Assembly: GCA_022072085.1 (NCBI GenBank)
Contig: JAJVII010000048.1
Coordinates: forward strand, 1-36,784
Direction of reading: 5' to 3'
From: Phycisphaerae bacterium
GTDB taxonomy: Bacteria; Planctomycetota; Phycisphaerae; JAJVII01
Length of the DNA: 36,784 nucleotides
Shown here: piece by piece, positions 1 to 36,784 of the stretch
Position numbering within the stretch: the first letter of the stretch is position 1
Layout: the number at the start of each line of letters is the position of its first letter
The notes under the pieces: generated by a model
The model's input: only the letters and a program-made list of their open reading frames with translations
Database searches by the model: none
What the model was told of the DNA's origin: nothing
Position numbers and translations under genes: made by a program

Positions 1-1
1 C

Positions 2-340
2 GGGCGCGGCTGCGGCGCGGTGGTGAACGTCCTGGACGTGCAGGCCCGGCGGCCCTGGCCGCGATACCTGGCCTACTGTATGAGCAAGGCGGCGTTGGAG
101 TCGACGACGCGCGGGCAGGCCCGGCGGTTCGCGCCGCAGGTGCGGTTCAACGGCGTCGCGCCGGGGATCGTGCTGTGGAACGACGCCGACGGTGCGGAGC
201 TGCGCGAGCGGCTGTTGTCAGCCGTCCCGATGGGTCGATTCGGCCAGCCGACCGACGTGGCGGCCGCGGTGCGGATGCTGCTGGAAAACGACTACATCAC
301 CGGCCAGGTCCTGAACGTGGACGGCGGGCGAAGCATGTAG
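2..340 (+). CDS. SDR-family oxidoreductase, C-terminal part (5' end outside window)
   Basis: This is the C-terminal 112 residues of a short-chain dehydrogenase/reductase; the frame is open to the window edge, so the start lies upstream. The active-site pair YxxxK is visible in YLAYCMSKAAL, preceded by the strand that normally carries the catalytic Ser (VVNVLDV). It is followed by the usual RFNGVAPGIV segment, and the protein ends with ITGQVLNVDGG, the typical SDR C-terminal signature. The Rossmann nucleotide-binding part is missing from view, so cofactor and substrate cannot be read. The RPWPRYLAY wording resembles pteridine reductase or FolM-like members, but that is only a resemblance. It converges on trxB across a hairpin-forming spacer. 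Confidence 0.85.
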   Translation, partial: GRGCGAVVNVLDVQARRPWPRYLAYCMSKAALESTTRGQARRFAPQVRFNGVAPGIVLWNDADGAELRERLLSAVPMGRFGQPTDVAAAVRMLLENDYITGQVLNVDGGRSM

Positions 341-344
341 AACG

Positions 345-435
345 TTCGATGTGCGAAGTTCGACGTTCGAAGTCAGAAGGTCAGAGTGCGGCGCCGAATC
401 CCCTCTTGTCCGACGTCGAACTTCGAACCTAGAAC
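345..435. repeat. Inverted repeat between convergent genes (possible bidirectional terminator)
   Basis: CGAAGTTCGACGT at 354-366 is the exact reverse complement of ACGTCGAACTTCG at 413-425. Partial pairing continues outward, and the loop is about 46 nt. It fills the gap between the SDR and trxB stop codons. It could fold in either transcript and end both, but there is no T-run, so termination is inferred from position. It belongs to the same style of gap-filling inverted repeat seen elsewhere in the window. Confidence 0.6.
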
Positions 436-439
436 GAAC

Positions 440-1444
440 TCACCATCCGCCGGCTGCGGCGGCTTCGGGTTCGGCGGTGCGGGTCCACCAGGCCGGGTCC
501 TTGAGGTGCTGCTTCATCATCATCGCCGCCACCACGCCGTCGCCGCAGGCGGTCGCAAGCTGCATCGCCGCAGCCGTCCGGCAGTCGCCGGCGACGAACA
601 CGCCCGGCACGCGGGTGCGCATGTAGGCGGGGTCGGCCTTGATGAAGTCGTTGCCGTCCAGCTCGACGAAGCCCTTCAGCCAGCCGGTGTTGGGGATCAT
701 GCCGACGAAGATGAAGACGCCGTCGCAGGCGAACCGCTCGGCCGCGCCGCTCTTAAGGTCCTTGAGCGTGACGGCGTCGACTTTCTTGTCGCCGAGGATT
801 TCGGTGACGCCGGCTTCGAGCTTGAACTCGATGTTGCCGCGTTCCTTCGCGACGCGATGGAGTTCTTCGACCAGGATCTTCTGGGCGCGGAACTCGGCGC
901 GGCGGTGAACGACGGTGACCTTCGAGGCGAACTTGGCCAGGTGGATGGCCTCCTCGACGGCCGTGTTGCCGCCGCCGATGCTGACCACGTGCTTGTCGCG
1001 GAAGAACGGGGCGTCGCAGGTGCCGCAGTAGCTGACGCCGGCGCCGGCGTGCTTCTTTTCGCCGGGGACGTCCAGGCGGCGGTAGTCGCTGCCGGGGCTC
1101 AGGATGATGACGCGGGCCGAGAAGGCCCCCTTGGCCGTGTGGACGGTGAAGCTGCCGTCGTCCAGCCGCTCGATGCGCTCAGCCGGGCAGTTGGCCTTCA
1201 GCTCGGCCCCGAAGCTCTTGACCTGTTTGACCATGTGGTCGACCAGGGCGGGCCCGGGGATGTTCTCGTAGCCGGGGTAGTTCTCGATTCGGCCGGTGAG
1301 CATGATCTGGCCGCCCGGCAGGCCGTTCTTCTCCAACATCAGCGTCTTGAAGCGATCGCGGGCGGCGTAGAGCCCGGCGGCCAGACCGGCCGGCCCGGCG
1401 CCTACGATGATGACGTCATATTGCCCCTCGCCCAGCTCTGCCAT
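440..1444 (-). CDS. trxB: Thioredoxin reductase (NADPH, FAD)
   Basis: The 334-residue protein has the normal length and layout of low-molecular-weight thioredoxin reductase, which passes electrons from NADPH through FAD to thioredoxin. An N-terminal FAD Rossmann motif GAGPAG lies at 15-20. The redox-active pair is CGTC at 140-143, where many family members have CATC. The NADPH motif [10 protein letters not shown] follows at 157-166 with VVHRR near 178-182, and a second FAD motif (VFVAGDCR) lies near the C-terminus. The start is supported by AGGAG seven bases upstream. It is divergent from cysE with its own promoter, which puts two thiol-metabolism genes back to back. The IILSPGSD segment replaces the common IIATGA wording, so an NADH-linked or unusual partner is possible, but the enzyme class is clear. 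Confidence 0.93.
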
Positions 1445-1489
1445 TCGGTTGCTCCTGTCGGTCGTCGCGGTGGTTCGGCCAAAGGGGCT

Positions 1490-1518
1490 ATTCTAGGGAA
1501 GCGGCCTGTCCGGTTCAA
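1490..1518 (-). promoter_or_regulatory. Sigma70-like promoter of trxB
   Basis: On the minus strand TTGAAC (1518-1513) is followed after exactly 17 bases by TAGAAT (1495-1490), which matches five of six -10 consensus bases. It lies about 45 bases upstream of the trxB start codon. Confidence 0.6.
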
Positions 1519-1538
1519 CAGCGGCCGCGGCGCGAGCA

Positions 1539-1567
1539 TTGAGAAGCCCTTAAGCTTGGCGTATGAT
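1539..1567 (+). promoter_or_regulatory. Sigma70-like promoter of cysE
   Basis: TTGAGA (1539-1544), a 17-base spacer and TATGAT (1562-1567) match the consensus at five of six positions each. Transcription would begin near 1574, leaving a leader of about 39 nt before the cysE ATG. Confidence 0.7.
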
Positions 1568-1580
1568 GGAAGGATTAACT

Positions 1581-1600
1581 CGCCCCCGCCACCGGGGGCG
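1581..1600 (+). promoter_or_regulatory. Leader hairpin directly upstream of the cysE Shine-Dalgarno
   Basis: CGCCCCCG (1581-1588) pairs perfectly with CGGGGGCG (1593-1600) across the 4-nt loop CCAC. It ends one base before the Shine-Dalgarno GGGAGGTGG (1602-1610). An 8-bp all-GC hairpin at that place could affect ribosome access. A regulatory role is an inference. Confidence 0.45.
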
Positions 1601-1612
1601 CGGGAGGTGGCC

Positions 1613-2584
1613 ATGAGCCAGGCCGTCGAAAAACAGACCGCCCATCTGAACGAGCTGGTCGAGGCGATCGTCGCCAGCTACGACGCCGACGAGCGGACGC
1701 AGCACCTGGACAGCGAGTTTCTGCCCAACCGCGACGAGGTGATCGAACTGATCGGCGAGCTGCGCGAGTTGCTGTTCCCCGGCTTCTTCACCAAGCAGAA
1801 GCTCACCGGCGAGAACGTTCGGTTCCACGTGGGCGAGCTGCTGACGAGCATCCAGGCCAAGCTCCAGTGGCAGACCTACCGCTCGCTGCGCTACCGCCGC
1901 CGGAGCGACCAGGCCGGCGGGCCCGACGACCACGCGCGGACCGAGGCCCGGGCCGCCGAGATCGTGCGGCAGTTCCTGGCCCGCATCCCGGCGATCCGCA
2001 CGATGCTGGCCGGCGACGTGCAGGCGCTCTACGATGGCGACCCGGCGGCCAAGAACCTCGACGAGGTCGTGTTCGCCTACCCCGGGCTGGTCGCGATCAG
2101 CACCTACCGCGTCGCCCACGAGCTGCTGCTGCTGGGGGCGCCGCTGCTGGCGCGGATCATGACCGAGTGGGCCCACTCGGTGACCGGCATCGACATCCAC
2201 CCTGGGGCGACGATCGGGCAGAGCTTCTTCATCGACCACGGCACGGGTGTTGTCATCGGCGAGACGACGCACATCGGCAACAACGTCAAGCTCTACCAGG
2301 GCGTCACGCTGGGGGCGCTGAGCTTCCCCAAGGACGAGCGCGGCAATCTCATCCGCGGGCAGAAGCGCCACCCGACCATCGAGGACGACGTGACGATCTA
2401 CGCCAACGCGACGATCCTGGGGGGCTCGACGTTCATCGGCAGGGGCTGCATCATCGGCGGCAACGTCTTCCTGACCAAGTCGGTCCCGCCCAACACGCAG
2501 GTGCAGCTCAAGAGCCCCGATCTGAAGGTGAAGGAGCGCCGCGACCTGCCGGCTGCCGCCCCGGGCGCCACGGACCCCCAGTGA
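1613..2584 (+). CDS. cysE: Serine O-acetyltransferase
   Basis: The 323-residue enzyme should transfer acetyl from acetyl-CoA to L-serine, giving O-acetylserine for cysteine synthesis. An N-terminal helical domain (about 1-190) is followed by the left-handed beta-helix of hexapeptide repeats (about 193-295). Family landmarks are RVAHEL near 166-171, the catalytic-region histidines in DIHPGA (H196) and DHGTGVVIG (H209), and the loop [15 protein letters not shown]. The frame is open far upstream, but ATG 1613 is chosen because a strong GGGAGGTGG precedes it and homology begins after it. The long N-terminal domain resembles the planctomycete and EpsC-like serine acetyltransferases. No cysK is visible nearby. 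Confidence 0.92.
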
Positions 2585-2594
2585 AAGCAGCCTG

Positions 2595-4562
2595 ATGGAT
2601 ATCCGCGTGGTCACGCACACCCGCCCGGGTCGGCCTGTCCTGGCCCTGGTGCTGATGGCCTTTCTGCTGGCTGCCAGCGTCGCCGCCGCATGGATGGTCA
2701 GCCGCCACAAGGCCGTCGGGACAATCGACCTGGGCACGGCGCTGGAGTTCCCGGGCCTGCCGTTGAAAATCCGCCCGCCCCTGGAGTGGCGCACCACCGG
2801 GCCGATCCCCCAGCTCGCCCAGAGCGATCGCCTGCTGGCCAACGGCGCCCGCCTGCTGGCCCAGTCGTTCGATCCCGAATATTCCCCCGTCGGTGGGGGG
2901 CAGGCTGCCCCGGTCCGTCGGCTGGGCATCTACGTGGCCCGTGGCGTCCCCGGCGACGCCGGCGATGCGCTGGCCCGGCTGCTGAACATCAAGCCCGGCG
3001 ACTGGGAGCAGGAGCTTCGCCACGTGGCCATCGGCCCGCTGCCGGCGCGCCAGATCGTCCTGTCGGGCAGCGGGCCTCAGGGCATGCCGCAGCACATCCT
3101 CCTGCGCGTCGCGCCGCTGGGCGACGGGCACTGCCTGCTGCTGGAGCTGGACTGCGTCGGCCCGCCGATGCCACGCGAGCTGCGGATGATGAACACGATC
3201 GCCGCCAATGTGCACCTCCAGGCGGCCCCGGACGCGTCCGCCGCCGCCGATCTGGGGCTCAAGCTGGGCCCAGCCGGCAACCGCTGGCTGGTCCGGGCGC
3301 GCAACGGTTACGCCCGGCAGTTGACCTTCGTGCCGCTGGCGGCCGACGCGTCGGCTGCCGCGTCGCTGCCCTGGATGGAGATGACGCTGACGGTCGCGCC
3401 GGTGCGCGGCGATCAGGACCTGGCGGCCCTGTTGAGCGACTACGCGCAGGCCGGGCTGGGCGGCATGGGCCTGGGCGGAAGGATGGCGCCTTGGCCGCCG
3501 ATGCTCGTCGCCCCGCCGCTGGCGTCCCAGGCCGATCGGGCCGGCGGGGCCGTCACCGCCGAGACGCTGGGCGGGACCGCGCTGCTGCGCTACCGCCAGA
3601 CCGACGACGACGCCGCCCAGAACACCTGGCTGTTTCACGCCCACGACGACATCGGGACGGTGCGGACCGACCGGGCGGTCTGGCTGCGGGTCTGGTGCTC
3701 GGCTGAGGACGAAGACCGGGCCGTGTCCGCCGCCCGTGAGCTGCTGGCTGGGCTGCAACTGATCGACGGCGGCCACGCCGGGCCTCCGGACGCAGGCGCG
3801 GACCTGTCGGCAGCCGAGGAACTGGGCGCCCGCTGGGTGACAGGGGCTCCCGTGCCGGATTACCTGCGGCAGGAGTTCTCCTGGCCATACGAGATGGTGC
3901 TGGTCGGCCAGCCCGAGACGGTCTTCGCCGAGGCGATCTGGTCGACCTACCGATGGGACCAGACCACCCCGCGCGACGCCTCCGGCGCCGCCGTCCCGCG
4001 CAAGGCGGAGGTGAAGTGGACCCCGCCGCACGCCGACGCGCCGGGCGACTTCGACCAGCAGGCGACACTCTGGGTCGCCGACCGCATCAGCGCCGAGTTG
4101 CGATGCGTCAGCGCGGGCGGGCGGATCGAGATCAGCGGCCGCAAGGGCGGGACGTCCAAGCCGTTCGTCGGGCAGTTCGACCGCCGGACCGCCGACGGCG
4201 GAGCCGACGCCGGCGCGGCTTACGCCAACTATCTGCCCTACCCCATGCTCCGCTTCGCCGCCGCGAGCGTCGCCCACGTCGGACACAACAGCGACGACAA
4301 CAACCTGGCCGCCGCCCAGCTCAGTTTCCGCGTCGCCGGTCCGTCGGCCGACCGGCTGGCCCGGGTCTTCATCCAGCCCGGCCCGGACAACCGCGCCGAG
4401 CAGCCGCAGGCGCTGGCGTGGTTCGACTACGACCCCGACCCGGTGCTGATCGAGTTCCCCGCCAAGGCCGACCAACCCGAGCTGTTCGCCCAGGGCTGGT
4501 GTCTCTGCCAGGTCAAACGCGCCGGCCGCGGCGCCCAGGTCCGCATCATCCCGCGACAGTAG
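2595..4562 (+). CDS. Hypothetical protein with N-terminal membrane anchor
   Basis: This 655-residue protein is not recognised. A single hydrophobic segment at about 14-34 (LALVLMAFLLAASVAAAWMV) follows basic residues, which suggests a signal anchor with the remainder outside the cytoplasmic membrane. The rest is rich in Ala, Gly, Pro and Asp with no cysteine cluster, no catalytic signature and no clear internal repeat. It starts 10 bases after the cysE stop and is likely cotranscribed. Its stop is only six bases from the convergent PL22-like stop. Function unknown; the wording recalls large planctomycete envelope proteins, but nothing here proves that. Confidence 0.8.
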   Translation: MDIRVVTHTRPGRPVLALVLMAFLLAASVAAAWMVSRHKAVGTIDLGTALEFPGLPLKIRPPLEWRTTGPIPQLAQSDRLLANGARLLAQSFDPEYSPVGGGQAAPVRRLGIYVARGVPGDAGDALARLLNIKPGDWEQELRHVAIGPLPARQIVLSGSGPQGMPQHILLRVAPLGDGHCLLLELDCVGPPMPRELRMMNTIAANVHLQAAPDASAAADLGLKLGPAGNRWLVRARNGYARQLTFVPLAADASAAASLPWMEMTLTVAPVRGDQDLAALLSDYAQAGLGGMGLGGRMAPWPPMLVAPPLASQADRAGGAVTAETLGGTALLRYRQTDDDAAQNTWLFHAHDDIGTVRTDRAVWLRVWCSAEDEDRAVSAARELLAGLQLIDGGHAGPPDAGADLSAAEELGARWVTGAPVPDYLRQEFSWPYEMVLVGQPETVFAEAIWSTYRWDQTTPRDASGAAVPRKAEVKWTPPHADAPGDFDQQATLWVADRISAELRCVSAGGRIEISGRKGGTSKPFVGQFDRRTADGGADAGAAYANYLPYPMLRFAAASVAHVGHNSDDNNLAAAQLSFRVAGPSADRLARVFIQPGPDNRAEQPQALAWFDYDPDPVLIEFPAKADQPELFAQGWCLCQVKRAGRGAQVRIIPRQ

Positions 4563-4568
4563 ATCGGA

Positions 4569-5744
4569 TCACTTCGGCAGCGCCGCCCGGGCGCGGTAGG
4601 CGTTGTTGCGCCCGCCGCCGCAGCCGTCGCGCCCGACGGGCCCATCGGAGTTGAACAGCACGAATTCATCGCCCGGCCAGAAGACCGGGTGCGGGTGGCT
4701 CTTCTGGTCCAGCCAGCCTGTCGAGTGGCGGCACAACGGGGTCATCCCGCTGCGCCCGTCGGCCAGTCGGATCAGCGACAGCCACCCCTCGGGCCCCTTC
4801 TGTTCCCAGTCCTTCCGCGGCCCGCAGTCGCCGATCATCCGGGCGTCGGCGGCGTGGCTGGTCTGCACGTGCATCGGCTGGACGCCGTCGTACCAGAACC
4901 GCCGCTCGTTGCTACCGTCGGGCTCGACCAGGATGTTGGCGTGCCGCCAGGCGTTGGTGCGCGGGTCGTCGCGGACGGCGTATTGCGTCACGACCACGCC
5001 GCGGTCGGTGAAGTATTCGTGCCCGGACCGCTCCAGCAGCCGCTTCTGCGCGATCAGCGGGCGGACCTCCTGCGTGTCGGCGCGGGCGACCCACATCCGC
5101 TGCACCAGGTGCCAGGCGCCCTCGTGGCAGAACAGCACACAGTCCGCGTCGGTCGGGTCGATGCTGACGTGGCTGTACCACCGGCACTCGCCGAAGAGCG
5201 CCTGCGCCCGGCCGTCGGTCACGTCCACGCGCATCAGCACCGAGCGCGGCCGCTGGTAGAGCCGCTCGGCCATGTCCGAGTAGATCTTCCCCGTCTGCGT
5301 GCTGACCGGCAGGTCCTCGACGTAGGCGAAGGCGAGGTATCGACCACAGGAGGAGACCGACAGGATGCCCGGGCGATAGCCGGCCGGGCAGGCGTAGATC
5401 GCCCGGTCGCCCGAGCCGTCCAGCCCGACGCCGCGCAGCTCGCGGTCGGCGAAGTAGTAGACCCGTCCGCGCACCGGGTCCATGCAGGCTCCGCTCGCCC
5501 GCACGCCCCTGGCATCGGTGAGCTGCACGATCCGCCGACCGGCCATGTCGCGCACGAAGAGCTGCCAGGCCCCCGCGCGATCGGAGGCCAGCAGGACGAA
5601 ATTCGCGTCGGCCGACACGATCGGCTGGGTGAAGTAGGGGTAATACGTGTTCGCGACGTCGTCGGTGATCCGCTCGATGGCGACGCCGGTCTGCGAATCC
5701 TCGACGCTGACGGCCTCGACGGGCCAGGTCTGTCCGACGGTCAT
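4569..5744 (-). CDS. Oligogalacturonate lyase-like beta-propeller protein (PL22 family)
   Basis: The 391 residues read as a seven-bladed beta-propeller related to oligogalacturonate lyase, which splits unsaturated oligogalacturonides from pectin inside the cell. Family landmarks are the histidines in WYSHVSIDP (H192), VLFCHEGAW (H207), SGHEYF (H242), MHVQTSH (H292) and the near-terminal SHPHPVFWPGDEFVLFNSD (H350, H352); such histidines hold the metal in characterised members. No signal peptide is seen, consistent with cytoplasmic action. GGAG seven bases before the ATG supports the start. It begins 28 bases after the stop of the reverse transcriptase gene on the same strand, with no terminator between, so the two may share a transcript. 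No functional link is evident. Substrate specificity is uncertain. Confidence 0.8.
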   Translation of the reverse strand: MTVGQTWPVEAVSVEDSQTGVAIERITDDVANTYYPYFTQPIVSADANFVLLASDRAGAWQLFVRDMAGRRIVQLTDARGVRASGACMDPVRGRVYYFADRELRGVGLDGSGDRAIYACPAGYRPGILSVSSCGRYLAFAYVEDLPVSTQTGKIYSDMAERLYQRPRSVLMRVDVTDGRAQALFGECRWYSHVSIDPTDADCVLFCHEGAWHLVQRMWVARADTQEVRPLIAQKRLLERSGHEYFTDRGVVVTQYAVRDDPRTNAWRHANILVEPDGSNERRFWYDGVQPMHVQTSHAADARMIGDCGPRKDWEQKGPEGWLSLIRLADGRSGMTPLCRHSTGWLDQKSHPHPVFWPGDEFVLFNSDGPVGRDGCGGGRNNAYRARAALPK

Positions 5745-5772
5745 GGATGGCTCCGGTAGGGGTGGGGTGCGC

Positions 5773-6813
5773 TCACGGCCGGGCCTGGGCCAACTCGGCC
5801 AACAACGCCTCGCCGCGCTCGCGGTCGATCATGCGGAGGAACTCGATTCGGCCGATCAGCCGCAGCAGAAAGATCGGATCGCCGCGGCTCTGGCTGCCGA
5901 TGCCGTCGCGGACGCAGTTGTGGACGATCGCCCGCAGCCGCCGCCGTTCCTGGCGCGGCACGGCCACCTTCTCGTTAACGACCAGGCCGGTCACCTGCTG
6001 GCGGCGGCAGCGCCGCGTGACGCGGAGCTTCTCCGGGGCGACGGCGAACCCCTCCTCGCCGATGATCCGCCGCACGAGCGGCAGGATCGACTGGATGCCC
6101 GCGGGCCCGGAGAAGGTCAGGTCGTCGGCGTAGCGGGTGTAGGCTGCCCCGGCGCTGCGAGCCAGGCCCTCCAGTCGGCGGTCGAGTTTGCGGCAGATGA
6201 TGTTGCTGATGGCCGGGCTGGTCGGCGCGCCCTGGGGCAACCGGCCTTGGCAGGTGGTCAGGCGGGTCAGCACGTCGGCGGTCGGCTTGTCCAGGCCGAG
6301 CGACTTGAACATGCCGAAGACGCGGGCCGCGGTGATTGTCGGAAAAAAGTCGCGCAGGTCGAGGTTCAGCACGACATCCTTGCCGACGTGCGGCCAGGCG
6401 TTGCCGCGGATGGAGTAGCCGCGGCGAAAGCCTTTGACGCAGGGGGCCAGATCGACGCGGCCGAGGATGCGCTTGAGGATGCGGCGCTGGATGAACTTCA
6501 GCGGCGGCGGCGGAACGTGCAGCGTTCGCGTCGAGCCGTTCCGCTTGGGAATTTCGACGGCGCGGTAGCAGTCGCCGGCGTGAAAGGCCCAGTGAGCCAA
6601 CCGGCGGCGATTGAGGCTGAGCAGGTACTTCAATCGGGCCAGCCCGGGGTTCTTGCCCTCGGCCCGGGCTTTGGATACCAGGCGCTCGATCCACCTGGCG
6701 CGGCTGCCGCGGGGTATGACCTCCAGGGTCTTGGGGTGGATGGCGCCCGCCGCTCTGCCGCCTGCCGGTCCAGGCGTGCCGAACAGCGTGCGCAGCCAGC
6801 CCAAGAGGCCCAT
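5773..6813 (-). CDS. Retron-type reverse transcriptase
   Basis: The 346-residue protein carries the reverse transcriptase core in order: FEIP-like region YRAVEIPKRNG (83-93), PPPLKFIQRRIL (102-113), NLDLRDFFPTI (150-160, catalytic D155 region), LPQGAPTSPAISN (192-204), YTRYADDLTFSG with YADD at 228-231, and VTGLVVN (274-280). Two features mark the retron clade: NAxxH as NAWPH at 138-142, and the VTG triplet at 274-276. There is no maturase X domain or endonuclease as in group II introns. In retrons such an enzyme copies part of a neighbouring structured RNA into branched msDNA. A segment with the expected layout lies 23 bases upstream. An N-terminal region of about 75 residues precedes the core. 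No effector gene is recognised beside it. Confidence 0.93.
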   Translation of the reverse strand: MGLLGWLRTLFGTPGPAGGRAAGAIHPKTLEVIPRGSRARWIERLVSKARAEGKNPGLARLKYLLSLNRRRLAHWAFHAGDCYRAVEIPKRNGSTRTLHVPPPPLKFIQRRILKRILGRVDLAPCVKGFRRGYSIRGNAWPHVGKDVVLNLDLRDFFPTITAARVFGMFKSLGLDKPTADVLTRLTTCQGRLPQGAPTSPAISNIICRKLDRRLEGLARSAGAAYTRYADDLTFSGPAGIQSILPLVRRIIGEEGFAVAPEKLRVTRRCRRQQVTGLVVNEKVAVPRQERRRLRAIVHNCVRDGIGSQSRGDPIFLLRLIGRIEFLRMIDRERGEALLAELAQARP

Positions 6814-6836
6814 GACATTCCCCGCGGAGGAAAGGA

Positions 6837-6851
6837 ACGGACCGGGGCGGG
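6837..6851 (-). repeat. Retron a2 repeat
   Basis: Minus-strand CCCGCCCCGGTCCGT is the exact reverse complement of a1 at 6996-7010. Two further pairs (one G-T wobble, one G-C) can form on the inner side. Confidence 0.75.
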
Positions 6852-6889
6852 GCGATGGTTTGCGTCGTCTACCAAGCTCTCAGATCGCC

Positions 6890-6930
6890 CGCCGTGGCGA
6901 ACAACCACGCGTGGTTGTTCGAACACGGCG
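6890..6930 (-). other. msd-like long hairpin with 24-nt perfect palindrome
   Basis: The top of the hairpin is a perfect 24-nt palindrome (6898-6921, half-site CGAACAACCACG). Below a 2x1 internal loop (6922-6923 opposite 6897), CGCCGTG and CACGGCG (6924-6930 and 6890-6896) add seven pairs. The total is 19 pairs. A chance 24-nt perfect palindrome in a window this size is very unlikely. Its place inside a1/a2 matches a retron msd stem. Confidence 0.8.
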
Positions 6931-6958
6931 ATAGGCAGTGGAGTGCGAACGCCTCAGC

Positions 6959-6975
6959 CGCGGCGTAGCGCCGCG
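6959..6975 (-). other. msr-like short hairpin
   Basis: On the minus strand CGCGGCG, loop CTA, CGCCGCG forms a perfect 7-bp hairpin, preceded by TTTTT. It lies between a1 and the long hairpin, where retron msr stem-loops that bind the reverse transcriptase are found. Confidence 0.6.
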
Positions 6976-6995
6976 AAAAACTAGATCGAGTCGCA

Positions 6996-7010
6996 CCCGC
7001 CCCGGTCCGT
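6996..7010 (-). repeat. Retron a1 repeat
   Basis: Minus-strand ACGGACCGGGGCGGG pairs over its full 15 nt with a2 at 6837-6851. It begins where the upstream promoter would start transcription. Confidence 0.75.
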
Positions 7011-7015
7011 CACCA

Positions 7016-7044
7016 TTGGTACCACTCGCGGGAGGGGCCGTCAA
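7016..7044 (-). promoter_or_regulatory. Putative retron promoter
   Basis: TTGACG (7044-7039, five of six -35 bases), a 17-base spacer and TACCAA (7021-7016, three of six -10 bases) lie just downstream of the gyrB terminator. The expected start site, about seven bases after the -10, falls at 7009-7010, the first base of a1. The weak -10 lowers confidence; the position raises it. Confidence 0.5.
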
Positions 7045-7065
7045 GCGCACGCGGACCCGCGGGCG

Positions 7066-7097
7066 CAAAGAAATCCCCGGCGCAAGCGCTGGGGATT
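7066..7097 (-). terminator. Rho-independent terminator of gyrB
   Basis: On the minus strand AATCCCC (7097-7091) pairs with GGGGATT (7078-7072), with an inner GCGC/GCGC stem around TT. The hairpin is followed by TTTCTTT. It lies 35 bases past the gyrB stop and separates gyrB from the retron transcript. Confidence 0.7.
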
Positions 7098-7131
7098 GGA
7101 AAGCCTCTTCTCTGACCCCTGACCCCTGCCC

Positions 7132-10169
<3,038 letters not shown>

Positions 10170-10472
10170 GATCGTCGCAGCTCGCTAAGTATCTTGTGCC
10201 AGCGGCTCTTATAGCAAGACGCCGGCGGACGGAACGCTGCCCGCTCTTTAGCCCTTATCGGACCTTGGACATCTTTTGCATGAGCCCCGGACTGACCCGC
10301 TCACAAGGCCGAAATTCTACCTCATTCGGCCCGTCAAATCGAACGAAAATTGCACGCCGCCGGGGCCCGTCCGGGGCGCCTGCGCGGGTCGTCAGCAGGT
10401 CGCTTTGCCCTTGTCGCGGCGCGGCCGGCCGGGCATCCTGGAAGCCGCTTCACGGAGACGCTTGTCCTCGCC
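10170..10472. other. Non-coding gap between dciA and the ATP-grasp remnant
   Basis: About 300 bases between divergent genes. I see no clear promoter, hairpin or conserved ORF. Open frames here are low-complexity GC shadows. Confidence 0.5.
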
Positions 10473-11003
10473 ATGCTGCCCTGCCGGGACATCCCGACAC
10501 CCATCGTCGTGGGCGCCGGTTCCTCCTGCCTGGGCATCGTGCGGGCCCTGGGCGAAACCGGTCTGCGCTGCATTCTCGTCGACGCCGGCGGCGGGCCCGC
10601 AGCCAGTTCGCGATACGCCGTAAGGCGGGTGCGGCTGCTGGAGATCAATCCGCGCTGCGGCCTGCCGATCTACGCGACCGTAGCGGCTGGGGTCAACGTC
10701 CCCTGGTTGGCAGTAGCCGACGCAGCCGGCGTCGAGTTGCCGCCGCCGTGCGTCGTGCTCGATGCGCCGCTGATCTGGCTGCGCTTCACAACGGAGCTCG
10801 ACTTGCTGCTGGGATGGATGATCGGCCGAGGGGGCTCGAGCCCGCGGGCCTGGCGGCGGCCGCTGCAAGGCCGCCGGGTCGTCTGCGCTGATTTCAACGC
10901 CGCCGATCCGGCGTCGGCGGCCTCGACCGCCCTCTACCACCTGTGCGGCTGCGCCGCCCGATGGTTCCGCCGCCTGAGCGCCCGGCGCCGCGAGAAACGC
11001 TGA
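10473..11003 (+). pseudogene. Internally deleted ATP-grasp ligase remnant
   Basis: The frame encodes 176 residues that join two distant parts of an ATP-grasp protein. Residues about 8-50 (TPIVVGAGSSCLGIVRALG, LRCILVDAG, ASSRYAVRR) look like the pre-ATP-grasp Rossmann start. The next residues (VRLLEINPRCGLPIYATVAAG) are the LLEINPR block that sits some 250 residues further on in intact enzymes, holding magnesium ligands. The ATP-binding and lid regions between them are absent, with no frameshifted copy in the other frames. The C-terminal part (WMIGRGGSSPRAWR) continues as in the family. It therefore looks like a decayed gene after an in-frame deletion, unlikely to bind ATP. A new small protein cannot be ruled out. 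Confidence 0.65.
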
Positions 11004-11129
11004 CGTGCTGTGCGGAATGTTGGCGCGACAGTTCCTCGCGCCGGCGCGCAGGCGACCGCGGCGATGGATGTCGTCCGCTGCCTGCTTGCGGTTTCGCTGG
11101 ACGCCCGCTGGCGGCGGCTTGTCGCCGCG

Positions 11130-12299
11130 CTACAGCTTGGCGAAGGCCTCCAGGGCGCGGGCGATGTGCTCGTCCTCCAGGGCGGCGCTGACCTGCACCC
11201 GCAGGCGGGCCTGGCCCTGCGGGACGACGGGGTAGCCGAAGCCCACCACCCACACCCCCAGTTTCAGCAGCCGCCTGCTCTTGGCGATGGCCTCGGCGGT
11301 GTCGCCGATCATGATCGGCAGGATGGCTGACGGGCTCTCGATCACGTCGAAACCCAGCTTCCGCAGGCCGGCGCGGACGACCGCGACGTTGTCGTGCAGC
11401 CGCTTCACGCGCTGCGGCTCGTCGCGGACGACCTGGATGGCCCGGCCGGCGCTGGCGGCCACCGTCGCCGGCAGGGCGTTGGAGAACAGGCTCGGACGCG
11501 ATCGCTGGACCAGCAGATCGACCAGCCGGCTGGACGCGGCCACGTACCCGCCCGCGGCGCCGCCGAGGCTCTTACCCAGCGTGCCGGTCAGAACGTCCAC
11601 TTCGCCGAGCAGGCCGAAATGGTCGGGCGTGCCGCGGCCGGTCTCGCCCAGAACGCCGATGCCGTGGCTGTCGTCGACGACGAGCATCGCGTCGTGCTCG
11701 CGGCAGAGCTTGACCAGTTCGGGCAGCTTGGCCAGGTCGCCTTCCATGCTGAACACGCCGTCGGTGACGACCCAGCGGGCGGGCCTGCCGGCGTGCTCGA
11801 CCAGCCGGGCCTTCAACTCGCCCATGTCGGAGTGCGCGTATCGCACGCGCTCGGCCTTGGCCAGGCGGCAGGAGTCAATGATGCTCGCGTGGTTCAGCTC
11901 GTCGCTGATGATGACGTCCTCGGGGGCCGCGACGGTCGGCAGCAGGGCCTCGTTGGCGTTCCAGCAGCTCACGTAGGTCAGTGATGCCTCGGTGCCGACG
12001 AACGCGGCGATGTCCCGCTCGAGGCGGCGGTGGATGTCGAACGTGCCGCAGATGAACCGCACGGACGCGGTTCCCGCGCCATAGCGGTCCAGGGCGTCCT
12101 GCCCAGCGGCGACGACCTCCGGGTGGTCGGCCAGCCCGAGGTAGTTGTTGGAGCAGAGGCAGACGACCTCGCCGTATTCTTCGGTCCGCACCAGCGGGCC
12201 CATCGGCGAAGTGAGGTGCTGGAGCACCTTGTACTGCCCGCCCGCCCGCAGGTCAGCCAACAGCTTGTCGGTCCGCGCGTCGAAGGTTTTGCCAGGCAT
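11130..12299 (-). CDS. kbl: Glycine C-acetyltransferase (2-amino-3-ketobutyrate CoA ligase)
   Basis: The 389-residue PLP enzyme cleaves 2-amino-3-oxobutyrate with CoA into glycine and acetyl-CoA, the second step of threonine degradation. Alpha-oxoamine synthase landmarks are CSNNYLGLADHP (49-60), NHASI with H137, VVDDSHGIG with D209 and H212, and the Schiff-base lysine K243 in GTLGKSLGGAAGG. ATG 12299 is chosen because AGGGAG lies seven bases upstream; an in-frame TTG at 12332 is not supported. It is downstream of tdh on the same strand, so the two enzymes of the pathway form a pair, separated by a hairpin repeat. Close paralogues such as BioF share the fold; the tdh neighbour decides the assignment. 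Confidence 0.93.
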   Translation of the reverse strand: MPGKTFDARTDKLLADLRAGGQYKVLQHLTSPMGPLVRTEEYGEVVCLCSNNYLGLADHPEVVAAGQDALDRYGAGTASVRFICGTFDIHRRLERDIAAFVGTEASLTYVSCWNANEALLPTVAAPEDVIISDELNHASIIDSCRLAKAERVRYAHSDMGELKARLVEHAGRPARWVVTDGVFSMEGDLAKLPELVKLCREHDAMLVVDDSHGIGVLGETGRGTPDHFGLLGEVDVLTGTLGKSLGGAAGGYVAASSRLVDLLVQRSRPSLFSNALPATVAASAGRAIQVVRDEPQRVKRLHDNVAVVRAGLRKLGFDVIESPSAILPIMIGDTAEAIAKSRRLLKLGVWVVGFGYPVVPQGQARLRVQVSAALEDEHIARALEAFAKL

Positions 12300-12353
12300 G
12301 GTGTGCTCCCTGGAAGATGGCTGGAGAAGCAACGGGTGTCGCGCGTGTTGGCC

Positions 12354-12441
12354 AGGGGCTAGAGGCTAGAGGTCAGAGGCTAGTGAAAGACGGTCTCCCG
12401 GCGGCTCTTCACTAGCTTCTAGCCTCTGGTTCCCGGCCCCT
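12354..12441. repeat. Imperfect inverted repeat between tdh and kbl
   Basis: The left arm (12354-12387, with internal repeats of CTAGAGG type) pairs imperfectly with 12408-12441; AGAGGCTAG and CTAGTGAA blocks match on both sides. The right arm reaches the tdh stop codon. It may reduce read-through from tdh to kbl or stabilise the tdh transcript. Confidence 0.6.
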
Positions 12442-13534
12442 ACACAAGATCCTCGTTCTCGGGCACGGTGAGGACCACCTTGATGGCCTCGCCCTTCTGC
12501 ATCAGCTTGAACGCCCTGTCGAAGGCCGCGATGGGCATGTGGTGCGTGATGATCGGCTCGAGGTTGATGCGGCCGGACAGCAGGAAGTTCTCCATCTGGA
12601 ACCAGGTCTCGAACATCCGCCGCCCGTTGATGCCCAGCACGGTCGCGCCCTTGAAGATGATATCGTTGGGCAGGTCCATTGCCACCGGGTTGCTGGGCAG
12701 CCCCAGCAGGGCGGCCGTCCCGCCGTTGCGCAGGGCGGCGAACCCGCCGCGGATGGCCGCCGGGTGCCCGCTCATCTCCAGCAGCACCGCCGGGCCGACG
12801 TCGTGGGCGGTCGCCTTGCGGGCCTCGCCGACCCAGTCGGGGTCGTCGGTCCGCAGGGCGAGCCCCGCGCCCAGCTCACGGGCGATCGCCAGCCGCTGGT
12901 CGTTCACGTCGGCGACGATGATCTGCCCGGCGCCGGCTGCCCGGGCGATGGTGACGGCCATCAGCCCGATGATGCCCACGCCGGTGATCAGCACGCTGCG
13001 CCCGCTGACGCCGGCAGCCATCACTGTGTGCATCGCGTTGCCCAGCGGATCGAAGATCGACGCGATCGAGTTGCTGATGGCCGGGTGGACGGGCCAGATG
13101 TTCTGCTCGGGCACGCGGACGAACTGCGCGAAGCAGCCGTCCACGTCGATGCCCAGGATGTCGACCTTGTCGCAGATGTGGGCGTTGCCCGTGCGGCAGG
13201 GCTCGCACTGGCCGCAGCCGATGTGGCCCTCGGCGCTGACCCGGTCGCCCGGGCGGACGTGCTCGACCGCGTCGCCGACGGCCACCACGCGGCCGACGAA
13301 CTCGTGGCCGGTCGTGATGCCCAGGGGGATGCGCTTGGCGCTCCAGGCGTCCCACTCGTAGATGTGCCGGTCGGTGCCGCAGATGCCGGTGTGGGTGACT
13401 GCGACGATCACGTCGCGCGGGCCGAAGCCGGGGACGGGCGTGCCGGGGCTGGCGGTCAGCCCCTCGGTCGCCCGGGTCTTCTTGAGGGCGAACATGTCGG
13501 CGTCGCGGTTGTAGTCAAACCTGAAATCGCTCAT
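12440..13534 (-). CDS. tdh: L-threonine 3-dehydrogenase
   Basis: The 364-residue zinc medium-chain dehydrogenase oxidises L-threonine to 2-amino-3-oxobutyrate with NAD+. Catalytic zinc ligands are C52 in GICGTDRHIYEWD and H77/E78 in TTGHEFVG. The structural zinc set is C107, C110, C113 and C121. The coenzyme motif TGVGIIGLMA follows. GICGTDxHIYxWD is characteristic of threonine dehydrogenases. The start at 13534 has AGGAGG eight bases upstream, so the 13 residues before MFALKKTR are probably real although most family members begin there. It is divergent from an XRE-cupin regulator, which probably controls it. Confidence 0.94.
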   Translation of the reverse strand: MSDFRFDYNRDADMFALKKTRATEGLTASPGTPVPGFGPRDVIVAVTHTGICGTDRHIYEWDAWSAKRIPLGITTGHEFVGRVVAVGDAVEHVRPGDRVSAEGHIGCGQCEPCRTGNAHICDKVDILGIDVDGCFAQFVRVPEQNIWPVHPAISNSIASIFDPLGNAMHTVMAAGVSGRSVLITGVGIIGLMAVTIARAAGAGQIIVADVNDQRLAIARELGAGLALRTDDPDWVGEARKATAHDVGPAVLLEMSGHPAAIRGGFAALRNGGTAALLGLPSNPVAMDLPNDIIFKGATVLGINGRRMFETWFQMENFLLSGRINLEPIITHHMPIAAFDRAFKLMQKGEAIKVVLTVPENEDLV

Positions 13535-13567
13535 GCGAAGAACCTCCTGCGTTGGTAGACTATGTTA

Positions 13568-13595
13568 TTGTGGACGGAAGGCCGTCCGATATACA
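13568..13595 (+). promoter_or_regulatory. Promoter with operator-like palindrome, XRE-cupin gene
   Basis: TTGTGG (13568-13573), a 16-base spacer and TATACA (13590-13595) form a plausible promoter. The palindrome GGACGG-AAGG-CCGTCC (13572-13587) sits between the -35 and -10. A repressor there would block RNA polymerase. A TATAAT on the minus strand (13614-13609) may serve tdh, without a clear -35. Autoregulation and control of tdh are inferred. Confidence 0.4.
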
Positions 13596-13626
13596 AGACA
13601 AAAATTCCATTATAGGGGAATTTTTC

Positions 13627-14226
13627 ATGGCCCGCCGAAAGGCCCCCTCCCCCGACACCCAGGTGGACGCCCAGGTCAGCCGCAACCTCGGACAGCAGGT
13701 CCGGCAGATGCGCAAGGACCGCGGCTGGACGCTCCAGGAGCTGGCGGCGGCGTCCGGGGTCAGCCGCTCCATGCTCAGCCAGATCGAGCGCCAGCAGGCC
13801 AACCCGACGCTGACCGTCGCGTTCCGCATCGCCAGCGCGTTCGGGGTGGCGCTCAGCGAGCTGGTCGCGTCAGCGGCGGTGCCGGCGGAGATCCAGGTCG
13901 TGCGGGCTGCCGACCGCAGCTACTACTTCCGCTCCGACCGCAACAGCCAGATCCGCACGCTCTCGCCACTGCACCTGGAGAAGCAGGTCGAGTTTTACGA
14001 ACTGCTGCTGCACGCCGACGGCGTGCTGACGTCGGCCGCCCATCACCCGGGCACGCGGGAGTTCCTCACCGTGCAGCGCGGCTCGGTCCGCGTGACCAGC
14101 GCGGGCAACACCTGCGACCTGGAGAAGGGCGACTCGGCCTACTACCCGGCCGACGTGCCGCACAAGATCGCCAACACCGGCCGCGGCTCGGCGCTGACGT
14201 TCCTGGTGGTGACCTATCGAGAATGA
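13627..14226 (+). CDS. XRE-family regulator with C-terminal cupin sensor
   Basis: The 199-residue protein has a helix-turn-helix at about 18-72 (LGQQVRQMRKDRGWTLQELAAASGVSRSMLSQIERQ, split across two helices) and a cupin domain at about 100-195, with the HHPGTREF segment and GDSAYYPADVPHKIAN. HTH-cupin regulators usually sense small molecules such as amino acids and control neighbouring transport or catabolic genes. The start is ATG 13627 with GGGGAA upstream; an in-frame start at 13552 would run through the promoter. It is divergent from tdh-kbl, which suggests control of threonine degradation. The ligand is unknown. Confidence 0.85.
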   Translation: MARRKAPSPDTQVDAQVSRNLGQQVRQMRKDRGWTLQELAAASGVSRSMLSQIERQQANPTLTVAFRIASAFGVALSELVASAAVPAEIQVVRAADRSYYFRSDRNSQIRTLSPLHLEKQVEFYELLLHADGVLTSAAHHPGTREFLTVQRGSVRVTSAGNTCDLEKGDSAYYPADVPHKIANTGRGSALTFLVVTYRE

Positions 14227-14245
14227 GCGACGGCGTCGCCGTCGC
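14227..14245. terminator. GC-rich hairpin between convergent genes
   Basis: GCGACGGC (14227-14234), loop GTC and GCCGTCGC (14238-14245) form a perfect 8-bp hairpin immediately after the XRE-cupin stop codon. There is no T-run, so it would be a Rho-type stop or a stabiliser. Confidence 0.45.
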
Positions 14246-14271
14246 AAGTGACGGGGCTTGGACGAGATCAA

Positions 14272-14670
14272 CTACGCATCGGGCGCGGGGGAGAGCGGGT
14301 TGCGGACGATGACGTGTTCCTCGACGACCTTGCCGCCCACCAAGTGCTCCTCGATGATGAGGTCGAGGACTTCCTCGGTGCAGTGGCCGTACCAGACGCC
14401 GTCGGGGTAGACCACGGCGATGGGCCCCTCTTTGCAGATGTCCAGGCACTTGCTCTGCGAGGGGAAGACGCCGCCGCGTTTGCGCAGGCCGAGCTTGGCC
14501 AGCCGCTTCCGCAGGTGCTCCCAGGACTTCTTCATCTGCTTCCTGCTCGCGCAGCCGGCTTCGTCGCCGTCGCAGCAGAGAAAGATGTGCCGGGTCGCAT
14601 CGGCGATGCCGAGCTTGTCAGCCGCCTTGCGGGCCTCGTCCAGGCCGCCGTGCTTGTCGTGCATGTTCAT
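14272..14670 (-). CDS. (2Fe-2S) ferredoxin, thioredoxin-like fold
   Basis: The 132-residue protein has the four-cysteine layout of the thioredoxin-like 2Fe-2S ferredoxins: HIFLCCDGDEAGC, then about 40 residues on KCLDICKEGP, followed by the typical IAVVYPDGVWYGHCTEEVLDLIIEEHL. This family is related to NuoE and carries one electron between soluble enzymes. In this protein C32 or C33 and C41 would pair with the two cysteines of CLDIC. No partner enzyme is adjacent; a DUF4190-like gene lies 20 bases upstream on the same strand. No strong Shine-Dalgarno precedes ATG 14670, and ATG 14664 is an alternative. Confidence 0.82.
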   Translation of the reverse strand: MNMHDKHGGLDEARKAADKLGIADATRHIFLCCDGDEAGCASRKQMKKSWEHLRKRLAKLGLRKRGGVFPSQSKCLDICKEGPIAVVYPDGVWYGHCTEEVLDLIIEEHLVGGKVVEEHVIVRNPLSPAPDA

Positions 14671-14690
14671 GTCACTATCTTAGGCGGCGA

Positions 14691-15035
14691 CTAGATCGAT
14701 CCAAGTCCGACCAGGAGGAGAAACAGCAGGGCGCCGGCGGTGAACAAGGATCCCATGACGATGCCGAAGATTGCCCGGCCCATGCCGTGCCGCTTCGGGT
14801 CGGCCTTGATGTGACGGACCGCCCAGATGCCAAACGCGAGGGCCAGCGGCGCGGGGATGACCAAGATGGCAAACAGGCCAAGGTAACCGGCCGCGATGGC
14901 TACCCATGATCGGCCGACCGGCAGCAGCAGGCGCATGCCTGCATCTTGCCCCTCGTCACGCGGCAGCGGCGGCGGCGGGGCGACCCAGATGGGTTCCGCG
15001 GCTGGAAGGGGTGGCGTCTGGACATCCTGCGACAT
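14691..15035 (-). CDS. DUF4190-like small membrane protein
   Basis: The 114-residue protein has a proline-rich cytoplasmic N-terminus (about 1-40) and two hydrophobic segments (about 44-70 and 88-112) separated by IWAVRHIKADPKRHGMGRA. That pattern, with a short basic loop and a Gly-rich second helix (IFGIVMGSLF), is typical of DUF4190 proteins of unknown function. It lies between dnaN and the ferredoxin on the same strand and may be part of that transcript. Confidence 0.7.
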   Translation of the reverse strand: MSQDVQTPPLPAAEPIWVAPPPPLPRDEGQDAGMRLLLPVGRSWVAIAAGYLGLFAILVIPAPLALAFGIWAVRHIKADPKRHGMGRAIFGIVMGSLFTAGALLFLLLVGLGSI

Positions 15036-15065
15036 GGATAGCCCCCGTGAGTTCAGCCGTCGTTG

Positions 15066-16166
15066 CTACCCGAGGTTTACGGGCATGACGACGTACTGGA
15101 AGTCGGCGCCGGCCTTGAGCAGGCCGGGCTTGTTGGCGTCCTGAAGGTCCAACTCCACGGTCGGCTGGCCGACCACCTTGAGCGCTTCCATCAGGTATTG
15201 TGGGTTGAAGCCGATCTCCAGGGCCTCGCCCTCGAAGTCAACCTTGCACTTCACCGACGCCTCACCGGCGTCGGGCGACGAACTGCTCATCGTCAGCCCC
15301 TCGCCGCTGAAGCTCAGGCGCACGCCCTTGCTCTCCTCGTTGGTCAGAATCGAGGCCTGCTGGAGTGTCACGTAGAGGTCCTCAGTCGCGATCTGGGCCT
15401 TGCGGTTGCTCTCGCGCGGGATCACATCCTGATACTTGGGGAACTGGCCCTCGACGAGGCCGGCTGCGACGGAAGCTCGGTCGGTGTGGAAGAGGATCTG
15501 GGTTTGCGTGAACTTGACAGCCACAACTTCGTCGCTGTCGCGCAGCAGCCGCTGGATGGCGGTGAGCGCCTTGACGGGTACGATGGCCGAGACCTTTTCC
15601 TTGCCGCCCTTGACCAGGTCGCCGGCCGCCTTGGCCAACCGCCGGCCGTCCGTGGCGATGAGCTGAAGTTTCTTGCCCTCCTTCTCCCACAGCACGCCGT
15701 TGATCGCGTAGCGCGTGTGTTCCTTGGCTGTCGCGAAGAGCGTGCGGGTGATCAATTCGCCGAGCGTGCCGGCCTTGATCGTGAAGTCGGGTTCGCCATC
15801 GAACTCGGGCGCCCCGGGGAACTCGCCTGGATCAAAGCCCAGCACCTTGAACCGCGCCGACTCGCTCTGCACGACGACAGCGTTATCCTCGGCTGTTACG
15901 CTGAGCGTCTCGCCCCTGCTGACGCGGACGATCTCGGAGAACTTGTCCGCAGGCACGACCGCGTCGCCAGCGCCGTCCACCTCCACCTGGGTCACCTCGA
16001 AGCGGATCGTCACTTCCAGGTCTGTGGCCATCAGCGTGAGGCTGTTCTTGCCGGCAGAGAGCTTGAGGCATTGGAGCACAGGCTTGGGCGTCCGAGCCGC
16101 CACGACCGGCCGGACCACACCGACGGCCTCATCCAACGCTCCACGGTTGCATACCAACTTCACCAT
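15066..16166 (-). CDS. dnaN: DNA polymerase III beta clamp
   Basis: The 366-residue protein has the length and three-domain layout of the sliding clamp, which rings DNA and tethers the polymerase. Landmarks are the N-terminal GALDEAVGVVRPVVAARTPKPVLQ pattern, FTIKAGTLGELITRTLFAT, RYAINGVLWE and the C-terminal NPQYLMEALKVV. It ends with FQYVVMPVNL, the usual clamp ending. ATG 16166 is preferred over the adjacent GTG because AGGAG lies eight bases upstream. It is downstream of dnaA across the probable origin, as in most bacteria. recF is not found next to it. Confidence 0.96.
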   Translation of the reverse strand: MVKLVCNRGALDEAVGVVRPVVAARTPKPVLQCLKLSAGKNSLTLMATDLEVTIRFEVTQVEVDGAGDAVVPADKFSEIVRVSRGETLSVTAEDNAVVVQSESARFKVLGFDPGEFPGAPEFDGEPDFTIKAGTLGELITRTLFATAKEHTRYAINGVLWEKEGKKLQLIATDGRRLAKAAGDLVKGGKEKVSAIVPVKALTAIQRLLRDSDEVVAVKFTQTQILFHTDRASVAAGLVEGQFPKYQDVIPRESNRKAQIATEDLYVTLQQASILTNEESKGVRLSFSGEGLTMSSSSPDAGEASVKCKVDFEGEALEIGFNPQYLMEALKVVGQPTVELDLQDANKPGLLKAGADFQYVVMPVNLG

Positions 16167-16216
16167 CACATGATCTCCTGTCGAGTGCAGGCCGAGCCGT
16201 CGGCCTCTGTGCGGCC

Positions 16217-16245
16217 ATGGTCGGTCCTGCCCGATGCTTTGTCAA
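16217..16245 (-). promoter_or_regulatory. Candidate dnaN promoter
   Basis: Minus-strand TTGACA (16245-16240) is a perfect -35, followed after 17 bases by GACCAT (16222-16217), a weak -10. It sits about 50 bases before dnaN. Confidence 0.4.
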
Positions 16246-16249
16246 GTCC

Positions 16250-16633
16250 GGGCGCTATTCCTGATATGAGTGTTTTGTACAAGAGCTTATTCATCCTGAT
16301 ATGGCCTGTGAAACCCGTGAAGCTAGTGTAGCCGACCAGGCGCAAACGGCTTGCTTGAGCCAGCTTCCCGCGGCAGAGAGACCTGCACCGGCCGCGGATT
16401 ATACCACCGCGCTAGCAGAGTGTGTTGTGGATATCTTGTGACATGGCCATGGACTTGCCACGATGGATGTGGGGGCTTCCGCACAGGCAGGTCAGATAAT
16501 CCCCCCTTGGAGAGTCTTTCTGTGGGCAGATGTGGCCCAAATGGTATTCCGCGCCACAGGATATCCACCGCGGCCCACAAGCGAAACCGCCGTGGACAGC
16601 CTGTGGATAACCTGCGGGCCTGCGGCGCGGCTG
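16250..16633. other. Probable replication origin (oriC) between dnaA and dnaN
   Basis: The dnaA-dnaN gap holds a perfect DnaA box TGTGGATAA (16602-16610), a near-perfect TGTGGATAT (16426-16434) and a 7-of-9 site on the other strand (16561-16569). An AT-richer stretch at 16255-16315 carries a direct repeat TCCTGATATG (16259-16268 and 16294-16303), spaced 35 bases, which could be the unwinding element. The location is a classical origin position. No GC-skew calculation was possible. Confidence 0.65.
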
Positions 16634-17980
16634 TCAGGTGGCGCCGTTGTTGCGGCAGCCCTCGGCCAGTTGGCCGATCGTGGCCTCCAGGCGGGCGTCG
16701 TTGGCTATGGCTTCCTCGATCGTGCGGCAGGCGTGCAGGACGGTCGTATGGTCGCGGCCGCCAAAGTAGCCGCCGATTTCGCCGAGGCTGTGGCGGGTCA
16801 ACTTGCGGGCCAGATACATGCAGATCTGACGGGGGAAGGCAATGCTCCGTGACCGCTTCTTGCTCTGGAGATCGGCCAGCCGCACGTTGAACCGCACCAT
16901 CACCGCGTCCATGATCTGTTGAACGGAGACCTCGCGGTCGGGGGCGGCTTCGGGCGGGCCGTCCAGGGCGGCGCGGGCTAACTCCAGGCTCGGATCGGTG
17001 CCTTCGACCTGGGCCTGCATCTGCACGCGGGTGATCGCCCCTTCGATCTCGCGGATGTTGCTCTGCACCTTGGCGGCGATGAACGAGCAGACCTCCTCGG
17101 GCAGGTCGAGCCCGCGCTGGCGGGCCTTGCGCCGGGTAATCGCGACGCGCGTCTCGTAGCTCGGGGCGTCGATGCGGGCGACTAACCCCCAGTTGAACCG
17201 CGACACCAGGCGGTCCTGGAGGTCGGGGATCTCCGACGGCGGGCAGTCGCTGCTGAGCACGATCTGCTTCTGCGCCTGATACAGCGTGTTGAACGTGTGG
17301 AAGAATTCTTCCTGCGTGTGCTCGCGCTCGCCGGTGAGGAAGTGCACGTCGTCGATGACCAGCAGGTCGACGTGGCGGCAACGCGAGCGGAACGCGTGCA
17401 CCGCATTTTGGGCCAGGGCCGTGATGAAGTGGTTGATGAAGCTGTCGCAGGAGAAGTAGTAGATCCGAGCGTCGGGCTTGTGCGCCAGCACGCCGTGGCA
17501 GATCGCCTGGAGCAGGTGCGTCTTGCCCAGCCCCACGCTGCCGTGGATGAACAGGGGGTTGTAGCTCATGCCCGGGTTCTCGGCCACCGCGATCGACGCC
17601 GCGTGGGCCAGCCGGTTGCCCGGTCCGACCACGAAGTTCTCGAAGACGTACGTGGGGCTCAGCTTGATCGGCTCGTCCGGCGGCAGTTCGCGGGCCGGCG
17701 TCGTGAGGCCCGGCTGGGCGTCGGTCCCGGCGGTCGGGTCGACGAATTCAACAGCCACCAGGCGACCGAGGATCGCCTGGGCCGCCTCGGCGAACGCCCG
17801 ACGGCAGCTCGAGTCGAGGTAGTACGCCTTCTCGCTGTCGCGGGCGTCGACGGTGAGCGTGCCGCCGGCCAGCGTGCCGGCCTGGAGCGAGGCGAACCAG
17901 GGCTGATAGAGGTCCGGCTGCTCCTTGCGGACCTTGTCCAGGAGAGCCTTCCAGCGCTGCGCGGTGATTCCGTTGGCCAC
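16634..17980 (-). CDS. dnaA: Chromosomal replication initiator
   Basis: The roughly 448-residue AAA+ initiator binds DnaA boxes and melts the origin. From the chosen start, an N-terminal domain (about 1-80) leads to the Walker A motif GSVGLGKT (147-154), Walker B LLVIDDVHFL (about 206-215), sensor residues in LSSDCPP, and the domain IV DNA-binding signature GGRDHTTVLHAC near the C-terminus. GTG 17980 has GGAGG 11 bases upstream. A TTG at 18013 would add 11 residues but has no ribosome-binding site, so the exact start is uncertain. It is the first gene of a dnaA-dnaN arrangement with DnaA boxes in the gap. Confidence 0.96.
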   Translation of the reverse strand: MANGITAQRWKALLDKVRKEQPDLYQPWFASLQAGTLAGGTLTVDARDSEKAYYLDSSCRRAFAEAAQAILGRLVAVEFVDPTAGTDAQPGLTTPARELPPDEPIKLSPTYVFENFVVGPGNRLAHAASIAVAENPGMSYNPLFIHGSVGLGKTHLLQAICHGVLAHKPDARIYYFSCDSFINHFITALAQNAVHAFRSRCRHVDLLVIDDVHFLTGEREHTQEEFFHTFNTLYQAQKQIVLSSDCPPSEIPDLQDRLVSRFNWGLVARIDAPSYETRVAITRRKARQRGLDLPEEVCSFIAAKVQSNIREIEGAITRVQMQAQVEGTDPSLELARAALDGPPEAAPDREVSVQQIMDAVMVRFNVRLADLQSKKRSRSIAFPRQICMYLARKLTRHSLGEIGGYFGGRDHTTVLHACRTIEEAIANDARLEATIGQLAEGCRNNGAT

Positions 17981-18228
17981 GGCCGATGAAACCTCCAAGC
18001 CGAACGACCGCAAAGGGCGGCCGGCAGCCTGTCGGATGAATCATTGTGCGTCTGGGCGGGCAGCCAACGAGCCTCAGCCCGGCCGGCGTGCGACGCGCCC
18101 GAAACGAAGGGGCGCCGGCGCCGATCCCGCTCGCCCGGGCCAGTCGCCCGAGCCGCGGAACGGACTTCCATGTCCTGGCCGAGGGATTGCGTGATGCTCG
18201 CAGACCTGCTCTCGCCAACAACAAGCGA

Positions 18229-18256
18229 AGTCTAGCAAATCCGCGCGGGCGGTAAA
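18229..18256 (-). promoter_or_regulatory. Candidate dnaA promoter; rest of 17981-18306 empty
   Basis: Minus-strand TTTACC (18256-18251), a 16-base spacer and TAGACT (18234-18229) each match four of six consensus bases. The remaining bases of this 326-base gap show no gene and no DnaA box that I can see. Confidence 0.35.
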
Positions 18257-18306
18257 GTCAGTTTTTTCGCGGCGCGGGGTGCGGGAGGACGCGCCGGAAT
18301 TCCTCT

Positions 18307-19791
18307 CTATCTCAGATTCGTGCGGCCGTACTGGGCCTCCAGGTGGTCGGCGTGATGGGGTCGGCCGGTCTTGCGGAGGTGCTCGCAGTACGTGGCCAAC
18401 TGGCGGCTGGTGTGATACGGGCCTCCCTCGCGGAGGATCACCTGGAGCGGGTCAACCCCGTGCGGCGAAGTCGCCATCTGCTCGGCGTGCCAGCTCTCCA
18501 GGCGGGCCAGGCCCTCGTTCACCTTGTCAGGCCGGGCGGCGGCCAGATCCCGCGTCTCGTGCGGGTCATCGGCGATGTTGAACAGCATCACCGGGGCCAG
18601 TTCCTTGAAACCGGTGTGGTAGGTCCGCAGCAGGATCCAGTGCCCCTCGGCGTCGTCCCACCGCACCGAGCGCTGGCAGGACCAGGCCATCTGGCTGAGC
18701 ACGAGGAAGTCGCGGCCGGCGGACCCCGGCGAGCGCAGCGACGTGACATAGGACCGGCCGTCCCAGGCGGCGTGCGGCTTGGCGCCCAGCAGCTCAGCCA
18801 GCGTCGGCTGAAGGTCGATCTGGTAGTGCAGGCCGGTGTCGACGCCGCCGGCCTTGGCGACGCCGGGCCAGCGGACGATCATGGGCACGCGGCTGGTGAT
18901 GTGGTCGGCGGTGTGGTGGTCGCCGTAGATGTTCAACTCGCCCTGGTTCTCGCCGTGGTCGCTGGTCACCAGGATCACCGTGTCGTCGTAGAGGCCCAGT
19001 TCCTTGAGCCTGCCGACCAGGCGGCCAACGAAGTCGTCCGCGTAGCGGATACCGACGTCGTAGCCGTCGATCCACTTGCGAAAGTCAGCCACCGTGCGGA
19101 TGTCGTCGGGGACGCGCGGGCAACGCTGGGACAGGCCGGGGTTGGTGTAGGGCATCACGTCGGCGGCGCTGTGCGTACCGAAACCGGCGCGGTGGCGGTC
19201 GATTGTCTCCTGGGTCAGCCAGGCCGGCGGCGGGTCGTTGGCGAAGGGGTTGCCGTATTCCATCGGCACGCGATAGGGCGTGTGCGGGTCCCAGACGTTG
19301 ACGTGCAGGAACCAGTTATCGCGATCCTTGTTGCGCTCGATCCAGTCCAGCGCCACCGGCTCGACCTCGTCGGCGCGCTCCTGGCCGCTCTTGCCGGCCG
19401 GGTTGAGCATCTCGTTGAGCCCGGCGTAGAACTGCCACGCGCTGTGCCGCTCGCCGAAGGGGGAGATGCTCGCGGTGTAGAAGCCCGCGCGGCGGAGCGT
19501 GCCGAAGAAGCTGCCGCCCTGGAGTTCCTGTTTGAACTCGCGGTTGACCCCCTCGGGCAGCGGGTCGGCGTTGGTGCCGCCGTGGTTGACGACCTGGTTG
19601 TGGATGCCGAACTGGCCCGTGGTCAGGGCGCTGCGGGCCGGCAGGCAGGGGGCGTCGGTCACGTAGTAATTGGTGAATCGCACGCCCTCGGCGGCCAGGC
19701 GGTCGAGGTTGGGGCTTGTGTTGCGGTGATAGCCATAGCAGCCCAGGTGGTCCGGCCGAAGGGTGTCGATGTCGATCATCAGGAATCGCAC
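18307..19791 (-). CDS. Sulfatase, Cys-type formylglycine
   Basis: The 494-residue enzyme of the alkaline-phosphatase superfamily should remove sulfate esters. Metal-binding aspartates lie in MIDIDTLRPDH near the start. The formylglycine signature CLPARSALTTG has C49, the residue oxidised by a maturation enzyme. The second metal group is in TSDHGENQGELNIYGDHH. There is no signal peptide, so it appears cytoplasmic, unlike most planctomycete sulfatases. GTG 19791 has AAGGAG upstream, and homology starts within the first residues; the long open frame beyond is antisense to the next gene. The gap upstream (19792-19986) is shared with a divergent gene. Substrate unknown; carbohydrate sulfate is likely from family habit. 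Confidence 0.9.
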   Translation of the reverse strand: MRFLMIDIDTLRPDHLGCYGYHRNTSPNLDRLAAEGVRFTNYYVTDAPCLPARSALTTGQFGIHNQVVNHGGTNADPLPEGVNREFKQELQGGSFFGTLRRAGFYTASISPFGERHSAWQFYAGLNEMLNPAGKSGQERADEVEPVALDWIERNKDRDNWFLHVNVWDPHTPYRVPMEYGNPFANDPPPAWLTQETIDRHRAGFGTHSAADVMPYTNPGLSQRCPRVPDDIRTVADFRKWIDGYDVGIRYADDFVGRLVGRLKELGLYDDTVILVTSDHGENQGELNIYGDHHTADHITSRVPMIVRWPGVAKAGGVDTGLHYQIDLQPTLAELLGAKPHAAWDGRSYVTSLRSPGSAGRDFLVLSQMAWSCQRSVRWDDAEGHWILLRTYHTGFKELAPVMLFNIADDPHETRDLAAARPDKVNEGLARLESWHAEQMATSPHGVDPLQVILREGGPYHTSRQLATYCEHLRKTGRPHHADHLEAQYGRTNLR

Positions 19792-19986
19792 GGGCAGTCT
19801 CCTTGTGCAGGCGTGGCGGCCAGGCTTGCAGGGCTCACAGTGTAGTGGCCGAACCGGACAATGCAATGGGGAGAGAGGCCCGGGCCTCTTGACCAGGGAA
19901 GTTGGAAAGCGACTACCGACTTCCGGCCGAAATTGTCTTAGAATACCATGCGACCCGGACCCGTCTGTCCCGCTACGGAGCAAGCC

Positions 19987-21420
19987 ATGCGACAACTTGA
20001 ACTCGTTCTCGCCTCGGCCCTGACCTTCACGCTGCTGGCCCTGGACGCCGCCCCGTCCTCGTCGGCGGAATACCCGTGGCCCGGCTTCCTCGCCGGCGGG
20101 CAATTCTTCCGCGACCCCGAGTGGGGCGTCTCTTTCTACGGCCCGGCCCAGGCCGACATCGAACGCCTGCCTACGCGCGGCACGCTGGTGCAATACAGCG
20201 TCCAGGCCCGCGGCGACCAGCCCGCCTGGATCATCAAGGTCGTCGCCAGCAAAGTCTCCAGCGAACTGGGCGCCGCCGAGCAACTGGCTGCCTCCGCCGA
20301 CCAGCTCAAGAAGGCCTACGGCCCGCGCGTCAGCAACGTCCAGACACAGGCCGCTCCCGCGGGCAGTCCGATCCTCGGGCGGCTGACCTGCCAGATCGCC
20401 ACCGGCGAAAGCGGCGGCGGGCCGGTCGAGTGCCGCTCCTACCTCTACTGCCGTCTGCGCGAGAAGCAGTACCTCACGTTCGTCGGCTCGACGACGCAGG
20501 CCGGCCAGGTGACCATCGAGCAGGTGCTCCAGTCGCTGGGCCGATCGCTGCGGATCTTCGACCCCAAAGCCGAGGGCGAACGCCTGGAGGCGGCCCAGCG
20601 GCGGACCGCCGACCTGCTGGCCCGCACCACGCCCGAGCAGTTCCACGCCCTGGCCGTCCGCTTCCCCGAAACCTGGTTCCGCATCTACAACATGGCCCCG
20701 GCACCGCCGGCCGCCGACGGGCAGCCCGCCCCCCAGCCCCGGCCCGAGCAGGTCGGCTGGGGCTACATGGTCATCGTCGCCGGCCAGGGCCCCGGACAGA
20801 TCGAGGCCGTCACGAGCCTTCGGCTGGGCCAGCCGGGCCAGCCCATGCTGCGGCGTTACCAGTCCTTCTACGCGGATCTGGCCGACGGCAAGGAGATCAA
20901 CCGCGAGTGGAACCGCACCGACATGCCCGCCCGCCCGGGCTCGCCGGCCGAGTCGGCTGAACGCATGCTCGTCGCCCGCCGCCAAGGGGACAAGTTCGAC
21001 GTGACCGAGAGCGTCACTGGCCAGCAGCCGGGCAGCTACACGGTGAAGATCACCGGCCAGCCGTACGTGCCGCCGGCCCTGCTCGGCCTGTTGCCGCAGA
21101 TGAACCGGGGGGCCGACGCCGACACCATGTGGGGCGGGTTCAGCTTCTCGACCTCGCCGGGCCAGCGGGCGACGCCGTTCGGGACGCTGCGCCTGGTCGC
21201 CCGATCCAAGGTCCAGGTCGGCTCGCAGCAGGTGGACGCCCTCCGCTGGTTCAGTCGCGAGACGACCAGCTCGCCGACAGCCGTCCGCTGGACCGACCCG
21301 ACGGGCACGCAGGTGTTGCGGCTGGAGCTGAGCCCCTACGAATGGGCCGACGCCTGCGGAGTCGCCGAAGTGCCGCCCGATGTCGCCCGCGAACTGAAAA
21401 CCAAACCCAACTGGCCATAA
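19987..21420 (+). CDS. Secreted hypothetical protein
   Basis: The 477-residue protein begins with a signal peptide (MRQLELVLASALTFTLLALDA, then SSSAEYPW as the likely cleavage region). The mature part is not recognised. It has alternating strands, a charged helix around residues 195-220 (AEGERLEAAQRRTADLL) and several GQ-rich loops. No catalytic motif or metal set is seen. A -10-like TAGAAT lies at 19939-19944 without a convincing -35. GGAG eight bases before ATG 19987 supports the start over an earlier ATG at 19948. It is divergent from the sulfatase. Confidence 0.8.
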   Translation: MRQLELVLASALTFTLLALDAAPSSSAEYPWPGFLAGGQFFRDPEWGVSFYGPAQADIERLPTRGTLVQYSVQARGDQPAWIIKVVASKVSSELGAAEQLAASADQLKKAYGPRVSNVQTQAAPAGSPILGRLTCQIATGESGGGPVECRSYLYCRLREKQYLTFVGSTTQAGQVTIEQVLQSLGRSLRIFDPKAEGERLEAAQRRTADLLARTTPEQFHALAVRFPETWFRIYNMAPAPPAADGQPAPQPRPEQVGWGYMVIVAGQGPGQIEAVTSLRLGQPGQPMLRRYQSFYADLADGKEINREWNRTDMPARPGSPAESAERMLVARRQGDKFDVTESVTGQQPGSYTVKITGQPYVPPALLGLLPQMNRGADADTMWGGFSFSTSPGQRATPFGTLRLVARSKVQVGSQQVDALRWFSRETTSSPTAVRWTDPTGTQVLRLELSPYEWADACGVAEVPPDVARELKTKPNWP

Positions 21421-21423
21421 GAA

Positions 21424-21655
21424 TTTCCACCACAGAGGCACGGAGGCACAGAGAAGAGAAACACGCTCATCCGCAGATTACGCAGATTCGGGCGGGAGGA
21501 AATACCGGACGAGGACGACCCGCCAATGGACACGAACTGACGCGAATGAGGGACTGGACCCCTGAATTCCTGCTCCTTCCCATTTGAGTCCATTCGCGTG
21601 AATTCGCGGTTCTCTCTTTCTTCTCCGCGCCTCCGCGCCTCTGTGGCAAGTCAGG
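21424..21655. repeat. Long intergenic inverted repeat
   Basis: The left arm (21429-21460, CCACAGAGGCACGGAGG...) pairs with the right arm (21611-21646), about 80 percent matched. The inner part includes further short inverted matches (CGCGAATG with CATTCGCG). The unit fills almost the whole gap between two same-strand genes and resembles the dispersed CACAGAGGC-type repeats of other genomes. Confidence 0.7.
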
Positions 21656-21710
21656 ATTGCTCTTGCAGGTTCCAATCGTTTGATCCGCCCGCCCATCCGG
21701 GAGATGGACC

Positions 21711-22814
21711 ATGACCCGCCGATCGGTTTCGCACTCGCGAGCGATGTCCATCGCTGTCCTGGCGGTCGGGATGCTTCTGTCGGCAGCCGGATCGGCCCGC
21801 GCGGGGCTGCTCTCGGTCCCCGAGAAGTACTCGCCCGATCGCCCCTGGCCGGTCATCATCAGCTACCAGGACAATCCCGACCCGGAGCTGATGAGGAAGA
21901 CCGACTACTTCCTCCTCCACTGCGGCGGCCAGGGCACGTTCGCCACCGACGCGACGCGGGCCAACCTCCGCGCCCTGGCGGCGAAATACAACATCGACCC
22001 GCTGCGGATATGCGGCACGGGCTTCTCGCGCGGCGGGCACGAGCTGCTGGCCCAGACCTGGCAGCACCCGCACTGGTTCGCCGCGATCGCCCCGGTCTGC
22101 AACGACCTGCGCAAGGAGCCCAAGGTTCTCAACGTGAAGTACCTCGTCGGCACGCCCACGCTGCTGCAGCACGGCAACCACGACGCGTTCCTCAAGACCG
22201 GCCAGCGGGTCTTCGAGCTGATGAAACAGGCCGGCTGCGACGTGCAGTTCGCCACCTACGTCGGCGGCCACACGCCCTCGGTTCCGTTCAAGCAGGACGT
22301 TACGCTGCTGACGAAATTCTTCGACGGCAAGCGGCTGGACCCCTGGCCGCGCGAGGTGCTGCACCTGGTCGAGCACAAGCGCTACAGCAGGGCCTTCTGG
22401 GTCGATGCGATCCTCGCCGAGGACGCCGCCGACATCGGCGCGACCTACAAGGTGACCGCCGGGAAGGACAACCGCATCGCCGTCGAAGCCAACGAGAAGA
22501 TCGCCACGCTGATCCTCTACCTCAACGACAAGCTGGTCGATATGGCCAAGCCGGTGACCGTCGTCGCCGGCGACAAGGAGCTCTATAACGGGCCACCCGC
22601 CCGCCCGCTGAAGGTCAAGTTGCGCGATCCCCTGACGCCCTACGCCTGGAAGGAGCAGACCCCGCTATGGGAGGAGTTGGCCGCCATCCGCAAGGCCGCC
22701 GCCGAGAAGGAGCCGCGTCCGACCTCGCAGCCCGACGCTGCCGCGCCGGCGCCCACCACCCAGCCAGCCGACGACGCCCTGACGAATCCGCTCGCCCCGG
22801 TCCGACGGAAGTGA
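21711..22814 (+). CDS. Secreted alpha/beta hydrolase (esterase-like)
   Basis: The 367-residue protein has a signal peptide (residues 1-31, ending SARA) and an alpha/beta-hydrolase domain. The nucleophile elbow is GFSRGG with S106. Aspartate D158 in HGNHDAF and H187 in VGGHTPS complete a plausible triad. A C-terminal beta domain (about 235-320) follows, then an Ala/Pro/Thr-rich tail. The shape resembles poly(3-hydroxybutyrate) depolymerase-like or feruloyl-esterase-like enzymes that act outside the cell; the substrate cannot be told. A purine-rich GGGAGATGG precedes the ATG. Confidence 0.8.
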   Translation: MTRRSVSHSRAMSIAVLAVGMLLSAAGSARAGLLSVPEKYSPDRPWPVIISYQDNPDPELMRKTDYFLLHCGGQGTFATDATRANLRALAAKYNIDPLRICGTGFSRGGHELLAQTWQHPHWFAAIAPVCNDLRKEPKVLNVKYLVGTPTLLQHGNHDAFLKTGQRVFELMKQAGCDVQFATYVGGHTPSVPFKQDVTLLTKFFDGKRLDPWPREVLHLVEHKRYSRAFWVDAILAEDAADIGATYKVTAGKDNRIAVEANEKIATLILYLNDKLVDMAKPVTVVAGDKELYNGPPARPLKVKLRDPLTPYAWKEQTPLWEELAAIRKAAAEKEPRPTSQPDAAAPAPTTQPADDALTNPLAPVRRK

Positions 22815-22836
22815 ACGCGCTTCTCGTACTTCGGTT

Positions 22837-22965
22837 CGCCGCAGAGGCGCAGAGACGCTGAGGAGCAGCGGCTTGCAGAAGACTTTGCGTCGGAGTTCTT
22901 CAGCGGGCTCCAGTGCCCGTCTCGATCCAGGTCCTTCCCCTCAGCGCCTCCGCGTCTCAGCGGCG
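22837..22965. repeat. Long intergenic inverted repeat (family copy C)
   Basis: The left arm 22837-22863 and the right arm 22939-22965 are 27 nt each and pair at 23 of 27 positions. They share GCAGAGGCGCAGAG-type sequence with the copies at 24082 and 30613. The unit lies between two same-strand genes. Confidence 0.75.
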
Positions 22966-23035
22966 TAATCTCCGCCGCGCTTGCACGCCCCGCGCCCGCG
23001 GCTTAGATTACGCGCATCTTTGCGGAGGCAGCGCC

Positions 23036-24070
23036 ATGTCGTTGAGCGAGCAGACCCGCGCGTTCCTGGCTGAACTGATGGCGACGGGCGGACCGGCCGG
23101 CTACGAGGCCGACGCCCAGCAGGTCGTCAAACGCTACCTCGACGCCCGCCTCGGCGACGCCGTCGCCATCGACATCGACCGCAACGACAACCTGATGGCC
23201 ACCGTGCGGAGCGGCGCTTCGCCGCGCGTCGCCATGCTCGGCCACGTCGACACGATCGGCCTGATCGTCACCAAGATCGAGGGCACGGGCAACGTCCGCG
23301 TCGACCGTGTGGGCAACCCGCGGGCCGAGTCGCTGATCGGCCACATGCTCACCATCCACGCCCGCGGCGGGCCGGTGCGCGGCGTCTGCTTCCGGGCCGT
23401 GGACGGCAGCGAGAAGGCGACCGCGGAAGCGCTGGCGATCGACTGCGGCTTCGCCAACGCCCAGGCCGCCCGCGAGCGGATCCGCGTCGGCGACTTCGTC
23501 TCCTGGCCTGCCCCGTGCGTCGAGCTGAACGACGGCCGCCTGGTCGGCCCGGCCACCGACGACCGCGTCGGCGTGGTGGCCGCCTGCGAGGTGCTGATCG
23601 CCGCCGCCGGCGGGTCCGCCGGTCCGGCCGTGACCGCCGTCTCCTGCATCCAGGAGGAAGGCCCCACGCGGATGGGCGCGATCATGACCATGAGCCGGCT
23701 CAAACCGGACCTGATCGTCATCCTCGACACCATCGGCGCCGACGACTACCGCGGCTGCGGGCAGATTCGGTTGGGCGGCGGGCCGGTGATCGCCCGCGGC
23801 GGCTCGGCCCACAACCGGACCAGCGACGCCCTGATCGCGCTGGCCGAGCGGCTGGGCATGCCCTGTCAGATCGAGCCGATCGGGCGCGACAGCGGCACGG
23901 ACCTCGAAGCGGCGCTGCAATTCGCCGGCGGCAACGCCATCGGGGCCTGCATCAGCATCCCCAACCGCCACGGCCACACGCCCAACGAGGTCTTCGACCC
24001 GTCCGACCTGTCCGCCGTCGTCCGCCTGGTCAGCGCCTTCGTCGCCGACCTGCCCGCCGGGCTGCTCTGA
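23036..24070 (+). CDS. M42-family metallo-aminopeptidase
   Basis: The 344-residue protein matches the M42 glutamyl aminopeptidase/endoglucanase-M-like family, cytoplasmic di-metal peptidases that form large oligomers and trim peptides. Metal and catalytic residues are H70 and D72 in GHVDTIG, D175 in GPATDDRVG, E207/E208 in IQEEGPTRMGA, D231 in VILDTIGADD and H312 or H314 in NRHGHTPNEVFD. All are present, so it should be active. ATG 23036 is chosen because GCGGAGG lies about eight bases upstream; the frame is open further 5' only through the repeat element. Confidence 0.9.
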   Translation: MSLSEQTRAFLAELMATGGPAGYEADAQQVVKRYLDARLGDAVAIDIDRNDNLMATVRSGASPRVAMLGHVDTIGLIVTKIEGTGNVRVDRVGNPRAESLIGHMLTIHARGGPVRGVCFRAVDGSEKATAEALAIDCGFANAQAARERIRVGDFVSWPAPCVELNDGRLVGPATDDRVGVVAACEVLIAAAGGSAGPAVTAVSCIQEEGPTRMGAIMTMSRLKPDLIVILDTIGADDYRGCGQIRLGGGPVIARGGSAHNRTSDALIALAERLGMPCQIEPIGRDSGTDLEAALQFAGGNAIGACISIPNRHGHTPNEVFDPSDLSAVVRLVSAFVADLPAGLL

Positions 24071-24081
24071 GGCCGAGCATT

Positions 24082-24236
24082 TCTCATAATTCAGTTCGTC
24101 GCTGAGGCGCAGAGGCGCTGAGAGAGCGGACTTGGATGAAGACGGGCATCGGAAGTCATCGAAGGACTCGAACGCAATGCCTGCCATGAACCACTGACCC
24201 TCTGCGACTCAGCGCCTCAGCGGCGAATCATGAAGA
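24082..24236. repeat. Long intergenic inverted repeat (family copy A)
   Basis: The left arm (24082-24126) and right arm (24198-24236) pair about 85 percent over the GCTGAGGCGC blocks. The element is clearly related to the one at 30613-30776: CATAATT, CGCTGAGGCGCAGAGGCGC, GGACTTGGA and CTCTGCGACTCAGCGCCTC occur in the same order in both. It separates convergent genes. Confidence 0.75.
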
Positions 24237-24399
24237 ATCCTGAGGCGTCATACACGCTGCGCGGGGGCCCTGCCCCGACGACTCCACCGCCTGCGGCCCC
24301 ATGCCGAGGCCCTTGTGTGTCGTATGTACAGTACAGCAGTGGCCCGTAGGTGTCCGGTCGCGGGGCTGGTCGTCGATTTCTGCGGGCCTCAGTGATGTG

Positions 24400-24419
24400 T
24401 GTACTGAATAAATAATACA
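24400..24419. promoter_or_regulatory. GntR/YtrA-type operator (downstream copy)
   Basis: TGTA-N12-TACA with an AT-rich core, in an AT-rich patch that stands out from the GC-rich background. The same spacing and the GAATAA/AATACA blocks occur at 25010-25029. The gene it controls on this side is not obvious. A tighter TGTACAGTACA lies nearby at about 24326. Confidence 0.5.
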
Positions 24420-24452
24420 GATGGGCGGCCTGAGGTCATTCCCCCTACCCCC

Positions 24453-24968
24453 TTACAGCATCCACGGCTCCAGGTCGGGGGATTCCGGGCTGGCGGCTGG
24501 GGCCTGCTGGCGCGTGGCGGGTTCGGGCCGGTCGGCCGGCTCAGGCCGGGGCTTGGCGGCCGGGGCGGCGTATCGCTCAGCCAGCATGGCCGACAGCTCC
24601 GCTTTCGGCAGCCCAAGCCGCCAGGCGACGGCGGCCGCCTCGTCCAGCAGCTCGGCCAGGCTCGCCCGGGCGGCCCGGCGGTCCGCGGGGCTCAGGCCGG
24701 CCTCGCCATCCTGGCTGCCAAGGGTGACGAAAACGCCCTTCCGCTGCCGGGCCTGCACCAGTCCCAAGCCCGCCAGCTCGCGGTAGGCCCGGGCCACGGT
24801 CATCGGGTTGACGCCGAGTTGCCCAGCCAATTCCCGCACCGCCGGCAGCCGATCGCCCCCGGCCAGCCGCCCCGCGACGATCAGCAGGCGGATTCGGCCG
24901 ACGATCCGCCGATACGGCGGCCCCCCCGCCCCGCCGAGCCCGCTCAGATCACCGAAGTCAATATCCAT
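24453..24968 (-). CDS. GntR-family regulator, YtrA subfamily
   Basis: The 171-residue protein has a winged helix at about 15-80 (PPYRRIVGRIRLLIVAGRLAGG, DRLPAVRELAGQLGVNPMTVARAYRELAGLGLV) and a short C-terminal helical region (about 95-130) with a Pro/Ala-rich tail. The small effector domain places it in the YtrA branch of GntR repressors, which usually control ABC transporters and bind ligands poorly. ATG 24968 has GGGAG upstream. Two similar TGTA-N12-TACA sites flank the gene, one overlapping its own promoter region, so autorepression is likely. Its other target is not in view. Confidence 0.88.
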   Translation of the reverse strand: MDIDFGDLSGLGGAGGPPYRRIVGRIRLLIVAGRLAGGDRLPAVRELAGQLGVNPMTVARAYRELAGLGLVQARQRKGVFVTLGSQDGEAGLSPADRRAARASLAELLDEAAAVAWRLGLPKAELSAMLAERYAAPAAKPRPEPADRPEPATRQQAPAASPESPDLEPWML

Positions 24969-25009
24969 GGCCGCTCCCGATACCCACCCGCCCCCGAACA
25001 AGGGATGTC

Positions 25010-25029
25010 TGTATCAATTGAATAATACA
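25010..25029. promoter_or_regulatory. GntR/YtrA-type operator (autoregulatory)
   Basis: TGTA-N12-TACA in an AT-rich segment about 40 bases upstream of the GntR start codon. Shares spacing and sequence with 24400-24419. Confidence 0.55.
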
Positions 25030-25128
25030 ACCATAGGTGATGCCGCCCATCCTGTCAACGACAGACCGGCCTGTGGGCAGGGCAATCGGATCTTCTGGCA
25101 GGCCCCGCACTTTGCAAGGGGGTAGAGG

Positions 25129-26547
25129 TCAGTAGTCGGCTCCGACATCCGCCTCACGGACGATGCGATAGGCGCCGCCGTTGCGTTCGGCGATCCTCTT
25201 GAGCAGGTTGCCGCCCACGTCGTTGCCGAAGGCGATGGTATTGATGCGGACCGCATGCCCGGGGTTCAGCTTGTCGATCGCGTCGAGGGTCTCCTCCGGG
25301 ATCTGCCGGTTTGTCAGCAGGTAGATCACCTCCGGCGGGCCGCCCGCGACTTTGAATGCCCGCTCCAGCGCGGGGCGCGGGTCGTTGGCGCCGCTCGGCT
25401 CCATGCCGCCCAGATTCCCGATCCAGTCCCGGGCCCCCGCCTTCGCCTCCGTCGTGGCCAGGTGGAGGCCGGCTTTGCCCGCGACCGTCAACTCGTCGGG
25501 CTTGCCATCGCGGAAGGAGATCGCTTGGAACTGCGTGTCGGGCGGCAATGCGTCTATCGAGCGGATTGCTTCCACTTGAGCGTACGCGAATGTGGCGTCG
25601 ATCGAGCCCGAGTAACCCAGCACGTAGACGATTCTCTTCGTGCTCTGCGGCGCATCCAGGCCGAAGAACCTGACGCCGGGCTCGGGCGCGGCGGCTGGGC
25701 GGTCCGGGTCGAACCCGGGCCTTATCAACTGCGACGGGCCGTAGTTGGGGCTGATCAGGGCGTCGGCCAACTCAGGGTCAGCCGGGGCGGGACGACCGGC
25801 GCGCTCGCGGTCGGCCACGGCGGCCACGGCGTCGGCGTCGATGAACAGCTTCGCCCCGATGCCCGGGCACCCGCGCGCCGAGGCCCCGAGCTTGATGTTC
25901 CGGTAGCCGGCCGACACGGCCTGCCCGAAGGCCGACGCCACATCGGACCAGGCGACGAGCGGGCTCGCGTCCAGGAAAATGATTGTGAACTCCGGATTGA
26001 AGATGCCGACGAGCGCTTTGAGGCAGTCGCTCAACGGCTGGTCATACAGGGACTGGTTGTTTATGAGGACCTTCGCGGCGTCGCCCGCGGCCGACTCCAG
26101 CCGGATCTCCAGCGGAGGCGGGCACGGCGGCCCGGGCTTCGGCTCGCTGGTCGGCAGCCAGATGGCCGGGCACTTCTCGCCGACGACCAGCGCGACGCGG
26201 CGGGCCGGAGCGTCCTGGACGGCTGCGTAGAGGGCCGCGACCACGTCGGCCCATGCTGCGCCGGGAAGAGGACGGACCTTGACCGGCGTGCGGGTCTCGG
26301 CCGGTCCGTCAGCCGGCAGACCCGCCAGCGCCTCGGCCAGGCCGTGATCGACGGGACGGGGGTGGGCCAACCACTTGCCCGCGGCGGCGGCGTCAGGGGC
26401 GATGACGATCTCGATGGCGGCCGGCTCGGGCGCGGGCAGCTTCTTTGCGGCCCGGCAGCCTGGGGCGAATGCAACAGCCAGAGCCAACAGGAGTCCAACC
26501 AGCGAGGCCGGACGCGGGCGCCATTGATTGTGGGCCGAACAGTGCAT
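25129..26547 (-). CDS. Lipoprotein with C-terminal VWA-like domain (degenerate MIDAS)
   Basis: The 472-residue protein starts with a lipoprotein signal (LLLALAVAFAPGC, lipobox cysteine near residue 31), so it should be a membrane-anchored envelope protein. The C-terminal part (about 300-470) is von Willebrand A-like: RIVYVLGYSGSIDATF begins the domain, then AQVEAIRSIDALPPDTQFQAISF, and VIYLLTNRQIPEE near the end. The MIDAS should read DxSxS but here is GYSGS, so the metal-binding aspartate is missing. An upstream strand and helix region (ExxAADAAAAGKW, then IIFLDASPLV) resembles a biopolymer-transport-like segment. ATG 26547 is preceded by GGGGAGGTG, which decides the start; frames beyond are antisense shadows. 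Confidence 0.78.
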   Translation of the reverse strand: MHCSAHNQWRPRPASLVGLLLALAVAFAPGCRAAKKLPAPEPAAIEIVIAPDAAAAGKWLAHPRPVDHGLAEALAGLPADGPAETRTPVKVRPLPGAAWADVVAALYAAVQDAPARRVALVVGEKCPAIWLPTSEPKPGPPCPPPLEIRLESAAGDAAKVLINNQSLYDQPLSDCLKALVGIFNPEFTIIFLDASPLVAWSDVASAFGQAVSAGYRNIKLGASARGCPGIGAKLFIDADAVAAVADRERAGRPAPADPELADALISPNYGPSQLIRPGFDPDRPAAAPEPGVRFFGLDAPQSTKRIVYVLGYSGSIDATFAYAQVEAIRSIDALPPDTQFQAISFRDGKPDELTVAGKAGLHLATTEAKAGARDWIGNLGGMEPSGANDPRPALERAFKVAGGPPEVIYLLTNRQIPEETLDAIDKLNPGHAVRINTIAFGNDVGGNLLKRIAERNGGAYRIVREADVGADY

Positions 26548-26789
26548 GGTGTCACCTCCCCTGGGATGGCTGCGGCGCCGCTTCATTGTAATGCCCGCCA
26601 GGCCGATCAGGGAACCGGAAAGCCCGGGCCGCTGAGACGACCCGGCTGAAAGGCGCGGACGGCCAGAACCGGTGCGCCCGGGCCGGGTTGTGAGCGGTGG
26701 CGGGGGCGGTGACGGGCGGCGGGGCCGTGGTTGGGGCGGGGCGTCCAAGGCTTGGCGGAGTCGGGGCTTGGCGCGAAATGGAGAAATGC

Positions 26790-26817
26790 TTGACAGCAAG
26801 AAATTAGAAGTTATGAA
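26790..26817 (+). promoter_or_regulatory. Promoter of the DUF2007-like gene; rest of gap empty
   Basis: TTGACA (26790-26795), a 16-base spacer and TATGAA (26812-26817) form a good promoter about 100 bases before the gene. The remaining bases of the 26548-26914 gap show nothing else I can support. Confidence 0.55.
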
Positions 26818-26914
26818 TTCCGATGCTACCCCTGCGGGCATCGGCGAAGTCGGCCGATCGCGTGAATCCGCCGACCCGGCGAACATCGGCGGGGCATGAG
26901 TGGACGGGCGGGCG

Positions 26915-27394
26915 ATGGGCAGGAAGAAAAAAGTGAAATCGAACGAGCCCGGCCAGGGCAAACAGGAGTATGTGCCGGTCATCTACGCCCGCAGCCAGGC
27001 CGAGGCCGAGCAGTACAAGACGTTGCTGGCGGCCAGCGACATTCCGGCGGTGGTCGAAGAGTCCGGCGACGCGGCGGGGATGCCCGAAGCCATCGTCGGA
27101 CAGGGCGTGCCCGTGCTGGTGCCCGACGACATGCTGGACGAAGCAAGCGAACTGATCGCCGAACACGAAGACAGTCAGGAGGATGAAACTTTGGAAGAGT
27201 TCGAGGAGACCGAAGAGTTCGAGGACGACGACGCGTTCGACGACGACGGCGACGACGACATGGATGACGACGTCGACGACGACGAGTTGGATGATGACCT
27301 GGACGACGATCTGGATGACGATCTGGACGACCTGGACGGCGATCTGGACGAAGACGTGGACGAGGAGGAATTCGAGGACGACGATCGGTCCTGA
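26915..27394 (+). CDS. DUF2007-like protein with Asp-rich tail
   Basis: The 159-residue protein has an N-terminal domain (about 15-90) resembling DUF2007, a small signal-transducing-like fold: VPVIYARSQAEAEQYKTLLAASDIPAVVEE, then VPVLVPDDMLDEASELIAEH. The last 60 or so residues are mainly Asp and Glu with short repeats (DDLDDDLDDDLDDL), giving a very acidic tail. The tail is coded by GAC/GAT repeats and may vary in length by slippage. Such tails could bind metal or basic proteins, which is only a guess. GTG 26900 is an alternative start. Confidence 0.75.
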   Translation: MGRKKKVKSNEPGQGKQEYVPVIYARSQAEAEQYKTLLAASDIPAVVEESGDAAGMPEAIVGQGVPVLVPDDMLDEASELIAEHEDSQEDETLEEFEETEEFEDDDAFDDDGDDDMDDDVDDDELDDDLDDDLDDDLDDLDGDLDEDVDEEEFEDDDRS

Positions 27395-27564
27395 CGCTGC
27401 GCCAGCCGGTGGCCCGCCGGGGCGAGCCGGCTCTCGCGGGCAACCCGCCCTGCACTGCCCCGTCCCGCAAAAGCCTTGAAGTGGACATCGGGACCAGCCG
27501 ATAATATCCGGGGCGGAACACGTCGCGCGCCGGTATGAGCCGGCCCACCGACCGAGGTGAACGC

Positions 27565-27915
27565 ATGGACGAAACGACCGGCCAGCCCGAGGCGGACCGC
27601 CGCAGCCAACCGAGCGGCGACCGCCGCGCCGGCGAGGATCGCCGCCGCAGCGTCGTCGACCGCCGCAGCGGGCTGGACCGCCGACGCGGCGCCGGCCGCC
27701 GGCGCACCGACGAGCGGCGGTCGGCCGAAGAAGGCGAAATGACCGAGGAGCAATTCGTCTTCATCCAGGCCCTGAACCAGTACAAGAAATTGAACAACAC
27801 CCCGTTCCCCACGTGGACGGAGGTGCTGGATGTGGTAAAATACCTGGGTTACCGCAAGGTGGCCGAGGTGGGCGAGTTTTCCCTTACGCCCGATGGCCGG
27901 GGACCCGAGAGCTGA
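27565..27915 (+). CDS. Hypothetical protein with DRR repeats
   Basis: The 116-residue protein has a basic, disordered first half built on repeated DRR triplets (ADRRSQ, GDRRAGEDRRRS, VDRRSGLDRRRG), then a compact C-terminal domain: MTEEQFVFIQALNQYKKLNN, PFPTWTEVLDVVKYLGYRKV. The C-terminal segment looks like a small helical domain. GAGGTG five bases before ATG 27565 supports the start. Function unknown. Confidence 0.7.
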   Translation: MDETTGQPEADRRSQPSGDRRAGEDRRRSVVDRRSGLDRRRGAGRRRTDERRSAEEGEMTEEQFVFIQALNQYKKLNNTPFPTWTEVLDVVKYLGYRKVAEVGEFSLTPDGRGPES

Positions 27916-27943
27916 GTCCCCCCGCTGGGCCGGACCGGCATTC

Positions 27944-28618
27944 ATGGGCGCAGACGAACAGGTCGTGACGCTCCTCAAGTTCGCCCTCACCATCGGGCCG
28001 ATCGCCGTCTATTTCCTCGCCCTGGGCCTGCTCAATGCCCAGTCCCGCCCCCAACTGATCACCGGACGGGCCGACTTCTCGCTGTTGGCCGTCGTCTTCT
28101 TTCCCATCCTGGTCTGGGTCCTGCTGCTGGTGGTCAACCTCGGCTGGATCGTGCTGGCGATCGTCGCGTTCGCCGCCGGGCTCGGTTTCTACTGGATGAT
28201 GCCGCGGCGGCAGACCTCCTGGGTCGTCTACAACGTCGGCGAGCGGCAGTTCAGCCGGGCGCTGGTCCGGGCCCTGGAGCGGCTGGGGCTGGCCAGCGAG
28301 CCGATGCCCGCCGACCCGCCGGGCCACCCCGTCCTGCACGTGCCGGCCCTCGGGCTGCGGGTGCGGCTGTCGCCCTTCCCCCTGCTGCGAAACGTCACCT
28401 GCCGCTTTGAGCGGACCGACGGCCAGCCGATCGAGCCGGCCGACCTGGCCTCGCTGCTGGCCGGCCTGCGCGATGAACTGGAGACGACCAGCGCGATGCC
28501 GACGGCGTCGGCGGCCTGTTTCCTGCTGATCGGCACGGTGATGTTGTCTGCCCCGCTGCTGCTGATGGCCCGCCACATGGACGAGATCGTCCGCGTCGTC
28601 CGCAACCTGCTGGCATAA
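27944..28618 (+). CDS. Hypothetical membrane protein
   Basis: The 224-residue protein has hydrophobic segments at about 7-30, 45-68 and 70-85, and another near the C-terminus (about 190-210). A soluble section of about 90 residues between them has no recognised motif. The start is uncertain: ATG 27944 is used, while ATG 27893 would overlap the upstream gene by 23 bases. Neither has a strong Shine-Dalgarno. The stop codon TAA flows directly into the first REP palindrome. Confidence 0.6.
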   Translation: MGADEQVVTLLKFALTIGPIAVYFLALGLLNAQSRPQLITGRADFSLLAVVFFPILVWVLLLVVNLGWIVLAIVAFAAGLGFYWMMPRRQTSWVVYNVGERQFSRALVRALERLGLASEPMPADPPGHPVLHVPALGLRVRLSPFPLLRNVTCRFERTDGQPIEPADLASLLAGLRDELETTSAMPTASAACFLLIGTVMLSAPLLLMARHMDEIVRVVRNLLA

Positions 28619-28681
28619 AAAAGTGGACCAGGTCCACTTTTTCCGCTACGATCCCAGAAAAGTGGACCTGGTCCACTTTTT
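28618..28681. repeat. REP pair upstream of RAYT
   Basis: Two palindromes of the form A-rich, GTGGACC-N-GGTCCAC, T-rich. The first (28618-28642) has centre A, the second (28658-28681) centre T. They are separated by 15 bases. The same pair recurs after the RAYT gene. Confidence 0.9.
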
Positions 28682-28693
28682 GGGGAGGCGGCG

Positions 28694-29395
28694 ATGCCGA
28701 GACGGCGACGGGTGGCTGCGGGCGGAATGGTCTACCACGTCATCAACCGAGCCAATGCTCGCGTGCCGATCTTCGAGAAGCCCACCGACTACCGGGCGTT
28801 CCTCAGAATCCTGGCCGACGTCCAGCAGTTGATTCCCATGCGGATTCTGGCCTACTGCGTCATGCCGAATCACTGGCACATGACGCTGTGGCCGATCGGG
28901 GACGGCGACCTCGGCCGATTCATTCATCGCCTGACCGTGACACATGTTACGCGCTGGCATGCCCACCACGAAACCACCGGCAGCGGCCACCTCTACCAGG
29001 GGCGGTTCAAGTCGTTCCCCATCGAAGACGGCATCTACCTGCTGCGGTGCGGCTGCTACGTTGAAGCCAATCCCCTTCGCGCGGGGCTGGTCCAGCGTGC
29101 GGAGGAATGGCCCTGGGGCAGCCTGTGGCAACGGCTTCAGCTCGAGGGGATGCGGGCGGCCGATCGGCCGGTGCTGGCTGATTGGCCCCTCGCGCTGCCG
29201 CGGGATTGGGTGGAGCGAGTCAATCGCCGCGCCAGCGAGGCGGAGATGGAGGAGATCCGCTCGGCCGTCCAACGGGGGCGCCCGTTTGGGTCGACCCCTT
29301 GGCAAGAGGCGACAGCCGCCCGCCTGGGCCTTGAAATGACGCTTCGCCCCATGGGTCGCCCGAAAAAAAGTGGACCAGGTCCACTTTCCGCCTAG
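28694..29395 (+). CDS. REP-associated tyrosine transposase (RAYT, Y1 HUH)
   Basis: The 233-residue protein is a single-tyrosine HUH transposase of the IS200/IS605-related RAYT group. It has the N-terminal GMVYHVINRANARVPIF, the HUH metal site HWH at 60-62 (VMPNHWHMTLWP), GHLYQGRFKS at 98-107 and the likely catalytic tyrosine Y122 in CYVEANPLRAGL. RAYTs act on REP palindromes, and REP pairs lie at both ends of this gene. The final residues KKSGPGPLSA are encoded by a REP palindrome, so the repeat has become part of the gene end. The stop TAG overlaps the convergent ARMT1-like stop. GGGGAGGCGG precedes ATG 28694. Confidence 0.92.
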   Translation: MPRRRRVAAGGMVYHVINRANARVPIFEKPTDYRAFLRILADVQQLIPMRILAYCVMPNHWHMTLWPIGDGDLGRFIHRLTVTHVTRWHAHHETTGSGHLYQGRFKSFPIEDGIYLLRCGCYVEANPLRAGLVQRAEEWPWGSLWQRLQLEGMRAADRPVLADWPLALPRDWVERVNRRASEAEMEEIRSAVQRGRPFGSTPWQEATAARLGLEMTLRPMGRPKKSGPGPLSA

Positions 29396-29419
29396 AAAGT
29401 GGACCTGGTCCACTTTTTT
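29363..29419. repeat. REP pair downstream of RAYT, coding on both sides
   Basis: Palindromes at 29363-29387 (centre A) and 29396-29419 (centre T), separated by 8 bases. The first codes the RAYT C-terminus; both code the C-terminus of the ARMT1-like protein (KKWTRSTF). The two stop codons overlap in CTAG at 29392-29395. Confidence 0.9.
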
Positions 29420-30591
29420 GTGAAGCGGCAGGCGATGTCGAAGAGGCGGCCGCCCAGGCGGCGGGCTACCTCGGGGTCCTTCAGCAACGCCAGCCTGGCC
29501 GTGTCCACCGCGAACTTCGCGTCCACGTTGCTCTCCACGCTGCGGCCCTGACCCTCCAGGATCAGCAGGTCGGCGCCGTCGGCCTCGGCGTTCAGTTCCT
29601 CGCTCGCGTTGGCCAGGTCGAACAGCGGAGCCCGGTTGCCCGTCTCGATCAGCCGAATCCGCCCGGCGGACAGCGCCTCGTCAAGCAACGGGTCTATGAC
29701 CCGGGCAGCCGTGACGACCGCCTCGGCTTCGGGCTTGAGGATGTCGTTCAGGCTCGCACCGGTGTTGCATCCGATGACGACCTCGGCTCCGCGGCCGCGC
29801 GGGCGGGCGGCGGCCATCTCGCGGATCAGCGGCAGGCAGCCCAGCACGAAGTCGCAGCCGGCGTTGTCGACCAGGAAGATGACCTTGCGATAGGCCCACG
29901 CGTCGGCCCGCCAGGCGGCGTGCAGGGCGTCGAAGTCGTCCACCAGCCAGGGCCGCTTGGCCAGCGTTGCCCGCGTCGCGAAGAAATCCAGCCCCTTCTC
30001 GTGATACTGCCGCACCGTCGCCAGGGCCCCGAGGTCGAAGATGTTGCCCGCGAAGACGCCCTCGATCAGCTCAGCCAGCCGCCGGTCCGCGTCGCGGCTG
30101 TCCAGCTCGGCGATCACCTGGGGGTAGAACTTGAGCGCGGCGGCGTTCTCAGCCGCCTTGACGTGCCGATAGGGGTCGGGCCAGCCGGCGGCCCGCAGGT
30201 GCCGGTCGCGGATGTCGTCGAGGCTGAGGATGCTGGTTGCGGTGGATGACGCGGGGACGCGGGGACGCGGTGACGCGGGGAGAGAAGCGGAGGCGGGGCC
30301 GGCTTGTTCGTCTTCCTTCTCCGCGTCCCCGCGTCTCAGTGTCTCCGTGTCTTTCGCGCCCGTCCCCGCCGCCAGCAGGGCCTCCAGCTCCGCGTGGTAG
30401 GGCTTGCGGAAGGTTTCCAGCTCCGCGTCTGTCGGGGCATATTCGTCGCGGATGAGCTGGACGAGCGCCGGCCACATCTCAATGAAGTGCGACACCCAAT
30501 ACCGCCGCCCGGCCGGGTCCGCAGTCAGGTCCCAGTCCGTTGCGATGTAGTGTTCGGGATCGGCGAGCAGGGCAAACATCAGACGCTCCAT
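29392..30591 (-). CDS. ARMT1-like damage-control phosphatase (DUF89) with internal repeat insertion
   Basis: The 399-residue protein belongs to the DUF89/ARMT1-like metal-dependent phosphatases: FLVDNAGCDFVLGCLPLIREM carries the DNxG metal and substrate motif, and GADLLILEGQGRSVESN the second conserved block. Family members hydrolyse damaged sugar phosphates or related metabolites. Between FRKPYHAELEALLAA and SILSLDDIRDRH there is a low-complexity stretch of about 43 residues coded by an inverted repeat, apparently inserted without breaking the frame. The last eight residues come from REP DNA. The start at ATG 30591 lacks a clear Shine-Dalgarno and touches the next repeat; a start at about 30579 is possible. 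Confidence 0.8.
   Translation of the reverse strand: MERLMFALLADPEHYIATDWDLTADPAGRRYWVSHFIEMWPALVQLIRDEYAPTDAELETFRKPYHAELEALLAAGTGAKDTETLRRGDAEKEDEQAGPASASLPASPRPRVPASSTATSILSLDDIRDRHLRAAGWPDPYRHVKAAENAAALKFYPQVIAELDSRDADRRLAELIEGVFAGNIFDLGALATVRQYHEKGLDFFATRATLAKRPWLVDDFDALHAAWRADAWAYRKVIFLVDNAGCDFVLGCLPLIREMAAARPRGRGAEVVIGCNTGASLNDILKPEAEAVVTAARVIDPLLDEALSAGRIRLIETGNRAPLFDLANASEELNAEADGADLLILEGQGRSVESNVDAKFAVDTARLALLKDPEVARRLGGRLFDIACRFTKKWTRSTF
30231..30360. repeat. Inverted repeat inside the ARMT1-like gene
   Basis: GACGCGGGGACGCGG at 30248-30262 is the exact reverse complement of CCGCGTCCCCGCGTC at 30321-30335. Flanking AGAGAAG/CTTCTC also pair. The unit belongs to the GAGACACGG/ACGCGGGG repeat style and adds a low-complexity linker of about 43 residues in frame. 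Confidence 0.75.
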
Positions 30592-30801
30592 GAAGAGAAC
30601 GCAGAGAGAGAGCATTTTTCATAATTGAGTTCGCCGCTGAGGCGCAGAGGCGCCGAGGGAAAGGACTTGGAACAAGACCGGCGTCAGAGGAAACAAGAAT
30701 GCTCCGATGCGAGGTCTTTCATAAACCCTTGTCCCTCTGCGACTCAGCGCCTCAGCGGCCAATTATGAAAAGTCCTGTAATTCCGTCCCTCTGCGTTCTC
30801 T
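30592..30801. repeat. Long intergenic inverted repeat (family copy B)
   Basis: Outer arms AAGAGAACGCAGAG (30593-30606) and its complement at 30789-30802 flank inner arms at about 30613-30655 and 30738-30776. The element fills the gap exactly from the start codon of the ARMT1-like gene to the stop codon of the ABC gene. It is homologous to copy A at 24082-24236. Confidence 0.8.
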
Positions 30802-33800
30802 TTATCTTCCCGCGGTCTTGAATTCCACGCGCTTCAGGATGCTGATCTGGTACATCGTGAAGCCGATCAGCATCAGGCCCAGGATCCAGGCCAGGGCGGT
30901 CGCGTAGCCGAACTTCAGCAGCACGAAAGCGTCCAGCCAGACGCGCAGGCCCAGGACCATCGTGGCGTCGGCGGGGCCGCCGGCGGTCATCACCAGGACG
31001 TTCTGGCTGGACTGGAACGCGCCGATGAACGCCCCGACGAAGTTGATGATCATCAGGGCGGCCAGGTGCGGGAAGGTGATGGTCCAGGCCTTCTGCATCG
31101 CGCTGGCGCCGTCGAGGTCGGCGGCCTCGTAGACCTCGTCGGGGATGCCCTTGAGGCCGGCCAGGTAGATCAGGCAGCCCGGGCCCATGCCCGCCCAGAC
31201 GCCGGGCAGGATGATGCAGATCATCGCCAGGTCCTTGTCCTTCAGCCACAGCAGCGGCTCGAAGATGAACGGGCGGAACAGCCAGCCGTGATAGCCCGGC
31301 AGCCGGGCGAACAGGTGATAGAACGCCAGCCTCATCGGCGAGCCGGGGCAGGCGAAGGCGGCCAGGGCCCCGATTGCGACGGCCAGGCCCAGCACGATGC
31401 TGGCCCGGCGCGCCCCGGAAGGGGGACAGTCCCCTTTTCCCCGAGCGGAAAAGGGGACAGTCCCCTTGGTCTTGGCCCGCAGGACGAGGTACATCGTTTC
31501 GCGGGGGGTGTGCTCGCGTCCGAGCAGCCGGCGGAGCAGCGGCCACAGGCCCGTCAGCGGCAGCAGCAGCAGGAAGAGCTGGGCCATGTGGCTGGAGGCG
31601 GCCAGCGGGGAGACTTCGGCGCCGGTCGCCTGGCGGAGCAGCCAGCCGGCGGCGAAGAGCAGGACGATCGCCGGCCAGGCCCAGGGGATGCGGCGGGATG
31701 AGAACTCGTGCTCGCAGGCAAAGGCGGCGCGGAGCATCCCCAGGCCGGCGACGAACAGCGCGATCGCGCCGATCGCCCAGACCAGCGGGCCTACGTCCAC
31801 GCGGTACGCGTGGCCGCCCGCCGAGAAGGCCAACAACGTGCGCCCGGCCAGACCGGCCGGCAGGGGCAGCAGGTCGCCCGGGGCGCGGAAGCCCAGCCAG
31901 AGCGTGCCGGCGACCGGCAGCGCGGCGGCCAGGGATCGGCCCAGCTTCGTCTCGATGTTATCCATCAGCGGCAGGTTGAACAGGGCGACGATGACGGCCG
32001 GGATCAGCAGGATGCCGAGCAGCTTGAGGGCGAAGACGGCCGGCAGCGGCAGCTCGTTCAGGCGAAGCAGCAGCGTGTTGAGCAGGCCGGCCTCGCTGGT
32101 GTCGTAGAACTTCTTCCACATGAACAGGATGACCAGCCCGCTGGTGATGGCCGGCAGGTAGAAGACGGTGCGGAAGAAAATCCTGGCCCAGGGGATCTCG
32201 TTGAGCAACAGGGCCAGGAAGATCGGGGCGAGGAACCCGAGGCTCAGCGCGAGGAAGACATACCAAAGCGTGTTGCCCAGCACCTTGTAGAACTCGGGGT
32301 CGACGAAGATGCGGATGAAGTTGTCCAGGCCGATCCAGTGGGTCGGCTGAACGATGTGGAAATCCTGGAACGCCATCACCGAGCCCCAGGCCAGCGGCAC
32401 GTAGCTCCACAGGGCGATGGTCGCGACGGCCGGCCCGAGGAACAGCCAGGCCGCCAGGTGCGTCCTCCACGTCGTCCGCTGTCCGACCGAGCCGAGGTCC
32501 GCGTCGACGCCGGCGTGGGAGGAGAGCCCGACGACGAGCTGACGGGCCATGAAGAAGGCGGCCAGCAGCAGCCCCAGCCCGACGACGCCGAAGACGACCC
32601 ATGCGATCCGCCGCCGGCTCTGCATCAGGTTCGGGTTGGGGTCGGTCAGGAAGCGCTTGTTGGTCGTCGCGTTGACGGTGCGGCAGGCGTCGGCGGGGTC
32701 CTGGCCCTCGATGACGACGCGGTCGGCCAGCGAGGCCAGGAACTGCTGGAAGCCGCGGTAATTCGGCAGCGCGGGCACGGCCCGTCCGACGCGGTAGATG
32801 TTGCGCATCGCCTTCTCGTACTCCGGCGGAATCTGGTCGGCGATGTCGTCGTAGCCGTACTTGCGGAGCAGGACGGGGTTGAGCGTCGTGCCCAGCCCGT
32901 TCTCGACGCTCTTGCGGACGCGGATTTCCTCGGCTTCGTCGCTGGAGACGTAGGTGATCAGCCGGACCGCGGCGTCGAGCTTCTCGCGGTCGGCGGGCGT
33001 GCTCTCGTTCAGCCGATGGTTCAGCGCGAGCAGGCCCATGTCGGCGACGGCCACCTGGATCCGCCAGGTCGGAATTTCGCGGACGCCGTCGGCGGGCGCC
33101 TGGAGTCCGCAGGGGAACTGGGCGTAGGCGCCGTCGTCGGAAATCTCCGGGGCCATCGTGAACCGCGGGCCGCCCGGCCAGGCTTCATACTCCGGCCGCT
33201 CAACGACGTAGAGCCGCTTGGACGTGACGATCACGCGGCCGATCTTCGCGTTGTAGAACAGGTCGTCGGCTGGGGCGACCAGGTGGACCCAGGTCCACTT
33301 GCCGTTGCGGTCGAGGTCGAGGTCCATCGGCCCGGCCCACGCCGGGCGGCTGGGCTCGAGGGCGTGGCTGCCGTAGTAACAGCCGATCGGCAGGCGGGCG
33401 TTGTCCATGTCCGCGATCAAGCGGGCCAGCCGCGGCGGCTGCTGCCCAGCCAACGCCTCGCGCTGGGCCGGGTCCTTCACGACGGCCTGGCGGCGGAGGT
33501 AGGCGTCGATGGCTTGCCAGTCGGCGTCGGAGACATTGAGGTCCACGCCCTTGACGCCGATGGCCGCCAGACGTTGGCCGAGGGCAGCCAGCGCTTTGGG
33601 GCCGGCCAGATCGTCCTCGCTGACCATCAGGTCCCAGCTCGCCCCGTCGGGATGGCGGGTCTGGCCCTGGGCGTCGGGGTTGGAGACGACCAGCGTCGAG
33701 CTGGTCAGCCAGCTCATCGCGATGTTGTCCTCGTCCCAGAGCTGGCGGAACTTTTCCAGGTCGCCGTTGTCGATCGTGATCACCGGCTGGCAGGCGCCCT

Positions 33801-35289
33801 GACTGCTCTTGCCGGCCAGCGTGCCGATCCGGTTGATCAGGTCCTGCCTGCCGGCGAAGCCGAACAGCACGCGGTCGCGGTCACGGACCTGCCAGCGGTC
33901 GCGGTCGAGGGTGAGGCGGCGGATGACGACCTGGCGGGCGTTCCCCGGCGCGCGGAGATAGAAGTCCGGCACGGCGTCCTGGTAGGGGTTCTTGGTGTGA
34001 TACATCAGCACGAGCGGCCAGGCGTGCTCGGCGCCGTCGGGGCTGGCCGATGCGGGCACGAGGAGGTCCAACTTGATCGGCTTGAGGTAGGTGAACTTCT
34101 GGAGGAACTCCATGCCGCGGATCGTGCCGGGGCTGTCCAGGGCGGCGCTCCAGACGCCGTCGGCGTTCTGGACGGCGATCTGCCCGCCGGCGCCGTAGGC
34201 GTAAAGCGGGAAGGGATAGGGAGCGTGGTTGGCGTGGGCCATCTTGTAGCCGAACTTGCCGTCGCTGCTCGCCCCATCGCCCATGAGCGAGACGGCGACC
34301 GACCAGAACATCAGCTCGTCCCAGGTCTGCGGCAGCAACGGCCGCCCGCCGCGATCCATCAGGTCGGCTTCGCGCAGGGGCTTGATGCGGTAGTTCAGGC
34401 CCATCATGGCGGCCTGTCCCTCGTCAGCGCCATAGAGCCTGGCCGTCTTGAAGTCGAACAGCGCCTGGAGCAGTTCGCCGGGGATGCGGGCCTGGAGCTT
34501 CTCGAACAGCCAGCGGGCCCAGGCCTCGTCCGGGGTCAGCCGACCGCCGACGACGTCGGCTGCGTCCGGCGCGGGACCGGGGATCAGGCCGGGCTGGCCG
34601 CTGCGGACCATCAGCCCGGTCCAGACCTCCAGCAGCTCCGCGAGGCGGGGCCGGGCGCCGGGCAGGCGGTCAGCAGACATCGCCTGCACCTGCCTCATCA
34701 TCTCGCGGTCGAAGTCCAGCGCCGCCTGGGGCAGCCACTTCTCGTCGGGTTCGCCGGCCTCCTGGGCCTGGCGGTTGCGCCGCTCCAGATCCTGCTCCAG
34801 CCGGGCGCGAAGGCGGCGGAAGCGTTCGATGGCGTCGCGGCGGTAGCCTGCGTCGTCGTCGTAGGCCGAGTTGGAGTAAACGAAGGTGAAGCGGTCGGGC
34901 AGCGGGCGGATGAAGTTCTCGGCCCGGTGGGTCATGATGTTTTCGGTGACGAGCTGGAGGATGTCCGGCGCCCGTCCCGCGGCGAAGGCCATCTGCATCA
35001 TCGCGTCCCAGGAGGCCGGCAGGTCGCGGATCTCCAATCCGCTGAAGCGGTCGATGATGACGTTGCGGTTCTCGGGCTTCTCCAGGAAGCGCTGATAGAT
35101 GGCGATGAGAATCTGGTCGTTAGGCGTGGTGGCCACCCGCGGGTAGCCCCAATAGTGGACGATGGAGATCTTGCCCTCGCGCGACTCCCTGGACGCCGAT
35201 GCCTGGTCCATCTGCCGCAGGACAATCCACGGCGCCGCGATCAGCACGATCAGCGAGAGAGCGATCAGACGTATGCGGCCTGGCGTCAT
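30802..35289 (-). CDS. ABC importer: solute-binding protein fused to MalF-type permease
   Basis: One 1495-residue open frame holds two importer parts. Residues 5-23 form a signal anchor. About 40-890 read as a family 1 extracellular solute-binding protein (KISIVHYWGYPRVAT, FAAGRAPDILQL, and the C-terminal SSDEAEEIRVRKSVENGLGT). A membrane segment (about 893-915) follows, then a MalF-type permease (about 943-1495: THLAAWLFLGPAVATIALW, GLDNFIRIF, the EAA loop YEAADLDGASAMQKAWTITFPHLAALMI split over two helices). Binding protein and permease are normally separate. An extra segment with several hydrophobic stretches lies inside the permease half and includes a REP-coded linker near 1274-1291. The partner permease is encoded upstream (35440-36784). 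No ATPase gene is in view. Substrate likely a sugar or oligosaccharide, by family. Confidence 0.85.
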   Translation of the reverse strand: MTPGRIRLIALSLIVLIAAPWIVLRQMDQASASRESREGKISIVHYWGYPRVATTPNDQILIAIYQRFLEKPENRNVIIDRFSGLEIRDLPASWDAMMQMAFAAGRAPDILQLVTENIMTHRAENFIRPLPDRFTFVYSNSAYDDDAGYRRDAIERFRRLRARLEQDLERRNRQAQEAGEPDEKWLPQAALDFDREMMRQVQAMSADRLPGARPRLAELLEVWTGLMVRSGQPGLIPGPAPDAADVVGGRLTPDEAWARWLFEKLQARIPGELLQALFDFKTARLYGADEGQAAMMGLNYRIKPLREADLMDRGGRPLLPQTWDELMFWSVAVSLMGDGASSDGKFGYKMAHANHAPYPFPLYAYGAGGQIAVQNADGVWSAALDSPGTIRGMEFLQKFTYLKPIKLDLLVPASASPDGAEHAWPLVLMYHTKNPYQDAVPDFYLRAPGNARQVVIRRLTLDRDRWQVRDRDRVLFGFAGRQDLINRIGTLAGKSSQGACQPVITIDNGDLEKFRQLWDEDNIAMSWLTSSTLVVSNPDAQGQTRHPDGASWDLMVSEDDLAGPKALAALGQRLAAIGVKGVDLNVSDADWQAIDAYLRRQAVVKDPAQREALAGQQPPRLARLIADMDNARLPIGCYYGSHALEPSRPAWAGPMDLDLDRNGKWTWVHLVAPADDLFYNAKIGRVIVTSKRLYVVERPEYEAWPGGPRFTMAPEISDDGAYAQFPCGLQAPADGVREIPTWRIQVAVADMGLLALNHRLNESTPADREKLDAAVRLITYVSSDEAEEIRVRKSVENGLGTTLNPVLLRKYGYDDIADQIPPEYEKAMRNIYRVGRAVPALPNYRGFQQFLASLADRVVIEGQDPADACRTVNATTNKRFLTDPNPNLMQSRRRIAWVVFGVVGLGLLLAAFFMARQLVVGLSSHAGVDADLGSVGQRTTWRTHLAAWLFLGPAVATIALWSYVPLAWGSVMAFQDFHIVQPTHWIGLDNFIRIFVDPEFYKVLGNTLWYVFLALSLGFLAPIFLALLLNEIPWARIFFRTVFYLPAITSGLVILFMWKKFYDTSEAGLLNTLLLRLNELPLPAVFALKLLGILLIPAVIVALFNLPLMDNIETKLGRSLAAALPVAGTLWLGFRAPGDLLPLPAGLAGRTLLAFSAGGHAYRVDVGPLVWAIGAIALFVAGLGMLRAAFACEHEFSSRRIPWAWPAIVLLFAAGWLLRQATGAEVSPLAASSHMAQLFLLLLPLTGLWPLLRRLLGREHTPRETMYLVLRAKTKGTVPFSARGKGDCPPSGARRASIVLGLAVAIGALAAFACPGSPMRLAFYHLFARLPGYHGWLFRPFIFEPLLWLKDKDLAMICIILPGVWAGMGPGCLIYLAGLKGIPDEVYEAADLDGASAMQKAWTITFPHLAALMIINFVGAFIGAFQSSQNVLVMTAGGPADATMVLGLRVWLDAFVLLKFGYATALAWILGLMLIGFTMYQISILKRVEFKTAGR
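31419..31467. repeat. REP element inside the ABC importer gene
   Basis: Two GGGGACAGTCCCC-type palindromes in inverted orientation (31419-31437 and 31451-31467) with a 10-bp inner stem CCCCTTTTCC/GGAAAAGGGG (31431-31440 and 31447-31456). The frame stays open across it, coding KGTVPFSARGKGDCPPSG. The palindrome differs from the RAYT-flanking GTGGACC type, so its transposase is elsewhere. Confidence 0.85.
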
Positions 35290-35310
35290 CGGCTTTCAAC
35301 TCAATTCGGA

Positions 35311-35432
35311 TTCAACACGAAGGCTCACGAGAGAGCAGACCAAGGGCCACGAACAAAGCCCAGGTCCTTCCTCACCCATGAATTCCCTTCGTGGTCTTCT
35401 GCCTCCTCTTTCGTGGCCCTTCGTGTTGATCC
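35311..35432. repeat. Intergenic inverted repeat between the two importer genes
   Basis: The left arm 35311-35353 (CAACACGAAGG, GGGCCACGAA) pairs imperfectly with the right arm 35384-35432 (TTCGTGGCCCTTCGTGTTG). It is a further sequence class of gap-filling inverted repeat, lying between same-strand genes. Confidence 0.7.
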
Positions 35433-35439
35433 TCCGCAC

Positions 35440-36784
35440 TTACTTGAAGCTGGGAATAATGATGCCGCGCAGGATCACGTTCTGGCAGAACAGGAACACC
35501 AGGAACGTCGGCAGGGCAGCGATCACCAGGGCCGCCATCGCGATCGGCGCCTGGTTGGTCTGCTGAATGTTGAACAGGTGCACCATGATCGTCCACATCT
35601 TCTGGTCCGGGCAGATCAGGAACGCCCACATGAAACCCGAGTAGGCGGCCGTGAAACTCTGGAGCGTGATGATCGCGAAGATCGGCTTGCTCAGCGGGAA
35701 GGTGACGTTCATGAACGTCGTCACCTTGCCGGCGCCGTCGATCTCGGCCGCCTCGTACAACTCCTGCGGCAGGGCGTCGAAGAAGCCCTTGAGCAGGAAG
35801 ATCGTGTACCCGCTGGCGATGCTCGGCAGCACGAGGGCGGCATAGGTGTTGATCAGCCCCAGGTGCTTGAGCAGCAGGAAGCCGGGTATCATCCCCACCG
35901 CCGGCGGGAACGCCATCGTCGCCAGCATGAACAGCAGCACCTTGTAGGTGTACTTCAGGCGGAATCGGCTCAGCGCGTAGGCCGCGAACGGGTTCACCGT
36001 CACGTGCGTGCCGATGGCCAGGACGATCAGGATGATCGTGTTGAACATGGCCCGGCCTTCCAGCACCAGGTCGTCCAGCACGACCGCGAAGTTGCCGAAC
36101 ACGAAGTGGCGCCGCAACTCGCCCTTGTGGGCCCGGAACTCCAGTACGTCGCGGTCGGCGATCGGCATGCGGGCCAGGGCGTACTCATCGAAGCCCGGCC
36201 CGTAGAAGTCCGCCCCGCGCCGCGTGGCGTCGGCGATCCGGGCGTCGTCCATGCCCGGCAGGTAGAGGCGGCGGAACTCCTCCTCGCGGTCCTTGTAGAC
36301 CAGCCGCAGAAAGTCGCGCCACGCGTGCTCGGTCAGCCGAAGCTGCCGCCGCGAGTAGTCCAACTGCATCTTCTCTTCGACGCCGGCGGCGCCGGCGACG
36401 CCTTCACCCGTCTGTCCGTCCGGCGGCGGCGGGGCCGTCGGGTCGCGCCCGACCCAGACGATCATCGCGCCGGGGGCCTTGTTGGCGACGAAGTAGCGCC
36501 ACTCGGCCGCCATCGGCGGGTAGATCGGCTCGCGGTCGGAGGCATAGGCTTCGGTGAAATCGCTCAAGGGGTCCAGGCGCACGACCCGCCGCCCGCGAAC
36601 GCGAAGCGCCGCCACCCAGCGCCGCTCGACCCCGCGGTTCAGCCGCTGGATGGCCGCGGCGTTCAGCCCGAAGGGCCCGGCCAGCCGGGCCCACTCCTCG
36701 TCCACCCGCGGCGGCAGCAGGTAGCCCGTCGGCGCCTCGTCCGGCGTCGTCGCCGGGCGGCCGCCTCCGACCGCCATTCGCAGC
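35440..36784 (-). CDS. MalG-type ABC permease with large extracytoplasmic insert (5' end outside window)
   Basis: The visible 447 codons (ATG 36777 is inside an open frame that continues to the window edge) end as a MalG-type permease: MFNTIILIVLAIGTHVTVNPFAAYALSRF, LATMAFPPAVGMIPGFLLLKHLGLINTY and the EAA loop LPQELYEAAEIDGAGKVTTFMNVTFPL (split over two helices). About 230 residues before the first visible helix are soluble and not part of standard MalG. The first transmembrane helix is expected upstream, so this would be an extra domain between TM1 and TM2, probably outside the membrane. It is the partner of the fused protein downstream. The true start is not seen. Confidence 0.85.
   Translation of the reverse strand, partial: LRMAVGGGRPATTPDEAPTGYLLPPRVDEEWARLAGPFGLNAAAIQRLNRGVERRWVAALRVRGRRVVRLDPLSDFTEAYASDREPIYPPMAAEWRYFVANKAPGAMIVWVGRDPTAPPPPDGQTGEGVAGAAGVEEKMQLDYSRRQLRLTEHAWRDFLRLVYKDREEEFRRLYLPGMDDARIADATRRGADFYGPGFDEYALARMPIADRDVLEFRAHKGELRRHFVFGNFAVVLDDLVLEGRAMFNTIILIVLAIGTHVTVNPFAAYALSRFRLKYTYKVLLFMLATMAFPPAVGMIPGFLLLKHLGLINTYAALVLPSIASGYTIFLLKGFFDALPQELYEAAEIDGAGKVTTFMNVTFPLSKPIFAIITLQSFTAAYSGFMWAFLICPDQKMWTIMVHLFNIQQTNQAPIAMAALVIAALPTFLVFLFCQNVILRGIIIPSFK

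Follow-up and report, generated by a model that had tools for sequence, protein, structure and literature searches.

A 24-nt palindrome in the predicted msd hairpin of a retron-like element from a Phycisphaerae bacterium

A 24-nt perfect palindrome, CGAACAACCACGCGTGGTTGTTCG (6898-6921), stands upstream of a reverse transcriptase (RT) gene in the window, the whole 36,784-nt stretch of DNA that was analysed. Is this palindrome part of a retron, and, if so, does its perfect symmetry carry a meaning of its own? Our analysis suggests, with a probability of about 0.88, that the palindrome forms the top of a retron's msd hairpin, in a scheme in which the RT copies an ncRNA into msDNA. The perfect symmetry is better read as a small accident of a tight loop.

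The palindrome and the ncRNA around it

The palindrome consists of two 12-nt arms (6898-6909 and 6910-6921) that are 100% complementary, with zero spacer between them. Below it, a 1x2 internal loop (6897 opposite 6922-6923) leads to a lower stem of 7 bp, whose 7-nt arms (6890-6896 and 6924-6930) are also 100% complementary. The first-pass annotation had described a 24-nt perfect palindrome with seven further pairs below a small internal loop, and this description is accurate down to its positions. The palindrome is the longest loopless one in the window (the runner-up has 20 nt). A loopless palindrome with 12-bp arms arose in 1 of 300 simulated windows (Markov-1, first-order), so it goes beyond chance. 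Folding the DNA of 6855-6945 gives z = -4.3 with 0 shuffles as good, and the ncRNA region, folded as RNA, outperforms every shuffle (z = -5.05). One long msd hairpin of 10 + 7 bp is predicted at 6890-6930, with the minus strand as the template strand, and the palindrome is modelled as 10 bp capped by a CGCG loop. The criterion that we applied for a retron msd was a single long hairpin of 10-50 bp.

The hairpin lies in a putative ncRNA of about 174 nt from a1 to a2, located between gyrB and the RT start, directly upstream of the RT gene and in the same orientation. The main retron review (PMC6868368) gives complementary ends, a TAG-type motif, an msr hairpin and an msd stem as features of retron ncRNAs. 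In the window, the order is a1, CTAG, the msr hairpin, the msd stem with the palindrome, and a2. The 5' end, a1 (6996-7010, minus), and the 3' end, a2 (6837-6851, minus), form a perfect inverted repeat of 15 nt (100% paired), and the msr hairpin, TCGCGGCG-CTA-CGCCGCGG (6958-6976, minus), has 8 bp and a 3-nt loop. Both fall within the ranges that we applied for retrons, namely a1/a2 of 8-30 nt beside an RT gene and one to three msr hairpins of 7-10 bp with 3-10-nt loops. According to the same review, an 8-bp hairpin with a 3-nt loop is the type of element bound by RT-Eco1 (PMC6868368). The CTAG motif (6984-6981, minus) is followed by T, giving TAGT rather than TAGC. Its G at 6981, 15 nt inside the a1 end, is a candidate priming guanosine, a role suggested by the TAGC motif of known retrons (PMC6868368). 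The criterion for this guanosine was a place in TAGC or a variant, where the a1/a2 stem ends on its inner side. At the corresponding place, the relatives have TTAG.

The Rfam search gave no match to this ncRNA, the permissive threshold included, and the promoter scan gave no strong sigma-70 promoter for it. A weak promoter-like element, TTGACG-17 nt-TACCAA (7013-7044, minus), is located just before a1 and falls under the promoter-scan threshold; we mention it tentatively. Between gyrB and the ncRNA, folding also points to a possible gyrB terminator hairpin (7061-7125, minus), with ATCCCC..GGGGAT and then TTCTTT.

The RT gene (5773-6813, minus) encodes a retron-type protein of 346 aa with the N-terminus MGLLGWLRTLFG and a match to RVT_1 (E 2.8e-21). 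The motifs NAWPH (NAxxH, region X), YADD (YxDD) and VTG are all present and aligned with those of the relatives (alignment A1), and the closest solved structure is the Ec86 retron RT (E 1.9e-48, 168 bits). Across the clade, the RT starts with MGLxDxLxxLF (6778-6813 of the window, minus; alignment A1), a short conserved hydrophobic motif that is followed by a variable linker.

Repeats and terminators in the genome

The first-pass annotation had itself named what would speak against an msd, which is a palindrome dispersed in the genome as a REP-like repeat. More generally, the palindrome could be a REP-like repeat, a transposon end or an intrinsic terminator without relation to the RT. Dispersed REP-like palindromes do occur in this genome. 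In the same genome search, a different palindrome, AGTGGACCWGGTCCACT, served as the positive control and was found at about 19 sites, 4 of them in the window around a Y1 (IS200-like) transposase gene (28694-29395). AGTGGACCWGGTCCACT is a REP-like element of the genome, and its sequence differs from that of the msd palindrome. The 24-mer, in contrast, was found at 1 site in the 5.5-Mb assembly with up to 3 mismatches allowed, and a REP/RAYT repeat is ruled out by this single copy against the about 19 of the control. As for a terminator, the terminator scan marks a partial stem at 6893-6909 on the plus strand, but on the minus strand no T run follows the palindrome. In addition, the palindrome lies between a1 and a2 of an ncRNA with a covarying msr hairpin. 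We regard the probability of an unrelated repeat or terminator as nearly negligible.

The Y1 transposase gene (plus strand) also has pairs of the palindrome AAAGTGGACCWGGTCCACTTT on either side, at 28618-28680 and 29364-29419, and AAAGTGGACCWGGTCCACTTT is found at about 19 genomic sites. We read this gene as a REP-associated transposase with its own REP-like elements.

Conservation of the stem and its tip

Searches that covered viral contigs and were repeated over the class, the phylum and the relatives found no RT relative above about 50% identity; because of this distance, the msd stem cannot be aligned for pair-by-pair covariation. The RTs of the nearest relatives, L017, L057 and L059, are 42-46% identical over alignment A1 and 48-50% identical in the search matches. 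These loci have a1/a2, TAG, an msr hairpin and an msd hairpin in the order of the window, with unrelated stem sequences, and share the a1/a2-beside-RT arrangement with L064 and L066. In L017, L057, L058, L059, L060, L061, L064 and L066, the ends are complementary, a motif of the TTAG type is present and the msd position is occupied by one or two hairpins; some relatives have two candidate hairpins in the msd region. The 8-bp/3-nt msr hairpin is the minimum-energy model in all of these but L061, where it is found by direct pairing.

The covariation of the msr hairpin was assessed on 16 distinct hairpins drawn from the group of these relatives and a sister RT clade. All of the cells (100%) are paired and 26 are double-change cells, compared to 7.9 in shuffles, with the reservation that selecting the hairpins on inner pairs and loop builds in part of the pairing, which leaves most of the independent weight to the outer pairs. 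The signal is lost once the partner is slid.

That the stem at 6890-6930 is the msd of a retron, as first annotated, is supported at the sequence level by the RT motifs, the a1/a2 ends, the covarying msr hairpin and the hairpin that the relatives have at the same position. In this putative msd, the stem structure is conserved and the palindromic sequence is not, since the msd stems of the relatives are kept as stems with unrelated sequences. In the P4 stem of Retron-Eco1, breaking pairs mattered only at the base and the tip, and re-pairing with another sequence restored msDNA (PMC11754653). This tolerance of sequence replacement fits the pattern of unrelated stems in the clade of the window.

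The sister RT clade (L031, L032, L034-L038, L046, L047, L051, L068, L075, L077, L079, L082) has a conserved ncRNA upstream of the RT as well. It has short ends (YCTTGGC/GCAAGR), a hairpin 1, an 8-bp hairpin 2 with a TTT loop and usually a third hairpin; the last hairpin is variable and often TCGCA-tipped. Double changes are found in 14 of its 23 consensus pairs, and the loci tested gave no Rfam match. This is probably a compact retron ncRNA. In L018 (1035-1313, plus), it occurs in two tandem, diverged copies upstream of one RT. A separate observation concerns L061. Some 30-200 nt upstream of its match, a repeated block containing an N is surrounded by a perfect inverted duplication of 41 bp, which resembles an error in joining the assembly.

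The near-loopless tip had been considered unusual for an msd, a view that the relatives do not support, since tight tips are usual among them. In the folding models, CGCG of the window is unpaired and forms an ordinary 4-nt loop. The relatives have CGCG (L057), CAGG (L061), CGAG (L060, besides a larger-looped hairpin) and CAAG (twice in L066; L072), and the other tips are TGC closed by C-G (L058, L059, L064) and a 7-nt loop (L017). Most tips are tight, being either C(NR)G or a TGC loop with C-G closure, and all seven 4-nt tips have C as their first and G as their last base. With these ends fixed, the chance that the middle two bases are complementary is one in four. Therefore, two self-complementary tips in seven are the chance expectation (P of two or more 0.56), and the perfect palindrome is not special: a tight CGCG tip happens to be self-complementary. 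The passages of PMC6868368 that we consulted contain no discussion of palindromic msd tips. In L057, the palindrome is likewise loopless and centred on ACGCGT, as it is in the window. This common centre is worth remembering, with too little evidence in the two sequences to argue for selection.

The first-pass annotation had further raised the possibility of two msDNA copies annealing. In our model with DNA parameters, which ignores concentration and kinetics, the homodimer has -55.0 kcal/mol against 2 x -19.9 kcal/mol for the hairpins (-39.8 kcal/mol together), a gain of 15.2; in a control with a non-self-complementary loop, the dimer has -44.6 against 2 x -20.2 kcal/mol, and the gain falls to 4.2. 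Annealing would be thermodynamically favourable in the model and is possible in principle, but nothing indicates that it occurs or is selected. If the tip were selected for dimerisation, two msDNAs (or ncRNAs) would anneal and join two RT complexes, and the ACGCGT-centred palindrome of L057, whose RT is about 46% identical, would agree with this. However, relatives of the same architecture have tips that are not self-complementary (CAGG, CGAG, CAAG, TGC, the 7-nt loop), the self-complementary ones are as frequent as expected by chance, and a hairpin that folds during synthesis does so within one molecule and quickly. Selection for dimerisation is therefore improbable. A more specific version, in which the window retron and L057 keep the ACGCGT-centred tip for msDNA/ncRNA pairing that assembles RT-msDNA complexes and works without a linked effector, is highly improbable.

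Dimeric DNA-binding proteins typically bind at palindromes, and the ACGCGT at the centre might be a site for a host protein (an operator or a methylation/restriction site) or a bait sensing a phage protein. In the folded msDNA, however, this centre would be a loop and not a duplex. The stem sequence is conserved in no relative, and the annotated neighbours include no regulator gene. We consider a binding site very unlikely and retain the reading of the palindrome as the upper part of an msd hairpin.

Neighbourhood and possible function

Most characterised retrons have an adjoining effector gene. Here, the neighbours of the RT are gyrB (7132-9714, minus), a DciA-like gene and an oligogalacturonate lyase starting 28 nt past the RT, and neither an effector gene nor a fused effector domain was found at the locus. 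Within about 1.5 kb of the RT, the clade has no recurrent neighbouring gene, and the lyase has no convincing similarity to the downstream gene of L017 (E 0.17). The RT resembles the RT_other and RT_XIII retron RTs of PADLOC, its best profile matches (319 bits, then 316 bits), and differs from these systems in that the tested downstream neighbours have no convincing match to PADLOC system partners, type XIII included, and that the clade has no recurrent neighbour. An assignment to type XIII was rejected, as RT_XIII is only the second-best profile and the tested neighbours gave no partner profile match. The retron may depend on a partner that is not linked to it, or defence may not be its role.

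Like Retron-Eco1 (Ec86), which has the closest solved RT homologue, the element has an 8-bp/3-nt msr hairpin and a1/a2 ends (PMC6868368) and an msd stem-loop, of which base and tip pairing matter in Eco1 (PMC11754653). Unlike Retron-Eco1, it has no adjacent effector, an unrelated msd stem sequence and TAGT in place of TAGC. Myxobacterial retrons (Mx162 and relatives) were compared by description. An N-terminal RT extension, reported for myxococcal RTs in PMC6868368, is a common point, whereas the window ncRNA is shorter.

By analogy with known retrons, the ncRNA would be transcribed from the minus strand just upstream of the RT gene, its ends would pair, and the conserved msr hairpin would be presented to the RT. 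The RT would then copy the long-hairpin region into a short single-stranded DNA of about 70-100 nt, approximately 6852-6950 on the plus strand with ends placed by retron anatomy. This DNA copy, carrying the plus strand, would refold into the same stem. We infer the synthesis and the ends of the msDNA, as well as any defence role.

The element looks like an ordinary new retron, not a new kind of element. Since its clade often has very tight msd tips with C-G closure, a perfect palindrome at the tip of an msd is not to be taken for a distinctive signal. In addition, a retron with complete ncRNA anatomy, in a clade without a recurrent partner, bears on the role of effector-less retrons.

Follow-up and report, generated by a model that had tools for sequence, protein, structure and literature searches.

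A palindromic repeat dimer beside a RAYT-like transposase gene encodes the C-termini of two convergent genes in a Phycisphaerae bacterium

In the genome of a Phycisphaerae bacterium, a single palindromic repeat dimer provides the last codons and both stop codons of two convergent genes, one for a RAYT-like transposase and one for an ARMT1-like (DUF89) protein. The pair lies in a 36,784-nt stretch of DNA (the window; Table 1). We consider it very probable that the locus is a RAYT/TIRYT-type element between convergent host genes, with a right-hand dimer that is translated from both strands and a palindromic word that has spread to 14 places in the genome. With one dimer ending two opposite-strand genes, the locus is a small and testable example of protein sequence written by mobile DNA.

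Table 1. Features of the RAYT locus, in window coordinates
Feature	Position	Strand	Remarks
Upstream gene, 241 aa	27893..28618	+	No Pfam family; TAA stop (28616-28618) touches the A-run of palindrome 1
Palindrome 1 (upstream dimer)	28620-28640
Palindrome 2 (upstream dimer)	28659-28679		14 nt ahead of the RAYT start
RAYT / TIRYT-like Y1 transposase, 233 aa	28694..29395	+	Y1_Tnp, HUH motif
KKSGPGPLSA, RAYT C-terminus	29363..29392	+	Ten codons, over palindrome 3 and the linker of the dimer
Downstream dimer hairpin	29364..29419	both	Terminator-like
Palindrome 3 (downstream dimer)	29367-29387		Translated in RAYT
CTAG, two stops	29392-29395	both	TAG for RAYT (+) and for the ARMT1-like gene (-)
ARMT1-like (DUF89) protein, 407 aa	29392..30615	-
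KKWTRSTF, ARMT1-like C-terminus	29395..29418	-	Eight codons
Palindrome 4 (downstream dimer)	29396-29416		Translated in the ARMT1-like gene

The palindrome, a 21-nt word of the form AAAGTGGACC[A/T]GGTCCACTTT, occurs four times in the window, as two dimers. An earlier note, made from the letters of this DNA, had described a REP pair after the RAYT gene; the downstream dimer was confirmed, but a second one was found upstream, so that dimers stand on both sides of the gene. The proposal that the downstream pair codes the C-termini of two convergent genes is borne out by coordinates and reading frames, and translation yields both of the tails that had been named. The final RAYT codons (CCG AAA AAA AGT GGA CCA GGT CCA CTT TCC GCC TAG) end the protein in ...GRPKKSGPGPLSA, with KKSGPGPLSA as its tail, and on the other strand the ARMT1-like protein ends in ...CRFTKKWTRSTF, where ACA AAA AAG TGG ACC AGG TCC ACT TTC TAG specifies TKKWTRSTF and the stop. 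A single CTAG indeed serves as both stop codons and constitutes the entire 4 nt overlap of the two ORFs. As the arms of the dimer are 25 nt long, fully complementary and 6 nt apart, both stops fall at the loop of the hairpin.

The only Pfam domain detected in the RAYT protein was Y1_Tnp (PF01797, E 1.2e-10). Its score against the NCBIfam model REP_Tyr_transpos was 74.9 bits, slightly below the cut-off of 80, and the best solved relative was TnpArep (4er8, E 2.7e-6). The protein combines the Y1_Tnp fold with an HUH motif and a catalytic Tyr: N59-H60-W61-H62 (an HUH-type NHWH) and Y122 were invariant among 16 aligned sequences, from which two near-duplicates (L071 and L073) of the 17 full-length homologues had been excluded. 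These 17 were retained from 21 loci after removal of L074-L077, which are distant or fragments. Inverted repeats that are found again elsewhere in the genome border the gene as well (dimers on both sides, 14 places). Each of the 17 homologues has its own word, present as an inverted pair around the gene and different from lineage to lineage. The right-end word begins between -13 and +34 nt from the final base of the stop codon of the RAYT, overlapping the stop in four homologues (L061, L062, L064 and L068) and abutting it in L057. Right-end repeats near or over RAYT stops are thus found across the family, which makes the RAYT half of the arrangement in the window an extreme form of an ordinary layout. 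On the other side of the gene, the word usually lies 30-48 nt before the RAYT start codon (16/17 homologues); the upstream dimer straddles this position, its copies ending 53 and 14 nt before the start. The host has two other Y1_Tnp genes, one without a flanking inverted repeat scoring at least 13 and the other flanked by an unrelated repeat.

As to whether the tails replace or extend the native C-termini, alignments with homologues showed that the repeat replaces, and slightly lengthens, the unconserved and naturally variable ends of both proteins. RAYT homologues share a GRP near their ends, mostly as LRPRGRP, followed by 2-19 residues (n = 17), against 10 in the window, and KKSGPGPLSA was found in none of the 17. 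In the structure model of the RAYT protein, mean pLDDT was 88.4 but the tail was low, with a mean of 63 for residues 221-230 and values below 50 for residues 231-233. The ARMT1-like protein matches PF01937 at residues 129-390 (E 1.4e-35) and had a match in 35 of the 61 genomes searched, its own included; 30 loci were taken, and tails were compared at the 29 non-self loci (34 genomes other than the host had matches). Near their ends these homologues have a conserved pair (mostly [RK][FY]) with a further 1-13 residues behind it, against nine in the window, and KKWTRSTF was present in none of the 29 when read to the stop. The alignment with a solved relative, 1xfi_A, reaches only residue 399 of 407, short of the tail. 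Since both ends are variable and unconserved and the lengths in the window fall within the natural range, the change amounts to a swap of tails and adds no new domain.

A sister genome of the same family (G001) serves as an element-free reference. Its contig C681 carries homologues of the ARMT1-like gene, the 241-aa gene and further upstream ORFs in the same order as the window, and this ARMT1-like homologue, the nearest one, ends in KFEKSSD. It stops at 1610 and the convergent 241-aa homologue at 2330; the 720-bp interval between them contains neither a RAYT gene nor the palindrome and holds an unrelated 140-aa ORF. The site is thus free of the element yet not identical, the two genomes being ~52-64% identical at these proteins, and these alignments, with one strain of the host, gave no clear base-level insertion sites. 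The claim that a mobile repeat now codes for protein on both strands is supported by this pair, which has neither element nor tails, as well as by the absence of the tails from all other homologues compared. The 241-aa protein ends in VVRNLLA in the window and VVSSLFA in G001. With this end kept, the left dimer begins at the TAA and leaves the protein unaltered, so that of the two host proteins the ARMT1-like one alone has a changed end. A scan around the upstream dimer (28620-28679) found no sigma-70-like promoter.

Beyond the window, the palindrome core GTGGACCWGGTCCAC has 18 exact sites in the host genome (G000, a 5.49 Mb draft of 72 contigs) and the reversed control has none. Allowing up to three mismatches gave 23 sites, of which 20 were taken as real (the 18 exact ones and two GGGTAC variants) and three as chance. 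The 19-nt word was absent from the 297 other genomes of the class, so that it is present in one of 298. With 18 core sites against none for the reversed control, and the word in a single genome of the class, its recurrence is not due to chance. The 20 copies occupy 14 places, as six dimers and eight singles.

REPs are defined as extragenic, but in the present family translation covers eight of the 14 places, six inside genes and two at C-termini. The six in-frame intragenic places are in genes for TsaD (L052) and a GT2 glycosyltransferase (L051), both with dimers, and for a TIGR03960 radical SAM protein (L045), a class III aminotransferase (L049), a sulfatase (L044) and a LuxE/LuxC protein (L048). 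One of these insertions is in tsaD, generally an essential gene. The C-terminal places are the downstream dimer of the window and an SBF-like transporter (L046) with two copies in its last 24 residues; the end of its G001 homologue is unrelated. For TsaD, GT2, the radical SAM protein and the aminotransferase, 19 homologues per gene were compared from a longer match list. TsaD has 15 extra residues and the radical SAM protein 11, each against 19/19 homologues, while GT2 has 2-10 extra residues against its 19. As the GT2 gain is smaller than the ~17 codons of the dimer, either native residues were lost or the length of the loop varies. The peptides SGPGPL, VD[LQ]VHF and WT[RW]STF occurred in none of the 57 homologues of these three proteins; all three carry in-frame palindromic insertions that the homologues lack. 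In the G001 radical SAM protein, a fragment outside the 19, the loop is ~3 residues longer than in most, so the gain against G001 is smaller. The aminotransferase is a weaker case, with homologues 36-42% identical and a variable loop. In the LuxE/LuxC protein the palindrome stands at residue 409, between the end of the LuxE-like part (Pfam match to 406) and the LuxC-like part (from 521), and may have joined two adjacent genes.

Of the six extragenic places, five begin within a base of a stop codon, behind genes for TrpB, a BMC protein, an FAD-type ORF, a hydrolase-type ORF and the 241-aa protein of the window; TrpB, FAD-type and hydrolase-type are names that we assume from the look of the sequence. 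This view is based on ORFs, from which ORFs broken by out-of-frame insertions could escape, and the flanking genes inspected seem complete. One copy (L053) lies between an apparent trpB and trpA, and the contig of the sulfatase gene (12876-14303) carries a further palindrome behind the gene of a shell-type protein with two BMC domains (4113-4721). No tetranucleotide foot or target was common to the 28 outer edges of the repeats, and a C stands outward beside the T-run in 25 of them. The idea that the six-frame openness of the word has been selected was rejected, since 12,404 of 20,000 simulated random words of the same build were free of stops.

The dimer might be retained chiefly as a bidirectional terminator for the convergent genes, with the coded tails as a by-product. 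We regard this as a real but less probable alternative, and one that is compatible with a mobile origin. The downstream dimer has folding energies of -46.2 and -45 kcal/mol on its two strands, which none of 200 shuffles equalled (z -10.9 and -9.7). In a scan of 28400-29700, terminator-like sites on both strands were found only there (five sites against 0.8 expected, by consensus match only), and the preference of extragenic copies for stop codons fits such a role. However, termination cannot explain the copies within tsaD and five further genes, and the convergent pair of G001 lacks the dimer. A much less probable explanation is that the palindrome does not move but serves the host as a site for protein binding or chromosome organisation, conserved for binding. 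Its perfect symmetry and the exact core in 18 of 20 copies would suit a binding site, whereas homologues lack whole codons and not just the motif, as in TsaD, and the word is confined to one genome and flanks a RAYT gene whose homologues each have their own word.

Least probable of all, in our judgement, is that the tails and insertions are artefacts of assembly or of frameshifts that mask native stops. The genome is a draft in 72 contigs and a single assembly, but the 14 places have differing, unique flanks, and in TsaD, GT2 and the radical SAM protein both sides of the insertion are homologous and in frame. Arrays of 21-56 nt are, moreover, short for read-based assembly. It is also quite unlikely, if marginally less so than a binding site, that the tails were selected for a function, such as self-regulation of the transposase by the RAYT tail. 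RAYT tails can matter, since removal of the 13 C-terminal residues from the E. coli enzyme is reported to increase its activity (PMC8266576). Against this, the sequence of the RAYT tail is unconserved in the 17 homologues and model confidence is lowest there, and for the ARMT1-like protein the alignment with the solved relative ends before the tail.

We therefore favour a mobile element whose right-hand dimer has become coding sequence. The segment from about 28617 to 29420 would consist of a gene for a single-strand (HUH/Y1) transposase with a dimer of the palindromic word on each side, and would have settled between two convergent host genes. On its arrival, the left dimer would have come to lie where the upstream gene has its stop codon, and the right dimer would have formed the last codons of the ARMT1-like gene. 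As the right dimer also bears the end of the transposase gene, one dimer would be read as protein from both strands, with the CTAG linker supplying the two stops in the loop region of a perfect hairpin, which could terminate transcription from either side. Ribosomes on each of the two genes would read the first palindrome and halt at the loop, leaving the second palindrome free to fold. The dimers would be moved as single-stranded hairpins by this RAYT protein or a relative (a lost sister transposase, for example), a mechanism that has been proposed for REPs on the grounds that REPs in single-stranded form are recognised and cleaved by related enzymes (PMC8266576). Copies that break genes would be lost, so that the survivors are those in frame in tolerant loops or tails, where the peptides would be nearly neutral, or directly behind stops. 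A bolder version, which we find rather improbable, is that coding sequence is a regular habitat of the family: the word would be tolerated in all frames, the transposase frame would run into its right end, and dimers between convergent genes would act as ready-made gene ends (a tail and a stop per strand and a terminator in 56 nt), reshaping protein ends during spread.

By sequence, the palindrome is not a GTAG REP: GTAG or GTGG stands beside it at 1 of the 28 outer edges, and GTGG is seen only within the paired arm. Untagged inverted repeats surround the RAYT-like gene both in the window and in 17/17 homologues, and the window word has no GTAG foot, which places it, by published definitions (PMC3733652, PMC6006769), nearer to TIRtrons/TIRYTs than to GTAG REPtrons. 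Some TIRtron/TIRYT repeats are likewise self-complementary and dimeric, and several close RAYT homologues carry GGGGAC-type words, a further likeness to TIRYTs. TIRYT subclass 2.1 has an HTH-type C-terminal domain; in the window RAYT, Pfam detected Y1_Tnp only. The sections of both accounts that were consulted make no mention of intragenic TIR words. A transposase that bears its own substrate as codons has a counterpart in the subclass 2.4 tnpAREP genes with in-frame REPs (PMC6006769). The inverted, hairpin-forming doublets, seen at six of the 14 places, resemble REPINs, which are also tied to RAYTs but are described as extragenic and present in hundreds of copies (PMC3116915).

GTAG/CGTC REPs, as described by Di Nocera et al. 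(2013; PMC3733652), are short palindromes, often dimers, that can be translated in unrelated genes; their ends can give TAG stops, ~10% of them lie at ORF ends, and flanking repeats that overlap a transposase gene at its 3' end (3'ov) were already known. The window family differs in having neither tag, in being coding at most of its places and in a dimer that ends two convergent genes; an untagged (TIRYT-type) palindrome is thus translated in genes just as tagged REPs are. Searches of a library of open-licence papers gave no description of a single dimer that ends two convergent genes or of intragenic TIRYT words. New aspects are the family itself (an untagged palindrome with a TIRYT-like transposase), the large proportion of its places that are coding and the sharing of a dimer between two strands. 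Rickettsia palindromic elements (RPE), which are palindromic repeats translated in frame within genes, are comparable, although their sequences differ from the window palindrome. In the consulted portion of PMC3733652, RPE-4 and RPE-6 were assigned to R. conorii repeats that are filed as CGTC and unassociated with transposase genes, and no tie to a RAYT was shown for RPE-1.

The words of related RAYTs were also sought in five genomes, where most of the 34 matches listed are intergenic or in doubtful ORFs and two are in Pfam-supported proteins. In one of these (L191), the HATPase_c domain of a histidine kinase (338-1849) contains the RAYT L062 word in frame, with one mismatch; in the other (L169), the word is in the tail beyond a response-regulator domain. 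These matches suggest that intragenic RAYT words may be a general phenomenon. The histidine kinase gene is directly upstream of RAYT L062.

Two further repeats were noted in the window. A second repeat family (GACACGGAGACACTGAGACGCGGGGACGCGG plus an inverted arm; 30248-30360, minus strand) accounts for ~38 extra residues at about residues 81-118 of the ARMT1-like protein, and at this point the alignment of the G001 homologue passes within 3 nt from residue 80 of the query to residue 119. A repeat of 8-nt units of the GAGGCGCA type occurs at window positions 22837, 24097, 24208, 30632 and 30743, with inverted pairs around 24097/24208 and 30632/30743.
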